Source: Desulfobacteraceae bacterium (lineage in GTDB: Bacteria; Desulfobacterota; Desulfobacteria; Desulfobacterales; SKZT01). From it: a stretch of DNA of 64,000 bases. The notes under the pieces are model-generated. The model searched no databases, was not told the DNA's origin, and worked only from the letters and a program-made list of their open reading frames with translations. This document shows, piece by piece, positions 1 to 64,000 of this stretch. A program made the position numbers and the translations under genes. The stretch lies in NCBI GenBank assembly GCA_011389745.1, contig JAABTQ010000014.1, positions 16,266 to 80,265 on the forward strand. The letters run 5' to 3'. Position 1 is the first letter of the stretch. The number at the start of each line of letters is the position of its first letter.

Positions 1-2
1 CT

Positions 3-3494
<3,492 letters not shown>

Positions 3495-3508
3495 AATCAG
3501 GAACAGCC

Positions 3509-4147
3509 TTGGACCATTGTCGACAATGTGGAACCTGCTGCCGTAAAGGCGGCCCTGCGATTCATCAGGAGGATAAAAAGCTTCTGGAATATGGACATAT
3601 TCCATTAAGATGCCTCTTTACCATCAGAAAGGATGAGCCTGTATACGACAATATCCAGGGCTGTATCATTTCAGCTGCGTCCGATATTATCCGAATTAAA
3701 AGCCGGGAAAATTCAAGTACATGCGTGTTTTTTACCCCTGAGTATAATCAGTGCACCATATACGATAAACGCCCTCTGGAGTGCCGGATACTCGAATGCT
3801 GGAATACCCGCGAAATTGAAGAAAGATACGACAAAGGACGTCTCTCCCGTCAAGAACTTCTTGTAAATACCCCCCATATATACAACATGATGGAATATCA
3901 TGAAAACCGATGTGCTTATCAGATAATCAAAAAACTCCTCCAGCAGTGCAATCAGGACGATAAAAAAAATGCTCTCGAAAATATCCGTGAAATTTTAGCA
4001 TTCGATAACCATTTTCGTTTATTGGCCATTGAAAAATCCATTTGTAAAACAGATATTTTGAATTTTTTATTCGGTTCACCACTGCAAAAAACCTTGCCAC
4101 GCATGGGATTGAAGGTTATTAAAAAATCATGGGCACAATTCGAATGA
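3509..4147 (+). CDS. YkgJ-family cysteine-cluster protein (Fe-S or zinc-binding)
   Basis: 212 aa. The N-terminus has the CxxCxxCC-type signature (CRQCGTCC), followed by spaced cysteines (a TCVFF segment, QCTIYDKRPLECRILEC), the pattern of the YkgJ/UPF0153 family, thought to bind a metal or an Fe-S cluster. The biochemical role is unknown. The start is a TTG preceded by an AGGAA-like site; no ATG precedes the cysteine motif. It lies 14 bases after the PFOR gene and overlaps the next gene by an ATGA junction, so the three are probably co-transcribed. A link to PFOR maturation or electron transfer is only inference from position. Confidence 0.8.
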   Translation: MDHCRQCGTCCRKGGPAIHQEDKKLLEYGHIPLRCLFTIRKDEPVYDNIQGCIISAASDIIRIKSRENSSTCVFFTPEYNQCTIYDKRPLECRILECWNTREIEERYDKGRLSRQELLVNTPHIYNMMEYHENRCAYQIIKKLLQQCNQDDKKNALENIREILAFDNHFRLLAIEKSICKTDILNFLFGSPLQKTLPRMGLKVIKKSWAQFE

Positions 4148-4410
4148 ACATCCTAACGCTTCTTGAAAAAAGACGGCATACCGCTCTGGAAATTTCCCGA
4201 CTGATCGGAATCAAAGAAAAGGAAGTCTACCAACACCTTCCACACATTGAAAAAAGTGTGAAAGGCAGGGGCAGGCGGTTGAATATGACACCCTATTATT
4301 GCATTTCCTGTGGATTTAAGTTCAAGGACAGAAAACGTTTTTATCCACCAGGACGATGCCCTTTATGCAGGGAAGAGCGTATTTCAGAGGCTTTTTTTGG
4401 TATTATGTAA
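4144..4410 (+). CDS. Small HTH plus zinc-ribbon protein, predicted transcriptional regulator
   Basis: 88 aa if started at the ATG of the ATGA overlap with the upstream stop (the ORF track uses an in-frame ATG at 4129, giving 93 aa). The first half reads as a winged-helix segment (ALEISRLIGIKEKEVYQHL), the second half carries two CxxC pairs (CISCGF and CPLC) that form a zinc ribbon. This HTH/Zn-ribbon layout matches a small family of predicted regulators found in archaea and anaerobic bacteria. Its target is unknown. The overlap suggests translational coupling to the YkgJ-like gene. Confidence 0.7.
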   Translation: MNILTLLEKRRHTALEISRLIGIKEKEVYQHLPHIEKSVKGRGRRLNMTPYYCISCGFKFKDRKRFYPPGRCPLCREERISEAFFGIM

Positions 4411-4501
4411 CAGTTTGCCGTGATACGCATTTTAGAAAAATAATTCTTTTTTATCACAGGGAAACTATCAATTGTAAAATCATATCTTTAAAGCTATCAA
4501 T

Positions 4502-6466
4502 ATGGACTATTCTGAAAAAGAACGTTTATTGAAAACCCTGATAAACTTGAACGTCTTTTCCCCGCTAAAGCGAAATAATATCGAAACTCATTTACCTTTT
4601 TTTGATAAAACCCTTTTACCTCTGATCGATTACCTGACCATATGGGATCTGATTCAATTGGCCGGTTATTCAGAAGACTATACTTTGGTTGCTATTTTAA
4701 TTTGCATGTTTGACTCACTTCAGGAAGGCAGCCTTTGCCTGGATTTGAAAAAAAACAATCTTAAAAATCGATTGCAGGCATTTACGGATAAACAAGTTTC
4801 CTCCGAAACAACGGAAAAATTTTTGTACGGTTTGGATCAAAATCAATACGATGGTTTTATTTCACGGGATCGTGACCGGTTTATGCCGTTGGTATTGAGT
4901 GAATTTGAAAACAGAAGGCTTCTGTATTTTCAAAAGTATTATATTTTCGAAAAACAACTCAAAAAACGAATCGAAAGACTTCTATCAAAATCTGATGCCT
5001 ATACTGAAAACAATATGGATGAAAGCGCATTGGATGATCTGGTTCAAAATATTTTTTTACCTGAACAGGTCCTCAGGGTATCCAAAGGTGGGAACCCTAT
5101 AGCCAAGGATCCATTCCAGATAAAAGCCATAAAAATGGCTCTATCTTCCGGTTTCTGCACCATCTCCGGAGGTCCTGGAACAGGGAAAACCTCCTTGATG
5201 GTCAATATGCTTCGCTGTATCGTGAGAACCGGTATTGACTATTCCACGATAATTTTATGTGCTCCAACCGGAAGGGCCGCACAAAGAATGACCGAAGCAA
5301 TTCATAACAATGTCAAAACCATTCAGTCTCCTGACCACAATGACCTTAAGCTTTTGAGTTTGAAAGCTTCTACACTTCATAAAACACTACATTACAAAAC
5401 CTATCTAAACGATTTTCACTACAGAGAACAAAACCCCCTTCCGGCATCCGTTGTTATCATGGATGAAGTATCCATGGTGGATGTTGCCATGATGGAAAAA
5501 TTCCTGCGGGCCGTAAACCCTGGCCGAACCAGGCTGATTCTTCTGGGAGATAAAGATCAGCTTCCGTCTGTGGAAGCTGGGGCCGTCTTTGGCGCAATGA
5601 TTCCACAAAATCAGCAGGCAAAAATTTTTCAAGATCATCTGGTTGTTTTAAAAAACAACTATCGTTCCGGCCATCGCCTTCAAAATCTTGCACAGCAGAT
5701 CAATTCAGGAAAAATTTCATCATTTGAACCTGTTTCTTTTGAAGAGGCAATGAGCATGGAAAATGATCAGTGGACAGTGGTGACCCCGAAAACCGCTGAA
5801 CAATGGCAAAAAGATCTTGTTCTATGGGCAAATGTTCATTTTATGCAAGATGGAAAAATCCACTCCATGGTCTCCTCGGCAGGTCTTATGAATTCGGATA
5901 AACTTCTGGATTCATCCGAAGGTCAGGAACTTTTGGAAAAAATATTTCAGAAGGTGGAAGCTTCCAAAATTTTGACATTGATCAAAAATGGTATCTGGGG
6001 CAGCATAGGGATTAATCGTTTTCTGACCGGATATTTGAGCGATCAATATAAATCCTCATTGGACCGGCGGAAAACAGGAGTTTTCTCGGGTGCTTTGATC
6101 ATCATTGTACGAAACGATTATTCAAAAGCACTTTTTAATGGTGATACAGGAATAGTCATTAAAGACCCCTACGGGGTTTTTCGCGCCTATTTTAAGCGAT
6201 TCGACTCATTTATCGGTTTTTCTCTTGACCTTCTTCCTGCCTGGGAACCGGCCTATGCTCTGACCGTACACAAATGCCAGGGCTCTGAATTTGATGATAT
6301 CATGGTCGTATTGCCTTCCGACGAAGAACACCGGCTATTGACCCGACAGATTGTATATACCGCAGTCACCCGTGCCAAAAAAAAGGTCGTTATCTATGGA
6401 AAATCATCGGCTATTCAGAACGCTTTAAAGCAAAAAATTCAGAGAGAATCCGGCCTGCTATGGTAG
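4502..6466 (+). CDS. recD: RecD-like superfamily 1B DNA helicase (exonuclease V alpha subunit type)
   Basis: 654 aa. The N-terminal region carries the RecD-type 'EGSLCLDL' segment (near residue 80); the helicase core shows Walker A GGPGTGKT near residue 222, Walker [11 protein letters not shown], motif [15 protein letters not shown], and the C-terminal [10 protein letters not shown] and [12 protein letters not shown] motifs. ATP-dependent 5'-3' unwinding is expected. Length and N-terminal fit RecD of RecBCD better than RecD2 (no tandem HhH region visible). recB and recC are not in the window, so either they lie elsewhere or the protein acts alone. No clear Shine-Dalgarno precedes the ATG. The 3' end overlaps the convergent epimerase gene by 9 bases. 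Confidence 0.88.
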
Positions 6467-7471
6467 ATCTTTATAGTAATCAAGGTACCAATCCATAAAT
6501 TTTTGAATCCCCTTTTTAATCGGTGTGCGTGGTTTAAAACCGACATCCGATTCAAGATCCTGCACATCTGCGAACGTAGCAGGGACATCTCCGGGTTGCA
6601 TGGGCAAAAATTCTTTTTTCGCTTTTTTTCCCAATACGTTTTCGATAGTTTCAATAAATTCCATTAAAGCAACCGGCTGATTATTTCCAATATTGTACAA
6701 ACGATATGCAACTTTGCTGGTACCCGGGTCCGGTTTGTCTGAATTCCATTGAGGATTTCCGGATGGAATTAGGTCCATGACATTAACCACACCTTCAATA
6801 ATATCATCGATATAGGTGAAATCACGTTGCAGATTTCCATGGTTAAAGACCTTGATGGCCTCATCAGCCAAAATGGCGCGTGTAAAAAGAAACAATGCCA
6901 TATCCGGCCTTCCCCATGGTCCATAAACTGTAAAAAACCTCAAGCCTGTCACGGGCAATCCATACAGATAGCTATAAGTATGGGCCATGAGTTCATTTGA
7001 CTTTTTGGTAGCGGCATATAAACTCACAGGGTGGTCCACATTGTGGTGTACCGAAAAGGGCATTGAGGTATTTAAACCATATACGGAACTGCTGGATGCA
7101 TATATCAGATGGGGAATTTTGAAATGGCGGCACCCTTCAAGAATATTCATAAATCCGGACACATTGGCGTCAATATAGGCATAGGGGTTTTCCAAACTGT
7201 ACCGAACCCCTGCCTGGGCTGCCAGATTAACCACCCGGTCAAATTGATTTTCAGCAAAAATGGATGTCATTGATTCACGGTCAGCAATGTTTAGCCGTTT
7301 GAACTTAAAATTATTATACGGTGTTAGTATTGAAAGACGAGCTTTTTTTAAATTGACATCATAATAGGCATTTAAATTATCAACTCCCAAGACGTCATGT
7401 CCGTCGTCAAGGAGACGCTTGCATAAATGAAATCCTATAAAACCGGCAGAACCTGTAACAAAAATTTTCAT
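6458..7471 (-). CDS. NAD-dependent epimerase, UDP-glucuronate 4-epimerase type
   Basis: 337 aa extended short-chain dehydrogenase. The Rossmann motif GSAGFIGFH is at the N-terminus, SSSSVYG supplies the catalytic Ser region and YAATKKSNE the YxxxK pair. The N-terminal '[13 protein letters not shown]' and general layout match capsular polysaccharide protein CapI/UDP-glucuronate 4-epimerases, which make UDP-galacturonate. It follows the UDP-glucose dehydrogenase-type gene by 48 bases on the same strand, so the two can convert UDP-glucose to UDP-glucuronate and then UDP-galacturonate for surface polysaccharide. Exact substrate cannot be read from the sequence. Confidence 0.88.
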
Positions 7472-7519
7472 ATTGGAAACCTGTTGGATAAACGTTTATT
7501 TTAAGGGTCATGCAATCGA

Positions 7520-9208
7520 TTATTTGCAGCTTTGGCCTGAAATAACCTGGTTTTTAATTCGTTTGACATGGCCTCGTCCAAGGCCCTTGACCTCACAATC
7601 CAGTTCAAAGTATCGCCTGATTTGAATATCATCCAAAATCCCGAAACAATCGATAATCGCACAAGGTTTTCCAACCATGGACATCACATAATCCGGCGTA
7701 AGAGTTCGATACGCTTCATGTCTTACGGCAAAAATGACCGCATCAGCCCCCCTGATTGTTTCTTTCAGGTCTTTTTGCACACGAATATCAGTCAGTTTTT
7801 CCTGATTTCTGAAAAACCTGGCAAGGGAGTGGCCAGGGGAGGGGTAGGAATCCTGCTTTTGCAATTCCCACCAATGCTTTACGTATGGGTCGTGCACAAC
7901 AATATCACCACCCATTTCAGTTAACTTACGTACGATGATTTCCGATCCGGAGTATCGTGTGTCGCCGACATCCTCGCGGTAGGATGCTCCCAGCAAAGCG
8001 ATTTTAGAGGCTGCAACAATTTTATTCATATCACGAAGAGCATCACGCACCAATTGTGCCGCACGCAATCCTCGTGTATCATTGATATCGATAGCCGATG
8101 GGGTGAATTTAAAAATATCGTCTTCAAAGCCCAAAAGTTTATGATAGGCCCAAAATCCCAAGCCACCGTCTTTGGGAAGACAATACCCGCCTATTCCGGG
8201 ACCGGGAAATATAATATTTGAATGTGTCGGCCGTACTTTGATGGCGTCAATAACTTTGACCAGATCAACTCCATTTCTTTCAGAAAAGAGGCTCCATTCA
8301 TTTAAAAAGGCCAAAATAGTCGCCCGGAATGAATTCTCGATAATTTTACATGTTTCACTTTCAATAGGCCTGTCCAGTACGGTAAGTGGAAAATCTTTAA
8401 CATTTAAAATCTGTGAAAGAAAAGTTTTAACGCGCTCACGGGATCTTTCATTAACACCGCTGCATACCCGCCAGAAATCACGAATGGATGCCACATAGTT
8501 TTTCCCGGGCATCACTCTCTCAAAAGAATGTGCCAGAACCGGTTCCGTATCATCGAATCCTCGTTTTTCAAATGCTTTTTTCAGCACCGGGTACGCCACA
8601 TACTCAGTAGCACCAGGAGGAACTGTGGTCTCAATGAGCACCATGCAGTCCGGGTTTATCTTTTCGCCGATTATTTTCAAACTCTGTTCAAGGGCGGCAA
8701 TGTCGGCATACCCCTGACGAACATCCCCAAAAGTTTCCTTGTGATAGTCACACTGAACATCAACAACTACAACATCTGCCAAGGACAGAGCGTCATAAGT
8801 ATATGTGGCAATAAGCGTCTGTTTTTCCTTTACACATCGATGAATCAAAGGGGCTACCTCGGGATCTTCAGCTTCAACAGGAGCATGACCTCGATTCAGG
8901 TAATGGATTTTCCAGAATGATCTCGAAGATGGGCGCTGCATCCCAATAACAAACTTTGCCGGATTCCCCGTATCCGGATCAACCGAATCAGCAATTACGC
9001 CGGCCATCACCGACCCTACAAATCCAACCCCCATCACCACAACAATTTCATGCCCCATCAAACGCTGCTTTTTGACAATTTGCTTCAACCGGCTAAATTC
9101 TTCTTCAAAATCCCCTAACGAAGGCAATCGAAAACTCTCGCCGTTGGGACACACAGACTCTTCTTCAGTATCTGGTCGATTCGAATCAATTTCATATTCT
9201 TTTTCCAT
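7520..9208 (-). CDS. Nucleotide-sugar dehydrogenase (UDP-glucose 6-dehydrogenase family)
   Basis: 562 aa. The N-terminal NAD motif is GVGFVGSVMAG (about residue 60), the central domain contains SETCKIIENSFRA, and the catalytic cysteine lies in GIGGYCLPKDGG; a C-terminal UDP-binding domain follows (GASYREDVGDTRYS). The family oxidises a UDP-hexose to the uronate with two NAD+. It is longer than common UGDs (about 390-450 aa), with roughly 55 extra N-terminal residues and expansions around the first domain. Pairing with the downstream epimerase favours UDP-glucose as substrate, but UDP-HexNAc is not excluded. Confidence 0.85.
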   Translation of the reverse strand: MEKEYEIDSNRPDTEEESVCPNGESFRLPSLGDFEEEFSRLKQIVKKQRLMGHEIVVVMGVGFVGSVMAGVIADSVDPDTGNPAKFVIGMQRPSSRSFWKIHYLNRGHAPVEAEDPEVAPLIHRCVKEKQTLIATYTYDALSLADVVVVDVQCDYHKETFGDVRQGYADIAALEQSLKIIGEKINPDCMVLIETTVPPGATEYVAYPVLKKAFEKRGFDDTEPVLAHSFERVMPGKNYVASIRDFWRVCSGVNERSRERVKTFLSQILNVKDFPLTVLDRPIESETCKIIENSFRATILAFLNEWSLFSERNGVDLVKVIDAIKVRPTHSNIIFPGPGIGGYCLPKDGGLGFWAYHKLLGFEDDIFKFTPSAIDINDTRGLRAAQLVRDALRDMNKIVAASKIALLGASYREDVGDTRYSGSEIIVRKLTEMGGDIVVHDPYVKHWWELQKQDSYPSPGHSLARFFRNQEKLTDIRVQKDLKETIRGADAVIFAVRHEAYRTLTPDYVMSMVGKPCAIIDCFGILDDIQIRRYFELDCEVKGLGRGHVKRIKNQVISGQSCK

Positions 9209-9314
9209 TTTTTTTCACCTGTTGACATTCAATGCCTGACCGAAAAATTCCCTCTCTTCTTTGAAAGGGTTCTCCTTGAAATTTTCCACCGTTAACCTAC
9301 TGAATCCTCTGCGG

Positions 9315-9344
9315 TAAATATTGTGAAAGTAATCTTTTTGTCAA
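9315..9344 (-). promoter_or_regulatory. Possible sigma-70 promoter for the nucleotide-sugar dehydrogenase/epimerase unit
   Basis: On the minus strand a perfect TTGACA (9344-9339) is followed after 17-18 bases by ATATTT/TATTTA. It lies about 105 bases upstream of the dehydrogenase ATG, in the gap after ftsB. The -10 match is weak, so this is tentative. Confidence 0.3.
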
Positions 9345-9385
9345 TTCTGAAACTTTGAAAGCTATAGGTTTATCCACATAATTTT

Positions 9386-9679
9386 TCATTTTACAGTCGT
9401 TGTTTTTGTTTGAAAAATGATCTCTTCATTTGTTATAAACCCAAGCTCTTTACGGGCCACACTTTCAACATAAATCAAATCGTTCTTCAATCGGTTGATT
9501 TCATTTAAAAACGATTGGTTTTCACGTGCTATCTCCTTGTTTGTTTCAATCAATTCCGCATGTTCTTTCTTAAGCCTGTAAAGATCGGCCAGGCCTTTTT
9601 CACCAAAAATTGCCATCACCAAAATTGAAAAAAGTATAAAAGAGACCATCGAAAAGAATATTTTTTCTTTTAGACTCAC
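9386..9679 (-). CDS. ftsB: FtsB/DivIC-type septum formation initiator
   Basis: 97 aa. A single N-terminal membrane segment (FFSMVSFILFSILVMAIF) is followed by a coiled coil (LYRLKKEHAELIETNKEIARE...) and the short conserved 'ARKELGFI' motif typical of FtsB/DivIC (DivIC/FtsB family), which bridges FtsL and FtsQ in the division complex at the inner membrane. Length is normal for the family. It is followed on the same strand by the nucleotide-sugar genes after a gap of about 180 bases. Confidence 0.85.
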   Translation of the reverse strand: MSLKEKIFFSMVSFILFSILVMAIFGEKGLADLYRLKKEHAELIETNKEIARENQSFLNEINRLKNDLIYVESVARKELGFITNEEIIFQTKTTTVK

Positions 9680-9838
9680 TTTTAAGCCCTCCAGGATTGT
9701 TTAATAGCCCCTAACAAAATTTCTATCTCCCGACAACTGAAAAGAATTGAGAAAATTAAATATATAACAATTCCGAAAAATATACACCCGAATAGTCCTG
9801 ACACCTTTAATATCATGGAAGTATTTGATAGAATTATC

Positions 9839-9867
9839 TTGACACAACTTTAATATATTTGTTAAAA
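9839..9867 (+). promoter_or_regulatory. Likely promoter upstream of rpsT
   Basis: Consensus -35 TTGACA at 9839-9844 with TTAAAA at 9862-9867 (17-base spacing), about 60 bases upstream of the rpsT start. A perfect TATAAT occurs at 9869-9874 but is 24 bases from the -35, so it would need a different -35. The -10 assignment is therefore uncertain. Confidence 0.4.
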
Positions 9868-9929
9868 ATATAATTTATTATGTAAGTTCTTATTTAATGA
9901 GTTTAATAAAGAAAGGAGTTTAAACAAAG

Positions 9930-10196
9930 TTGGCAAATCATAAATCAGCATTAAAACGTGCTCGTCAAAACACCGTAAGGCATTTGCGGAATAAATCCGT
10001 CAAGACCCGAGTTAAATCTGTTGTTAAAAATGTTAGGCAAGCAGTATCCGATAATTTGCAAGATACCGTCGCTCAGGAATTGAATGTGGCCAAATCCGTT
10101 ATAGACAGAGCCGCAAAAAAAGGAACCATCCATAAAAGAACAGCCGCCAGAAAAATTTCAAGGCTTTCCAAGCTAGTCAATTCCATTTCCGCCTGA
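9930..10196 (+). CDS. rpsT: 30S ribosomal protein S20
   Basis: 88 aa, highly basic, beginning ANHKSALKRARQ and containing the conserved TIHKRTAARKISRL segment of bS20, which binds 16S rRNA early in 30S assembly. The start is a TTG with a strong AAAGGAG site 11 bases upstream; TTG starts for S20 are well known (in E. coli the UUG is involved in autoregulation, and the same may apply here). It is monocistronic, between a divergent ftsB side and a convergent lptE, with a hairpin directly after the stop. Confidence 0.97.
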   Translation: MANHKSALKRARQNTVRHLRNKSVKTRVKSVVKNVRQAVSDNLQDTVAQELNVAKSVIDRAAKKGTIHKRTAARKISRLSKLVNSISA

Positions 10197-10197
10197 T

Positions 10198-10223
10198 GGT
10201 TTGCCGGTCTTAGCCGGCAAACC
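10198..10223. terminator. Hairpin between convergent rpsT and lptE
   Basis: Perfect 10-bp stem GGTTTGCCGG/CCGGCAAACC with loop TCTTAG, starting one base after the rpsT stop and ending 6 bases before the lptE stop. A long T-run is lacking on either side, so termination efficiency is uncertain, but the position suits a shared bidirectional terminator. Confidence 0.65.
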
Positions 10224-10229
10224 GATCAT

Positions 10230-10742
10230 TTACTCTATATCCGTTAATTGATAATAAATCATTTCAGCCATTCTTTTTGAAAGGGTTTTGATGGCAGCCC
10301 GTTTTCTTTGTTCTGTCGAGAATTTGTCACTTGACACCTCATAACTTTCATCATCGGAAAACCCTCGGGTTGCCCATAAAACCTTACCCTGCCTGTCGGT
10401 CAATTTCAAATCCAAGTACAGCCTTACCCGGCGTTCCAGGGGGGTTTGTGTTCCGCTTCTCGATACGGTATGGGTACTCAATGAAGTTATGACTCCCCAA
10501 AGAACAGCATCTGCTATTTCTTTTTCAACGACACTTACGTTGCTGCTGCGTGTCAATTCATAAATAAAATCGTTGGTGATCACTGTTTCAATACCGGTTT
10601 CCGCACTCCTGTTTTCAAAAACAGGAACAAATATGCTCTTAACCTTAAAGGGAAAATCACCGCCGCCTGTGAAACGATAGCCGCAACCCCATATCATCAT
10701 TGTCAAAACCAGAAAGAAAAACCACGCCTTATATCTCATCAT
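10230..10742 (-). CDS. lptE: LPS-assembly lipoprotein LptE family
   Basis: 170 aa. The N-terminus is a lipoprotein signal (hydrophobic stretch ending MIWGC, Cys about residue 20) followed by the GYRFTGGGDFPFKVKSIFVPVFENRS segment seen in LptE (RlpB) proteins, which plug LptD in the outer membrane and help insert LPS. It lies 41 bases after leuS on the same strand, an arrangement common for leuS-lptE. The product is expected in the outer membrane, periplasmic side. Assignment rests on the N-terminal pattern and on context. Confidence 0.82.
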   Translation of the reverse strand: MMRYKAWFFFLVLTMMIWGCGYRFTGGGDFPFKVKSIFVPVFENRSAETGIETVITNDFIYELTRSSNVSVVEKEIADAVLWGVITSLSTHTVSRSGTQTPLERRVRLYLDLKLTDRQGKVLWATRGFSDDESYEVSSDKFSTEQRKRAAIKTLSKRMAEMIYYQLTDIE

Positions 10743-10783
10743 GACCTCATTAACATTTTTACGATCATTTGGACTTCGGAAAT

Positions 10784-13411
10784 TCAGATAACAATGTTTA
10801 CCAGCTTATTTTTAACAACAATCACTTTTTTTATGGGATTATCCCCGATAAACTTTCTAACCTTTTCATCTTTAAGAGCAAGTTCTTTAATAGTGTCATC
10901 ACCGGCATCCGCAGGAACCGTAAAGCGGCTTCTCAATTTTCCGTTGACTTGAACAACAATGGTAAGTTCTTCGTTGACAAGCACATCCTTACGATATGAC
11001 GGCCACGACGCAAAGAGCACACTGGTTTTGTTGCCCAGCGATTCCCATAATTCTTCGGACAGATGCGGTACTATGGGAGATAGCAAAACAGCAATGGTGT
11101 CCACGGCAAAACGAAGTACTGAAACCCTTGCCGGGTGATTGACATCGGCCCTGCCGTTGGGTTCACGTTCGGCCTCCATGGCATAAAGCGAATTAACCAG
11201 TTCCATGACAGCACTAATGGCAGTGTTAAAATGAAACCGCTCTTCAATATCATCGGTGACCCTGCGAATCGTTTCATGGGTTTTCTTAAATATCAGTTTA
11301 AGCTCTTCATCCAGGTCTTGTGGGTTCCCGTCAAATGCCCTGACATCTTTTATTTCATCCATGCACGCTTTAGCAAAACGCCACACCCGGTTTAAAAAGC
11401 GAAACCCTCCCTCAACTCCCTGTTCACTCCATTCCAGATCCCGTTCAGGCGGTGCGGCAAAAAGGCAAAAAAGCCGGGTTGTATCAGCCCCGTATTTTTC
11501 CAGCAGAACTTTGGGATCTATTACATTTTTTTTGGATTTGGACATTTTTTCAACACGACCAATGGTGACTAAATTACCACACTTTCCACATTTGTAGCTA
11601 TCCCCTGACATCTTAACTTCTTCAGGAAAAAGATAGCCATGTTCGGGACATGATACGGTTTCCTTGCAAACCATGCCCTGAGTCAGCAATCTAGTAAAGG
11701 GTTCTTTGAATTTAATGAATCCCATCTCGTGCAATACACGTGTATAGTACCTGGAGTAAAGGAGGTGCAATATGGCATGTTCCACACCACCGATATACTG
11801 ATCTACAGGCATCCAGTAATCTACGGAATCCCGATCAAAAATGGCGTCATGGCAATGGGGACTGCAATAGCGCTCAAAATACCATGATGACTCCACAAAA
11901 GTGTCCATGGTGTCGGTTTCTCGTCGCGCATCTGACTTGCCGCAAGCCGGACAGGAAGTTCTGATAAAAGATTCCAGTGAAGGTAGCGGCGATTTACCAC
12001 CTTCGAGCAGATTTGCATTTTCCGGAAGTATAACAGGAAGATCTTTTTCGGAAACAGGCACAACACCACAGTCCTTACAATGGACCATTGGAATGGGGGT
12101 TCCCCAGTATCTTTGTCGCGAAATTCCCCAATCTCTTAACCGGTAACTGACTGTTTTTTGACCAATGCCTCTTTGTTTGAGGGAAGCGGCGATTTTATCC
12201 ATGGCATTCTTATTGTGGATCCCATTAAAATCAGGGGAATTGACCATGGTCCCTTCTCCCGTATAAGCCTCTTTCATCGTCTTTGGATCTATATCATCAT
12301 CTTCGGGCCTAACAACGACAATGATATCCAAACCATATTTTTTAGCAAACTCAAAATCTCTTTGATCATGAGCAGGAACAGACATGACTGCCCCCGTGCC
12401 GTATTCCATGAGTGCGAAATTGGCAGTATAAATGGGCATTGTTCTTTTTGACAGCGGATTGGTACAATAAGCACCAATAAATACACCTTCTTTTTCGTAA
12501 CTTTCCAAAGCTTTTGCTGATCTGTCCTGAGTAGCCATATGTTCAACAAAATCAAGCACGACAGATTCTTGATCGGTTCCCTTCGACATTTCCAGGACCA
12601 TCGGATGTTCCGGCGCAAGCACCATGAAAGTAGCCCCAAAAATGGTATCGGGACGTGTGGTAAAAACCGGAATCTCATTTTGAACATTTTCAGGAGGATT
12701 TTGAACGGGAAATCTGATCTCGGCACCCGTGCTTTTTCCAATCCAGTTTTTCTGCATTGTGATGACCTTCTCGGGCCAACCCGGAAGTTTATCACAGTAA
12801 TTCAACAGGTCCTGAGCATAGTCTGTAATCCGAAAAAACCACTGCTGGAGCTTTTTCTGGCGAACTGTTTTTGAACAACGCCAGCACATGCCGGATTCCA
12901 CCTGTTCATTGGCCAATACGGTCTGGCAGTGCTCACACCAATTGACCAATGCTTCCTTGCGATAAACCATTCCCTTTTCATACATTTTTATAAAAAGCCA
13001 CTGTTCCCAACGGTAATAATCAGGACGGCAAGTCGCAATCTCACGATCCCAGTCATAACTAAATCCCATACTTCTTAACTGGGTGCGCATGTTATCGATA
13101 TTTGCATAAGTCCATTTGGCAGGATGAGTATTATTGTCAATGGCGGCATTTTCAGCAGGCATTCCAAAGGCATCCCAACCCATGGGGTGAAGCACGTTAA
13201 ATCCTCTCATCCTTTTATATCTCGCAACAACATCACCTATTGTATAATTGCGCACATGTCCCATGTGGATTTTTCCCGATGGGTATGGAAACATTTCCAG
13301 AAGATAATATTTTTCCCTCTTAGGATCTTCATCAACTTTCAACAATCCCTTCCGGTCCCAATAGGTTTGCCATTTTTTCTCAATTAGTTTTGGATCAAAT
13401 TTTTCATCCAT
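10784..13411 (-). CDS. leuS: Leucyl-tRNA synthetase
   Basis: 875 aa class I aminoacyl-tRNA synthetase. The HIGH motif appears as HMGH (residues 49-52, in [14 protein letters not shown]), the KMSKS motif as KMSKS near residue 620, with the tryptophan-rich editing and catalytic region ([25 protein letters not shown]) between them. Cysteine pairs (CKDCG, CPACG, CEHC) suggest zinc-binding insertions. Length is normal for bacterial LeuRS. It is the first gene of a leuS-lptE unit. The antisense ORFs in this span are shadows. Confidence 0.98.
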
Positions 13412-13647
13412 TACCGATTTTTACCTCCGAAAACCCGATTTTTTTTAAAATCATTCCTGCTTTTTAACCAAATAACGCATGCTGCTATATACAAGTGTTT
13501 CTTGTGCCACACCAGCATAAAAATATCAAGACTGAGAAAATATTTGACTTGTTTAATGCAATTTCATATGCAGCAGAAGATATCTTTGATAACATTTCTG
13601 TTGTTAGAACGTAAAGCTTAGGTTATTGTTTTCTAAAAAATAAAAAG

Positions 13648-13735
13648 GTTTCAGTGTTCAGGTGTCAGGTGTCAGGCTTGTATCCGGGCCGGTAAATCGG
13701 TTTTTTGAACATTGAAACCTGAACACGTGAAAACT
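13648..13735. repeat. Foldback repeat in the leuS-rng intergenic region
   Basis: GTGTTCAGG (13654-13662) is matched by CCTGAACAC (13718-13726), with flanking GGTTTCA and TGAAAAC extending the inverted repeat with a small gap; the left arm also holds a tandem GGTGTCA/GGTGTCA. The 573-base gap 13412-13984 also has a short perfect palindrome CTCGGC-GT-GCCGAG (13766-13779) and, at 13910-13940, runs of AAACTTAAAACCTGAAACTTAAAACC. No gene is visible in the gap. Confidence 0.6.
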
Positions 13736-13984
13736 AAAACCTTATTTAATTAGAAGCGTCCCACACTCGGCGTGCCGAGCCCAAACAGGAAAATAACGCA
13801 GTTTTACGTTTTAAGTTATCCGCATTTTTCTAAATTTAGAGTCAGGATTAAGGTCGAACTAAAATTATAAAACCTGTAAAAGTATTTGGCCAAAGGGCAA
13901 TGTTGACCTTCAACTTAAAACTTAAAACCTGAAACTTAAAACCGTGTTACTTACAAGAAGGAGGTTAAAAATAAAGCATCCTAT

Positions 13985-15445
13985 ATGACGACAAAAATTC
14001 TAATCAACGCAGTCGATCCCGAGGAATGTCGGATTGCAAACGTAAAAGACAGCAAGCTTGAAGAATTCCAGATTGAAAGCGCCGCCAGGGAGATTATGCG
14101 GGGCAACATATACAAAGGCATTATCACAAGAATTGAACCCGCTCTTCAAGCAGCTTTTATCGATTACGGCGCAGAACGACATGGTTTTCTTCAAAAACAT
14201 GAAATACATAGCGACTATTTCCAGGACAACCACACGGGTGATCATTCTTTAAAAAACATTCTCAAAAAGGGACAGGAAATCATTGTTCAGGTGGCTAAAG
14301 ACCCTATCATGGAAAAAGGCGCCATGCTGACAACTTATATTTCTTTGGCAGGAAGATACCTTGTGCTCATGCCCGGGAGCAAAAATTTGGGCGTGTCCAG
14401 AAAAATTGAAGATGAAAAGGAGCGAAAACGCCAGAAAGAACTCCTGACCAGCTTGAAAATACCCGAAGGATTCGGGGTGATTGTTCGCACCGCCGGGATG
14501 GACCGGACCAAAACTGTCATTGCAAATGATTTACGCTATCTGATGAGACTATGGAAAAATATCAAAGAAAAAGCCATGGAACTTCCCGCCCTATCAATTC
14601 TGTATAAGGAACGAAATCTGGTGGTCCGCGCCATACGAGATTATTTCACCTCAGATGTCACAAGCATTTTAGTCGATGATGAAGCTGTTTACCAGGAAGT
14701 AAGAGACTTTGTAAAAATTACGTCTCCCAAGCATACCAAAATCGTCAAATTTCATAAGGGTCCAAAACCCATCTTCACTAAATACCAGCTGGAAAATCAG
14801 ATTGCTTCTATTTTTGAAAACCGTGTCGATCTCAAATCCGGCGGCTCCATTGTCATACAGCAAACAGAGGCCCTGGTCGCCATCGATGTAAACTCCGGTA
14901 AAGGGACCCATAAATCCTCAATTGAACAAACAGCATTGATGACCAATGTTGAGGCTGCCGAAGAGGTGGCGCGCCAGCTGAGACTCAGAGACTTAGGAGG
15001 GCTTATTGTTATTGATTTCATCGACATGAAAGACACAAAGCACAGGCTTGAAGTAGAAAGAGCCTTGAAATTTCATGTCAAAAATGACAAAGCCCGAACA
15101 AAAGTGGGACGTTTATCCCAATTCGGATTACTCGAAATGTCACGACAGCGAATAAGACCTTCCATTGAATTTGGAAGCTACGGTTCATGTAAATACTGTC
15201 AGGGCAAAGGGCTTACACCTTCCACCGAAACCCTTGGAGTAAGGTTTCTTCGTAAGCTTCGCCTTGAAACTTTAAAAGATGAAATTACCACTGTTAAAGG
15301 TATTGTTCCCGTTGAGGTCGCCGATTACCTGCTAAACAGAAAAAGAACTGAAATCCTTGATCTTGAAATTCGAAGGGGACTTTCCATTACTATTGTGTCT
15401 GATTCCGGTATGATACCCGGGGATGGTAAAATCATCTGTGAATAG
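13985..15445 (+). CDS. rng: Ribonuclease E/G family endoribonuclease
   Basis: 486 aa, the size of RNase G (no long C-terminal scaffold of RNase E). An S1-like region (GNIYKGIITRIEPALQAAFIDYG) near residue 40 is followed by the catalytic DNase I-like domain with DVNSGKGTHKSSIEQTALMTN and DLGGLIVIDFIDMKD (metal-binding aspartates), and the zinc-link CKYCQGKG. It cuts single-stranded A/U-rich RNA in rRNA processing and mRNA decay. A strong AAGGAGG lies about 20 bases upstream of the ATG, further than usual, and no in-frame start lies closer to it. It is followed 91 bases later by a membrane-anchored protein. Confidence 0.95.
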   Translation: MTTKILINAVDPEECRIANVKDSKLEEFQIESAAREIMRGNIYKGIITRIEPALQAAFIDYGAERHGFLQKHEIHSDYFQDNHTGDHSLKNILKKGQEIIVQVAKDPIMEKGAMLTTYISLAGRYLVLMPGSKNLGVSRKIEDEKERKRQKELLTSLKIPEGFGVIVRTAGMDRTKTVIANDLRYLMRLWKNIKEKAMELPALSILYKERNLVVRAIRDYFTSDVTSILVDDEAVYQEVRDFVKITSPKHTKIVKFHKGPKPIFTKYQLENQIASIFENRVDLKSGGSIVIQQTEALVAIDVNSGKGTHKSSIEQTALMTNVEAAEEVARQLRLRDLGGLIVIDFIDMKDTKHRLEVERALKFHVKNDKARTKVGRLSQFGLLEMSRQRIRPSIEFGSYGSCKYCQGKGLTPSTETLGVRFLRKLRLETLKDEITTVKGIVPVEVADYLLNRKRTEILDLEIRRGLSITIVSDSGMIPGDGKIICE

Positions 15446-15536
15446 CATCACAGCGGTGCAAGTCTTGACACTTTAGTATGGTTGCGGTAATAGATACCGT
15501 ATTAATGCTAATATGTTGTTTTTCTGATGGATAAAA

Positions 15537-16355
15537 ATGCGTGAAAAAAGGCTTAAAAACTCCAAAAGAGTATTTATCTCACTGATCTGTATTGGTGCAT
15601 TGGCCATTGTTAGTGGCGGAGTCTATCTTTGGTCCCGATCCGATCAAAAAAAATCCGACCAAGACATCGGCCGCCATGAAAGTCAACGGATACCAGACCA
15701 GTCAGGAAAAACAGTCCAGGCTGTTCCCAGTGAAAAGGTAATTGATTTTAATCGGGTTGACGAAGATGAAAACCTTCAAAAAATTATCCGGGAACGTAAA
15801 GAACAATTCGGGTTGGACCAAGGAGTAGATGTTATCGTCAGAGCCGACGAAAGTGTTAAGGTCGGTGATTCAATTGTACCCATGAAGGAAATCCTTGAAA
15901 GAATACGCATTAAGCAAGGAGAGGTCATGGAAGAGGGTTTGAGCGATACACCTCTTGGAAAAACTTTGGAACGGGATTTATCCGATAAGAGTAATGATTC
16001 CTTTGGTATCTATGTTGTAAAACCAAATGATAATCTATGGAATATCCACTTCAGGTTTTTGCAGGATTATTTTGACAATAAAAATATCCGCCTTTCTCCT
16101 TTGGCTGACAAACCGGATAGGCAGGGGTTTAGTTCCGGCGTAGGAAAAATTTTAAAGTTTTCTGAAAAAATTGTTTATATCTACAACATTCGCGATCGTG
16201 ACCTGGACTTTAATTTAAATTTAATTCATCCTGAAAGTAAAATTGTGGTTTTTCATATGGCGGAAATTCTGTCGCTCCTTGGCCAAGTTGATTTAAAAAA
16301 TGTAAATATGATCCGGTTTGATGGTGAAAATCTATGGATTTCGGCAGAATCTTAA
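15537..16355 (+). CDS. Membrane-anchored protein with a LysM-like segment, function unknown
   Basis: 272 aa. A single N-terminal transmembrane helix (VFISLICIGALAIVSGGVYLW, residues 11-31) is followed by a charged linker, so most of the protein should face the periplasm. Around residue 160 the sequence YVVKPNDNLWNIHFRFLQDYF resembles the start of a LysM motif, usually peptidoglycan-binding, but the rest of the repeat is divergent. It sits between rng and yajC-secDF. I do not recognise a named family; envelope function is inference. Confidence 0.6.
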   Translation: MREKRLKNSKRVFISLICIGALAIVSGGVYLWSRSDQKKSDQDIGRHESQRIPDQSGKTVQAVPSEKVIDFNRVDEDENLQKIIRERKEQFGLDQGVDVIVRADESVKVGDSIVPMKEILERIRIKQGEVMEEGLSDTPLGKTLERDLSDKSNDSFGIYVVKPNDNLWNIHFRFLQDYFDNKNIRLSPLADKPDRQGFSSGVGKILKFSEKIVYIYNIRDRDLDFNLNLIHPESKIVVFHMAEILSLLGQVDLKNVNMIRFDGENLWISAES

Positions 16356-16573
16356 AAATCATAAAAGCTTTCACCGTTTGCGCGTAGCATTTAGTTGTAT
16401 CTCACAAAAAATTAAGTGTCATTTCAGATTTTTTAATAAAAGTTTGACGAAAAACACCATTTGAAGTATATGGGCGAAAATTTTTCATTGAGTTTTTATT
16501 TATTTTTGTTTTTTATTCTCTTGTAAATTCATTCACAATACATTGAAAATAATAACTTTAAGGAGGTTTTATC

Positions 16574-16930
16574 TTGGTTGATATCGTTTATGCAATGGGT
16601 CAAAGTGGCGCGGCAGGGGAAGGAGCACAGGGTGGATTTACAGCATTTATCCCCCTCATACTCATGTTCGTCATCTTTTATTTTCTATTGATCAGACCCC
16701 AGCAGAAAAAAACCAAAGAGCATCGTGAAATGATCGGCAATCTGAGAAAAGGTGATCGCATTATCACCGCAGGCGGGATTTATGGCCGTATCACCGGGTT
16801 AGATGATACAACAGTGACTTTGGAAATCGCAGATAAGGTTAGAATCAAGCTAGCGAGGCATAATGTCGGAGGTTTGCTTCAATCGTCGGCCCAAACAATG
16901 CCAAAAAATGGTAAATCCGAAAACGAATAA
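16574..16930 (+). CDS. yajC: Preprotein translocase subunit YajC
   Basis: 118 aa. One membrane helix (FIPLILMFVIFYFLLIRPQQKK) is followed by the conserved GDRIITAGGIYGRI block that defines YajC, an accessory subunit of the SecDF complex in the inner membrane. The start is TTG with an AGGAGG site 8 bases upstream. The neighbouring secD and secF on the same strand give the usual yajC-secD-secF order. The gap before secD contains AAGCCCC (16962) and GGGGCTT (17001), possibly a weak intercistronic stem with a long loop. Confidence 0.95.
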   Translation: MVDIVYAMGQSGAAGEGAQGGFTAFIPLILMFVIFYFLLIRPQQKKTKEHREMIGNLRKGDRIITAGGIYGRITGLDDTTVTLEIADKVRIKLARHNVGGLLQSSAQTMPKNGKSENE

Positions 16931-17104
16931 TCCGATTAGAAATAATTAAATAAGCCCCATTGAAAAAGGAATGTTTTACTTTAGATAGCATTTTTATTTT
17001 TCTGGGGCTTTAATGTGGTTTGTGCAGACCGATAAAAAAAAATGAAATTTGTTCCGTTAACATGGAACATCAAAGATTGATCTTTGTCGAAAGGAAAAGA
17101 ACCG

Positions 17105-18682
17105 TTGAAAAAGATCTCATGGCGGCTGATTTTGATCCTGGCGGTTTTCACCATTGCAGTCATATACGTGCTTCCCACTTTCAAACCGTCATTTTGGCCA
17201 CATAACAAAATAAACCTCGGTCTGGATCTTCAAGGCGGCATGCATCTGGTCCTCGAAGTGGAAACGGATAAGGCTGTCGAAAGCACCCTTGAGCGTTTCA
17301 GCCAGGAAATCGGCGAAATGATCAAAAGGGAAAACCTTCGGAATGTTTCCGTGGCAATGGTTAATGGTTTGCGACTTTCCGTCAGGATAACGGATTTGAC
17401 TCAGGAAAAAACCTTCCAGGAACTAATGGATAAAGAATTCCGGGATCTCCGATTGGTTTCGCGAACACAGGATATGGACTCATTGACGATGGTTTTGGAT
17501 CTTCCGGATGAAGAAACAAGGCATATTAAGAATCTTTCTGTCCAGCAAGCCCTTGAAACTATCCGAAACCGAATCGATCAATTCGGTGTAAGTGAACCTG
17601 ATATTCGCATACAGGGAACAAACCGCATTCTTATTCAGCTTCCAGGGGTTACTGACACCCAAAGGGCAAAAGAGCTCATTGGAAAAACTGCTATTTTGGA
17701 ATTTAAGCTTGTAAATGAAGATATCGAACCTGAAACAGCCGAAAAAAGCGGCGTACCAGCCGGAAGTGCCATTTATTATCAGGTCCGCCAAGACCCCGGG
17801 ACCAATCGTGAAATCAGGGTACCTTATGTCCTGGTAGATCGAACCCTTTTAACAGGCGCTTATTTAACAGATGCCAGAGTGCAGATCGATTCACAATTTA
17901 ACGAGCCCTATGTCAGTATTAATTTCGATAGAAAAGGCGGCAGGATTTTCGAAAGAATCACAGGTGAAAATGTTAAAAAACGCCTGGCCATCGTTTTGGA
18001 TAACAAGGTTTATTCCGCACCGGTTATTCAGGAGAAAATATCCGGAGGCGAAGCCAGGATTACGGGATATTTTACTACCGAAGAAGCTCGGGACCTGGCA
18101 ATTGTTTTACGTGCCGGTGCATTACCGGCGCCCGTTAAAATCCTCGAGGAAAGAACCGTCGGCCCATCACTGGGTGCCGATTCCATTCGCAAAGGGCTGA
18201 CATCCATGATGGTCGGCGGAATCCTGGTACTCCTTTTTATGATGATATACTACCAGGCGTCAGGGATTGTGGCCAACATCGCCCTGGTTTTAAACATACT
18301 TTTAATTGCCGCAGGTCTGGCCGCTTTTCAGGCAACTCTGACCCTTCCCGGGATTGCAGGTATCATATTGACTATCGGTATGGCTGTGGATGCCAACGTC
18401 ATCATATTTGAACGTATTCGTGAGGAACTCGATATCGGTAAAACCCCGAGAGCTGCTGTAGATGGAGGTTATGAACGATCAACCCTGACGATTCTGGATG
18501 CCAACGTGACCACACTCATCGCAGCGCTCGTGTTGTTTCAGTTCGGTACCGGCCCTGTCAAAGGTTTTGCCGTTACATTGAGTCTGGGGGTTATTGCAAG
18601 CCTTTTCACATCGTTAATTCTGACGAAACACATTTTCGACTACTTTTTAATCACACGCAAATTTAAACGGTTGAGTATTTAA
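17105..18682 (+). CDS. secD: Protein translocase subunit SecD
   Basis: 525 aa from the chosen TTG start; the ORF track starts 7 codons earlier at another TTG (17084). The 17105 start has AAAGGAA about 9 bases upstream and gives an N-terminus KKISWRLILILAVF, directly leading into the first membrane helix; the upstream TTG has no site. Diagnostic motifs are INLGLDLQGGMHLVLEV near the N-terminus and the last-domain GIAGIILTIGMAVDANVIIFERIREEL. SecD with SecF uses the proton motive force to pull exported proteins out of SecYEG. Six membrane spans are expected. secF follows after 80 bases. Confidence 0.96.
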   Translation: MKKISWRLILILAVFTIAVIYVLPTFKPSFWPHNKINLGLDLQGGMHLVLEVETDKAVESTLERFSQEIGEMIKRENLRNVSVAMVNGLRLSVRITDLTQEKTFQELMDKEFRDLRLVSRTQDMDSLTMVLDLPDEETRHIKNLSVQQALETIRNRIDQFGVSEPDIRIQGTNRILIQLPGVTDTQRAKELIGKTAILEFKLVNEDIEPETAEKSGVPAGSAIYYQVRQDPGTNREIRVPYVLVDRTLLTGAYLTDARVQIDSQFNEPYVSINFDRKGGRIFERITGENVKKRLAIVLDNKVYSAPVIQEKISGGEARITGYFTTEEARDLAIVLRAGALPAPVKILEERTVGPSLGADSIRKGLTSMMVGGILVLLFMMIYYQASGIVANIALVLNILLIAAGLAAFQATLTLPGIAGIILTIGMAVDANVIIFERIREELDIGKTPRAAVDGGYERSTLTILDANVTTLIAALVLFQFGTGPVKGFAVTLSLGVIASLFTSLILTKHIFDYFLITRKFKRLSI

Positions 18683-18762
18683 TTTTTATGGATCATATAA
18701 CGTTCGTACCACCAGTTGAAGCCACCTTCAAAGGCTAAGATAACTGATTTTTCGGAGGAATC

Positions 18763-19824
18763 ATGCGGTTTATCAAACCTGATATCAATATTGACTTTAC
18801 AGGCAAAAGAAAAATTGCCTACATCATATCCGGTTGTTTTATTATCTTCAGCATTCTCTCGGTTATCATTCATGGTGGTCCCCGCTATGGTATCGATTTT
18901 GCCGGAGGTTCGCTCATACAGGTCAAATTTTTTTCACCCGTTAATACCGGAGATGTCAAAAACGGCCTTTCGGAAGTCAACCTGGAAAAAGCGTCCGTTC
19001 AAAGATTTGGCGAAAAAGAAGATAATGAGTATCTAATCCGGACTGATATTTCCGAAGCCTATCATGAAGATTTTTCAACAAAGCTTCAGACATCCCTGAA
19101 AACGGCCACAAACAGCGAAGTTGAAATCCGCAGGATCGAAATGGTTGGACCCCAGGTCGGCAAGGACCTGAGGGAAAAAGCCCTGTTTGCCATGTTTTTT
19201 GCCTTGCTGTTTATCACCATATATATTTCAGGCCGTTTTGAACTCAAATGGTTGTTAAGCGGAGTCATGGCGGCGGCACTGATAGGAGCGGTCTATTTGC
19301 TGTCCATTTTCAAAGTCAGTATTCCTTTTTTAATCCTGGCCGCGTTGATCGTTACCCTGATCCTGTTCTGGTTTCTTGAACTCAAATATGCCATGGGGGC
19401 TATTGTGGCTCTTATCCACGACGTCATCATCACTGTCGGTATTTTCTCTGTTCTCAATATCGAGTTTTCGCTTCCCGTGATTGCCGCCCTGTTGACCATT
19501 ATCGGGTATTCCTTAAATGATACCATCATTGTTTTCGACCGAATCAGGGAAAACCTGAGAAAACATCATCGTAAACCCCTTGAGTTTATATTGAACCGAA
19601 GCATCAATGAAACCCTGGCACGAACAATCCTGACCGCAATGACCACCCTGACAGTGGTACTCGCTTTGTTGATTCTAGGCGGGGGAATCATTCGAGATTT
19701 TGCTCTTGCCATGACAATCGGAGTCATTATCGGAACCTATTCTTCCGTTTATGTAGCAAGTCCCATACTTCTGGCATGGAACATCAGAAAAAAAAGCCGT
19801 AGTATTCAACAGAAAGGCCGTTAA
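18763..19824 (+). CDS. secF: Protein translocase subunit SecF
   Basis: 353 aa. The SecF signature RYGIDFAGGSLIQVKF follows the first membrane helix; the C-terminal half has five further helices and the IGYSLNDTIIVFDRIRENLR motif. A GGAGG site lies just before the ATG. It completes the yajC-secD-secF set and is followed 9 bases later by dprA, so read-through is likely. Confidence 0.97.
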   Translation: MRFIKPDINIDFTGKRKIAYIISGCFIIFSILSVIIHGGPRYGIDFAGGSLIQVKFFSPVNTGDVKNGLSEVNLEKASVQRFGEKEDNEYLIRTDISEAYHEDFSTKLQTSLKTATNSEVEIRRIEMVGPQVGKDLREKALFAMFFALLFITIYISGRFELKWLLSGVMAAALIGAVYLLSIFKVSIPFLILAALIVTLILFWFLELKYAMGAIVALIHDVIITVGIFSVLNIEFSLPVIAALLTIIGYSLNDTIIVFDRIRENLRKHHRKPLEFILNRSINETLARTILTAMTTLTVVLALLILGGGIIRDFALAMTIGVIIGTYSSVYVASPILLAWNIRKKSRSIQQKGR

Positions 19825-19833
19825 ATTGTACCG

Positions 19834-20961
19834 ATGGGAGAGACCCCTCCGGAAAAATGGTTTCCCTGGTTTGCTCTAAAAAGTATTCCGGGAATTGGAA
19901 ATATTCTTTTTAAAAGATTGATTGACAAATTTTCTTCCCCTCAAAAGGTTTTTGTCGCCTCCATTCAGCAACTGGTTCAAATCAGCGGCATATCCGAAAG
20001 TCTTGCTCTAAAAATAAAATCTTTTAAATTTAAGGAGGCCATAAGGAAAGAAATCGATCATGTCATTGAAAAAGGTTTTCATATTGTCACATTTTCCGAC
20101 ATGAACTATCCTCCCCTATTACGACAGATACCTGATCCCCCGCCATTTTTATACGTATCCGGAGAATTACTGCAACAAAGTCAAAACATTGCTGTTGTAG
20201 GGTCTAGAAACCCAACAGCCTACGGCATCTCCGCAGCCACACGCTTATCCGGGAACCTTTCCATACTCGGCTTCACTATTGTAAGCGGCATGGCCAGGGG
20301 AATTGATTCAGCCGCCCATGAAGGAGCGCTTTTGGGGAAAGGAAAAACGATTGCGGTTTTAGGAAGCGGCCTTGATAAAATATATCCTCCGGAAAATCGC
20401 AAACTATTCAACCAGATTTCAGAAAATGGAGCGGTCATTTCGGAATTTTCCATTCAATCCCCTCCCGAAGCCCACCATTTTCCGATTCGAAATCGAATCA
20501 TCAGTGGAATGTCACTTGGAACAGTCGTTGTGGAAGCTGCAAAAAAAAGTGGCTCCCTTATAACTGCCAGACTGGCTGCAGAACAAAACCGTGAAGTCTT
20601 TGCTGTACCGGGAAGTATACACTCATTTAAAAGCTGCGGTACAAACAGCTTGATTAAACAAGGCGCAAAACTGGTGGAACATGCCCAGGACATTATTGAA
20701 GAATTGTCACCACAAATACAGGAAAACCTTGAAGGCAATTCCGTCAATGCCTATCTTGACAATCAACTGAAAGTGTTGCCGGAATTGAACTCAGATGAAC
20801 AAATTGTCATGAATCATCTTGAACCTTATCCGATTCACGTAGACGAACTGGTCAGAAAGACGTCTATGGCGCCGGGTAAGCTGTTGGGTATTTTGCTGAA
20901 ATTTGAGCTGGAAGGAATCGCACAGCAATTACCCGGCAAATGTTTTTCTCTAAAATCCTGA
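19834..20961 (+). CDS. dprA: DNA-processing protein DprA (Smf)
   Basis: 375 aa. An N-terminal helix-hairpin-helix/SAM-like part (SIPGIGNILFKRLIDKF) leads to the Rossmann-like core with GSRNPTAYG, SGMARGIDSAAHEGAL, GSGLDKIYPPENR and SGSLITARLAAEQNREVFAVPG; a winged-helix tail (HVDELVRKTSMAPGKLLGILLKFELEG) closes it. DprA loads RecA onto incoming single-stranded DNA in transformation and is widely conserved even in species not known to be competent. It is upstream of topA, the usual order. Confidence 0.96.
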   Translation: MGETPPEKWFPWFALKSIPGIGNILFKRLIDKFSSPQKVFVASIQQLVQISGISESLALKIKSFKFKEAIRKEIDHVIEKGFHIVTFSDMNYPPLLRQIPDPPPFLYVSGELLQQSQNIAVVGSRNPTAYGISAATRLSGNLSILGFTIVSGMARGIDSAAHEGALLGKGKTIAVLGSGLDKIYPPENRKLFNQISENGAVISEFSIQSPPEAHHFPIRNRIISGMSLGTVVVEAAKKSGSLITARLAAEQNREVFAVPGSIHSFKSCGTNSLIKQGAKLVEHAQDIIEELSPQIQENLEGNSVNAYLDNQLKVLPELNSDEQIVMNHLEPYPIHVDELVRKTSMAPGKLLGILLKFELEGIAQQLPGKCFSLKS

Positions 20962-21027
20962 TCCATCAATTTTGATTGATCATTTATTTTTTTCAGATAA
21001 TATTTTTAATTTATTTAAGGAGTCTCT

Positions 21028-23307
21028 GTGAGTAAACCGCTTCTCGTTGTAGAATCACCTACAAAAGTCAAAACACTGAAAAAATATTTAGGAAATGATT
21101 TTCAGATCGAGGCTACAGTGGGTCATTTGAAAGATTTACCTCAAAACAAACTGGGTGTTGATATTGAAAATGGATTCAAACCCCTTTACAGTAATATACC
21201 AGGCAAGCAAAAAGTCATTACATCCTTAAAAAAAGCCGCCGGCGATACAATGGAAGTCTACCTGGCCCCTGACCCTGACCGCGAAGGCGAAGCAATCGCA
21301 TGGCATACCGCGGAAATCTTAAAAAAGAAAGGGCGAAAGTTCTATCGTGTTCTTTTTCACGAACTCACGGAAAAAGCTATCCGACAAGCTATGATATCCA
21401 CTACGGGCCTGGATCCGAACAAATATGAAGCGCAAAAAGCCAGAAGGGTTTTAGACAGACTTGTCGGTTATGAAGTCTCACCACTATTGTGGCGAAAGGT
21501 TCAGGGAGGGTTAAGTGCCGGACGTGTCCAATCCGTGGCCTTGAGAATCATTTGTGAAAGAGAAAAGGCGATTCAGGCATTTGAGCCTGAAGAATACTGG
21601 ACCATTAGTGCACTTTTTGAGGGAGATTTTCCCCCGGCTTTTCTGGGAAAATTATCTCGTAAAAATAATGAAAAACTGACAATCAGCAATGAAACCGTTG
21701 CCAAAAAAATCCTGGAAGATCTTTCCGTGCATCAGCCGGTTTTAGAGAAAGTGACACGAAAGACGATCAAACGAAACCCTTTGCCACCATTTACCACCAG
21801 CAAACTTCAACAGGATTCCATCAGAAAATTGAGATTTTCTGCAAAAAAAACCATGATGGTTGCGCAGCAACTCTATGAAGGTATCGAATTGGCAGACGGG
21901 GAACCTACCGGATTAATCACCTATATGAGAACCGATTCGGTACGTATATCTCAGGATGCCGCCGAGGAGGCCCTCAAGCTCATCAATGAAAAATTCGGAA
22001 AGGATTATTCATTGGAAAAACCTCGTTTTTTTAAAAACAGAAAAAAAACTCAGGATGCCCATGAGGCTGTTCGCCCTACCTCAGTGTTCAATACGCCTGA
22101 AAAAGTGGCCCCTTACTTAAATTCAGATCAAATGGCTCTGTACCAGTTGATTTGGAAACGCTTTACGGCATCACAAATGGCTCAGGCTTTGATCAATCAG
22201 GTCTCTTTTTCCATTGTTTGCGGGCAATATACCTTTACGGCATCAGGTTCCAACATTCAGTTTCCGGGTTATTTGGCTCTGTATCAGTCGGAAGAACAAG
22301 AAGATTCCATTGATTCCAAAACAGACCAACTTCCGGATCTTAACGAAAACACGCCGCTTAAAGTCATTCAATATGATCCCAAACAACATTTTACCCAACC
22401 TCCTCCTCGCTTTTCTGAAGCGTCTCTGGTCAAGGAGTTGGAAGAAAATGGTATCGGACGACCAAGTACCTATGCAACCATCCTGTCAACTATTCGGGAA
22501 AAAAAATATGTGGAGTTGGAAAAAGGATATTTCAAACCCAATGAACTGGGATTTATTGTTAATGAACTTCTTGTCAAAAATTTTCCCAATGTTTTCAGCG
22601 TGGATTTTACTTCCAATATGGAGGAAAATCTTGATCTGCTTGAGTCTGCCGAGGCCGATGCTCAGACACTTTTAAAACGCTTTTATGATCCGTTTAAAAA
22701 AAACCTGGATATGGCCGTAACAGATATGCTGAGCATCAAAGGTGTCGGTTTTGCCACGGACTTAAAATGCCCGGAATGCAACTCAACCATCCATTTGAAA
22801 ATTGGAAAAAACGGACCATTTCTTGCTTGCAATGGGTATCCCGAATGCAAATTTACCCGCGACTATGTGCGGGACGAAAAGGGAATTATTCGTCCCGTTG
22901 AGCCGGCGGCTGAAGAAATCACTGATAAAACCTGTGATCAATGCGGAAAGCCCATGATCATAAAATTTGGAAAATATGGCCAGTTTTTGGCCTGCAGCGG
23001 ATATCCGGATTGCAAATATACAAAATCATTGGATCCGAAAGAGACCGGAAAAGCAACAGGCGTGAAATGCCCTGAGCTAAGCTGTGACGGAGAGATTGTT
23101 GAAAGAGTTTCCAAAAGAGGAAAAATATTTTACGGATGCACCCGTTTTCCAAAATGTAACTTTGCCATCTGGGACAAACCTGTTGACAAACCCTGTCCGG
23201 ACTGCAATTCAAAATATCTGATCGAGAAATCAACAAAAAAACAGGGGAATTTTTTGGCATGCCCTAACAAGGAATGCGGCTATAAGGAATTTTTTACGGC
23301 ATCATGA
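21028..23307 (+). CDS. topA: DNA topoisomerase I
   Basis: 759 aa type IA topoisomerase. The TOPRIM domain opens with VESPTKVKTLKKYLG and contains PDREGEAIAWH; the CAP-like domain has LSAGRVQSVALRII and the active-site tyrosine is in LITYMRTDS near residue 298. Four C-terminal zinc-ribbon-like repeats (CPECN..CNGYPEC, CDQCG..CSGYPDC, CPELSC..CTRFPKC, CPDCN..CPNKEC) bind DNA. It relaxes negative supercoils. GTG start with AAGGAG upstream. The stop lies 2 bases from the stop of the convergent small gene. Confidence 0.97.
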   Translation: MSKPLLVVESPTKVKTLKKYLGNDFQIEATVGHLKDLPQNKLGVDIENGFKPLYSNIPGKQKVITSLKKAAGDTMEVYLAPDPDREGEAIAWHTAEILKKKGRKFYRVLFHELTEKAIRQAMISTTGLDPNKYEAQKARRVLDRLVGYEVSPLLWRKVQGGLSAGRVQSVALRIICEREKAIQAFEPEEYWTISALFEGDFPPAFLGKLSRKNNEKLTISNETVAKKILEDLSVHQPVLEKVTRKTIKRNPLPPFTTSKLQQDSIRKLRFSAKKTMMVAQQLYEGIELADGEPTGLITYMRTDSVRISQDAAEEALKLINEKFGKDYSLEKPRFFKNRKKTQDAHEAVRPTSVFNTPEKVAPYLNSDQMALYQLIWKRFTASQMAQALINQVSFSIVCGQYTFTASGSNIQFPGYLALYQSEEQEDSIDSKTDQLPDLNENTPLKVIQYDPKQHFTQPPPRFSEASLVKELEENGIGRPSTYATILSTIREKKYVELEKGYFKPNELGFIVNELLVKNFPNVFSVDFTSNMEENLDLLESAEADAQTLLKRFYDPFKKNLDMAVTDMLSIKGVGFATDLKCPECNSTIHLKIGKNGPFLACNGYPECKFTRDYVRDEKGIIRPVEPAAEEITDKTCDQCGKPMIIKFGKYGQFLACSGYPDCKYTKSLDPKETGKATGVKCPELSCDGEIVERVSKRGKIFYGCTRFPKCNFAIWDKPVDKPCPDCNSKYLIEKSTKKQGNFLACPNKECGYKEFFTAS

Positions 23308-23309
23308 CG

Positions 23310-23558
23310 CTATTTTTGAGCCAGATTTTCCGGAGTGATGATAATGATATGGTTTTTATTGATATCACAAAAGGCTGTGTTGAGAATCGCTTTACCATCA
23401 AGACTGTAAATCTTTGCGTTTGTTACAGCAATGAAATGCCTGGTGTCCAGCATGAAATCGGTTAATCGTGCATTTGGTAAAAGGTCGATGTGCCCCATTA
23501 TCCTGTACTGATCTGTATAAATGATAACCTTGGTGCGTTCTTCGATTGAATCTTCCAT
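23310..23558 (-). CDS. Conserved small protein (DUF6812-like)
   Basis: 82 aa, no membrane segment or signal. The core (TDQYRIMGHIDLLPNARLTDFMLDTRHFIAVTNAKIY) resembles a short conserved family in which a beta-rich domain 'resists' assignment; I believe it is what Pfam calls DUF6812, but this is from memory. A GGAG site precedes the ATG. Converges on topA with two bases between stops. No function can be stated. Confidence 0.6.
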   Translation of the reverse strand: MEDSIEERTKVIIYTDQYRIMGHIDLLPNARLTDFMLDTRHFIAVTNAKIYSLDGKAILNTAFCDINKNHIIIITPENLAQK

Positions 23559-23745
23559 TGTTATTACTCCGATTAAATACCCTTTTTATTATTTATATTT
23601 TGCGATAATAGAAAATATCGTTCGTATTTGTCAATTAATTCTCAATTGTCTGTTTTGACTCAAAGCTGGTTTAGATTTCCCTGAATCGTATTTTCTGATA
23701 TGAGATATATATTCGACAACAATCAATTTCCGGAAGGGGTGAATT

Positions 23746-24156
23746 TTGAAAAGCATTTTAATTACGATGCCAAATGATCATGATGAGGTGAATAATCTTC
23801 TCAAGGTTGTCAATGTATTCCTTGAACCCAGACACTTTTCCGCAAACATGATCACCGCCGTTAATCTTGTCATTGAAGAAAGTCTTATAAATACGATCCA
23901 GCATGGATATGATGATGAGAAAGAACATTTAATCACATTAAAGGTTACGCTGAATCCGGATGAAGTGGTTTTGAAATTTGAAGATGATGCCAGGGAATTT
24001 AATCCGCTGGCCACCCCTCGAATGGAAAAATCAGAAGCCCTTTTGGATTCGGCAAAAGGACTTGGAATTCATCTTGTTCGAAACATGATGAACGCTATGT
24101 CCTATTCCCGTGAAAATGATAAAAACATACTTGAGATCTGGATATACCTTAGTTGA
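23746..24156 (+). CDS. RsbW-like serine kinase/anti-sigma regulatory factor (GHKL ATPase)
   Basis: 136 aa stand-alone HATPase_c_2 domain. The N-box appears as NLVIEESLINTIQHGY (Glu and Asn for Mg-ATP), the G1-like box as FEDDAREFNPLATP and the G2 box as AKGLGIHLVRNMMN. Such proteins phosphorylate anti-sigma-factor antagonists and bind sigma factors, or act as regulatory kinases in partner switching. No antagonist (STAS) or phosphatase gene is adjacent. TTG start with GGAAGGGG upstream. Confidence 0.85.
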   Translation: MKSILITMPNDHDEVNNLLKVVNVFLEPRHFSANMITAVNLVIEESLINTIQHGYDDEKEHLITLKVTLNPDEVVLKFEDDAREFNPLATPRMEKSEALLDSAKGLGIHLVRNMMNAMSYSRENDKNILEIWIYLS

Positions 24157-24195
24157 CTTCCTCTATATGGCAACCCAAAAAAACGGCTTGAATCC

Positions 24196-25173
24196 CTAAG
24201 GAATCAGCACCGAAGAACCGGTTGTTTTTCTGGACTCCAAATCCTGATGAGCTTTTGTTGCATCAGCCAATGAATACATCTGTTTGATCCGGACCTTAAC
24301 AATTCCCTTGATAATCACATCAAAAAGATCCTGCCCATGGGCCACAAGATCCTCTCTTTTTTCAGTGTAAGCCATCAATGTAGGCCTTGTTAAAAAAAGA
24401 GACCCTTTGGCGGAAAGTACTCCCAGATCGAATGGCTTTACAGGACCCGAGGCCTGACCAAAGGAAACCATCATTCCCAAGGGCCTGATGCAGTCCAGAG
24501 ATTTCATAAAAGTGGCATTCCCAACAGAGTCATAAACAACATCCACACCCCTTCCCTGCGTGATTTTTTTGACGGCTTCGACAAAATCCTCATCTCGATA
24601 AAGGATTGGATAATCACAACCGTTTGTTTTTGCAATCTCTGCCTTTTCATATGATCCAACAGTTCCGAACACAGTGGCCCCCAGGAATTTTGCCCACTGG
24701 CATACAATGGAGCCAACCCCGCCGGCTGCTGCATGGATCAATATGGTATCCCCCTTTCCCACTTTATAACATCCTCTTAACAAATAGCGGGCTGTCATTC
24801 CCTGAAGCATCATTGCTGCCGCCTGCTTGGAGGAGATTTCATCGGGTAGTTTTATCAAGCGATGGGCCGGTATCAGCCGGGTTTCAGCATATGCTCCGGG
24901 AGGAAGCCCTGCATAGGCAACACGATCGCCTTTGGCAAAATCGCCGACCTCGCTGCCGACTTCTTCCACAATACCGGCACCTTCCATTCCGGGAACAGCC
25001 GGAAGAGCTGGTAAAGGATACAACCCGGTTCTATGATAAATATCGATAAAATTTAAACCCACAGCTTCATGACGTATCAACACTTCGCCTGATTCCGGGT
25101 GGCCGGGATCAAAGTTCTCCCATTTTAATACCTCGGGTCCTCCTGTTTCGTATAATCTTATAGCTTTGCCCAT
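24196..25173 (-). CDS. qor: Quinone oxidoreductase, zinc-independent medium-chain dehydrogenase (QOR/zeta-crystallin type)
   Basis: 325 aa. Starts with KAIRLYETGGPEVLKWE, has VGLNFIDIYHRTGLYP in the catalytic domain, no zinc-ligand cysteine set, and the NADPH-binding AAAGGVGSIVCQWAKFLGA motif. The family reduces quinones or enones with NADPH. Length matches E. coli QorA. It is followed upstream on the same strand by the Fe-S/HTH gene (44 bases from the dehydrogenase start), so the two may be one unit. Confidence 0.9.
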   Translation of the reverse strand: MGKAIRLYETGGPEVLKWENFDPGHPESGEVLIRHEAVGLNFIDIYHRTGLYPLPALPAVPGMEGAGIVEEVGSEVGDFAKGDRVAYAGLPPGAYAETRLIPAHRLIKLPDEISSKQAAAMMLQGMTARYLLRGCYKVGKGDTILIHAAAGGVGSIVCQWAKFLGATVFGTVGSYEKAEIAKTNGCDYPILYRDEDFVEAVKKITQGRGVDVVYDSVGNATFMKSLDCIRPLGMMVSFGQASGPVKPFDLGVLSAKGSLFLTRPTLMAYTEKREDLVAHGQDLFDVIIKGIVKVRIKQMYSLADATKAHQDLESRKTTGSSVLIP

Positions 25174-25216
25174 TTTCAGCTCCTTTTATGGATAATCATA
25201 AAAAAATTTCTAAAAA

Positions 25217-26284
25217 CTACAGCTTAAATTTTCCTCGTTCCATGGCAATCCTCATATAAGTATGAAGAAAAGTTTCAGGGGGTTCATACTTTTCATCACC
25301 CTGTTTTTGCTCTAATTTTATGGCATCAAAATCACACGTAGGCACACACAGTCCACATCCTATGCAGCGGATTATATTCACATGAGCTGTATCATCAACT
25401 GTAATGGCATCCATAGGACACCGTTGCACACAAGTAGAGCAGGCCGTACAGTTATCCGCATTGACCTGGACATAATAGTTGGCATGCACCGCTTTGGATG
25501 GTTCCGGCAAGGATTTGATATTTTTAAGAATCTGGCAGCAACACCCACAACACATGCATATGTTTGCTGCCTTTTTGGCATTGCTCGGCTGAATCACCAG
25601 GCCGGCATCCACACCTTTTTTCAGCAACTCCAGGGCTTCTTCCTGAGTGATCGGCCGCCCCAATCCATTTTCCTCGTAGTAATGGGCGCCTGTGGAAAAA
25701 ACCAGACAAACTTCTTCTGGCCGGTCGCAACCTTTGCCTACCATTTTATGTTCTTTCCTGCAGATACAAGGGGCCACTATAATTTTGGACTGCCGGCGAA
25801 TAATTTCTTCGGCCTGTTCATAGGGCATTACACTGGTTTCCGCAACAACGCTCTGGTTGATCGGAATGACACGTAACTGCTGTGTTTTTTGTTTTGCCCA
25901 TCCATTTTTAACCAGATACGGAACATATTCATTAAAATCTCTGATCAGGCCTTCATCAAGGCTGTTGACATGGTATTCCCAAATACCGATAACAAACTGA
26001 GCTGCCATATACAGGGATTTATCCCCTCTTCTTTTGCGAAAGATCAACCCCTTTTGGGACATATTTTCCAGGACCGGTGCGATTTTTTCCTCATCCAAAC
26101 CCAACCTTTCTGCAATATTACTTACCGGTTCCTGTTTCATTTTCAGCCCAATGGCGATTTTTGCCTCTTCGGGAGAAAAAAGCCTTCTTAAAATCCTGAT
26201 CTCTACTCCGGTTTCCGTAGACGGAAACCCTGTCGGAAGATTGTCCAGATGCTTTGCCAGATTTTGATAAACATCCTCTGCCAT
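25217..26284 (-). CDS. Fe-S protein: N-terminal helix-turn-helix region plus two 4Fe-4S clusters
   Basis: 355 aa from the ATG at 26284, chosen because GGGAGGAA lies about 10 bases before it; the ORF-track start is 12 codons earlier and would place that site inside the gene. The N-terminal 100 residues look like a MarR-like winged helix (EEAKIAIGLKMKQEPVSNIAERLGLDEEKIAPVLENMSQKGLIFRKRRG). A middle domain has CICRKEH..GCDRPEEVC and CMCCGCCC cysteine clusters; the C-terminus has two classic 4Fe-4S motifs (CTACSTCVQRCP, CIGCGLCVPTCD). Related proteins are common in SRB and methanogens and annotated only as 4Fe-4S proteins. A redox-responsive role is inference. Confidence 0.75.
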   Translation of the reverse strand: MAEDVYQNLAKHLDNLPTGFPSTETGVEIRILRRLFSPEEAKIAIGLKMKQEPVSNIAERLGLDEEKIAPVLENMSQKGLIFRKRRGDKSLYMAAQFVIGIWEYHVNSLDEGLIRDFNEYVPYLVKNGWAKQKTQQLRVIPINQSVVAETSVMPYEQAEEIIRRQSKIIVAPCICRKEHKMVGKGCDRPEEVCLVFSTGAHYYEENGLGRPITQEEALELLKKGVDAGLVIQPSNAKKAANICMCCGCCCQILKNIKSLPEPSKAVHANYYVQVNADNCTACSTCVQRCPMDAITVDDTAHVNIIRCIGCGLCVPTCDFDAIKLEQKQGDEKYEPPETFLHTYMRIAMERGKFKL

Positions 26285-26529
26285 TTTGTTTTTTTCCTCC
26301 CAGGTTGAATGGTTTCGCATTTAAGTCACAGTTTACGTCATTGCAGTAAGCCTGAAATCCAGGTAAGTGTAGGCTTCCTCTTAAATTATCTCAGGGACTG
26401 ATCCATGTCAATACAGGCAGTTATCAAACATCAGGGGTTAAATATCATCCGGGTTTATTGCTCTTTGATCTTAAATGGTTTAAATTGTTATATTCGTGGT
26501 AAAACAATACTTCTCGGAAGGCTGAAAAA

Positions 26530-27852
26530 GTGGAGTGGAATGTACTGACATTAATACTGGCCGGGGGGTCTCTTTTCCTGGCTATTGGTACCAGTATTCT
26601 GGCTTGGCGAATGCGTGGCACGTTAAAATGGAAAGAGGAGATCAAACAAGAGCTGAGATCCATGGACAAGGTTGCAGCCCTGGCTACCGGGTCCAGACTT
26701 AAGGCCATGCACATAGTTCAGCAGCGATGCCGGGAAATATTGAAATCCAATTTTCCTGAATTGCGGCAGCTCGGGGAACTGGAAAAATACGTTTCTGATA
26801 TCGCGGCTTGTTTTTATCCCCATCATAAAAATCCAATTACAGCCATCACTGTCGGAAACCTCCTTAAATCCTCGCGTATGGCGGCCATAAGACTGCAAAT
26901 GATTTTGCGCCGTCCCGGATTTCAGGTACTTCGAAATATTAGATTCCGACATATTCGGCAAAATTCCTTCAGGTTGAACCGTTTCCGGAATACGTGGTTT
27001 TTCAGATTCATCATGCGATATCAGGCTTTTTTTGTCCGTATCAATCAATTACGCCTTATCCTGTTACCAGATCCCTTTCTTTGGCTGATCTATTTTTCCA
27101 ATCAATGGACCCTCATGACATTGACCCGCTTTTTATTGCTGGAAATATATATTTTTATGGGACAACTGGCAATTGACGCCTATGATTGCACTCCCGATAC
27201 CGGGGCAAAACAACATTCCGATGAGGAACTGGTTCAGGTTTTAAAGGAAATTGAATCACTCGGAATTGATAATGATTTACAAGTCAATTCGCAATTAAAA
27301 CCTATCCGAAACCGTCTGGTGGGCTTCAATGCCTTTTGGAAACCCATGCCGGGTCAGGAAATCTGGAAACAATCATTTAAGGAAGCTTCTTTTATAATAT
27401 CCACCCATCACTTTCCCAACAGTCAAAATCCAATGGAGGAAGTGGCTTTTGGCCCTCTTTTGCAGCGAACAGTTCATTGGCTCAACAGCATCCTGGAAAC
27501 CAGGCACTATAAAATGGTCAAACATCTGCACAATGTGGAACTGGCCACACTTATCCAGGTTAAATCCATTGCGGATATCCCGGAAATGAGACACTTGGGC
27601 CTGTTTGCCCAAAAATCCCTAATGCTCTATCAATATATAAAATGGCCGTTAAAAATTTTTCAAAGGGCAAAAAGGTTTACTGCAGCAGGTGTGGCCATGG
27701 ATATCGGCTGGTTGATAGCCAAAAAAAGCTTTGTTAATTTGTGCATGCGACAGGTTTTTGACCTGACCTGCAAGGAACTTGAAATCATTTATCATCTGTC
27801 GGCCATCGAAACAACGCCTCCCCCAAAAAAACAAACGCTTACGGATCATTAG
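26530..27852 (+). CDS. Membrane-associated protein of unknown function
   Basis: 440 aa, GTG start without a clear ribosome site. A membrane helix at residues 5-25 (LTLILAGGSLFLAIGTSILAW) is followed by a helical region; a second hydrophobic stretch (LLPDPFLWLIYFSNQWTLMTLTRFLLLEIYIFMGQLAI) lies near residues 180-215 and the remainder is soluble-looking with a conserved-sounding tail (GVAMDIGWLIAKKSFVNLCMRQVFDLTCKELEIIYHL). I do not recognise a family. It overlaps the convergent cupin gene by 4 bases. Confidence 0.6.
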   Translation: MEWNVLTLILAGGSLFLAIGTSILAWRMRGTLKWKEEIKQELRSMDKVAALATGSRLKAMHIVQQRCREILKSNFPELRQLGELEKYVSDIAACFYPHHKNPITAITVGNLLKSSRMAAIRLQMILRRPGFQVLRNIRFRHIRQNSFRLNRFRNTWFFRFIMRYQAFFVRINQLRLILLPDPFLWLIYFSNQWTLMTLTRFLLLEIYIFMGQLAIDAYDCTPDTGAKQHSDEELVQVLKEIESLGIDNDLQVNSQLKPIRNRLVGFNAFWKPMPGQEIWKQSFKEASFIISTHHFPNSQNPMEEVAFGPLLQRTVHWLNSILETRHYKMVKHLHNVELATLIQVKSIADIPEMRHLGLFAQKSLMLYQYIKWPLKIFQRAKRFTAAGVAMDIGWLIAKKSFVNLCMRQVFDLTCKELEIIYHLSAIETTPPPKKQTLTDH

Positions 27853-28166
27853 AAAAACACGGCAATCCAGACAGTTGTACAATCCGGGTCAGTCCATTCC
27901 ACGCGGTGCCGGCAATGGGCGGGGATGTGGATATGGTCTCCGGGTTTCATATGGACCGGCTCGTCCTCGCTTTCAAAACGGATCCGGGCTGCGCCTTGAT
28001 GCAGAATAACCCACTCATTTTTTTCCTGGTCGTACCAGAACCCTTCCGGAGATCGATGACCTTTGCTGATAATGCGCTCTATGCTCATTTTTTCTGATGA
28101 AATAATTGTTTCAATGATCTCTTCTGGAATATTTTCAGGAATGCCTGAAAAAATATTATTACTCAT
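27849..28166 (-). CDS. Small single-domain cupin
   Basis: 105 aa. A cupin barrel is indicated by EWVILHQGAARIRFE (motif 1 region) and MKPGDHIHIPAHCRHRVEWT (motif 2 with His residues for a metal). Function unknown; small cupins of this type are often metal-binding sugar- or stress-related proteins. Its ATG lies inside the last codons of the upstream alpha/beta hydrolase-OsmC gene (8-base overlap), so translation is probably coupled and the products may work together. Confidence 0.82.
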   Translation of the reverse strand: MSNNIFSGIPENIPEEIIETIISSEKMSIERIISKGHRSPEGFWYDQEKNEWVILHQGAARIRFESEDEPVHMKPGDHIHIPAHCRHRVEWTDPDCTTVWIAVFF

Positions 28167-29388
28167 CAGATTCTTTTAGCCTGGTGTTTGTCATCATTTC
28201 CGAGTGCAAAGTCCTGTGAACGGGACATTTTTGAGCAATTTCCAACATCCTTTTTTTCTGGTCCTTGTCCAGTTCCCCTTTGATGTCAATTTCAAGATCG
28301 ATCTGATCCAGTTTCCCGGATTGGGTTTCACAACTTCGGCATTCATCCGCATGAATTTTTTGATGCTTTAAATTAACGGATATGGACTCGACCGGCCATT
28401 TTTTTCGATCCGCATACATACGAAGTGTCATGCAGGTGCAGGCACCAAAACCGGAGACCAGAAGGTCATAGGGAGTAGGACCCAGGTTGCCTCCGCCAAC
28501 CGAACGGGGTTCATCCGCAACAAGATGATGGCCGTTGGCCAGAATATCGGTGCGATATAAGGTTTGGCCGATTCGAGCCAGAACACGATTGTCCTTGGGA
28601 TCTTCTATCCATTTTCTTTTTTCGGACATATCGACATATTTTTCCGCCCATGCCGCAATAACGGAACCGATATACATGGCGTCCGCTTCATTGGATACCA
28701 GGTGATCCGCATTATCCAGCGATATGAAACTCTTTGGATGAAATGCTGCTTTGAAAATTGTTGCCGCATTTTCAGGATCAACAATTTCATCAACCGGGGA
28801 GTGAAGGATCAAGAGAGGTTTTTTTAATTTCCGGATTGCTTTTTGCATTTCAATTTTTTCCAGATCATCCAGAAATTGCTTTTTTACGGTAAAAGATTTA
28901 CCGCCGATGGCTATTTCCGCCTGTCCATCTTTTTCGATTTTTTTTCGTGAATCTTTTAATGATTGCTTGAGATGGGCAAGGTCTGCCGGAGCACCGATAG
29001 TGACTACCGCTCGTGTGGACCCGATTCTGGAGCCTGCATGCAGCATGGCGGCCCCACCTAAGGAATGGCCGATCAGGATTGCGGGGGATTCGAATTTTTC
29101 TTTCATAAATTCCGCGGCGACTACCAGATCTTCTATATTAGAAGAAAAATTGGTTTCGGAAAAGTCGCCCTTACTTTCCCCCAACCCGGTGAAATCAAAT
29201 CTTAAAACAGCCAGACCACGATCAGTCAGGGCCCGGCTGATATGAGCAATTGCTTTTAAATTTTTCGTGCATGTAAAACAATGGGCAAAGAGTGCATAAG
29301 CCAAAGGCTCCCTATCTGCTGGAAGATCCATACGTCCTGATATGTCAAGTCCGGACTTGTTTTTAAATGTGACTTTTTTATATTCCAT
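28159..29388 (-). CDS. Fusion protein: alpha/beta hydrolase plus OsmC-like domain
   Basis: 409 aa from the ATG at 29388 (AAGGA about 12 bases upstream); the ORF track adds 21 residues without support. Residues 1-250 form an alpha/beta hydrolase with the nucleophile elbow GHSLGGAA and a following DEIVDPENA acid region. The C-terminal 150 residues are OsmC-like, with FGACTCMTLRMYADRK and CPVHRTLH carrying the two redox cysteines of the peroxide-reducing family. The fusion is known in several proteobacteria; the natural substrate is not. A thiol-peroxidase coupled to an esterase is plausible for an anaerobe under oxygen stress. Confidence 0.88.
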   Translation of the reverse strand: MEYKKVTFKNKSGLDISGRMDLPADREPLAYALFAHCFTCTKNLKAIAHISRALTDRGLAVLRFDFTGLGESKGDFSETNFSSNIEDLVVAAEFMKEKFESPAILIGHSLGGAAMLHAGSRIGSTRAVVTIGAPADLAHLKQSLKDSRKKIEKDGQAEIAIGGKSFTVKKQFLDDLEKIEMQKAIRKLKKPLLILHSPVDEIVDPENAATIFKAAFHPKSFISLDNADHLVSNEADAMYIGSVIAAWAEKYVDMSEKRKWIEDPKDNRVLARIGQTLYRTDILANGHHLVADEPRSVGGGNLGPTPYDLLVSGFGACTCMTLRMYADRKKWPVESISVNLKHQKIHADECRSCETQSGKLDQIDLEIDIKGELDKDQKKRMLEIAQKCPVHRTLHSEMMTNTRLKESDE

Positions 29389-29570
29389 TTGCTTATTAAT
29401 CCTTTTTGGTTGGTATGTCGCTGAACAGATCTGTCCCGAAAATGAAAACACATTTTTTTCAAATCGGCTTTTAATTTGTTTATTTTTTATAATCTATCAA
29501 AAAATAATCTCAGGGGATATATAAAGTTTAGGTCTCAAGCCGGCAAGGATCAACAAAAATGAATTGGAAG

Positions 29571-29672
29571 GCGGCAAACACAGACGCAATACCGGAAGGA
29601 GCGAACGATTCTTCACCGGCCGGAAATGTAGTACCGACAAATAGACAATATTGTTGGTCTCCTCAGAATGAC
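29571..29672. repeat. Dispersed repeat, partial copy of the foldback element at 41.2-41.5 kb
   Basis: About 100 bases beginning GCGGCAAA and ending CTCCTCAGAATGAC align end to end with 41378-41478, sharing blocks such as CCGGAAGG, GATTCTTC, CGGCCGGAAAT and CCTCAGAATGAC. The left half of the element (TGTCATTCTGAGG end) is absent here. The remainder of the 450-base gap 29389-29841 shows no gene. Confidence 0.8.
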
Positions 29673-29841
29673 GGCAGCAAGGGAAAAAAAGAAATTTGAC
29701 ATCCATGATCAAAAGTGGAAATGTTTTTCCGGACTTTTTGAAAAGTTACTGACTTATTTTTGAATATGGTTATATTATTTTTAAAAAAACCAATTTTATC
29801 AGTATCGTTAAAATCATTCAAAAACGAGGTAGTAAATAGTT

Positions 29842-30396
29842 ATGACGGAAAACGGAAATCACGATCAACCCCACATAAAATCGGGGCAGGTAAAAATTCG
29901 TGAAATGGAAATTGATGACATTCCCAAGGTATTTCATTTAGGCGAAGAGCTTTTTGAAGCCGAAGGCCTCAAAAATCTATACCGGGCATGGGATGAGTTC
30001 GAGGTAGTTGAGCTGTATCTGGGAGATTCCGAATTTTGTATAGTGGCGGAAATCGATGATGATCTTGTCGGGTTCGCTTTAGGTACAACGATCAGCAAAA
30101 GCCGGTCTGCATGGAAATATGGCCATTTGATCTGGTTGGGTGTTGCCGAAGGTTATCAGCGGGCAGGAGTCGCGGAAAAATTGTTTCATAAATTTCATGC
30201 CCTGATGATTGATGACGGCGTTCGAATGCTCATTGTAGACAGCCAGGCGGAAAACCATCCGGGTCTTCATTTTTTCAAAAAGATGGGATTTTCAAACCCT
30301 ATCGAACATATTTATCTGAGCATGAATCTGACAGGGGAACAACAGCACAAACGTTTATACAGAGCCAAAAAAGGAAAACTTGTTAAAAAGAAATGA
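29842..30396 (+). CDS. GNAT-family N-acetyltransferase
   Basis: 184 aa. The acetyl-CoA-binding motif A region is WLGVAEGYQRAGVAEKLFHKFHA, preceded by the VGFALGTTI strand and followed by the QAENHPGLHFFKKMGF motif B region typical of GNAT enzymes. The acceptor is unknown. The M20 peptidase gene follows 6 bases after the stop, so the pair is an operon; an acetylation/deacetylation couple acting on an amino acid or peptide is possible but is inference. Confidence 0.88.
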   Translation: MTENGNHDQPHIKSGQVKIREMEIDDIPKVFHLGEELFEAEGLKNLYRAWDEFEVVELYLGDSEFCIVAEIDDDLVGFALGTTISKSRSAWKYGHLIWLGVAEGYQRAGVAEKLFHKFHALMIDDGVRMLIVDSQAENHPGLHFFKKMGFSNPIEHIYLSMNLTGEQQHKRLYRAKKGKLVKKK

Positions 30397-30402
30397 GCCT
30401 CC

Positions 30403-31533
30403 ATGACCCAAAAATTTGCGGAAAACATCAATTTTGACCGTTTAAAAAAACTCTTTCATGACATTGTCGATATCTACAGCCCTTCCGGCAAAGAGGAACA
30501 GGTTCTTGAATTTTTATATGCCTACCTCAAAGACCATGAATTTCGGGTCAAACGCCAGGCCGTGGATGAGAATCGATATAACCTTCTTATACTTCCCAAA
30601 AAAGAAATTGATACGGAGTTGGTGTTTGTGGGGCATGTGGATACAACCCCTGCTTATGAATTTGATGATTTCGGATGGGAAGAAAAAGGGGACCGGATTA
30701 TCGGTCTGGGTACGGCGGATATGAAAGGAGGCTGCGCGGCCATGGTTGAGGCCATGATCGCGTCAAAGGAAATTCTGACCAAAGAACCGCCGGTCGCTCT
30801 TGCCCTGGTGGTGGGGGAAGAGGAAGATGGAGATGGCGCGGCACAATTTTTGGAGGAACATTATTTTCCATGGGCCATCATCGGAGAACCCACCAATTTG
30901 CATCCCTGTTTAGGTCACTTTGGATATATGGAGATTCTGCTTCGCACTTTCGGAAAGAGAATGCATGCATCTCTGGCCAACAAAAAAGAAAACGCCATCG
31001 AGCTCATGCTCAACGGTTTGATCGAAATCGGTCAATACATGGGAAAAAACCGGCCGGAAGTCGTATACAATATCAGGGATCTTTTCAGTAGCCGGGCAGG
31101 TTTTGCAGTGGCGGACCGGTGTGAAGCCTGGCTGGATATTCATATTCCACCATCATCTCCCGTGGGAGAAATCGCCACCGAACTGGAAGAGGTTTTTATG
31201 CGATATTGTGAGAATTACACAAGTATAAGGTCCACATTTAGAATCATGACTATCGATGCCGGATATGAATTTCCCCCCAGAGGTCCCATCGTGGAAAATC
31301 TTCAGAAAGTTTACTCAAAAAGAAACATTTCCTGGAAAGCCAATACATTCAGAAGCCATTCCGATGCCAATCAATTATGGGCCGCAGGCATAAAACCGAT
31401 TCTTTTGGGTGCAGGCCGGTTGGAAATGGCCCATACACCTGAAGAATCCGTATCTTTTCAAAAAGTTTGCAAGGCTGCACAAATTTATACGGATTTAATT
31501 CTCGAATTGGCATATGAACAACCAACCGGATGA
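30403..31533 (+). CDS. M20-family metallopeptidase (ArgE/DapE/CPG2-like deacetylase)
   Basis: 376 aa. The first zinc motif is FVGHVDTTP (His and Asp), followed by GLGTADMKGGCAAMV (bridging Asp) and VVGEEEDGDGA (catalytic Glu pair), IGEPTN, then the dimerisation domain and the final HTPEESV histidine. These enzymes hydrolyse N-acyl amino acids or dipeptides. The last His and all metal ligands seem intact. Co-transcription with the GNAT gene suggests that both act on one substrate. No Shine-Dalgarno is seen, in keeping with the short 6-base spacing and translational coupling. Confidence 0.9.
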   Translation: MTQKFAENINFDRLKKLFHDIVDIYSPSGKEEQVLEFLYAYLKDHEFRVKRQAVDENRYNLLILPKKEIDTELVFVGHVDTTPAYEFDDFGWEEKGDRIIGLGTADMKGGCAAMVEAMIASKEILTKEPPVALALVVGEEEDGDGAAQFLEEHYFPWAIIGEPTNLHPCLGHFGYMEILLRTFGKRMHASLANKKENAIELMLNGLIEIGQYMGKNRPEVVYNIRDLFSSRAGFAVADRCEAWLDIHIPPSSPVGEIATELEEVFMRYCENYTSIRSTFRIMTIDAGYEFPPRGPIVENLQKVYSKRNISWKANTFRSHSDANQLWAAGIKPILLGAGRLEMAHTPEESVSFQKVCKAAQIYTDLILELAYEQPTG

Positions 31534-31776
31534 TTAAAAAATATCACTGCTATGAGGTTTTTAGCATCGGCTAAAACAGTGCTGACTTTCATTATGTGTT
31601 GAACCTAAAAAAACGTTGTTTCATAGGATTAATGATAGTATGATAATCAGTATTAAAAGATTTTGCTGCAATCACAACTACTTTTGAAAAGGAATTATCA
31701 TAGTATTTATATTGAAATGCAAGAAAAATTGGATGTTTAGCCACTATATGAAGAGTTTTTTAATTAAGGAGCTAAG

Positions 31777-32148
31777 GTGATCTCGTTAAGATCTTCAAAT
31801 GAAAGAAGAAAATATCCTCGTTTAACCAGAAGTGTACCGGTTAAAATACATCAGGATAGCAATGACTTCGTTACGGAAATAACGAATATAAGCCGTTCAG
31901 GAGCCTATTGCAAGGTTAATAAGTATATTATGCCGATGACAAATTTGGATATCTATCTGTTTCTCCCCCAAAACAATAAAGAGAAGTCATCTGCGAGAAA
32001 AATCTTCTGTAGAGGTGCTGTTGTTCGTACAGAGAGTTTGCCTGAAGATAATTCTTATAACATAGCTGTCTTTTTCAGCGATATTTCTTCCAAAGATGTT
32101 GAGGCTATTTCAGAATATATAAAGCTTCATCTTGATGCTGAAAAATAA
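31777..32148 (+). CDS. PilZ-domain protein (c-di-GMP binding)
   Basis: 123 aa. The c-di-GMP-binding signature is present: RRKYPRLTR (RxxxR) near the N-terminus and NISRSGAYC (D/NxSxxG) about 30 residues later. Single-domain PilZ proteins control motility, exopolysaccharide or secretion. GTG start with AAGGAG upstream. It is isolated, preceded by a gene-free stretch of 240 bases. Confidence 0.9.
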   Translation: MISLRSSNERRKYPRLTRSVPVKIHQDSNDFVTEITNISRSGAYCKVNKYIMPMTNLDIYLFLPQNNKEKSSARKIFCRGAVVRTESLPEDNSYNIAVFFSDISSKDVEAISEYIKLHLDAEK

Positions 32149-32285
32149 TTTTTAAAGCTTTGTTAAATTAAACCCACCTCCCCCGCTATTTTATAAGAAC
32201 CTTCTTTTGTTTCCAATAAAAGCCCGGTCAGTGGAGAAAGTGGGCAAGGTTTTAAAAAAATAAAGTTGCGAATTTCACACGGCAT

Positions 32286-32459
32286 TCATGTGCTGAGTTC
32301 TTTAATGCGATTTCTTGCGGCTTCCCTGACTTCAGGATGACTGTCTTTTTTAATCACTTGTTTTAACAGTTCTTTGTTACTTTCCGCTTTTACCGCCTCT
32401 TGACGCACTTTCGGATCGGAACGTGCGATTTTAGGTAAAAACAAATCTCTGAATTTCAT
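32286..32459 (-). CDS. 57-aa HEAT-repeat-like small protein (missed by the ORF track)
   Basis: Reading the minus strand from 32459 gives a 57-residue ORF with a strong AAAGGAGG site just upstream of the ATG. The sequence is charged and helical (RSDPKVRQEAVKAESNKELL then KDSHPEVREAARNRIKEL), two helix pairs of the kind found in HEAT/PBS-lyase-like repeats, with the recurring 'D..VR..A' pattern. Function unknown; possibly a protein-interaction module. The strong site and repeat pattern make it a credible gene. Confidence 0.7.
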   Translation of the reverse strand: MKFRDLFLPKIARSDPKVRQEAVKAESNKELLKQVIKKDSHPEVREAARNRIKELST

Positions 32460-32753
32460 GGTTCCCTCCTTTCATGTTGATTGTTTCTCAACGCATGCGT
32501 TATTCGAGTTGATAGTTTATTTAGATCATAGACTTTCAACAATAAAAGTAAATCCTCAAAATCACTGAAATATTCAATAAAAACTACGTAAATAATAGTC
32601 AAAATATACTTAAAGTATTTAAAGTCATTGTAAGTCAAGGGGAGTAGCCTTGTCAGAAATTTTATTCCGGAGCCTCCGGGAACTGGGTTTAAAGCGGGAT
32701 TTTCGTTGTTAAGACCCATGCTTTTAATTACATTTTTGTTTCATTTGATAATA

Positions 32754-32772
32754 TTGACAACATTTTTGTCAA
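32754..32772. promoter_or_regulatory. Inverted repeat, possible enhancer site for the glnB promoter
   Basis: TTGACAA-CATTT-TTGTCAA is a perfect 7-bp inverted repeat centred about 97 bases upstream of the -24 element of the sigma-54 promoter, a usual distance for an enhancer-binding-protein site. The motif CATTTTTGT also occurs exactly 30 bases upstream (32731 and 32761), about three helical turns. It is not the textbook NtrC sequence, so the protein is unknown. Confidence 0.45.
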
Positions 32773-32859
32773 ACATGTTAACCATTTGTGCTTTTTGGCT
32801 TGGGGTTTAAAGCATTAATAATATAATGATATTAGTTGGTTAGGTTTTTTAAAGTTTAT

Positions 32860-32875
32860 TGGCACGCCATTTGCT
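32860..32875 (+). promoter_or_regulatory. Sigma-54 promoter of glnB-amtB
   Basis: TGGCACG-CCAT-TTGCT matches the RpoN consensus (GG at -24, GC at -12, correct spacing) without a mismatch in the core. It lies about 80 bases before the glnB ATG. Control by nitrogen status through an NtrC-type activator is expected. Confidence 0.9.
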
Positions 32876-32954
32876 AAAGATAAAAAACGGATACCCGGGA
32901 TCGATCCAATAACCATCGCAACGAAGCGTGTACGCTTCATAAGGAGAACGTTGA

Positions 32955-33293
<339 letters not shown>

Positions 33294-33343
33294 TCCATTT
33301 TGAATGGTTGAAAAAAAACCAAGTTAAGGAGGCGAAGGTCAAA

Positions 33344-34747
33344 ATGAAGAAATACATATTATCCATCCTGGTTTTGCTATATGGTGCGGCAATGGTTTAC
33401 GCCGGAGATGAGCCACCGACAGCCGAATCGAATCAAAACGCTATTCAGTTGGTTCAGTCCCATGCTGATTATTTATGGACTCTGATCGCAGCGGCTTTGG
33501 TGTTTTTTATGCAAGCCGGTTTTGCCTTGGTAGAGGCCGGGTTTACGCGCGCTAAAAATGCAATCAATATCATGATGAAAAACCTGATGGATTTTTCCAT
33601 CGGTACCCTGTCGTTTTGGGCCATCGGTTTTGGTTTGATGTTTGGAGCATCATCTACCGGGTGGTTCGGAACATCAGGCTTTTTTCTCAGCGATTTCAGT
33701 ATCGGTGGAGATCCCTGGGTTTTGGCCTTCTGGATGTTTCAGGTGGTTTTTGCCGCCACGGCCGCCACAATCGTTTCCGGTGCCATGGCCGAACGTACCA
33801 AATTTTCGGGCTACCTGATTTACAGTGCTGTCATCAGCGCTGTCATCTATCCCATCTTTGGCAGCTGGGCCTGGGGGGGACTCTACAATGGAGGCGGATG
33901 GCTGGAAAATCTTGGATTCATCGATTTTGCCGGTTCAACAGTGGTTCATTCCGTGGGTGGATGGGCCGCACTCGCCGGAACATTAGTTTTGGGACCCCGA
34001 TTGGGCAAATATACCAGGGACGGTCGGATCAAACCGATTTTGGGACATAACATGCCTTTGGCTGCCCTGGGTGTTTTTATCCTCTGGCTGGGGTGGTTCG
34101 GGTTCAATCCTGGGTCTACGACGGCTGCCAACAAAGATATTGCCATGATTTTTGTCAATACCAATCTGTCTGCGGCGGCAGGTGCCGTATTGGCGCTGGT
34201 AGCATCCTGGGTTAAATTCGGTAAACCGGAAATCGGGATGAGTCTTAACGGCGCCCTGGCGGGTCTTGTAGCGATCACCAGCCCCTGTGCGACAGTGACA
34301 CCGGCAAGTGCTGTTGTTATTGGTGCGGCAGCAGGCGTTATCGTTGTTTTATCGGTTTTATTTTTTGAAAAGATCCGGGTGGATGATCCTGTGGGTGCTA
34401 TTTCAGTTCACGGTGTCTGCGGTGCCTGGGGAACATTGGCAGCAGGCATTTTCAATATCGGCGGAACCTCATTGACCATCATCGGTGTTCAGCTTCTTGG
34501 AATTGTCGCCTGTTTCCTCTGGGTATTTCCAACGGCCTTTATCATGTTCAAGATCATTGCTGCGACCGCAGGTCTCCGGGTATCTCCTGAAGAAGAATTA
34601 GAAGGTCTGGATTTTACTGAACACGGTGGAAATGCTTATCCGGATTTTGAAGTTTTTGCTCATGGCGGAGGAAGCACCGGAAATACATCCGGCGACATGC
34701 GCCCGAAAACCAGCAAGCTGGGAGTTCCGAACCTGATCCGGTCATAG
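33344..34747 (+). CDS. amtB: Ammonium transporter AmtB
   Basis: 467 aa. The start at 33344 is supported by AAGGAGG 12 bases upstream and gives a signal peptide (KKYILSILVLLYGAAMVYAG); the ORF track starts 12 codons earlier. Eleven membrane spans are expected. Amt signatures include QAGFALVEAGFTRAKN, the pore histidines in VHSVGGWAALAG and SVHGVCGAWGTLA. It takes up ammonium/ammonia under nitrogen limitation. Downstream of glnB by 50 bases. Confidence 0.97.
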   Translation: MKKYILSILVLLYGAAMVYAGDEPPTAESNQNAIQLVQSHADYLWTLIAAALVFFMQAGFALVEAGFTRAKNAINIMMKNLMDFSIGTLSFWAIGFGLMFGASSTGWFGTSGFFLSDFSIGGDPWVLAFWMFQVVFAATAATIVSGAMAERTKFSGYLIYSAVISAVIYPIFGSWAWGGLYNGGGWLENLGFIDFAGSTVVHSVGGWAALAGTLVLGPRLGKYTRDGRIKPILGHNMPLAALGVFILWLGWFGFNPGSTTAANKDIAMIFVNTNLSAAAGAVLALVASWVKFGKPEIGMSLNGALAGLVAITSPCATVTPASAVVIGAAAGVIVVLSVLFFEKIRVDDPVGAISVHGVCGAWGTLAAGIFNIGGTSLTIIGVQLLGIVACFLWVFPTAFIMFKIIAATAGLRVSPEEELEGLDFTEHGGNAYPDFEVFAHGGGSTGNTSGDMRPKTSKLGVPNLIRS

Positions 34748-34758
34748 GAGAACTCCTT

Positions 34759-34838
34759 CCCCCTTTAAATAAAAAGGGGGCTGGGGGGATTTGACAAGCT
34801 GATGCCGTTTTAAAAATCCCCCTGAATCCCCCTTTTCA
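34759..34838. repeat. C/G-rich foldback repeat after amtB, possible terminator
   Basis: Two nested stems: CCCCCTTT-AAATAA-AAAGGGGG (34759-34780) and GGGGGATTT (34784-34792) with AAATCCCCC (34814-34822), followed by another TCCCCCTTTTC. The first hairpin could end glnB-amtB transcription. Such C-run foldbacks are widespread in Deltaproteobacteria-like genomes. The second half of the 490-base gap is the repeat listed next. Confidence 0.65.
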
Positions 34839-35007
34839 AAGAAGATTTTTATACACACTTAACACCGTTGGCGAAAATACATGCCAGGATTATTATATTT
34901 ACCAGAACATCGGGGTTAGAGTGTTTTGACATTATTCACACGCCCAGCGCAGGAACGAGAAATCGTACCGATATATGCCCGAAATCTGTTTATGCATACA
35001 AAATTAC

Positions 35008-35088
35008 GCGCTGAAAGCGCAAGACATATCAGCCCAGGGCAACGCCCTGGGGCAGGAAGCCCCAAAATGAGGGGAGCCCTGAAAGGGC
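35008..35088. repeat. String of four short hairpins (REP-like element)
   Basis: Four successive stems with tiny loops: GCGCT-GAA-AGCGC (35008), CCCAGGGC-AAC-GCCCTGGG (35033), GGGGC-AGGAA-GCCCC (35049) and GCCCT-GAA-AGGGC (35076). The conceptual translation of this stretch has an 'SPGQRPG'-like string that I associate with non-coding repeats mis-annotated as proteins. It is not treated as a gene. Confidence 0.7.
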
Positions 35089-35200
35089 GTGACATAAAAT
35101 GTCATTCGGCATGATGCCCATGGTCGTGTGTTACGCCCTTTCTCAATCTCAACCCCGAAACGCCCCCACAGATTGAAGCCTTTTGATGCAAAAAGTTGAC

Positions 35201-35244
35201 TATAAACTTAGATAAATGTAATATTAAATTTATCTAAGTTTATA
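35201..35244. terminator. 17-bp A+T-rich perfect inverted repeat at the 3' end of the Crp/Fnr gene
   Basis: TATAAACTTAGATAAAT (35201-35217) and its exact reverse complement (35228-35244) are separated by 10 bases. The stop codon of the minus-strand Crp/Fnr gene lies inside the right arm. On the minus strand the stem is followed by GTCAACTTTTTG. It may be a terminator, though it lacks G+C, or an operator. Confidence 0.45.
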
Positions 35245-35923
35245 TTTTTCCGGATTCGGCCAGATCCATGAGGCTTTGACGATCTAAGAGCCATATGGTG
35301 CGTCCTTCAACTTCGATCAGACCCTGTGATGACATTTTTGAAAAAATTCTGGAAAGGGTTTCCGGTATGGTACCCAGAAGGCTTGCCAGTTGTCCTTTGG
35401 ATATCTCCAATTCAATGCGGTTGGAGCTTTCCTGTTCTTCGGAAACGTAGAGAAGATAAGAGGCAATGCGACCGGGAACTTCTTTCAGGGCCAGGTGCTC
35501 AATCTGGACGGTAAATTCACGAAGCCTCATGGATAGTACCCCGAGCATGCTCAGGGCCAGGGATGGATTTTTCATAATCAGTGCTACAAAATCGTCTTTG
35601 GGAAAAAACAGCAACCTGCTCTTTGACAATGATTCAGCATTGGCGGGAAATGCTCTGCCGGTAAATACGGGGACTTCTCCGAAGGGTTCTCCCGGTCCGA
35701 ATATATGAAGTATCTTTTCTTTACCATCAAATGATACTTTATGGATTTTCACCTGCCCATCGACAACCACATAAAAACCGTTTCCGTTATCCCCTTCGGA
35801 GAAAATAATATCGCTCCTGCTGAATTTTTTTTTGACAGCGATTTTTTCGATTTCTTTCAGGTGATTTTCAGAAAGTCCTGAAAAAAGAGGAATATCTGAA
35901 ATGATCGAATAAAAATTATTCAT
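35240..35923 (-). CDS. hcpR: Crp/Fnr-family regulator, HcpR-like
   Basis: 227 aa. Cyclic-nucleotide-type sensor domain (residues 10-130, GFYVVVDGQVKIHK, GPGEPFGEVPVF) and a C-terminal winged helix whose recognition helix reads PETLSRIFSKM, with the E..SR pattern of FNR. No cysteine occurs, so it has no FNR-type Fe-S cluster; heme/NO sensing as proposed for HcpR is possible. It is divergent from hcp with a TTGAT-type palindrome in between, the arrangement of HcpR in sulfate reducers. The name is given from context. Confidence 0.82.
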   Translation of the reverse strand: MNNFYSIISDIPLFSGLSENHLKEIEKIAVKKKFSRSDIIFSEGDNGNGFYVVVDGQVKIHKVSFDGKEKILHIFGPGEPFGEVPVFTGRAFPANAESLSKSRLLFFPKDDFVALIMKNPSLALSMLGVLSMRLREFTVQIEHLALKEVPGRIASYLLYVSEEQESSNRIELEISKGQLASLLGTIPETLSRIFSKMSSQGLIEVEGRTIWLLDRQSLMDLAESGKI

Positions 35924-35955
35924 AAAATGTCCTTTTTTTAATTATTTTTATTTTT

Positions 35956-35969
35956 TTGATTTAAGTCAA
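35956..35969. promoter_or_regulatory. FNR/HcpR-type palindrome between hcpR and hcp
   Basis: TTGAT-TTAA-GTCAA is a near-perfect dyad (one mismatch from TTGAT-N4-ATCAA). It lies 33 bases from the hcpR start and about 90 bases upstream of the hcp start, and agrees with the E..SR recognition helix of the adjacent regulator. Confidence 0.65.
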
Positions 35970-36057
35970 GGAAAAGATATCATGTTATGGTGTAAGTAAG
36001 AATTAAAAGATGAAAAAAAGCAAGTGGCTTATTAACATCAAACAAATAGGAGGAATC

Positions 36058-37686
36058 ATGTTTTGTTTTCAATGTGAACAGACGGCTAAAGGCGAAGGGT
36101 GTACCAAGGTCGGTGTATGTGGAAAATCACACGAAGTGGCGACTCTTCAGGACCTGTTGGTCTATGCTCTTAAAGGGCTTTCCCAGTATGCGGTAGAGGG
36201 GAGAAAAGTCGGTGTGGTGGATTCCGAAGTCAACAGGTTTACCTGTGAGTCGACTTTCTCGACTCTGACCAACGTGGACTTTGATCCTGACAGGTTTGTC
36301 AAATTGATCAATAAGTGCGTCAGTCTGCGAGACAGCCTGGCTGCTAAAGTGAAAACAGCGGGTGGAAAAACAGATTTCAGCGATGGTCCTGCTGTTTTCA
36401 AACCCGCTGATACACAAGAGGCGATGATTACTCAGGGAGAAAAAGTCGGAGTCAAATCCGACCCGAGCATCGATCCGGATATCCATTCTCTCCAACAGAC
36501 AATTATTTATGGCATCAAAGGTGTATGTGCCTATGCGGATCATGCACGGATTCTCGGCCAGGAGGATGACAAGGTATACGCATTTATTCATGAAGGATTG
36601 GCAGCTACCCTGGATAAGAGTCTTGGTGTCAATGACCTGGTCGGAATGGCATTGAAGTGCGGTGAAATCAATCTTCGGGCCATGGAGCTTCTGGATGCGG
36701 GCAATGCCGGTAACTATGGAAAGCCGGTTCCTACCAGGGTACCGTTAGGACCTAAAAAAGGCAAAGCCATTGTTGTTTCCGGGCATGATTTGAAAGATCT
36801 GGAAGAGATTCTCAAACAGACACAAGACACCGGCATCAATGTATATACCCATGGAGAGATGCTTCCGTGCCACGGGTATCCTGAACTGAAAAAATATCCG
36901 CATTTCTACGGTCATTATGGATCGGCCTGGCAGAATCAGAAAAAAGAGTTTTCGGATTTTCCAGGAGCTATTCTCATGACCACCAACTGTATTCAAAAAC
37001 CCCAGAACGTTTACCAGGATAATATTTTTACCACAGGCCTTGTGGGATGGCCGGGCGTGAAACACATTGCGGATAAAAATTTCAAGCCTGTCATTGATAA
37101 AGCCATGGAGCTTCCGGGATTTACCGAAGACCAGCCGGGAAAATCCGTGATGGTTGGCTTTGGCCATGACGCGATCCTGGGAGTTGCGGATAAGGTGATT
37201 GACGCGGTAAAAAATAAGCAGCTTCGCCACTTTTTCCTGGTGGGCGGCTGTGATGGGGCCAAACCCGGACGAAGTTATTATACGGAGTTTGTGGAAAAGG
37301 TTCCCAAGGACTGTGTGGTGCTGACATTGGCGTGCGGTAAGTTTCGTTTCTTTGACAAGGACATGGGAGATATTGGTGGTATTCCAAGACTTCTGGATGT
37401 CGGTCAGTGCAACGATGCATACTCGGCAATTCAGGTGGCATCGGCTTTGGCCAAAGCTTTCGACTGTGGCGTAAACGATTTGCCTCTATCCATGATCCTT
37501 TCATGGTATGAGCAGAAGGCTTGCGCTATTTTGCTGACCCTGTTTTACCTGGGAATCAAAGACATTCGACTGGGGCCAAGCCTGCCGGCCTTTATCACCC
37601 CCAACGTATTAAAAGTTCTGGTGGATAACTTCAACGTGATGCCCATATCCACCCCTGATGAGGATTTAAAGGCGATCCTCGGATAA
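36058..37686 (+). CDS. hcp: Hybrid-cluster protein (hydroxylamine/NO reductase), class I
   Basis: 542 aa from the ATG at 36058, preceded by AGGAGG; the ORF track starts 16 codons upstream. The N-terminal cysteines are spaced C-x2-C-x8-C-x5-C (MFCFQCEQTAKGEGCTKVGVC), the class I pattern of anaerobes. Later motifs include HGEMLPCHGYPELKKYPHFYGHYGSAW and CDGAKPGRSYY, ligands of the 4Fe-2S-2O hybrid cluster. Hcp reduces hydroxylamine and probably NO, as a nitrosative-stress defence. Transcription is likely controlled by the divergent regulator. Confidence 0.96.
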   Translation: MFCFQCEQTAKGEGCTKVGVCGKSHEVATLQDLLVYALKGLSQYAVEGRKVGVVDSEVNRFTCESTFSTLTNVDFDPDRFVKLINKCVSLRDSLAAKVKTAGGKTDFSDGPAVFKPADTQEAMITQGEKVGVKSDPSIDPDIHSLQQTIIYGIKGVCAYADHARILGQEDDKVYAFIHEGLAATLDKSLGVNDLVGMALKCGEINLRAMELLDAGNAGNYGKPVPTRVPLGPKKGKAIVVSGHDLKDLEEILKQTQDTGINVYTHGEMLPCHGYPELKKYPHFYGHYGSAWQNQKKEFSDFPGAILMTTNCIQKPQNVYQDNIFTTGLVGWPGVKHIADKNFKPVIDKAMELPGFTEDQPGKSVMVGFGHDAILGVADKVIDAVKNKQLRHFFLVGGCDGAKPGRSYYTEFVEKVPKDCVVLTLACGKFRFFDKDMGDIGGIPRLLDVGQCNDAYSAIQVASALAKAFDCGVNDLPLSMILSWYEQKACAILLTLFYLGIKDIRLGPSLPAFITPNVLKVLVDNFNVMPISTPDEDLKAILG

Positions 37687-37700
37687 AAAACCTTTTGGAG

Positions 37701-37755
37701 GAAACTTGAAACTTCTTTCGGTGATTCATATGCTTTGATTGAAGTTTCAAGTTTC
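37701..37755. repeat. 15-bp perfect inverted repeat between hcp and the HD gene
   Basis: GAAACTTGAAACTTC (37701-37715) and GAAGTTTCAAGTTTC (37741-37755) are exact reverse complements around a 25-base loop, immediately before the HD-domain gene's ribosome site. It could be an intercistronic RNA stem or a terminator-like processing site. A similar AAACTTRAAAC string occurs near 13.92 kb. Confidence 0.75.
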
Positions 37756-37777
37756 GACAAACCAGGAGTTATTGATT

Positions 37778-38503
37778 ATGAAATGTCCAGGACAAGACAG
37801 CCGATATTGGAAGCCGGGGGCCATTTTTGACAGCACATGCCCCAAATGCGCCCGGCAGGTGGAATTTTTTAAAGACGACACCACCCGAAAGTGCAACCAT
37901 TGCGGCCACAGGTTCGTTAATCCCCAAATGGATTTTGGATGTGCAGCATATTGCCAATATGCCGAGCAATGCATCGGGGATCTTCCTCCTGAAGTGGCGG
38001 CGCAGAGGGAGGACTTTTTAAAGGATAAAGTGGCTATAGAAATGAAACGGTATTTTAAACGCGATTTCAAACGCATCGGGCATGCCACCCGGGTGGCCCG
38101 ATATGCCGAGCGTATCGGAAAAATCGAACAGGGAAACATGGCGGTTATTCTCACATCCGCTTATCTTCATGATATTGGAATCCCTGAAGCGGAAAGAAAA
38201 TACGATAGTGCTTCACCCAAGTACCAGCATATTGAAGGCCCACCCATTGCAAGATCCATTCTGGAAAAACTGGGTGCCAAAGAACCGCTGATCCAGGAGG
38301 TGTGTGATCTGATCGGACACCACCACTGGCCTCGCGAAGAGGAAACCATTAATTTTAAAGTCCTTTATGATGCGGACCTTATTGCCAACCTGGAGGAAAA
38401 GCAAAAAGAAAGCCCCATGGAAAAGGAACGTCTGGAAAAAATTATCGAAAAATCATTCCTGACCGAAAGCGGCCGCAAAGAGGCTCAAAAAGTGTTGTGT
38501 TAA
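37778..38503 (+). CDS. HD-domain phosphohydrolase with N-terminal zinc ribbon
   Basis: 241 aa from the ATG at 37778 (AGGAG upstream). The N-terminus has two CxxC pairs (CPKC, CNHC) and further cysteines (FGCAAYCQYAEQC), then an HD domain: GHATRVARYAERI, LHDIG and YDADLIANL supply the metal-binding His-Asp residues. HD proteins hydrolyse phosphate esters of nucleotides or other substrates. Placement between hcp and a ferredoxin suggests a part in the nitrosative-stress unit; no substrate can be named. Confidence 0.8.
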   Translation: MKCPGQDSRYWKPGAIFDSTCPKCARQVEFFKDDTTRKCNHCGHRFVNPQMDFGCAAYCQYAEQCIGDLPPEVAAQREDFLKDKVAIEMKRYFKRDFKRIGHATRVARYAERIGKIEQGNMAVILTSAYLHDIGIPEAERKYDSASPKYQHIEGPPIARSILEKLGAKEPLIQEVCDLIGHHHWPREEETINFKVLYDADLIANLEEKQKESPMEKERLEKIIEKSFLTESGRKEAQKVLC

Positions 38504-38520
38504 CTTAAAAAGGTGAAATT

Positions 38521-39270
38521 ATGAAAGTGATTCGAAAAATAATTGAAATTGATGAAGAACTTTGTGATGGCTGCGGAAATTGTGTTCCGGCCTGCGCGGA
38601 AGGGGCGCTGGTTATCGAAAACGGAAAAGCCCGTGTGGTCAAGGATCAATTTTGTGACGGTCTTGGCGCCTGCATGGGCGATTGTCCTACCGGGGCTCTT
38701 CGTATTGTAGAGCGCGAAGCGGATGAGTTCGACGAGGCTGCTGTTGAAGAATATCTTTCCGATAAGGAGAAAGGCCGGCGAGAGGGCGAATTTATCCATA
38801 CAGGATGTCCATCGGCTCAAATTCAAACATTCGATACGAGCCCGGCCGGTGAAAAGCATGCTGGTCCGGATATGACCACTGAAGGCAAATCCCAACTGTC
38901 CAACTGGCCGGTTCAAATCATGCTGGTGCCGCCCAATGCCCCATTTTTAAAAGGTGCGGATCTTCTGGTGGTGGCAGATTGCGTACCCGTGGCCTATCGG
39001 AATTTTCACCAGGATTTTGTGAGCGGCAAGGCAGTCATGATGGGATGTCCCAAGCTTGATAACGCTCAGGCTTACATCGACAAATTTGCTCAAATATGCC
39101 AAACTGCCGGGCTTAAAAGCATTACCTCGTTAATCATGGAAGTTCCCTGCTGCTCGGCTCTTCCCATGATTGTCCGAAAAGGGCTTGAAAAAGCCGCCAA
39201 ACAAATTCCCATGGAAGAAGTGGTAATAGGCACAAGGGGACAGATTATCGAACGTCGTCAGGTGGCGTGA
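38521..39270 (+). CDS. 2[4Fe-4S] ferredoxin-like protein, probable electron donor to Hcp
   Basis: 249 aa. The N-terminal ferredoxin domain contains CDGCGNCVPACAEGA and a second set CDGLGACMGDCPTGA. The C-terminal 130 residues carry additional cysteines (DCVP, MGCPKLD, VPCCSA) that are typical of Hcp-associated ferredoxins such as FrdX of Desulfovibrio. It lies 17 bases after the HD gene. I infer that it feeds electrons to Hcp. Confidence 0.8.
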   Translation: MKVIRKIIEIDEELCDGCGNCVPACAEGALVIENGKARVVKDQFCDGLGACMGDCPTGALRIVEREADEFDEAAVEEYLSDKEKGRREGEFIHTGCPSAQIQTFDTSPAGEKHAGPDMTTEGKSQLSNWPVQIMLVPPNAPFLKGADLLVVADCVPVAYRNFHQDFVSGKAVMMGCPKLDNAQAYIDKFAQICQTAGLKSITSLIMEVPCCSALPMIVRKGLEKAAKQIPMEEVVIGTRGQIIERRQVA

Positions 39271-39334
39271 ATTTTCTCTATATGCCATTGTTTTCAGCGA
39301 TAAAATCATATATTCTTTTTACCAAAAAGCAGAG

Positions 39335-41239
39335 ATGATCATGAGAATATTTGAAATGGTAAAAAAAATGAATTTATTGTCGGGCAAGGGTTGGAGAAAA
39401 CAAATTGTAACTCTTGACGAGGCTTTTGAAGACATCGAGCCGGGAATGAGTATTTTTCTGGGAACAGGCGGCGGTGAACCCAGGACCCTTATAAAACATA
39501 TCATGAACTCCGGTGCATCAAATCTTCAGGATTTGGAATTGATCCAGTTGTTGAGCTTTGGGGAAGCCGTTTCCCGGGAAGAAAACCAATCGAATTTGAC
39601 AAAAAAATTTCGGTTGAAAACATTTTTTTCAGGATGGATTGCCGGCGAAGCGATTACTGAGGGGCGTGCAGACCTCATACCCTGTCGGTTTTCACGAATA
39701 CACGAGTTGATCAAATCTGAAAGAATCCATATTGACGCTGTTTTTATACAGATCACACCCCCGAACGAAGAAGGCTATTGCAGCCTTGGAGTGGCGGTGG
39801 ATGTCGCGCGTTACGCGATGGATCAGGCCGGAATTGTGATCGGCGAAATCAACCCCGACACTCCTTTTACCTTTGGGGATACGTTTGTTCATATCAATGA
39901 ATTCGATTACCTGGTGGAGGCAACCGAAAAACCCATTTATATGGACCGTTGGCCTGTGGATTCAATACAGCAAAAAGTGGCCGAAAACGTGGCATCCAGA
40001 ATTGAAAACGGCAGCTGTCTGTCTTTTTTTACCGGTCCTCTTTTTGAAGCTCTTGGAAAGCTTCTGGTTGATAAACAACATCTTGGAATCCACTCTCCGA
40101 TTTTTCCGGATGCCCTGATGGAATTGGTGCAAAGTGGCGCGGTAACCAATCGCAAAAAAGGGGTATCCAGGGGAAAATCTCTGGCCTCCTACGCTGTGGG
40201 GACAAAAACACTTTTTCAATGGCTGGATCGAAATCCTTTGGTGGAGTTTCAGGGGATCGAAAGAGTGTCCAATCCGATTCATATCGGTCGAAACCCTGGT
40301 TTCGTTGCATTGATTCCTGCCAGAAAGGTGGATCTGACAGGTCGAATCGCCTTGCATACCGGAAAAGGAAATGTTGCCGCAGGTCCGGGTGAGGCCATGA
40401 GTCTTGTAAACGGCGCTGAACTTTCCCACGGCGGTATCACCATTTTTGCACTTACCAGCAGAAACCTCAAGGGTGATTCGAACATTGTCGTCAACGTTGA
40501 GGGCTATCCCAACCTTTTTACGTTAAGGGAATCCGTGGATATGGTGGTGACCGAATACGGCTCTGCCGATCTTAACGGAAGAACCATACGGGAAAGGGCG
40601 CAAGCACTCATCGAAATAGCTCATCCGGATGATCGGGCTGAGTTGCTGGATCAGGCAAAAGCAGCAAAAATCATCTATCAGGATCAGATTTTTCTTCCGG
40701 AAAGTGCTCACCTTTACCCCTCTAATATAGCCATATCACATATTTTCGAAAAAGATGTGAAGGTCAGGTTCAGGGCTATAAAGCCATCTGATGAAGAAGG
40801 GATGCGACGACTTTTTTACCGCAGCTCGGATGAGGCTGTCTACACCCGGTATTTTTCTCCTATAAAGACAATGCCCCACTCCAAGATGCAGGAATATGTC
40901 AATGTGGATTATTCCAATACCCTGTCCATCGTAGGTTTGATCGGAGAACCGGAAAATGGAAAACTTATTGCCGAGGTTCGGTTTGTAAGGCAACATAACA
41001 GTTCGTATGCGGATGTCGCATTTATTGTGGATGAAACTTACCAGAACCTGGGAATAGCCGGGTTTATGTATAAAACCCTGATCCGCCTGGCCAGAGAGCG
41101 TGGCATAAAAGGTTTCACAGCCGATGTCCTTGCTTCCAATAAAGCCATGCTCAAGGTTTTTGAACAAGGCGGACATATCGTTAATTTTCAATTTGAAGAA
41201 GGCGTGTATAATTTGAAAATCCCGTTCGAGGATCGTTAA
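39335..41239 (+). CDS. Acetyl-CoA hydrolase/CoA-transferase family protein fused to a GNAT domain
   Basis: 634 aa. Residues 1-455 match the acetyl-CoA hydrolase/4-hydroxybutyrate CoA-transferase fold (ITPPNEEGYCSLGVAVD, VVTEYGSADLNGRTIRERAQALIEIAHPDDR); residues 470-634 form a GNAT acetyltransferase (FRAIKPSDEEGMRRLF, VDETYQNLGIAGFMYKTLIRLARERG, NKAMLKVFEQGG). The fusion is known in Deltaproteobacteria-like bacteria, and the two active sites may pass acetyl-CoA or test carbon flow. Where homologues have the catalytic Glu (usually in a short 'EVDL' context) this protein reads KVDLTG, but I cannot align it exactly. Confidence 0.82.
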   Translation: MIMRIFEMVKKMNLLSGKGWRKQIVTLDEAFEDIEPGMSIFLGTGGGEPRTLIKHIMNSGASNLQDLELIQLLSFGEAVSREENQSNLTKKFRLKTFFSGWIAGEAITEGRADLIPCRFSRIHELIKSERIHIDAVFIQITPPNEEGYCSLGVAVDVARYAMDQAGIVIGEINPDTPFTFGDTFVHINEFDYLVEATEKPIYMDRWPVDSIQQKVAENVASRIENGSCLSFFTGPLFEALGKLLVDKQHLGIHSPIFPDALMELVQSGAVTNRKKGVSRGKSLASYAVGTKTLFQWLDRNPLVEFQGIERVSNPIHIGRNPGFVALIPARKVDLTGRIALHTGKGNVAAGPGEAMSLVNGAELSHGGITIFALTSRNLKGDSNIVVNVEGYPNLFTLRESVDMVVTEYGSADLNGRTIRERAQALIEIAHPDDRAELLDQAKAAKIIYQDQIFLPESAHLYPSNIAISHIFEKDVKVRFRAIKPSDEEGMRRLFYRSSDEAVYTRYFSPIKTMPHSKMQEYVNVDYSNTLSIVGLIGEPENGKLIAEVRFVRQHNSSYADVAFIVDETYQNLGIAGFMYKTLIRLARERGIKGFTADVLASNKAMLKVFEQGGHIVNFQFEEGVYNLKIPFEDR

Positions 41240-41243
41240 CTTT

Positions 41244-41479
41244 TGTCATTCTGAGGGAGCATTACGCAGCGGGCCAAAGCCCGTAGGGACAATACAATCC
41301 AAAATGCCGGGGACACCACGGCGACCGAAGAATCTCTCGCCCCAAGCCCGCACCGGTCGTCAGATCCGACCCGGAAAGCGGCAAATGGAAACACATCCCG
41401 GAAGGCGTGAAAGATTCTTCGTCGGCCGGAAATTCATTACCAATTGACAGACGGTATTGCAGGCCTCCTCAGAATGACA
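41244..41479. mobile_element. MITE-like foldback element with perfect 13-bp terminal inverted repeats
   Basis: TGTCATTCTGAGG at 41244-41256 and CCTCAGAATGACA at 41467-41479 are exact reverse complements bounding 236 bases without a gene. Inside, GAAGAATCT and AGATTCTTC form a second inverted pair. The right 100 bases recur at 29571-29672 and a lone left end is at 53856. No transposase is nearby, so any transposition would need a trans-acting enzyme. Confidence 0.75.
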
Positions 41480-41506
41480 GTCTATCTTTTAGAAGGGAAT
41501 AATACT

Positions 41507-42667
41507 TTGGAAACTTCCCTGATCAGAGCCGAAGTCGATTTAGAGGCCATCGCGCAAAATGTGACCGAACTTCGAAACATAACCAATCCTGCAGCTAAAG
41601 TGATGGCGGTGGTCAAAGCCGATGCTTATGGTCATGGAGCGGAAAAAACGGCGAAAACCGCCTTGAAAAACGGTGCAGAAGTTTTAGGCGTCGCCCGGAT
41701 AAACGAGGCTATAGCTCTTCGGCAGGCAGGTCTTACCGCACCTATCCTGATTTTTGGCTACACTCCGCCATCCCTGGCCGAAACTCTGATTCAGTATGAT
41801 TTGACACAGACCATATTTTCTTATCAAAGCGCTTCGGCACTTTCTGAGATAGCCTTATCCAAAAATAAAAAAATCAGGATTCATATCAAAGTGGACACCG
41901 GTATGGGAAGACTTGGACTTGTGACCGAGTGCGGAGCCATATCCTGCTCCGACCTCAATCTGACCCGAAGTTCCCTTAAACATATTGAATCCATCGTTCA
42001 GCTTCAGGGAATTATCCCCGAAGGGATCATGACTCATTTTGCCTCAGCCGACAGTCTCGATAAAAGCAATGCCCGAAAGCAGTTTGAGATCTTTATGGAT
42101 TTTATCGACCGCCTGAAAAAAAATGGAATTGAATTTGGCGTGCGCCATGCAGCCAACAGCGCAGCAGTCATGGAGATGCCGGAAACCCATCTGGATCTTG
42201 TACGTCCGGGTATTTCCATTTATGGACTTTATGCTTCGGATGACATCGACAGAAATATCATTAAATTAAAGCCCGCCATGGCCCTGAAAAGTAGCGTGGT
42301 GCATATTAAAGAAATCCCGAGAGGATTTTCCGTCAGCTACGCAGGGACCTATCATACCCGAAAAACCACAACTGTTGCCACCGTATCGGTGGGTTATGCC
42401 GACGGTTTCAACCGGCTTCTGTCTTCTTGCGGTTCCATGCTGGTGCATGGAAAAAGAGCACCTGTCATCGGAAGAGTCTGCATGGATCTTACCATGCTGG
42501 ATGTCAGCCATATTCAGAATGTGGCTGTGGGAGACGAGGTGGTTGTTTTTGGCAAACAAAAAGATGAATATATCCACGTGGATGAAATCGCACAAATGCT
42601 CAATACCATCAATTATGAAATCGTAACCAGCATAACAGCCCGTGTACCCAGAGTATACACCAACTGA
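41507..42667 (+). CDS. alr: Alanine racemase
   Basis: 386 aa from the TTG at 41507, which has AGAAGGGAA about 8 bases upstream; the two upstream ATGs of the ORF track lie inside the MITE-like element (41444) or at its end (41474). The PLP lysine lies in VVKADAYGHGAEKTA, the catalytic tyrosine region is FSVSYAGTYHTRK and the C-terminal domain has RVCMDLTMLDVS. It makes D-alanine for peptidoglycan. It converges on mltA with one base between the stops. Confidence 0.94.
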   Translation: METSLIRAEVDLEAIAQNVTELRNITNPAAKVMAVVKADAYGHGAEKTAKTALKNGAEVLGVARINEAIALRQAGLTAPILIFGYTPPSLAETLIQYDLTQTIFSYQSASALSEIALSKNKKIRIHIKVDTGMGRLGLVTECGAISCSDLNLTRSSLKHIESIVQLQGIIPEGIMTHFASADSLDKSNARKQFEIFMDFIDRLKKNGIEFGVRHAANSAAVMEMPETHLDLVRPGISIYGLYASDDIDRNIIKLKPAMALKSSVVHIKEIPRGFSVSYAGTYHTRKTTTVATVSVGYADGFNRLLSSCGSMLVHGKRAPVIGRVCMDLTMLDVSHIQNVAVGDEVVVFGKQKDEYIHVDEIAQMLNTINYEIVTSITARVPRVYTN

Positions 42668-42668
42668 A

Positions 42669-43937
42669 TCACCGGTCATTGTCCGGTTTTAAAACCAGAA
42701 AATAAAGGTTGCCTGGATGCTGCATGTGGCCGGCGGCAATCTCGGCATATTCCCCGTTTCCCCAGAACAGGTCGGCTCGGCCGGGACCCCGGATGGCCCC
42801 TCCGGTATCCTGGTTTAATGCAAACCTGGAAAAATCAATCCAACGGGTGATTTGTTTATCAAGACCAATGAGGGGTTTTTGTGTTTCAATGAACATCAGA
42901 GCGGCATCAGGAAAAATTTTTCGATCCGTGGCAACAGACCTTCCGGGTGTCAACCTTACCCCAAGGGCTCCCACGGGTCCCTCCGGCCCTACCTCGAAAA
43001 ATACATAACTCGGATTTTGGCTTAATACATGATTGATTTCCTCCGGATGAAGCTGCAGATATTCTTTTATTTTTTGCATGGACATCTCTGAACGCTCGAT
43101 TTTTCCGGTTTCTATGAGATATTTTCCGATACTTACATAAGCTCTGCCGTTAGTGGTATGATAGCGCAAATTGATGGGGTAGCCTTCCGCAAGATTAACA
43201 CGACCGGATCCCTGAACATGAAGGAAAAAAAGATCAACAATATCATCTGTATAAACCAAAGGTTCTAAATTTTCAGAAAGAATATTTTCAAAATCGATTT
43301 CCCTTCGTTCGTAATAGGGTACCACTGTTTTTCCGGTCCATCTGCCCCTGATTTTTTCACCCTGGAATTTAGTCGAAAAAGCGGACAAATCGAGTGTTAT
43401 CAAATCATCCGGAGGGCCGTATACCGGGTAAGGATATTTTGAAGAAGGTGAAAGACTTCCATGCAGTGTGGGTTCATAGTAACCGGTATAAAGGACTTTG
43501 CCGGTATCCTTACCCCCAATGGATGCATAAACCCGGTAGTTTTCAGCGATAAACCGATCGAGATCTTTTCCGTCAGGATTCTTTTGGATAAAATCCTTAA
43601 ACAGGATCAGTGATTTTTTTAAATGAGCTGCATCGTAACCATCGGTTCCGAACCGGATTCCTCTGTCCTCAGGGATCTTTTCGAGATACTCAAGGCTTTT
43701 TGAAATGGCCGGGACCAGATCCTCAAAAAGCATGTCATCGCTAAATTTGGGATATTGGGACTGTGTTAGAAGCCGCAGGGAAGGTTCTTCCTTTTCGATT
43801 ATTTCGATTTTTTTTTCCGCACATCCACTTAAGTAAATCACCATCATGCATGTGAGCAGGACTGCAGGAAACCATTTGATTTTTTGATATAAAGGTTGAA
43901 AGGTGAAAATATTGTTTTTGCCGACTCTGATGATCAT
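42669..43937 (-). CDS. mltA: Membrane-bound lytic murein transglycosylase A
   Basis: 422 aa. Lipoprotein signal with lipobox YLSGC (Cys about residue 39), then the MltA domain with LYTGYYEPTLHGS, LFFLHVQGSGRVNL and the 3D-domain DTGGAIRGPGRADLFWG whose Asp is catalytic. It cleaves murein glycan strands from the outer membrane. AAGGA lies 11 bases before the ATG. It converges on alr and lies downstream of the molybdopterin genes on the same strand. Confidence 0.93.
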   Translation of the reverse strand: MIIRVGKNNIFTFQPLYQKIKWFPAVLLTCMMVIYLSGCAEKKIEIIEKEEPSLRLLTQSQYPKFSDDMLFEDLVPAISKSLEYLEKIPEDRGIRFGTDGYDAAHLKKSLILFKDFIQKNPDGKDLDRFIAENYRVYASIGGKDTGKVLYTGYYEPTLHGSLSPSSKYPYPVYGPPDDLITLDLSAFSTKFQGEKIRGRWTGKTVVPYYERREIDFENILSENLEPLVYTDDIVDLFFLHVQGSGRVNLAEGYPINLRYHTTNGRAYVSIGKYLIETGKIERSEMSMQKIKEYLQLHPEEINHVLSQNPSYVFFEVGPEGPVGALGVRLTPGRSVATDRKIFPDAALMFIETQKPLIGLDKQITRWIDFSRFALNQDTGGAIRGPGRADLFWGNGEYAEIAAGHMQHPGNLYFLVLKPDNDR

Positions 43938-44021
43938 TGTCTTATTTTTCCTTGATGTTTCAGTATCCTGTATTTTTTATTATGCTATATTTATCCCAGA
44001 AGCGTTGATTAAAGTGTTTCG

Positions 44022-44522
44022 TCACTCAGGGGAAAGCCGATTGGCGTCAACTCTTACATACATACCACTTTTTCCACCGGATTTTTCCATCAGGCGAATA
44101 TCGGAAATGATCATTGACTTGTCGTAGGATTTGCACATGTCATATATGGTTAAGGCGGCCACCGCAACAGCGGTCAAAGCTTCCATTTCCACGCCGGTTT
44201 GTCCTCTTAACCTCACAGATGCCTGGATACATATGGCATTTTCTTTTTCATCCGGAAAAAAATCCACCGCCACATGGGTGATGTTTAAAGGATGACACAT
44301 GGGAATCAGGCCGGATGTTTTCTTAGCGGCCATAACCCCGGCGATTCTGGCAGTTTCAAGAACATTCCCCTTTTTTATGGACTGATTCTGAATTTTTTCG
44401 AACGTATCAGAATTCATGGCAATTTTTCCCTGAGCCATGGCTTTCCTTTCCGAGAAAGCCTTTTCAGTGACATCCACCATTCTCACCTTACCTTCGCTGT
44501 CGATATGGGTAAAATCGTTCAT
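44022..44522 (-). CDS. moaC: Cyclic pyranopterin monophosphate synthase MoaC
   Basis: 166 aa. Signature segments IPMCHPLNITHV, GQTGVEMEALTAVAVAALTIYDMCK and the KSGGKSG C-terminal motif define MoaC, which with MoaA turns GTP into cPMP in molybdenum cofactor synthesis. AGGAG is 12 bases upstream. moaA is not in the window. It follows moaE by 32 bases. Confidence 0.96.
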   Translation of the reverse strand: MNDFTHIDSEGKVRMVDVTEKAFSERKAMAQGKIAMNSDTFEKIQNQSIKKGNVLETARIAGVMAAKKTSGLIPMCHPLNITHVAVDFFPDEKENAICIQASVRLRGQTGVEMEALTAVAVAALTIYDMCKSYDKSMIISDIRLMEKSGGKSGMYVRVDANRLSPE

Positions 44523-44554
44523 GAACTAATGTGCTCCTGTGTATCAAATTATAT

Positions 44555-44917
44555 TTACTCAGAGAAATACTCGGTTTTTTTAGTGACCGTCGATTTAATT
44601 TCATTCAGGGTATCCTGAAGCACGGAAATCACGTTTTCCCTAACATCACCGGCCACTACTAAATACATCACATCATCTCCAATACGAAGATCTTTGTTTT
44701 CATTGATATGGACCAGAATTTCCAGAATGCCCGGCATTTTTTTATTCGAATCGATAATCCGGTTAAGTTTTTGATGGTCCACAGCAACTCGCAGCCCCGA
44801 TACTTTTCTTCCATCTCTGGATGTGCCTCTGACGACACCGTTATGGCACAGAATCATCCCTGCCTGATGGAAATCGGGATGTTTCCTGATTTGCTCCAAC
44901 AACTTCACAAGAATCAT
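44555..44917 (-). CDS. moaE: MoaE-like molybdopterin synthase large subunit
   Basis: 120 aa. Contains GMILCHNGVVRGTSRDGRKV, close to the HNGxVR region of MoaE, and the tail TLNEIKSTVTKKTEY where MoaE has conserved lysines. Shorter than E. coli MoaE (150 aa), like other SRB versions. It has an AAAGGAGG site and overlaps the mobA stop by ATGA, so translation is coupled to mobA. Confidence 0.85.
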   Translation of the reverse strand: MILVKLLEQIRKHPDFHQAGMILCHNGVVRGTSRDGRKVSGLRVAVDHQKLNRIIDSNKKMPGILEILVHINENKDLRIGDDVMYLVVAGDVRENVISVLQDTLNEIKSTVTKKTEYFSE

Positions 44918-45519
44918 GGTTCCTCCTTTAAAATTTGATCAGCTATTTTCAAATCCTCAGGGGTATTGATGTTAAAAAAGCTCAACAGGTTAGGGTCTTG
45001 TTGCCTCAGCTGGGTTTCCGGTACTGTTTTCATATGAACTTTTTTGAAGAAGTTTCTTATTTTAAAATCCTTTTTTAAAAGATGGTGTTCAATACTTTGA
45101 AAACATCGCCTGGAGTAAATTGCACAAAGTGGCTCAAGCCCATTGGATGTCTCGGGAATAATGACATCCGTATGGTTATCTATTTTATTTAAAAGTATCC
45201 TGACCAGTTTACCTTTCAAAAAGGGGGTATCAGAAGCGGAAAAAAAAACATACGGATTGGATGCGTAAAAAAGGCCGGCATGGAGTCCTGTAAGGGAACT
45301 TCTAACAGGATATAAATCAGTTCCAATTATCAGATCCCAATCTATATATGCAATAGGATTATTGGTCACCAGGATTATTTCGTCAAATAATTCGGTAAAA
45401 ACCTGATAAATACGATCCAGATTTTTTTTCCCACCCACAGGTAAAAACGCTTTAACTTCACCGGAATATCTGGATGCCACACCTCCAGCCAATATAACAC
45501 CGGTACACAATGATTTCAT
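44914..45519 (-). CDS. mobA: Molybdenum cofactor guanylyltransferase MobA
   Basis: 201 aa from the ATG at 45519 (AAGGA 9 bases upstream); the ORF track adds 21 residues without a ribosome site. The nucleotidyltransferase motif reads GVILAGGVASRYSGEVKAFLPVGGK, with SASDTPFL supplying the Mg-binding aspartate. It attaches GMP to molybdopterin to make the bis-MGD cofactor used by formate dehydrogenases and similar enzymes. First gene of a mobA-moaE-moaC minus-strand unit, divergent from pyrR. Confidence 0.88.
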   Translation of the reverse strand: MKSLCTGVILAGGVASRYSGEVKAFLPVGGKKNLDRIYQVFTELFDEIILVTNNPIAYIDWDLIIGTDLYPVRSSLTGLHAGLFYASNPYVFFSASDTPFLKGKLVRILLNKIDNHTDVIIPETSNGLEPLCAIYSRRCFQSIEHHLLKKDFKIRNFFKKVHMKTVPETQLRQQDPNLLSFFNINTPEDLKIADQILKEEP

Positions 45520-45769
45520 GTAAAACAATCCTTGATTTTTTTCAAAAAAATTAAGCATAGGAGAATTCATCATAAAAATCAAGGTAGTTCCTTAAGAACA
45601 GGTCAATCAAAATTCCGGAAAAAAGGGCAAATTTCATATGAGGCTTGATTTTGCCATGATACATAGGGTAGAAATACATTTTGTTCTAACAGTGCCGCTT
45701 GTGGATACATCTTGTTTTAAAAGGGCCATGAGTTGCCGACAGCATTGACACATTCACGAGGAAAATTGC

Positions 45770-46309
45770 ATGAGGTCGTCGGATACTATTTTGGATGCCG
45801 CAGATATTGATCGCATCCTGATCAGAATAAGCCATGAAATTTTGGAAGTTCATAAAGGGGCTGAAAGATTGGCTTTGATAGGGATTCAAACCCGTGGGGT
45901 CTTTCTGGCCAAGCGTCTTCATAAAAAAATCAAGGAAATCGAGGAGGTGGAAATCCCTGTAGGGCAGGTGGATATTACGCTCTATCGGGATGACTGGACC
46001 CGAATCAGCACCAATCCGGTAATTCAGGCAACGGAAATTCCTTTTTCCGTTGATGGCAAAAAAATAATCCTTGTTGATGATGTCCTTTTTACCGGAAGGA
46101 CCATTCGGTGTGCCATGGATGCACTGATTGATTTCGGGCGTCCGGATCGAATAGAACTTGCCGTTCTGGTAGACCGGGGGCACAGAGAACTGCCGATACA
46201 GGGAAATTATGTCGGAAAATTTGTTGAAACCCGGCGGTCCGAAACGGTCAATGTCATGGTGACGGAATACGACGGAGAAGACAGAGTCGTGATTGAAAAG
46301 GAATCGTAA
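45770..46309 (+). CDS. pyrR: PyrR bifunctional regulator/uracil phosphoribosyltransferase
   Basis: 179 aa. The PRPP-binding motif IILVDDVLFTGRT and the ALIGIQTRGVFLAKRL segment are characteristic of PyrR. The family both converts uracil and PRPP to UMP and, in some bacteria, binds pyr leader RNA. No pyr leader structure was seen here. GAGGAAA upstream of the ATG. moaB begins 3 bases after the stop. Confidence 0.93.
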   Translation: MRSSDTILDAADIDRILIRISHEILEVHKGAERLALIGIQTRGVFLAKRLHKKIKEIEEVEIPVGQVDITLYRDDWTRISTNPVIQATEIPFSVDGKKIILVDDVLFTGRTIRCAMDALIDFGRPDRIELAVLVDRGHRELPIQGNYVGKFVETRRSETVNVMVTEYDGEDRVVIEKES

Positions 46310-46312
46310 CCT

Positions 46313-46816
46313 ATGGGTACTCATGAACACAAACAGCATGCCCCCAAAAAGGCAGGTATTTCCATTTTATCCGTTTCCAGTACCCGCAGTCTTGAAAATG
46401 ATGAAAGCGGGCATTGGATTAAAAAAAGCGCAATAGATGCCGGACATGACGTACTGTTTCACCAGGTGGTTAAAGACGATGGCAACGATATCAGAGATAC
46501 GGTTACCCGATGGGTAAATGATCCAAAAATCCAGGTAATTATCCTAACCGGCGGCACAGGAATCGCCCATAAGGATGTCACTATCGAAACGGTCCGGCCT
46601 CTATTTGAAAAGGAGCTTACCGGCTTTTCCATATTATTTGCCCAGTTGAGCTTTAGGGAAATCGGTGCGGCAGCCATGCTATCCCGCGCCACAGGAGGCA
46701 TGATCGGCAATACCAGTGTGTTTTGTATTCCGGGAAGTCTCAATGCCTGTAAGCTCGCCTTCAAAGAACTGATTTTGCCCGAATTGGGCCATTTGATCAA
46801 ACACGCGGTTGAATAA
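46313..46816 (+). CDS. moaB: Molybdopterin biosynthesis protein MoaB/MogA family
   Basis: 167 aa. The core motif is VIILTGGTGIAHKDVTIETVRPLFEKELTGF, with later SRATGGMIGNTSVFCIPGS, the molybdopterin-binding fold; the protein adenylylates molybdopterin or inserts molybdate. It follows pyrR by 3 bases and precedes the giant GlmS-like gene by 32 bases, with the other moa genes divergent. Confidence 0.92.
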   Translation: MGTHEHKQHAPKKAGISILSVSSTRSLENDESGHWIKKSAIDAGHDVLFHQVVKDDGNDIRDTVTRWVNDPKIQVIILTGGTGIAHKDVTIETVRPLFEKELTGFSILFAQLSFREIGAAAMLSRATGGMIGNTSVFCIPGSLNACKLAFKELILPELGHLIKHAVE

Positions 46817-46848
46817 GATCATTACCGCGGGATAGGATTAGCTTTGCC

Positions 46849-49800
46849 ATGTGTGGAATAGTCGGGTATTTCGGTCGTGCGGCAAATAGTCTGACACGGG
46901 TGCTGACAGCCATGTCGGCGATTATCTATCGTGCTCCTGACAGTACTGGAATTGGTATTTTCGGAGATGAAAACGAACCTGTCCGCGCCAGAAAAGCAAC
47001 CGGCTCGGTCATTCAATTGGTGGATGTTCTCCTGAAAAATCCGCTCTATCCCAATTTGCCCCAGGAGCTGATGGGTTTTTTTGACTCTATGGCGGACAAA
47101 TCATACCTGGAAGAGCGTCAGCTCAGGTTGCTTATTTTTGAGGGCCTTCCCACGAATTATTTTCTTGATCTTAAAAAAGGGAAAATGGCCTACCCCTTAT
47201 TCAGCGAACTGATCGACGTGGACAACCCTGATCCCCGTCGAATTGCTCCCGGATGGCCCGGACGATCAAATCCTTTGCCATCGCCGGTTATTGAATCGCG
47301 GGAAGACCTTCGGCAAGTGGTTTTAAAACTCATTCAAGACTATGATCTTTCCACCGTCGTGATTAAATCTTTTATCAGAAATGCCTTGTCCGGCACCATT
47401 GAAAGACGCCGGAAAGAAGGATATCTCGAAGTGGAATCCTCTGATATTCTGACAGCATTTGATCAGGTTTACGAAGAAATTCTATCCGAGGAAAAAGTGC
47501 CACAAACGGCGGACTTTGAATTGGAATTATTCTGGGAAACACAAAAAGCATCGGAATATTTGTGGCGATTTCTGCGAACCAGCAGGATAAAAATCCCCAT
47601 AGATTACGATACGGACGGAGTACGAGGTATTTTTCGCTTATTGGATGGGGTGTTGATGAGTCGTTTGCCAATGCGGCCCCACCTGGGAGAAGCCTTGCAG
47701 CATCAATTGGAGACTCTCTGGCCTCAGGCCGAAAAAATTTTTCCTCTGAATTGGAAGACCCTTTATTTTGCTGAAAAAGGCGCCAACCTCTATGGATGGG
47801 CAGCTGCAGCAGCCCTGATATTTTTGGAAAAGGAATTGAGAGGCTTTTCCGAAACCATCAATACCGGCTCAAAAGAAACACAAATGGGCTATTATGTTAT
47901 CCCCGGAAAAACCCATCCGACGGTCCTGTCGGGTCTTCTGCCCCCGATCGTATCCCAGGGGCGCTGGGCACTTCAATCCGCAGTCACCGCCAAAAATTCC
48001 CACCCCTTTTTCGACACTCATTTTCAACGAATCATCGTTTTAAACGGCCAGTTTAATACCAATGTCGAATCCGATGTCCGTTCATTTCTGGAAAAAGTGG
48101 CCAATTATTCTTTCAGAAGTGAAAATTCTTCGGAATATTTCGCCCTGCTCTGGGGATATTACTTCAAGCGCCTCAGCGAAGAAAAAAAGCGATTTATAAG
48201 TATCCGAACCCAGATCGAAACCGGTCTTGAAACCTACGATATCGGAAGCCAGTCTGTCGATTATCAGATCTTTCATCGGTTAAGAGGAAAATCTCAGGAG
48301 CAGATTGATGAACTGGCATTTATTGAAACTGCCAGAAAGTTGACCCGGGGCGGAGGCCAGATCGCTGTATCCGGACTCAGTTTGCATTCTACCCGCAAAC
48401 TGCTCGTGGCGAGCCATAACCGTCCTGTTTTTATCGTTCGCAGAATTGAAACCCAAGATGTCATGGTTGTGTCGGATATTAACGCGGCCATGGGACTTTT
48501 TCCCCAGAAACTGATCAGTGAGGTCACACAAAAATTAAAATCTATCGGGTTAAAACATCTTGAATTATTGGATGAGCTCAACAGGCAAAATGCCCCGAAG
48601 AATTTCAAGCATGCCGAAATTCACAGATACAGGGAAGAAGAAAATTCGCTGTTAAAAAATTTTGCCGTCGAAGTTTATCCCCTGGATGGCAAGGAACTGT
48701 TTGCCGGAATTTCCGGTTCAATTGAAAACAATCAGTTAAAAAGAACCATTTACATCACCGATTTTGACGGAAATCCCATCCCGGATATCGAGCCTTTTGA
48801 GACCATTCTGAGTCCGCCGCAAATTCAAAAAGATTTTTATACGTCCTTTTACGAGACCCATTTGAATGAGATTCCGGATCGCCTGTCGGAAATAATCAGT
48901 TATTATATGCCGGATTCACAAGATCTTCCCCGATTGAACATCAAGACAGGACTTCTTCAGCGTCGATTCGGCCATAATTTCAACGGGCTGAAACGCATTG
49001 TGATGGTTGGGATGGGAAGTGCCAACAATATGAATCTTGCGGCACGTTTTTTTATCCGGAACATCTTACCCCAAATGGATGTAGTGGTTATAAGGCCCGT
49101 GGAAATCGAAAACCTGTTTAAAGTTATCTCTCCGGAAAAAGACCTGGTGATTCTCAGCAGCTGGTCCGGCACTACCGCCGATATCGTGCAATTTGCAAAT
49201 CATTTGAATTCTCACAATATACCTTTTTTGGCAGTTACCGAGAAATTGTTTTCCGATCTGGGCCTTATTGCCGAAAGAAGCGGGGGTGTTTTATCCACCC
49301 TGAGCGGTGAGGAAGTCACCGTATCAGGAATAAAAAGCACCTTGTGCATGTTGTTTTGCCTCTGTCTTTTTGCTGTCTGGCTATGTTCACGCATATCCGG
49401 TGAAAAAAAAGCATCCGAGTCTATGGCACAACTTCGCGAAATTCCCGATATTCTGTCCCAATTGCTCAAAGACGAAAAGGTAAAGAAGTTCTGCGAACGG
49501 ATATCCTCTGAAAGCGCTCAAAGTTGCGCCAATTTTGTCATCGATGCCCTCAACACCACTGGTGTAGGGTATGAAGCCGCCTCCAAGCTGGAAGAGTGCA
49601 GCTGGTCTTCCATAGGCAAACCTCTTGATTATAATGACCTGTATATCCAGTGCCTGAGGAAAGATTTGGAGTATAATCTAATCCTGATGATTACAACTTA
49701 CAAACCAAGACTTTCCGAAGCCATAACCATTATGAAGAGGTTATACCTCGAAAAAATCCCTTTTGCAGCGGTCTGCACATCCATCAGGGAATTGGCAAAA

Positions 49801-51411
49801 GTGGAAATGTTTTCCCAAAACCGATGTATCTGTTTACCCTCGGCAGATCCGCCATTGCAACCCTTTGTTGATTTTGTATTTTTCTATATGCTTTCTTTCC
49901 ATTACGGTCGCGCCCATGGACGGTCCTCTGATTTTCCCAGAAACCGCGCCAAGTCTGTTACTGCGGGAAGAAACCTGCTAAGTGAGCCGGCATCCAATGC
50001 AAAAGAGTTCCATCAACTGGATTTCAAAGCCCGGGGAATCCGGCTTGAGCAAAACGTATCCGATGAATGGCTTTCCCAGGAAACCATTTGGGAAACAACA
50101 GCTGAAACTTATTGGGAAAAAAACTATTTCAGACAAATGCGCCAACTGATCCGGATCATTCAGGACCAGAATGCCATCGAGTGTTTGGTGCATACTCCCA
50201 TGGAAAATAAGTTTGATCATATGATCCGGCATCTGTCAAACGCACTTGCCGAAGAAAGGGAAATTATATTTCTGTCATTTGACAGGCCCGCCAATGCCGC
50301 AGCAAAAAACCTGGCTGTACAACTCAACCGTCTGCTTTCAAGCTCTTTCAGGGCTGCAAGCCCTCTGGATCCCATGAAAAGTTTTTCTGATCACTCCCTG
50401 ATCTTTTTGCTCGATTCAAGATCCCATGATATTGCTTCCATTGAAACAATCAGCGAGAACCTGCCGTCCGGGTGCATTTATGTCGGTCCTGAATCTGATA
50501 TATCCAGCCTGAACAATCCCCAAGGATGCTGTTTTTTCAAAGAGCCCTTTGCTTTTTGTGAAAGTGATCTGCTTTATATAACGGTATTTTTGCTGTTCAC
50601 TGAAGCGATCCGTAGGCTGGCACCTTCCAGAGCGGAAATCCTTAAAAAACTTATGAAGAAAGGTTGCCTGGGTCTGAGAAATATCATGGAAAACATGGCC
50701 TTAAAAAATGCGATAAACGATTCCATTGTATCTAACTCAGGATATCTGTCGTCATTTCTTATCGGCCCCACCGGAGGTATCGGCGATTTATGGACCGATC
50801 GTTTTGACCAGTTTTCGAGAATGATTCTTCAAAGCTACTATTATGGTGAGAGCGCCCATGGCCCCCTGGTGACCATAGATCCTAAAGTATGTGACAAATA
50901 TGTGCGGCTGGGGCCCAGAAACACAATGGTTCCCCTCTATGGAGAAGAGAAAGTCGATGAATGGGAAAAGCGATATCTGAACGGACGAAGCACGGATGTT
51001 TTTTTAAACCAGTCTCCCAATTATCTTTTTTATCAGGTTGAAACCCCGTTTTTTGCCGATGGAAACTGGTATTTTCCGGTATTGAGGAAAGACTATGATA
51101 CCATAGAAGACAATCTGGTTATCCTGGATGCCACCAGCGAAAGATATCTTGCGCACGCCCAGGATGAAATGTCCACATTCGGTGCCCGCTATGCAAGGAT
51201 GGTGGTTATTTCCCAGGAAGCTTTTTTCGGAGCGGAACAAAAAATTTCTCTTTTTAAATATCCAATCAGTCATATGCTGCTTTTACCCCCGCTTTTCGAG
51301 GATAATAAAACCATGATTCCCATTCCGGATTTGATTTTGCCCATTGCCATGAGCATGATTTCGATGGCCATGACCGGAGCCACTCAAAAACTGATCAATG
51401 GGCGGAGTTAA
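46849..51411 (+). CDS. Giant GlmS-like protein: N-terminal nucleophile glutaminase domain plus SIS domains, 1,520 aa
   Basis: GlmS is about 610 aa; this protein is 2.5 times longer. The start is MCGIVGYFG, so Cys2 would be the N-terminal nucleophile, followed by IYRAPDSTGIGIFGD (GlmS EYRGYDSAG). A 300-residue insertion separates this from GRWALQSAVTAKNSHPF (about 372; GlmS RWATHG) and LNGQFNTN (about 398; HNGIIEN). A first SIS domain is at 710-860 (VMVGMGSANNM, SSWSGTTAD at 768), a second-like region at 900-1,000, and GESAHGPLVTID near 1,333 recalls GlmS ELKHGPLALID. Gln-binding residues T76/H77 and D123 of GlmS look replaced (LQS, SENSSEY). It probably acts on a sugar phosphate, but product and glutaminase activity are unproven. 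Confidence 0.72.
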   Translation: MCGIVGYFGRAANSLTRVLTAMSAIIYRAPDSTGIGIFGDENEPVRARKATGSVIQLVDVLLKNPLYPNLPQELMGFFDSMADKSYLEERQLRLLIFEGLPTNYFLDLKKGKMAYPLFSELIDVDNPDPRRIAPGWPGRSNPLPSPVIESREDLRQVVLKLIQDYDLSTVVIKSFIRNALSGTIERRRKEGYLEVESSDILTAFDQVYEEILSEEKVPQTADFELELFWETQKASEYLWRFLRTSRIKIPIDYDTDGVRGIFRLLDGVLMSRLPMRPHLGEALQHQLETLWPQAEKIFPLNWKTLYFAEKGANLYGWAAAAALIFLEKELRGFSETINTGSKETQMGYYVIPGKTHPTVLSGLLPPIVSQGRWALQSAVTAKNSHPFFDTHFQRIIVLNGQFNTNVESDVRSFLEKVANYSFRSENSSEYFALLWGYYFKRLSEEKKRFISIRTQIETGLETYDIGSQSVDYQIFHRLRGKSQEQIDELAFIETARKLTRGGGQIAVSGLSLHSTRKLLVASHNRPVFIVRRIETQDVMVVSDINAAMGLFPQKLISEVTQKLKSIGLKHLELLDELNRQNAPKNFKHAEIHRYREEENSLLKNFAVEVYPLDGKELFAGISGSIENNQLKRTIYITDFDGNPIPDIEPFETILSPPQIQKDFYTSFYETHLNEIPDRLSEIISYYMPDSQDLPRLNIKTGLLQRRFGHNFNGLKRIVMVGMGSANNMNLAARFFIRNILPQMDVVVIRPVEIENLFKVISPEKDLVILSSWSGTTADIVQFANHLNSHNIPFLAVTEKLFSDLGLIAERSGGVLSTLSGEEVTVSGIKSTLCMLFCLCLFAVWLCSRISGEKKASESMAQLREIPDILSQLLKDEKVKKFCERISSESAQSCANFVIDALNTTGVGYEAASKLEECSWSSIGKPLDYNDLYIQCLRKDLEYNLILMITTYKPRLSEAITIMKRLYLEKIPFAAVCTSIRELAKVEMFSQNRCICLPSADPPLQPFVDFVFFYMLSFHYGRAHGRSSDFPRNRAKSVTAGRNLLSEPASNAKEFHQLDFKARGIRLEQNVSDEWLSQETIWETTAETYWEKNYFRQMRQLIRIIQDQNAIECLVHTPMENKFDHMIRHLSNALAEEREIIFLSFDRPANAAAKNLAVQLNRLLSSSFRAASPLDPMKSFSDHSLIFLLDSRSHDIASIETISENLPSGCIYVGPESDISSLNNPQGCCFFKEPFAFCESDLLYITVFLLFTEAIRRLAPSRAEILKKLMKKGCLGLRNIMENMALKNAINDSIVSNSGYLSSFLIGPTGGIGDLWTDRFDQFSRMILQSYYYGESAHGPLVTIDPKVCDKYVRLGPRNTMVPLYGEEKVDEWEKRYLNGRSTDVFLNQSPNYLFYQVETPFFADGNWYFPVLRKDYDTIEDNLVILDATSERYLAHAQDEMSTFGARYARMVVISQEAFFGAEQKISLFKYPISHMLLLPPLFEDNKTMIPIPDLILPIAMSMISMAMTGATQKLINGRS

Positions 51412-51426
51412 TATCAAAAAAAGCAC

Positions 51427-52110
51427 ATGACTTCCGACAACATCATTATCAGCCCAAAGCCGCAAGACTTGGCCGTAACAATTAAACAGGTGGCCCGGTA
51501 TACGGGGGGAAGCCGTTATCGGATGGATGCCGATATGGAAAAAATGGCTGTCTCGGTTTTGGAAGAGGCCATAAATCTGATTGATCCTGCGTTGGTATAT
51601 TCCGTTCATGAAATATCCCAACTGCATAATGATATACGCACCGGACTTTTTTTGCCTGAAAATACAGAAGAAGCCCCGAAAATCGCCGGTTGTATCTGTA
51701 CATTAGGACCAAAACTTGAGACTTCAGTCAGTGAGGCAATGCAAACCGGTGACGGTCTTCGAGGGGTGCTTTTAGATGCGGCAGGTGTAGGGTTGCTGGA
51801 GTCTTTAGGAAATTTATCATTTGCCCATATCCGCGATAAGGCCCGAAAATACGATTTGTATGCCGGTTGCCGTTCGGGTCCCGGTTACAACCATGTGCCC
51901 ATGGAGGCTCAAATTCATTTGTTTTCAATGGTGGATTCAACAGGTATCGGAGTATTCCTGAGGAATTCTTTGGTCATGAGTCCGGCAAAATCATTGTCGT
52001 TTTTTGTGGTTTTTTACAAAAAACCTCATGCGGAATCCGATGCTTACAAATGCCGTACCTGTGACCTGACGGATTGCTCTTATCGAATCGGCAATAAAGT
52101 AAAAAAATAA
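51427..52110 (+). CDS. Protein related to the cobalamin-dependent methionine synthase activation domain
   Basis: 227 aa. The stretch SGPGYNHVPMEAQIHLFSMVDSTGIGVFL matches the SPGYP...E..KLF.LLD...IG.. region of the MetH reactivation domain, which binds AdoMet and re-methylates cob(II)alamin. The N-terminal half (DAAGVGLLESLG) also fits stand-alone activation proteins. C-terminal CRTCDLTDCSYR could bind a metal or cluster. It lies 15 bases after the giant gene and 40 bases before the RACo-like gene, as in corrinoid-enzyme activation pairs. Confidence 0.75.
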   Translation: MTSDNIIISPKPQDLAVTIKQVARYTGGSRYRMDADMEKMAVSVLEEAINLIDPALVYSVHEISQLHNDIRTGLFLPENTEEAPKIAGCICTLGPKLETSVSEAMQTGDGLRGVLLDAAGVGLLESLGNLSFAHIRDKARKYDLYAGCRSGPGYNHVPMEAQIHLFSMVDSTGIGVFLRNSLVMSPAKSLSFFVVFYKKPHAESDAYKCRTCDLTDCSYRIGNKVKK

Positions 52111-52150
52111 TATCTGATCCAAACTTTGAACTATCGTATGAGAATTAAAA

Positions 52151-53794
52151 ATGACCAAAAAGGATGAATTTACAATATTCCTCCATGATAATCCGATTAA
52201 GGTAAAAAAGGGCCAAAGCCTGATGCATGCCCTGTTGGAAAAAGGCATCTTTTTGAGGGCTGATTGCGGCGGCAGCGGGCGATGTGCAAAATGCAGCGTC
52301 AAAATTATTCAGGATCTTCCGGAATCAAAAAAGCTTTTGGAAAGTAAAGATGAGAGCACCGAAAGCACAAGGTTCAATTACCGGAATGTCCTGGCATGTC
52401 AGGAAACAGTTACTGAAAATCTTGTGATCGAAATTCCCCAATCGGTAAACTTAAGCCCTGATGCCATTCAAAAACCAAGGATTTCCCATAAGCTCAACTC
52501 CCGTATATCCGGTATTTTAACAGGTGAGCATTCGACTTCCGGACATTGTCTGGCAGTAGACCTCGGAACCACAACCATTGCCATTTATCTCTGCAATTTG
52601 GAAAATGCATCCATTGATGGTTCGGTTTCCCTGAAAAATCCGCAATTCCTTTTCGGTACCGATGTCATGAGCCGAATCACAGCCTTGTCTGAAAATCCGA
52701 TGATTTTAGGACGACTCCAGAAGGTTGTGGTCCAGGCCATTGACTTGGGAATCCGTAACCTGTGTCTTTCCAGAAATGAAATCGATCCAAAAAGTATCAG
52801 GCGCATGGCAGTGGTGGGAAATTCAGTCATGCTTCACCTGTTTCTCGGAAAAGATCCCTCTAGTATCGGAGTGGCACCTTATGAGCCAAAATTTTATGAA
52901 ACTCAAATGGTTTCTGCAGGTCGGCTTGGATTCAATTTCAATCATAACACTGAAATTTTTACAATTCCTTTAATATCCGGGTTTTTAGGAGCCGACATTG
53001 TGGCTGCATCCCTGGCCGTGGACCTGAAAGAACAACCGTTCGGCACTGTCCTGGCCGATGTGGGCACCAATGGAGAATTGATGGCGGTCGGATCGGAATC
53101 AATGATAGCCACGTCGTGCGCCACGGGCCCTGCATTGGAAGGCGCCGCTATCGAGCATGGCATGCAGGCGGTCTCCGGAGCCATATCTGCGGTGTCGATA
53201 GATATGACTTCCGGCAGGGTCAAATACATGGTTAAAGGAAGCCGAAAACCGCGAGGAATTTGTGGGTCCGGAATCATCAGCGCCGTGGCGGAGCTGCTTA
53301 GAGCAAAAATACTGCTTCCTGACGGACGATTTGACCCATTCTCCGGATATGACCGGATTCGGTTAAATCATAAAAATATCCCTGAGTTTGTACTGGTTTC
53401 TGAAAACGAATCCGGTACCGGAAAAGTCATCACACTCACCCAGGCGGACATTCGAAATGTGCAGCTTGCCAAAGGCGCGTTTCGTACCGGAATTGACCTT
53501 CTGTGTGAAAAAATCGGCTTGGCTGTTCCCCGCCGATTGCTTGTGGCCGGTGCCTTCGGAAACTATATCCGAAAACAGGATGCTTTGGCTATCGGCATGT
53601 TTCCCCCAATGTCGGAAAAAAATATCCGTATTGTCGGAAATGCCGCCGGAGAAGGTGCAATTCTCTCACTTTTCGATACGCAAAGCCTTATGCAAGCCCA
53701 TGATCTCGCCAATTCTACCCAGGTAATCGATCTGGCCTCCCACAAAAATTTTCAGGATCATTTTGTTGATTCGTTGTCGTTTCCGGAATCCTGA
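52151..53794 (+). CDS. RACo-like corrinoid reductive activator (2Fe-2S plus ASKHA ATPase, DUF4445)
   Basis: 547 aa. The N-terminus is a [2Fe-2S] ferredoxin (CGGSGRCAKC with a distal ACQ); the rest is the ASKHA ATPase fold, with VDLGTTTIAIYL as phosphate-1 motif, ADVGTNGELM and CATGPALEGAAIEHGM. RACo/RamA proteins use ATP to reduce Co(II) corrinoids for methyl transfer. It probably acts with the preceding MetH-activation-like protein. No corrinoid protein or methyltransferase is in the window. Confidence 0.88.
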   Translation: MTKKDEFTIFLHDNPIKVKKGQSLMHALLEKGIFLRADCGGSGRCAKCSVKIIQDLPESKKLLESKDESTESTRFNYRNVLACQETVTENLVIEIPQSVNLSPDAIQKPRISHKLNSRISGILTGEHSTSGHCLAVDLGTTTIAIYLCNLENASIDGSVSLKNPQFLFGTDVMSRITALSENPMILGRLQKVVVQAIDLGIRNLCLSRNEIDPKSIRRMAVVGNSVMLHLFLGKDPSSIGVAPYEPKFYETQMVSAGRLGFNFNHNTEIFTIPLISGFLGADIVAASLAVDLKEQPFGTVLADVGTNGELMAVGSESMIATSCATGPALEGAAIEHGMQAVSGAISAVSIDMTSGRVKYMVKGSRKPRGICGSGIISAVAELLRAKILLPDGRFDPFSGYDRIRLNHKNIPEFVLVSENESGTGKVITLTQADIRNVQLAKGAFRTGIDLLCEKIGLAVPRRLLVAGAFGNYIRKQDALAIGMFPPMSEKNIRIVGNAAGEGAILSLFDTQSLMQAHDLANSTQVIDLASHKNFQDHFVDSLSFPES

Positions 53795-53855
53795 ATTTTC
53801 TTTTCAGAACTACGTAAACCTGAAAACCGGATTGTGTCTCTGTCATTTAAGCGGT

Positions 53856-53950
53856 TGTCATTCTGAGTGAGCAACATCAGCGACTGGATACCAAAAAAGA
53901 TAATATTTTCCTGTATGCTGCTTGAAACCGAAAAATCTCCGGTTTCAAGC
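53856..53950. repeat. Solo end of the MITE-like element and an 11-bp hairpin after the RACo-like gene
   Basis: TGTCATTCTGAG (53856-53867) equals the left end of the 41.2-kb element but no right end follows. GCTTGAAACCG (53920-53930) and CGGTTTCAAGC (53940-53950) form a perfect stem with a 9-base loop, a possible terminator. The remainder of the 400-base gap up to 54195 has a TATAAT (54125) but no gene. Confidence 0.6.
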
Positions 53951-54195
53951 CTGCAGGGATTATCAAAATTGACTTGACACGGTAAAAAACAGGACCATAG
54001 ATACAGAAACGAAAGTTAAAAAATACCATCGGGAGCAAAGTGATTTTCCGTGCATGGTTTGGGGTAACCCATTAAAAAAGCCCCTTGTCAAGGAAGGTAG
54101 AATGAGGTCGGACCAAGCAAACTATATAATATGACGAATAATATTCTTGGAAAAAATCGATTTTCACCTTCAATATCTTCCATTTTAAGGTCAAA

Positions 54196-55131
54196 ATGAC
54201 AGGTGTATCTTTGGGAAAAGTTCCGGAGATAGAATTCCAACCAAAACCCACTGCGGGCAAGCCGCAGATGTTCTCGTTAGCCAAGAAAGAAGACATGCCT
54301 CCAACCACCTCAGTGCCTGAAGCATATCGAATACAGTTCCGTTCATTTACCCCCTTTCTGCTGATCTCGTTCGGCATGGCTTGGGGTATCCTTGGACTGT
54401 ACATTTTCCTCCCGGAACTTATGGGAACAGCGTTCGGCCAGCTCACCGGCAACCATCCGCTCTTCTTCCTGGCTGTGTACGCGCCTGCAATCGCGGCGTT
54501 CACTCTTGTTACCCGCAACGGTGGTATCGCCGGCCTGCGGCGCTTCCTCGGACGGGCGTTGCTCTGGCGCTGCAGCGCAGCCTGGTATGCCTTTCTGATC
54601 ATTGGCATTCCGTTGATCTTCATTGCCGGTTCCGCTTTTAGAGGGAACCTATTTACAGAACCGTTTCCATTTGCATCCCTTCAGGCCCTGCTCGTGGCGT
54701 TGATCCTCGCCGCCATCAAAGGCCCGGTCGAGGAGTTCGGCTGGCGGGGGCTCGCACTTCCTCTTCTGCAAAGTAAGTTCGCTCCAATCTGGGCCGGGCT
54801 TATTCTTGGAGCCATATGGGGGATTTGGCATTTGCCTGCATTCCTCTTGAGCGGAACCCAGCAGAGTGAGTGGTCGTTCATGGCATTCTTTGCTGGGTGC
54901 TTGGCGATAAGTGTCATCGCAACTGCACTGTTCAATAGGTCGCGTGGCAGCATTCTGCTGTCAGCGTTCTTCCACTTCTCGCTCATGAACCCGATCTTTC
55001 CTGATGCGCAGCCCTACGACACACACCTGCTGATAGTTGCCACCGTCCTTATCGTTTGGTGGAACCGCAAGAATATGTTTACAAAGGAAGGATCGATCAC
55101 AGAAGTCATTCCGCACGGAAAAAGCGACTGA
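54196..55131 (+). CDS. CPBP-family intramembrane metalloprotease/glutamic protease
   Basis: 311 aa. Several hydrophobic helices and the ABI/CPBP motifs: KGPVEEFGWRGLALPLLQ (EExxxR), GIWGIWHLPAF (FxxxH-type) and FFHFSLMN. The family acts in membrane proteolysis, peptide tolerance and bacteriocin immunity. The first 40 residues precede the first helix and could be non-coding; ATGs at 54268 and 54295 are alternatives. The gene has more G+C than its surroundings and is abutted by an attC-like fold at the stop, indicating acquisition. Confidence 0.85.
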   Translation: MTGVSLGKVPEIEFQPKPTAGKPQMFSLAKKEDMPPTTSVPEAYRIQFRSFTPFLLISFGMAWGILGLYIFLPELMGTAFGQLTGNHPLFFLAVYAPAIAAFTLVTRNGGIAGLRRFLGRALLWRCSAAWYAFLIIGIPLIFIAGSAFRGNLFTEPFPFASLQALLVALILAAIKGPVEEFGWRGLALPLLQSKFAPIWAGLILGAIWGIWHLPAFLLSGTQQSEWSFMAFFAGCLAISVIATALFNRSRGSILLSAFFHFSLMNPIFPDAQPYDTHLLIVATVLIVWWNRKNMFTKEGSITEVIPHGKSD

Positions 55132-55132
55132 T

Positions 55133-55185
55133 GGCTAACCATGCCATGCACAGCGGAATTCCCGTCCGTGTGCATGGTCACGTAG
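55133..55185 (+). repeat. Integron attC-like site (degenerate) after the CPBP gene
   Basis: One base after the CPBP stop, GGCTAAC is followed by CCATGCACAGCGG (55144-55156), a 9-base loop, and CCGTGTGCATGG (55166-55177), which pair with a single extrahelical G, then TCACGTAG. This is attC geometry, except that the right core reads CGTAG instead of CGTTAG. It suggests a decayed cassette junction. Confidence 0.5.
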
Positions 55186-55189
55186 AGGG

Positions 55190-55245
55190 ATTATTATCCA
55201 AAACCGGAATTTTCCCGGTTCGAAAATTTCAAAGATACCTTTTTT
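55190..55245. repeat. Hairpin repeat copy 1
   Basis: ATTATTATCCAAAACCGG then AATTTTCCCGGTTCG and AAATTTCAAAGATACC. Nearly the same sequence recurs at 57791-57845 and a partial one at 59248-59288. The core AACCGG..CCGGTT is a short stem. The stretch between here and the PAS fragment is gene-free. Confidence 0.7.
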
Positions 55246-55444
55246 AGATAAAGATTCTCCCGATGAGATTAGATTTAAAGTACTACAACAAATAATTTGG
55301 TTGCTGCATCAGAGGAGATTTTGAAAGAGAGCCGTTTTGAAGGATTGTAGGTTAAATGTGGATTTTCTTGAATTTAAGGGCTACAATCGGAATCATTTTA
55401 TTAAAAAATGGGGAAAGAGTTGCTCTGATGAGGGAGAAAACTTC

Positions 55445-55828
55445 ATGGTAGATCTATATTTAGACCAGATATTCGAAGATATTGTATATACAATGCATCA
55501 ACCTTTTTTGGTGCTCAATTCAGAACTGAGGGTAACCTTAGCGAATCATTCCTATTATGAAATCTTCAAGATAAAACCTGAAGAGACCATAGGAAAACTT
55601 ATTTATAATCTGAACAATAATGAATGGGATATTCCCGAACTACGGGAGATACTGGAAACCATCATTCCAAAGCAATTAACTGTTGATAAATACAAGGTTG
55701 AATACGATTTTACCAACATCGGTAGGCGCATCATGCTACTCAACGCCCGCCAAATACACCGGAAAGACATTGATGCCCCGATGATCCTATTAGCAAGATT
55801 ATCAGCTATCGTACGGTCCGTCATGTAA
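55445..55828 (+). pseudogene. Truncated PAS-domain sensor fragment
   Basis: 127 aa from the ATG at 55445 (GAGGGAG upstream; the ORF track starts 36 codons earlier without a site). The sequence is a PAS domain (QPFLVLNSELRVTLANHSYYEIFKIKPEETIGK... MLLNARQIHRKDIDAPMILLA) as found at the N-terminus of sulfate-reducer histidine kinases, where ...LLA is usually followed by IEDITER. Here the frame runs into unrelated residues and stops after 10. No kinase domain follows. It could also be a free PAS protein, but truncation looks likelier. Confidence 0.55.
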
Positions 55829-55993
55829 GAAATGCTATTGGCCATAGGATTTGGAAAATAATTCTTCCAAGGCCTATCCATAGTGAGATGTTCAGATTCA
55901 GATGCAATATGAGGGTATATCCTTGATACCAGGCATGATGGACTCGCAACATCATTAAGGGAAATGATGCGAGCATTTGAATGAAAAGGCTCA

Positions 55994-56049
55994 GCTAACA
56001 AAATGCTCCAGCAGACTCGTAAACTCCCCGCTGAGCTTGGACGTTAGCG
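55994..56049 (+). repeat. Integron attC-like site preceding the HNH-like cassette gene
   Basis: GCTAACA (R'') pairs with GTTAGCG (R'), inner TGCTCCAGC with GCTGAGC leaving one bulged C, separated by a variable loop; overall about 55 bases. This agrees with classic attC layout (CTAACaa...GCCGAC...GTTAG). The next ORF starts 12 bases after the right core, just where cassette genes start. No integrase gene or attI was seen in the window. Confidence 0.68.
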
Positions 56050-56061
56050 TGAAAATCGAAA

Positions 56062-56778
56062 ATGACAAAGAAGAAATCGTGCGACGTGATCGGTGTCTGT
56101 TCTTTGTGCGGCAATATCCTCTCAGGAAAGATTGACCGTATCCAATCCGCACCTGTTTTGTTTGCCTACTCACTCAAGCTGCAATCATTCCTTCCAATCC
56201 GATGAGGACTATTTCGTCTATTCGTTGGCCCCAGTAGCGAAATTCCACGAACCCGGAAGTTATGTCGCGCATGACATCGAGAAGAGAGCGAAGAACCGTC
56301 AGCAAATACCTCTCCTCGCAAAGGTCTTGGAGCAGTTCGAAATGGCCATCCTTGATTCAACCCACAGAAGGAGGTATGTGCCTATTGAGGGGTCGCGAAT
56401 CGGCCGCGTTGTGTGGAAGATCGCACGAGGATTGTACTTCAAGGAAACGGGACAACGCGTAGATGAGTTACTTTTCAGGCTCGTCAATTGTACACTGAGA
56501 ATCAAGCCCTTCCTGAGCCCATTATGAAATGGTCCTGATTGGTCCGGAAAATCATCCTTTGGCTGGTAAGGATCGGAATTTGCCGATGGAGTTGTGTCTT
56601 CGACAAGTTTGCGGATGCGCTACAAGAAATCCCTGGCAAAGAAGATTATCCATCCGTATTTGATTACCGGTACATCGTCTTGGATTATGCCCACACCTTT
56701 ATCATGAGCATGTGGAATTGCTTCACATTCCTTGTTGTGTTCCACCTTCCAATAGAGTTAGAGGTGAGCCCGTTTTGA
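56062..56778 (+). pseudogene. Broken HNH-like cassette gene
   Basis: An ORF opening MTKKKSCDVIGVCSLCGN (a CxxC zinc knuckle) in the first frame stops at the TGA near 56204; the homologous continuation, LFCLPTHSSCNHSFQSDEDYF (CxxCN-like), is in the +1 frame (ORF 56093-56527), and a third piece with YPSVFDYRYIVLD is back in the first frame (56539-56778). Whole proteins of this kind are HNH-endonuclease-like or uncharacterised and about 250 aa. At least two frame changes and stops indicate decay. A sequencing error cannot be excluded. Confidence 0.5.
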
Positions 56779-56838
56779 TTTCAAGCTTCACCCCTCTTTT
56801 TAGCCATCACAATTCATCTTAACCGATGCAAGTTTCGC

Positions 56839-57474
56839 CTACTTTGGCACCAGCAGGTCCCAATCAGGTTTGATTTTTATCTTCGCTTGTTTATTTTTCG
56901 GATTGTTCGATTCGTAACAGACCTTTTCTTTCTCTACAAGGTTCCACAAGGTAAGCTTTATCGTATTTCCCGACGATTCGTCCGGGTCGCGGACGTTGTG
57001 GTCGAGAAGCATGCTGATGTTGTTTCCCTTGTCGTCAAGAAACGCCCATTTCCACGAGAGATGTGCGTGAAACGGGTCTCCACGCCATTCTTTCGGCTCT
57101 CCGTAGCGCTTTTTAAGCCTTTTCAGCAGTTGTTCGTAAAATTGTTTGGAACGATCGGCATACTTCATTTTTATTCTCAAAATCCGGCCCGGTTCGTCGC
57201 AGTTGCCTATCCACAGCAAACCATAATCGTACCCCGGAATTTCGATCGTTTCCACTTCTTTAAGAAACAGGCTGAAACGGGGCTGCAGCATGGTGTCCGT
57301 CTTTATCATTTGCATTGAATCTTCGATGTTCCCGCCCAATTTTATTCCCGCAATTTCTTTAGGAGGCTCCTTTGCCAGGGCCGGCGAACTGTCCCAAAAA
57401 AACAAAAAAAGGAAGACTAAGACCGATGCAAAGAATAAATTCGATAAACCAATAAAAATTGGAATTTTTTTCAT
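56839..57474 (-). CDS. Conserved hypothetical exported protein
   Basis: 211 aa. A signal peptide (KKIPIFIGLSNLFFASVLVFLFLFFWDSSPALA) is followed by a soluble domain with IAGIKLGGNIEDSMQM and RYGEPKEWRGDPFHAHLSWKWAFLDDKGNNISM. The second segment recalls a recurring periplasmic family seen in sulfate reducers, but I cannot name it. A strong GGGAGG site precedes the ATG. Opposite in direction to the cassette remnants, it may be a cassette gene itself or a resident gene. Confidence 0.7.
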   Translation of the reverse strand: MKKIPIFIGLSNLFFASVLVFLFLFFWDSSPALAKEPPKEIAGIKLGGNIEDSMQMIKTDTMLQPRFSLFLKEVETIEIPGYDYGLLWIGNCDEPGRILRIKMKYADRSKQFYEQLLKRLKKRYGEPKEWRGDPFHAHLSWKWAFLDDKGNNISMLLDHNVRDPDESSGNTIKLTLWNLVEKEKVCYESNNPKNKQAKIKIKPDWDLLVPK

Positions 57475-57790
57475 AAAATTTCCTCCCTTTATTTAAGGGT
57501 AATCAGTCGGATTTTATTTCGAGTCTTTTTCGCTAAAAGCCATCGCTCTAAATTTGAACCTTTGTTACTGTTATGGCTTAGACATAATATATTATCTCCA
57601 GCCTTTTTTACAACCAGCCTTGCGGCCGCGTTGCAAATCGGAAATATTCCTGCGCCAAGCTCGATCTCGTTTTCCCGGATGTAATTTCCGAGTCGGTCCG
57701 CCACCTTCTGGATAGTGAACAGAAGGAATTAGATTTGCAAAAAGTGTTATTTTTTCAAGGTTTACGGGTCCATTAACCTGTGCGTTTAAC

Positions 57791-57845
57791 TATAATCATC
57801 CAAACCCGGAATATTCCCGGATCGGAAATTTCAGGAATACCTTTT
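57791..57845. repeat. Hairpin repeat copy 2
   Basis: TATAATCATCCAAACCCGG, AATATTCCCGGATCGG and AAATTTCAGGAATACC; about 80% like copy 1. The gap 57475-58219 also holds a 71-codon minus-strand ORF (57489-57704) of uncertain status; otherwise no gene is visible. Confidence 0.7.
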
Positions 57846-58219
57846 CAATTCGAAACTTGAATTATCTACAAATTTAGTGCATGAATATGCAAGTTATGTT
57901 GCCAGTTTGATTTCTCCACGATCGATGAAACATACTTTTTGAAATCAATAGCCTCGGAAGTGGGAACAATTGCCTGTATTTGAAATACAATTTATATTTC
58001 AAGAATTCCGTTAAGCTTTAACTAACACCGGACATGCCTGGTATATTGCAGGGCAGATATTTTTCACCAAATTTTTGGATGGCATTCATTCTTCCAGCAC
58101 TTTTGAAATCTTATGACACAACCAACCATTCGCACCGGCACGAACAATGCTGGAGAACACGGCCATTAACACTGGCCCGACCTGCACCATCGTCACAGCC
58201 ATTAAGAGAGGGAAGAAAA

Positions 58220-59104
58220 ATGATCGTCTTGGAAGAAAGTACGACAAATATGGATTTCCATCTGATAGGAGGCAGGCACCCGAATATGATTCGAATCGTT
58301 ATACTTTTTGTTGTTTTCGCACTTTTCGGCTGCGATGACAGTCAAAGCGAGATCCGTTTTGACAAGCAATCAGAGTACGAAAGGATCCTTGTCATAGATA
58401 AAAATGACAGGCGATATCTTCGTTTCGGTAATCCGAATTCCGCCAATGAAAGCGTTATTTCTCTATCGGATCCCAGAACCGTTCCTGCTGAATACATAAG
58501 GATTGCCGCCTTGGGGGCAATGCTGACCCCGAATCCGAATCGCGCCCTCATGATTGGCTTGGGCGGAGGGACCTATACTACCTTGCTGAGGAGACACTTT
58601 CCAAACCTGCATATCGACGCCGTCGAGATTGATCCGGTCGTGGTTGAAGCAGCCAAGACCTTTTTCGGGGTTCGGGAAGACGAACGATTCAAAATTCATG
58701 TTGCGGATGGAGCTATATTCGTTAGAGAAACTCAGAGCATTTACGATCTTGTCTTCATAGACGCCTACAGTGGAGAGGGCATACCTCAAGCGCTGTCGGG
58801 TCCGTCGTTTTTTGACGCCGTAAAAACTAAAACATCCCCCGAAGGAGTTGTTGTATTGAACCTGTTTAACCAGCATGGAAAAGAACAATCGTTTATCCAG
58901 GTCTTCAGAACCCGCTTCCCGCATACGGCCTGCGTCAGGTCCTCCGACGATCTCAATTTGGTTCTTTTTGGCAAAACATCCGATATGCCGGCCCATGCCG
59001 ATCTGATTGCTGCGACTCGAGGATTTTCCGCTGTTGCCGATCTTTCGTTCGACCTTGAAAAGATCGCAAAAAAACTCGGTATGGAATGCAGGGTCTCCGG
59101 TTAG
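58220..59104 (+). CDS. Spermidine-synthase-like methyltransferase-fold protein, possible lipoprotein
   Basis: 294 aa from the ATG at 58220, which has a GAGGGAAG site; ATG 58286 is an alternative and would start MIRIVILFVVFALFGCDD, a lipoprotein signal (LFGC). The core is a SAM-type fold: MIGLGGGTYTTLLRRHFPNLHIDAVEIDPVVVEAAKTFFG and DLVFIDAYSGEGIPQALSG, as in polyamine synthases and their non-catalytic relatives. The aminopropyl-transfer Asp pattern is only partly clear. The membrane anchor would be unusual for a biosynthetic enzyme. The 58034 start of the ORF track has no support. Confidence 0.75.
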   Translation: MIVLEESTTNMDFHLIGGRHPNMIRIVILFVVFALFGCDDSQSEIRFDKQSEYERILVIDKNDRRYLRFGNPNSANESVISLSDPRTVPAEYIRIAALGAMLTPNPNRALMIGLGGGTYTTLLRRHFPNLHIDAVEIDPVVVEAAKTFFGVREDERFKIHVADGAIFVRETQSIYDLVFIDAYSGEGIPQALSGPSFFDAVKTKTSPEGVVVLNLFNQHGKEQSFIQVFRTRFPHTACVRSSDDLNLVLFGKTSDMPAHADLIAATRGFSAVADLSFDLEKIAKKLGMECRVSG

Positions 59105-59210
59105 CCTAATTCTCCTTATATTGATACTGCGGTCAACCATACGTCCGGAAAAGCGGCGATCGCACGCCATTGCTCCGTTACGGCAACGCTTTTAAAACCA
59201 CAAATCAATA

Positions 59211-59288
59211 CCGGCAAATGTATTCTTTGTAATTGCCGGCTTTCAGGATAATTTTCCGAAACCGGGATATTCCCGGAAAAGCAAATCC
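59211..59288. repeat. Hairpins and repeat copy 3 after the SpeE-like gene
   Basis: CCGGCAA (59211-59217) pairs with TTGCCGG (59233-59239); then ATAATTTTCCGAAACCGGGATATTCCCGG (59249-59276) corresponds to the start of copies 1 and 2 with the palindrome CCGGGA-TAT-TCCCGG. Similarity ends thereafter. The rest of the gap 59105-59491 has no gene. Confidence 0.6.
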
Positions 59289-59491
59289 ATATGCGGTCCG
59301 GTAGCTATTTATACAACCGAAATAGAATCGCTAAATTAACCTCAATTTAACTTTGGAACTATTACTATCTATTGAACTATTTTTTCTGTTCTGATAATTA
59401 TTTGATTTTGAAAACCTACATAATGGTTCACTTTGATCAAGAGCAGCGACAGGGTTAATTTTGCAGCTGTTTCGAATTCGGAGACATAGAA

Positions 59492-60925
59492 TTGTACAAA
59501 AAAATCAGTAAATTATGTGCGTTTCATATCTATGAGGGATTGTGTGAAGGACTATCCCATTTTTCAGGCCCCAGCAGGGCAGCGGTCATTTATGCCACAG
59601 GTCGCAAAAATCCAATGTTGATCTATGACCCTCAGAATCTTCTGGAGGGACATGAGCCTAAACTCAGGGAACTTTATATAGATTCAACTGCCTGGCGAGA
59701 TGATGCTGTTGATCCTGATTTGTTGATGATTGACGGGCAGCCGATTCCGGAAAAAAATCTTTATCTGACAGGACTCATATCCAAAGGCGGCAGATCCCGT
59801 TCCATATTTTACCAAATGTGGTTTACCGAGCACCATCCGGACATGTGTTCCATCGGACCCACAGAGCGATGGCTTGAACATGCGGTTTGGCTTCTTTCCC
59901 ATGATGTCATCTCACAAGATTCAGCTTATCTCAACACATCCGGATATGTGCTTAGAGAGTATGCCACTCATGCCGTAAGGGATTATATTATCGATGAACT
60001 CAATTTTAACCTGGGGATGGATATTCAAATTCGTATTTATCCCGTTCTGGATGCTGTTCTGGGAATATCCAGAACTTTAGAGGAAGGTTTAGCACCGGTG
60101 GGCCGCATTGTTTTCGTTGAACCGGTACTCATGAAAAAAGTCAGTTTTCTCCTGCGGTTTCTCCCTTTTGAGCGCCCCGGCCTAACCAATTTCAAGCATG
60201 TGGTCAAGTTACTTTTAGCTGTCAGAAATTCTGATCGAACACTTGTTTCAGATGGAAAAAGCATCATCGGCATTGCATCTGGAAAACTGCCGAATTATCA
60301 TCTATCCGCTTATTTTCAAAGTGGCCATGGTTTTTTGGTCATCAACGAGCAACCCATATGCAGCTTTTATGACGGAAATTTTCATTCCTCAACGCGAAAG
60401 ACCAAACTTGTTGAGTTGGAAGAACTTTTATTAGAGTCCCATCTTATTGCATCTGATAAACAATCACTTCTTTTTAAGGTTGTAATGGAAATCGTTCATC
60501 ATGCAGGAGAAAAAAAGTATGGATGCACCCTGGTTATTGATCTTAACAATCCGCCAATAAATCTTTCCGGTCAAAAAATCGAACCACCTCTTGATCTTAA
60601 GATACCAAAGCTTTTAGACTTAACCAAGTCGCTCAGCAAAATGGACGGTGCCCTTCATATAGGACCCGATTTGAAACTTCACAGATTTGCCTGTATCCTT
60701 GATGGTCTTTCCATACCCAATGAGGACAGAGCACGAGGGGCCCGGTTTAATTCCGCCCTCAGATTCACATCCCAAAATACTAATACAATCGTAGTAGTTG
60801 TTTCCGCGGACCGTCCGGTTTCTCTCATTCAAGAGGGAGTTGAACTGACGGCCTATTGCCCCTGGAGACCCATCTCATCTCATGTGCATTTCCCACCAAC
60901 CCTTGCTGATTGGATCAACCGATAA
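59492..60925 (+). CDS. DisA_N/DAC-domain protein, possible diadenylate cyclase, with a long N-terminal region
   Basis: 477 aa, TTG start with GGAGA upstream. The C-terminal 100 residues have the DAC pattern: DGALHIGPDLKLHRFACILDG near residue 384 (DGA motif) and RGARFNSALRF near residue 414 (the GTRHRAA equivalent, in the archaeal/CdaZ-like form GSRYNSA), then NTIVVVVSADRPVSLIQ. DAC domains make c-di-AMP from two ATP. The first 370 residues are unrecognised and have no membrane segment. Active enzyme or sensor is open. Flanking genes give no hint. Confidence 0.72.
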   Translation: MYKKISKLCAFHIYEGLCEGLSHFSGPSRAAVIYATGRKNPMLIYDPQNLLEGHEPKLRELYIDSTAWRDDAVDPDLLMIDGQPIPEKNLYLTGLISKGGRSRSIFYQMWFTEHHPDMCSIGPTERWLEHAVWLLSHDVISQDSAYLNTSGYVLREYATHAVRDYIIDELNFNLGMDIQIRIYPVLDAVLGISRTLEEGLAPVGRIVFVEPVLMKKVSFLLRFLPFERPGLTNFKHVVKLLLAVRNSDRTLVSDGKSIIGIASGKLPNYHLSAYFQSGHGFLVINEQPICSFYDGNFHSSTRKTKLVELEELLLESHLIASDKQSLLFKVVMEIVHHAGEKKYGCTLVIDLNNPPINLSGQKIEPPLDLKIPKLLDLTKSLSKMDGALHIGPDLKLHRFACILDGLSIPNEDRARGARFNSALRFTSQNTNTIVVVVSADRPVSLIQEGVELTAYCPWRPISSHVHFPPTLADWINR

Positions 60926-61217
60926 CAATCCTCAATAATCTTAATAAGCTTTTCATCTGAAATCAGGTGTTTTGGAAAGTAAAATCAGGTTCCTCCCGAT
61001 TAACAAAACTTCTGAAAAAGGCTACAAACCTTCAGATTGATAACCACTTGGTTTAGTACCTTGTATCGGTATTTAATATTTTAAAAATTGAACTTGAAAT
61101 TAATTTGTTTTTACTTTAACATAAAATTCAAATAACTTTTAGATGCTAATTTTACTTGTTGGAAACTAATCTCGAGTGTTCTTGAATCTCATTCATAAGC
61201 CATATTAAAGTGTTACT

Positions 61218-61255
61218 GAAGCAATCCTTCATGGATGGATTGCTTCTTTTTTTTT
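61218..61255 (+). terminator. Strong rho-independent terminator upstream of csp
   Basis: GAAGCAATCC-TTCATGGAT-GGATTGCTTC is a perfect 10-bp stem followed by nine T. It lies 90 bases before the csp ATG and 290 bases after the DAC gene. It may end the DAC transcript, an unannotated small RNA, or attenuate csp. A TTGAAT-15-TATTAA sequence just upstream (about 61185-61210) could be a promoter. Confidence 0.85.
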
Positions 61256-61345
61256 GAACGGGTTCCGGTCAAGGTTTTGATTCTTTTCTTAAACGATCAA
61301 CTGAAGCATGGAATCCAAGCTTTTATGTTTAAGGAGGCAGATTTT

Positions 61346-61546
61346 ATGGTTAAAGGCGTGGTTAAATGGTTTAATGACAAAAAAGGTTTTGGTTTTATTG
61401 AACAAGAAGAGGGTGGTGATGTATTTGTTCATCACACGGCGATCAACATGCAGGGGTTTAAGACATTAAGTGAAGGAGACCGTGTCACATTCGAGGTTGA
61501 GGATAATCATCGGGGACCCGCGGCCAAAAACGTTACCAAAGTATAA
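61346..61546 (+). CDS. csp: Cold-shock protein, CspA family
   Basis: 66 aa from the ATG at 61346 with AAGGAGG 9 bases upstream; the 103-aa ORF of the track begins in the leader. RNA-binding motifs are KGFGFI (RNP1) and VFVHHTAI (RNP2). Cold-shock proteins melt RNA structure. The leader carries the terminator described above. No other gene is in the unit. Confidence 0.95.
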
Positions 61547-61562
61547 TTTATACTGAACATCT

Positions 61563-61605
61563 AAAAAAAGAGGCATTCTCTGAGAATCTCCGCAGAATGC
61601 CTCTT
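61563..61605. terminator. Bidirectional terminator between csp and the DVU0298-family gene
   Basis: AAGAGGCATTCT (61568-61579) and AGAATGCCTCTT (61594-61605) form a 12-bp perfect stem. On the minus strand it is followed by a run of T (seven A at 61563-61569 of the plus strand), on the plus by TTAAAATTTTG. It mainly suits the minus-strand unit ending at 61679. Confidence 0.85.
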
Positions 61606-61678
61606 AAAATTTTGCCAATATAAAAAACGTCTTGTAACTGCCCAGTTTTTCTTATCTGTAAATGTTTTAAAATATCGC

Positions 61679-62365
61679 TTACTCATGAAAAATCCCTTCC
61701 AGGCTTTCCCGTGCGAGCCGGTTTATTTTCCGATCGACAAGTTCCAAATTTAAAAAAATTTTGATAGTGTAATGATTCTCCAGTAGCTTTTCAAGACAAT
61801 CACGAACAGGTGTCGGATCAAGAGGAGCGGCAGCCCACGCGGCAAACCCTTTCAGGTATGAATCAGATGCCGACATGTAAGGAACAAGCAAAGATGAACA
61901 ACTGTAAAGCAATTCAGGCCGCACATGGGCAAGCCTTCCGAATCCCCACAAAACACCACGCTGAAGCATCTCATACTCTATATAATTGCCATCCTCACAA
62001 ATATAAGAAACAAGAATATCCCGATATTCATCCGCCAGTCGAGGGTTCCTGGCCATAATTTCTCCCATGGCTTCGGGCGATCCCCATCCGATGCCACCGG
62101 ATTCATCATTTAAATTCCACATGAGCCTTCGCATCACCATACGCCCGGACTCTATGTCTGAATCGGCCAGTTTGGATACGATTGCTCCCATGGCAGTTAT
62201 TGCTCTCCACCGGATTTGCTCATCCTTATCATAAAAAAAGGAAAACAACGGACCAACTGACGACTTAAGGGGAAAACCCTCGATTTGCTCCAATGCCTTT
62301 GTGAAATCTTTTTGTTCCAGCAGATGAAATATTTTTCTTTTTAATTTCCTGGAAGTATCTTTCAT
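61679..62365 (-). CDS. DVU0298-family HEAT-repeat-like protein
   Basis: 228 aa, all helical, with HEAT-like segments such as KDEQIRWRAITAMGAIVSKL and SYLKGFAAWAAAPL. The pattern (GGIGWGSPEAMGEIMARNPRLADEY) matches a conserved hypothetical family of sulfate reducers known after DVU0298 of Desulfovibrio vulgaris. Biochemical role unknown; a scaffold for redox proteins is inference. Lies 23 bases downstream of the ferredoxin gene. Confidence 0.8.
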   Translation of the reverse strand: MKDTSRKLKRKIFHLLEQKDFTKALEQIEGFPLKSSVGPLFSFFYDKDEQIRWRAITAMGAIVSKLADSDIESGRMVMRRLMWNLNDESGGIGWGSPEAMGEIMARNPRLADEYRDILVSYICEDGNYIEYEMLQRGVLWGFGRLAHVRPELLYSCSSLLVPYMSASDSYLKGFAAWAAAPLDPTPVRDCLEKLLENHYTIKIFLNLELVDRKINRLARESLEGIFHE

Positions 62366-62388
62366 GGTTTTTTAGGCTTTTGGCTTAT

Positions 62389-62580
62389 CTAATCTTCTTG
62401 CCAGTAAATACAGTCTTCCGGACAGTTTTTGATAGCCTCATCCACTTCGCTCTCCGGATAACTTTCAAGATCGGCTATAGCGATAAACCCCGACTCATTC
62501 ATGCTGAACACTTCCGGACAAACTTCGACACAAACCCCACATCGGGTACAATCACTTAATTCTACGACAGGTCTTTTCAT
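62389..62580 (-). CDS. Small [4Fe-4S] ferredoxin
   Basis: 63 aa from the ATG at 62580 (AGGAAAG upstream). One cluster motif, CTRCGVCVEVCP, and a distal CPEDCIYW that gives the fourth cysteine. Similar to single-cluster ferredoxins of Desulfovibrio. Electron carrier; may serve the flavodiiron protein or the next gene. Confidence 0.92.
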   Translation of the reverse strand: MKRPVVELSDCTRCGVCVEVCPEVFSMNESGFIAIADLESYPESEVDEAIKNCPEDCIYWQED

Positions 62581-62634
62581 AAAACCCACTTTCCTGGGAA
62601 TCTTTTTCGGATCGCATGAAAAAACAGGATATCA

Positions 62635-63825
62635 TTATCGGTCTGCTACGGCTCGGCCTATTTTTCTGCCCATTTCACGACAGGCTTCAAGGCCCTTTGA
62701 ATCCGGTACATACTGAAATTTCATGCTCGGCTCAATTATCTCAAACTGCATTTCTTCGAGATGTTTTTGGAGCAACCCCACAGCCTCACCGCTCCATCCG
62801 TAAGAGCCAAAAGCAGCGCCAAGTTTGTTTTTGGGGCGAAGTCCTTTCATATAAGTAAGAAAGTCGGCCAGGGTGGGAAAAAGACCATTGTTCAATGTGG
62901 GAGATCCCACCACGACAGCCCTGCTTTCGAGAACCTCAGTCATGATATCGCTTCTGTGGAATTCTCTCAGTTTCATTGGTTTCACGAAAACTCCCTGGCT
63001 GTGGATGCCCTCAGCAATCGCTTCGGCCATGAGTTGTGTGCTGTGCCACATGGTATCATAAATCACGACAGCCTTTTTATCGGGCTCCTGTTTGCTCCAT
63101 TTGACATAAGCTTCAATAATTTTGTTCGGATTTTTTCGCCACAAAATGCCATGGTCAGGGCAAATCATTTTAAACTCCAAACCCATTTCCATGACTTTTT
63201 CCACCAGATTTAAAATCAATGGGGCATACAAAAGCAGGATATTGGCAAAATACTTTTTGGCATGCAACATAATAAGATGTTCATCAGCCTCGTCATCAAA
63301 CTCTTCACAACCTGCGTAATGTTGCCCGAAAGCATCGCTTGAAAATAAAATCTTATCCTCGTTCAAATATGTAAACATACTGTCGGGCCAGTGAAGCATT
63401 TTTGTTTCAAGAAAAGTAAAACTTCTTTTCCCTATAGAGAGTGTCTCTCCGCTTTTTATAGACTGATAGTTGAATTTTTGGGCAAAATGCCTTGAGAGAT
63501 TCTTAACACCCATGGACGAGCAATACACCGGCTTATCCTCTCCGATCCGGTGCATTATCCGGGGCAGGCTGCCGGAGTGATCCATTTCCGTATGATTGCT
63601 GATCACCATATCGATCTTTTTGGGATCTACGATTGTGGATATATTTTGGATCAGCTCATCGGAGAAGTCTTTTTTTACCGAATCTATGAGAACAATTTTC
63701 TCGTCAATGATCAGAAAAGCATTGTAGCTGGTTCCAAGCTCAGTGGAATAGCCATGAAAGTCTCTTATATTCCAGTCTGTAACACCAACATCATAAATTT
63801 TTTCCGCAATTTCAAACGGTTTCAT
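62635..63825 (-). CDS. fprA: A-type flavoprotein (flavodiiron protein FprA), oxygen/NO reductase
   Basis: 396 aa. The metallo-beta-lactamase-like domain has the diiron ligands NHTEMDHSG (His78, Glu80, Asp82, His83) and SSDAFGQH with later CPDHG; the C-terminal flavodoxin domain binds FMN (VVIYDTMWHSTQLMAEAIAEG). Reduces O2 to water or NO to N2O, fed by rubredoxin. Rubredoxin is directly upstream on the same strand, the standard pairing. Confidence 0.95.
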   Translation of the reverse strand: MKPFEIAEKIYDVGVTDWNIRDFHGYSTELGTSYNAFLIIDEKIVLIDSVKKDFSDELIQNISTIVDPKKIDMVISNHTEMDHSGSLPRIMHRIGEDKPVYCSSMGVKNLSRHFAQKFNYQSIKSGETLSIGKRSFTFLETKMLHWPDSMFTYLNEDKILFSSDAFGQHYAGCEEFDDEADEHLIMLHAKKYFANILLLYAPLILNLVEKVMEMGLEFKMICPDHGILWRKNPNKIIEAYVKWSKQEPDKKAVVIYDTMWHSTQLMAEAIAEGIHSQGVFVKPMKLREFHRSDIMTEVLESRAVVVGSPTLNNGLFPTLADFLTYMKGLRPKNKLGAAFGSYGWSGEAVGLLQKHLEEMQFEIIEPSMKFQYVPDSKGLEACREMGRKIGRAVADR

Positions 63826-63899
63826 ATTTCTATTCCTAAAAATTTCAAGGTGTTAACGTCATAAAAAAATCCGATTTGCCGCTAACAGCTCACATTAAT

Positions 63900-63930
63900 A
63901 ATGCCCTTTTTTTCAGGCAAAAAGGGCATT
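63900..63930 (-). terminator. Hairpin between the rubredoxin and fprA genes
   Basis: AATGCCCTTTTT (63900-63911) pairs with AAAAAGGGCATT (63919-63930), a 12-bp stem with a 7-base loop. It may reduce read-through from rubredoxin into fprA, or cap an mRNA segment; no T-run follows on the minus strand. Confidence 0.55.
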
Positions 63931-63944
63931 ACCATGTCAAATCG

Positions 63945-64000
63945 TCATTCTTTTTCAAAATCTTCTTTGGCAGCCCCGCAGATGGGACATTCCCAGGTAT
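63945..64000 (-). CDS. Rubredoxin, C-terminal end only (gene runs off the window)
   Basis: Reading back from the stop TGA (63947-63945) gives WECPICGAAKEDFEKE, the last cysteine pair of rubredoxin. The first pair (CxxCG) lies beyond the window edge. Rubredoxin passes electrons to the downstream flavodiiron protein. Confidence 0.85.
   Translation of the reverse strand, partial: TWECPICGAAKEDFEKE

Follow-up and report, generated by a model that had tools for sequence, protein, structure and literature searches.

Class II amidotransferases of the PurF, AsnB and MgsA/GlxB types retain an Asp that binds the amino group of glutamine, and in glucosamine-6-phosphate synthase (GlmS) this amino group is bound by Asp123. 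The active site of GFAT-1 takes Lys558, Glu561 and Lys676 from one subunit and His577 from the other monomer (PMC7000685), and a review names Glu488, His504 and Lys603 for E. coli GlmS (PMC9272926). Here, we describe a GlmS-derived protein of 1520 aa that is probably not a broken GlmS but a new, specialised amide/sugar-phosphate enzyme. No paper describing such a protein was found in the open-access literature.

A giant protein with a split glutaminase domain and two SIS pairs

The gene lies in a window of 64,000 nucleotides (the whole stretch of DNA that was analysed), starts with ATG at 46849 and ends with a stop codon at 51411. The features of the locus are as follows.

46313..46816, + strand: MoaB-like protein, the upstream gene and a genus-specific neighbour (TIGR02667 E=3.7e-49, below cut-off; PF00994 above cut-off)
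46849..51411, + strand: giant GlmS-like protein, 1520 aa (ORF list; full-length homologues)
46849..47070, + strand: glutaminase domain, first part, residues 1-74, with the Cys2 nucleophile and the Arg28 loop YRAPDSTG (hhalign to the GlmS N-terminus, P=1.3e-15)
47071..47946, + strand: all-helical insertion, residues 75-366, ~290 residues (AF2 model)
47947..48768, + strand: glutaminase domain, second part, residues 367-640 (profile-alignment residue map, conservation)
48826..49968, + strand: SIS1-SIS2 isomerase pair, residues 660-1040 (hhalign to the GlmS isomerase, P=6e-33; Foldseek TM 0.85-0.89)
50086..51408, + strand: SIS3-SIS4, a degenerate second pair, residues 1080-1520, carrying GESAHGP and His1337 (hhalign to the GlmS isomerase, P=4e-7)
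51427..52110, + strand: MetH activation-domain-like protein, 15 bp downstream of the giant ORF (PF02965 E=3.9e-5, just below cut-off)
52151..53794, + strand: RACo-type corrinoid reductive activator (PF14574 E=5.9e-75)

The ORF list bears out the coordinates, the length of 1520 aa, the N-terminus MCGIVGYFG and the motifs RWALQS and SENSSEY given in a preliminary description, and its view that the protein derives from GlmS and is ~2.5 times longer is supported. The NCBIfam GlmS scores are far below cut-off: the equivalog TIGR01135 reaches 113.7 bits (curated cut-off 418) and a second GlmS model 131 bits (cut-off 381). Pfam SIS is a sub-threshold match (19.4 versus 25 bits), and the last 480 residues gave no match of note in the Pfam and NCBIfam libraries. 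In a sequence comparison with proteins of solved structure, human GFAT-1 and further enzymes of the GlmS type came out closest. A conserved and widespread giant protein goes unnamed by any current curated family model.

The AF2 model of residues 1-1050 (pLDDT 82.6, pTM 0.68) predicts an insertion-split Ntn domain followed by a SIS pair, and among solved structures it most resembles full-length GFAT (TMt 0.67-0.72) and GlmS (TMt up to 0.78). With its N-terminal Cys directly after Met, the modelled Ntn domain has the fold of class II glutamine amidotransferases. As previously described, an insertion splits this domain; in the model it consists of helices only and lies between strands 45-51 and 367-372, and hhalign found no homology signal between it and GlmS (P=0.36). 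The second glutaminase part carries RWALQS at 372-377, N383-x-H385-P, the N399-G400 oxyanion hole and SENSSEY at 424-430.

The model of residues 600-1520 (pLDDT 86.2, pTM 0.87) shows four successive Rossmann-type units. SIS1-2 of this model matches solved GlmS isomerase domains with Foldseek TM scores of 0.85-0.89. Foldseek gave one alignment per target chain, and SIS3-4 was assigned by profile alignment and by the strand-helix order in the model; four unrelated controls for this hhalign match gave P>=0.16. Both pairs are members of the SIS superfamily, SIS1-2 by Foldseek and SIS3-4 by profile alignment. The direct alignment of SIS1-2 with SIS3-4 is weak (P=8e-5, prob 62%). The preliminary description recognised the GlmS SIS folds and missed this second, degenerate pair (~1080-1520), which accounts for the greater part of the added length once the insertion is set aside.

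Distribution of the family

Relatives, mostly full length, share 33-72% identity with the 1520-aa protein, and an assembly or frameshift artefact can therefore be dismissed. The family occurs across marine sulfate-reducer-type bacteria, being present in 54 of the 390 genomes sampled from the class and in 34 of 148 genera; a search of genome contigs also identified a member in each of two Spirochaetota bins. Members of 1745-1873 aa (L017, L020, L022, L023, L026, L033 and L037) have a further C-terminal extension of ~300 residues. Conservation was assessed on an alignment of 45 full-length proteins, one of which is truncated.

An altered but invariant glutaminase-domain site

The catalytic residues of the GlmS glutaminase site are all present. 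Cys2 is identical, and GlmS Arg73, Trp74, His86 and Asn98-Gly99 correspond in the profile alignment to Arg372, Trp373, His385 and Asn399-Gly400, each of them invariant among the 45 sequences; Cys2 and the Arg28 loop are invariant in 44 of the 45, the remaining one being the truncated sequence. The glutamine pocket differs, as had been noticed from the motifs: Thr72, Thr76, His77 and Asp123 of GlmS are replaced by Gly371, Leu375, Gln376 and Ser427. Asn426 and Ser427 occupy the region of Asp123, and these two residues and Gln376 are the same in 45/45 sequences. Since the replacement residues are held constant, we read the site as one of changed specificity, and neither a decayed pseudogene nor the degraded-looking glutamine site of the preliminary description fits this pattern. 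The Ntn site likely acts on a different amide, or holds glutamine differently.

The isomerase site and its missing histidine

By profile alignment, SIS1-2 retains the phosphate loop (S347, S349 and T352 of GlmS as S771, S773 and T776) and the residues equivalent to K485, E488, K603 and T606 (K913, E916, K1035 and T1038). The His504 column, in contrast to the GlmS arrangement in which the same SIS pair donates this residue across a homodimer, is occupied by Ile933 in SIS2 and by His1337 in SIS4. His1337 is the sole His504 equivalent and lies within GESAHGPLVTID, aligned against GELKHGPLALID. SIS3-4 itself has neither a phosphate loop nor the C-terminal Lys. Because SIS1-2 lacks the catalytic His while SIS4 carries GESAHGP with His1337, we read the protein as a single-chain pseudo-dimer, in which His1337 would point into the SIS1-2 site.

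K913, E916 and H1337 co-occur in most sequences and are jointly replaced in the 14 sequences of clade B, where Lys913 becomes Asn, Glu916 becomes Leu, Ile or Val, and His1337 becomes Tyr. Clade B retains the phosphate loop, Lys1035, Cys2, Arg28 and Asn399-Gly400. It forms a single group on the tree (100% support); the joint loss is thus a single event, and as evidence of coevolution it is weak and suggestive only. The gene context is kept in clade B although the isomerase residues are lost, and isomerase chemistry is therefore not essential everywhere.

Association with corrinoid-dependent methyltransferases

Genes for an MttB-type methyltransferase, a corrinoid protein, an MtrH-like protein or RACo occur in 21 of 30 loci, each from a different genome, as opposed to 2 of the 20 stretches that served as controls in these genomes (Fisher p=3e-5), and MttB is encoded in 50/54 genomes with the family versus 157/336 without it (p=3e-11); both sets of counts are phylogenetically non-independent and uncorrected for relatedness. 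Neighbours were identified by NCBIfam, Pfam and PDB searches, and those that recur are MttB, corrinoid proteins, betaine transporters and MmgE/PrpD. In 14 loci the gene directly upstream on the same strand (gap <150 bp) encodes MmgE/PrpD; in 7 it encodes MttB, and in 4 a betaine-binding protein. The neighbouring MttB is closest to the solved glycine betaine methyltransferase, and the MmgE/PrpD to cis-aconitate decarboxylase and IDS-epimerase. Two MttB genes flank the giant gene in both Spirochaetota bins. No MttB gene adjoins the 1520-aa gene in the present window.

In the clade with Tyr1337 (L118-L126 and similar loci), the opposite strand after the gene often carries a recurrent set that encodes another MttB, a MarR-type regulator and an uncharacterised SAM methyltransferase-like protein of 253 aa. 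Elsewhere in the present genome (contig C1, L174:8533-10197), an asparagine-synthetase-like class II amidotransferase of 554 aa is encoded inside a gene run that also encodes a corrinoid protein and three MttB-like proteins; this is the second connection between an amidotransferase and MttB genes in this organism.

The preliminary description placed the gene in a run with moaB and corrinoid-activation genes that fits no known GlmS role. The neighbours were correctly named and the context is non-standard for GlmS, but moaB is a neighbour within the genus only. Directly upstream (44022-46816) are moaC-like, small unknown, mobA-like, pyrR and moaB-like genes, and this molybdenum-cofactor group is kept beside the giant gene in the same genus only. 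A role in molybdenum cofactor synthesis was rejected on these grounds.

Proposed function and alternatives

The domain layout, residue equivalences, conservation and gene association come from computation; the catalytic activity is what we infer from them. We see about even chances that the protein is a GlmS-derived pseudo-dimer in a single chain, with one composite sugar-phosphate site and an amidase site of altered specificity, serving quaternary-amine catabolism. It could have arisen when a second isomerase half was fused in tandem to GlmS. The N-terminal Cys2 site would hydrolyse an amide, which may be glutamine in a different binding mode or some other amide. Ammonia or an amine would then pass via a putative GlmS-like passage to a single sugar-phosphate site formed by SIS1-2 (the S771-S773-T776 phosphate loop, K913, E916 and K1035). 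His1337 of SIS4 would complete this site in cis, replacing the His that GlmS receives from its partner subunit. The enzyme may support cells in importing quaternary amines of the glycine-betaine type and demethylating them by the corrinoid-dependent route. As a tentative extension, this could be a family of single-chain, pseudo-dimeric amidotransferases: one half would supply essentially one catalytic residue, and the Ntn site would have been retuned from glutamine to another amide, for example a methylated or quaternary one, in what would be an undescribed step of anaerobic quaternary-amine degradation. If the main reading is right, the homodimer's cross-subunit histidine has been made covalent and asymmetric, providing a clear natural test of active-site sharing by GlmS subunits, and the corrinoid-dependent consumption of betaines by sediment bacteria gains an unexpected enzyme.

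Alternatively, the protein could be a non-catalytic sensor or scaffold whose glutaminase and SIS folds bind an amide or amino acid and a sugar phosphate, thereby regulating the methyltransferase operon or its enzymes. SIS domains are often sensors, RpiR-type regulators are encoded near the giant gene in several loci, and clade B keeps the gene context without the isomerase residues. We nevertheless consider this rather unlikely, given the invariance of Cys2, Arg28, Asn399-Gly400 and Lys1035, clade B included, and given that Pfam and NCBIfam detect no DNA-binding domain above cut-off in the giant protein. Of the two options raised in the preliminary description, a new sugar-phosphate enzyme or a regulator derived from GlmS, the origin from GlmS holds and the regulator has become the less likely.

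SIS deglycases are relatives of GlmS, and a cleavage of the kind catalysed by FrlB-type SIS enzymes would fit the replaced Gln-specific residues and the adjoining betaine-type uptake and MttB genes: the protein would split a sugar-phosphate adduct of an amine, freeing the amine for the methyltransferases, while its Ntn domain would attack an amide bond in that substrate. However, neither a kinase nor a sugar-uptake gene recurs among the identified neighbour clusters, and no substrate of this kind is known, which makes such a deglycase improbable.

It is scarcely credible that the giant protein is merely the organism's own glucosamine-6-phosphate synthase, enlarged, even though its domain order is GlmS-like overall and no canonical 609-aa GlmS above cut-off was found in this genome, because the genome encodes a separate GlmS-like protein of 1262 aa (contig C26, L173:5724-9512) that retains the equivalents of Asp123, Lys485, Glu488 and His504 and whose kind is far more broadly distributed. 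Among 58 genomes (this one and its relatives), a sub-threshold match of the 1262-aa type occurs in 53, the 1520-aa family in only 10 and a canonical GlmS in one. The 1262-aa protein, which has an internal insertion and a C-terminal extension, is likely the housekeeping GlmS, and this long form seems to replace the canonical one in nearly the whole order.

Comparison with known systems

Like GlmS/GFAT (TIGR01135; PDB 1jxa, 2j6h, 6r4e), the proposed pseudo-dimeric enzyme has an Ntn glutaminase with Cys2 ahead of a double SIS isomerase, and it retains the AKSVT motif at the C-terminus and most of the catalytic residues. It differs from them in being 2.5 times longer, with a ~290-residue helical insertion and an extra SIS pair, in having Gly/Leu/Gln/Ser for Thr72/Thr76/His77/Asp123, and in carrying the catalytic His in the extra pair only. 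Like the giant protein, the 1262-aa GlmS is long, GlmS-derived and found in the same genomes, and it possibly shares a faint C-terminal similarity with the ~300-residue extension of the 1745-1873-aa members (P=0.0016). Unlike the giant protein, it keeps Asp123, has the His504 equivalent in its own SIS2, carries other insertions and has a housekeeping distribution; no second SIS pair was detected in it (hhalign to SIS3-4, P=0.41). Lmo0035 (2aml), a solved SIS-pair protein, has the double SIS fold but lacks both the glutaminase and the second SIS pair. The N-terminal Cys, Arg loop and Asn-Gly oxyanion hole are common to the class II amidotransferases PurF, AsnB and MgsA/GlxB, whereas the giant family has an invariant Ser427 at the position of their Asp.

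Follow-up and report, generated by a model that had tools for sequence, protein, structure and literature searches.

Archaeal DacZ is a soluble protein with an extra N-terminal domain and a C-terminal diadenylate cyclase (DAC) domain, an arrangement also seen in the protein described here, and the DACND and DACNH domain definitions, together with a classification of DACs, are reportedly given by Galperin (2023). In S. aureus DacA, the Thr before the RHR motif contacts the phosphates, whereas the ribose is contacted by the Asp and Gly of HDG (PMC6368335). M. tuberculosis DisA neither binds ATP nor is active once its RHR has been replaced by AAA (PMC3328451). The DS-2 anti-phage system contains a DAC of the architecture DACNG-DACNH-DAC (NF053872), and mutating two predicted catalytic residues reportedly abolished its phage defence (PMC13092281). 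Here, we compare with these systems a DAC encoded in a 64,000-nucleotide stretch of Desulfobacteraceae DNA, termed the window, whose family is widespread in sulfate reducers. The novelty of this protein is a conserved active-site variant; it is otherwise ordinary for its family.

Gene, domain architecture and predicted fold

The gene, its signals, and the domains of its product are as follows.

59480..59483, + strand: probable ribosome-binding site GGAG, by direct sequence reading
59492..60925, + strand: 477-aa DACND-DACNH-DAC protein with a TTG start; full-length homologues are 44-80% identical
59504..60019, + strand: DACND, a probable sensor domain, residues 5-176 (PF21749, E 7.6e-80, 266.9 bits)
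60038..60349, + strand: DACNH, a probable sensor domain, residues 183-286 (PF21750, E 6.6e-26, 90.7 bits)
60494..60838, + strand: DAC (DisA_N) domain, residues 335-449 (PF02457, E 4.7e-13, 49.2 bits)
61218..61255, + strand: probable intrinsic terminator with a perfect 10-bp stem, a 9-nt loop and a T run, by direct sequence reading

The ORF is intact, and its TTG start lies closely downstream of the GGAG. The nearest full-length homologue among the relatives in GTDB contigs showed 79% identity and belongs to the MAG Desulfobacteraceae bacterium CSSed162cmB_348. The terminator candidate is located approximately 290 nt downstream of the stop codon; the automatic terminator scan, with loops of up to 8 nt allowed, does not list this 9-nt-loop hairpin. 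The listed ORF of a cold-shock protein gene (window 61235-61546) has a start that overlaps the hairpin, and its true start is likely the Met at 61346 (MVKGVVKWF). At window 58034-59104, a spermidine-synthase-like protein of the methyltransferase fold has an unusual N-terminal stretch, and its true start is likely internal.

All three domains were detected above the Pfam cut-off, which is 27 bits for each, in the order DACND, DACNH, and DAC within one protein. The original prediction had proposed a DAC-like domain and a search against DisA_N as its check, and the PF02457 match at residues 335-449 bore out the domain. Its description of a soluble protein with a C-terminal DAC and a large, probably sensory N-terminal region was also right. 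On the other hand, the N-terminal region that it had left unassigned is covered by DACND and DACNH, and the length before the DAC fold is approximately 310-330 residues rather than 370. Judging from the Pfam names and the classification attributed to Galperin, the architecture is not new, and the protein is an ordinary member of a known family.

An affinity with archaeal-type proteins had been suggested as well. The NCBIfam DacZ model NF041371, however, gave no match with the protein up to an E value of 10. In a DAC-domain tree, the DACs of 23 DACND proteins formed one clade (support 100/100) that grouped with the DACNG/DACNH-type DACs, apart from CdaA, the position of a lone long DacZ-like branch being unsure. 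From the model search and the tree, we concluded that the protein is of the bacterial DACNH type, and the archaeal affinity was rejected. Outside its own family, its closest kin are bacterial DACNH-DAC proteins, among them the DS-2 DAC. Neither the CdaA_N domain of Pfam nor the NCBIfam CdaA model TIGR00159 matched the protein, and the NCBIfam DisA model matched weakly (11.7 bits; cut-off, 201). The sole other NCBIfam match was with the model DS2_3_antiphage (NF053872), which gave 61.8 bits over the DACNH-DAC part, with a curated cut-off of 630.

A full-length AlphaFold2 model based on 61 sequences had a mean pLDDT of 87.6 and a pTM of 0.77. Its C-terminal part matched crystal structures of CdaA and CdaM (Foldseek E ~1e-5, probability 1.00, TM by target 0.6-0.7), and the structural comparison with CdaA proposed in the original prediction therefore came out in favor of a CdaA-like predicted fold. 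The N-terminal 312 residues modelled alone reached a pLDDT of 90.1 and a pTM of 0.88. Nothing significant was found for this part in a PDB fold search (best E 0.013), the best matches being scattered over longin/TRAPP, GAF, and LOV domains with E values of 0.01-0.2, and a search of a viral fold library with the model gave no match. At most, the PDB matches point to a sensor fold of mixed alpha/beta type. Conservation within DACND was the highest in the following core.

59759..59884, + strand: most conserved DACND core, residues 90-131 (GLISxGGRSxSxFYQMWFTEHHPDMCSIGPTERWLEHA), mean column entropy 0.67 bits

The constraint on this core matched that on the DAC core (mean entropies of 0.67 and 0.70 bits, respectively), which fits a ligand or partner common to the family.

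A conserved variant of the DAC active site

The two motifs on which the original prediction had relied were both found.

60644..60652, + strand: DGA motif, residues 385-387, aligned with HDGA of CdaA; D385 and G386 unchanged across all 61 sequences
60734..60757, + strand: RGARFNSA motif, residues 415-422, occupying the place of the canonical GTRHRAA in an alignment with CdaA and DacZ-like DACs

D385, G386, R415-R418, and N420-A422 were invariant in the 61 aligned homologues, and residue 419 was Phe or Tyr. This invariance indicates that the motifs are not due to chance and that the active site, including R418, is strongly selected and not decaying. A joint MAFFT alignment placed DGA on DGA and GARFNSA on GTRHRAA, with Thr replaced by Ala, His by Phe or Tyr, and the second Arg by Asn. 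The (T/S)RHR triphosphate-side motif is absent from the window protein, which has ARFN and retains just the first Arg. Likewise, the canonical G-T-R-H-R corresponded to G-A-R-[F/Y]-N in 61/61 aligned members, while DG and the first Arg were retained. Three lines underlie this correspondence with CdaA, namely the Pfam model in common, the fold prediction, and the joint alignment; a profile-profile alignment of the DACND-protein DAC with the CdaA DAC gave no acceptable match (probability 2.4%). The same active-site class, GA/SR[F/Y]NS, also occurred in DACNH proteins of Priestia, Dyadobacter, Gluconobacter, Citrobacter, and viral contigs, and a Phycisphaera DACNH protein carried the variant GARLNAT.

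Considering the contacts in DacA (PMC6368335) and the mutagenesis of DisA (PMC3328451), the DACNH class, as judged from its sequences, retains the ribose side of the site and has changed the phosphate side in a conserved fashion. The conservation of the change argues for an altered but real function. As RGARFNSA is a conserved departure from GTRHRAA, c-di-AMP synthesis cannot simply be assumed. By the mutagenesis of canonical DACs, the variant common to the DACND and DS-2 DACs ought to weaken ATP binding, and the name "diadenylate cyclase" for the whole DACNH branch depends on what this variant does.

Distribution, gene neighbourhood and other c-di-AMP genes

DACND was identified in 30 of 96 related genomes (29 above the family cut-off) and in 24 of 395 genomes sampled across the phylum. 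GTDB contigs contained 469 related stretches, and the best 80 of the 469 were overwhelmingly from Desulfobacterota; the nearest relatives were Desulfobacterales, in agreement with the sulfate-reducer-like genome assumed originally. A set of 297 genomes of the phylum contained 18 DACNH proteins, every one of them in a genome with a DACND match as well. Two DACND genes contained an in-frame stop (TGA at L066 4269-4271 and TAG at L086 10271-10273). Recoding was rejected for them: the position of the stop varies, and gene damage or an assembly error is the probable cause.

A congeneric genome has the window gene in the same order with the neighbouring HEAT-repeat gene and the gene of an FprA-like flavoprotein, indicating a chromosomal location and vertical inheritance within the genus. 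Phage records contained no match to the protein, and plasmids and viral contigs yielded distant, partial matches to the DAC part only; carriage of the gene by phages or plasmids was thus rejected. Gene clustering of 76 loci revealed no conserved neighbour of DACND genes. Among 146 near neighbours of the relatives, each PADLOC family occurred in three at most. The families listed, 25 of the 26 matched, included no CBASS cyclase, nor was one found among the neighbours of the gene in the window. The same library strongly recognised the CD-NTases adjoining plasmid DACNH-DACs of Citrobacter, Gluconobacter, and Priestia, which served as a positive control. A CBASS or defence-island context was rejected from the 76 loci and the listed PADLOC families.

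The plasmid DACNH-DACs had a CD-NTase alongside in 3/7 records. These CBASS-type nucleotidyltransferases were observed at L188 4051-7725, L189 4046-7716, and L192 3743-6732 (Citrobacter, Gluconobacter, and Priestia), and a patatin-like phospholipase was also present at two of the three loci. The Citrobacter protein adjoining the phospholipase and CD-NTase carries DACNG; the Priestia plasmid protein has no recognised DACNG domain. At a viral contig edge (L136 1-1722), a DS-2-like DACNG-DACNH-DAC gene adjoins a phage-type integrase.

Two further DACs are encoded in the own genome of the window, namely CdaA fused to YbbR and a DacZ-like DAC (G000:C13), the latter with the motif GSRHIAGA and 134.9 bits, below the DacZ-model cut-off of 430. 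A PgpH-type phosphodiesterase is also encoded, and no c-di-AMP riboswitch was found in this genome. Among 58 relatives, a DAC was detected in 44 and a PgpH-type protein in 54, and a c-di-AMP riboswitch was present in two genomes, neither with DACND. The DACND protein was the sole DAC in 4 of the 21 DACND genomes among these relatives (G012, G026, G041, and G048); G012 is a single contig of 99% completeness, and PgpH was kept in all four. A PgpH-type (7TM-7TMR_HD) protein without a detectable DAC occurred in 14/14 DAC-less relatives, all Desulfobacterota (G007, G008, G019, G022, G028, G034, G036, G038, G043, G047, G049, G050, G051, and G053). PgpH may have another substrate in these genomes, or they may contain a DAC of an unrecognised type. 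As PgpH is found in all 14 of them, it is no useful marker of c-di-AMP signalling and was discarded as such.

Predicted function and comparison with known systems

We propose that the window protein, as a member of the DACND-DACNH-DAC family, is probably a soluble diadenylate cyclase that stands alone and is gated by its sensor domains. DACND and DACNH would bind a cytoplasmic ligand or partner, the binding would alter the head-to-head meeting of the DAC domains, and the altered meeting would turn the formation of c-di-AMP from two ATP on or off. The cyclase assignment is supported by the DAC domain above the Pfam cut-off, the CdaA/CdaM-like predicted fold, and the invariant D385, G386, and R418; by the DS-2 DAC of the same class, whose defence depends on two predicted catalytic residues (PMC13092281); and by the PgpH-type phosphodiesterase in the own genome and the four genomes with no other DAC. 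The confident N-terminal model is consistent with sensor gating. Several results count against the assignment: the Thr that contacts phosphates (PMC6368335), the His, and the second Arg are replaced, and DisA with RHR changed to AAA is inactive (PMC3328451). Moreover, no published assay, ligand, or phenotype of the family was found in the literature, the own genome has no c-di-AMP riboswitch, PgpH occurs without a DAC, and the neighbours indicate no ligand or signal.

The conserved change on the triphosphate side, seen in every DACNH-containing DAC examined (Desulfobacterota, Bacillota, Bacteroidota, Planctomycetota, and Pseudomonadota) together with retained DG and one Arg, can also be read as altered chemistry, in which a true nucleotidyl cyclase with the GAR[F/Y]NSA site would handle another nucleotide or make a linear, mixed, or non-3',5' dinucleotide. 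Genomes often pair the DACND protein with canonical CdaA and a DacZ-like DAC, a pairing that would allow the DACND protein a product of its own. However, base recognition has no known dependence on the RHR side, direct evidence of another product was not found, and the DACND protein is the sole DAC in some genomes, so that we regard this alternative as rather unlikely. Extended to all DACNH-type DACs, both those with DACND in Desulfobacterota and those with DACNG or other domains in defence loci and on plasmids, the same idea would set them apart as a second class of catalysts with the DAC fold (GAR[F/Y]NSA for GTRHRAA) with different triphosphate chemistry or a dinucleotide other than 3',5'-c-di-AMP, recruited in Desulfobacterota to housekeeping signalling; we put this forward as a tentative and somewhat doubtful proposal.

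Loss of the Thr, His, and second Arg, all needed by canonical DACs, and the separate canonical CdaA of the own genome would also suit a DAC domain that is non-catalytic and, coupled to the N-terminal domains, serves as a receptor of a nucleotide or of c-di-AMP. This appears improbable given that DG and Arg418 are invariant and that four genomes have no other DAC to supply c-di-AMP; the need of the DS-2 DAC for its predicted catalytic residues points in the same direction, although a binding-only role could explain that too. Anti-phage defence, with infection sensed and signalled via a dinucleotide as in DS-2, would accord with the weak DS2_3 match over DACNH-DAC, the plasmid relatives beside CD-NTases, and the patchy occurrence in related genomes. 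We consider it very unlikely for this protein, because the match is far below the DS2_3 cut-off, the PADLOC matches listed for the near neighbours include no CBASS cyclase although the library recognises the plasmid CD-NTases, phage records are unmatched and plasmid and viral-contig matches are distant and confined to the DAC part, and the congeneric synteny shows vertical inheritance.

The proposed sensor-gated cyclase can be set beside four known systems. The archaeal DacZ type is represented in the own genome by a different gene, the DacZ-like DAC mentioned above. With DisA, the window protein shares the DAC domain, a non-His residue before DGA, and solubility, whereas its DAC is C-terminal and the DNA-binding HhH part is missing. 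With CdaA (DacA), it has the DAC fold and DG(A) in common, but it lacks the transmembrane CdaA_N and the His before DGA and has GAR[F/Y]N for GTRHR. With the DS-2 DAC (PMC13092281), it shares the DACNH-DAC module and the GA/SR[F/Y]NS class; in contrast to DS-2, no CD-NTase or phospholipase adjoins its gene, and it has DACND where the DS-2 DAC has DACNG.
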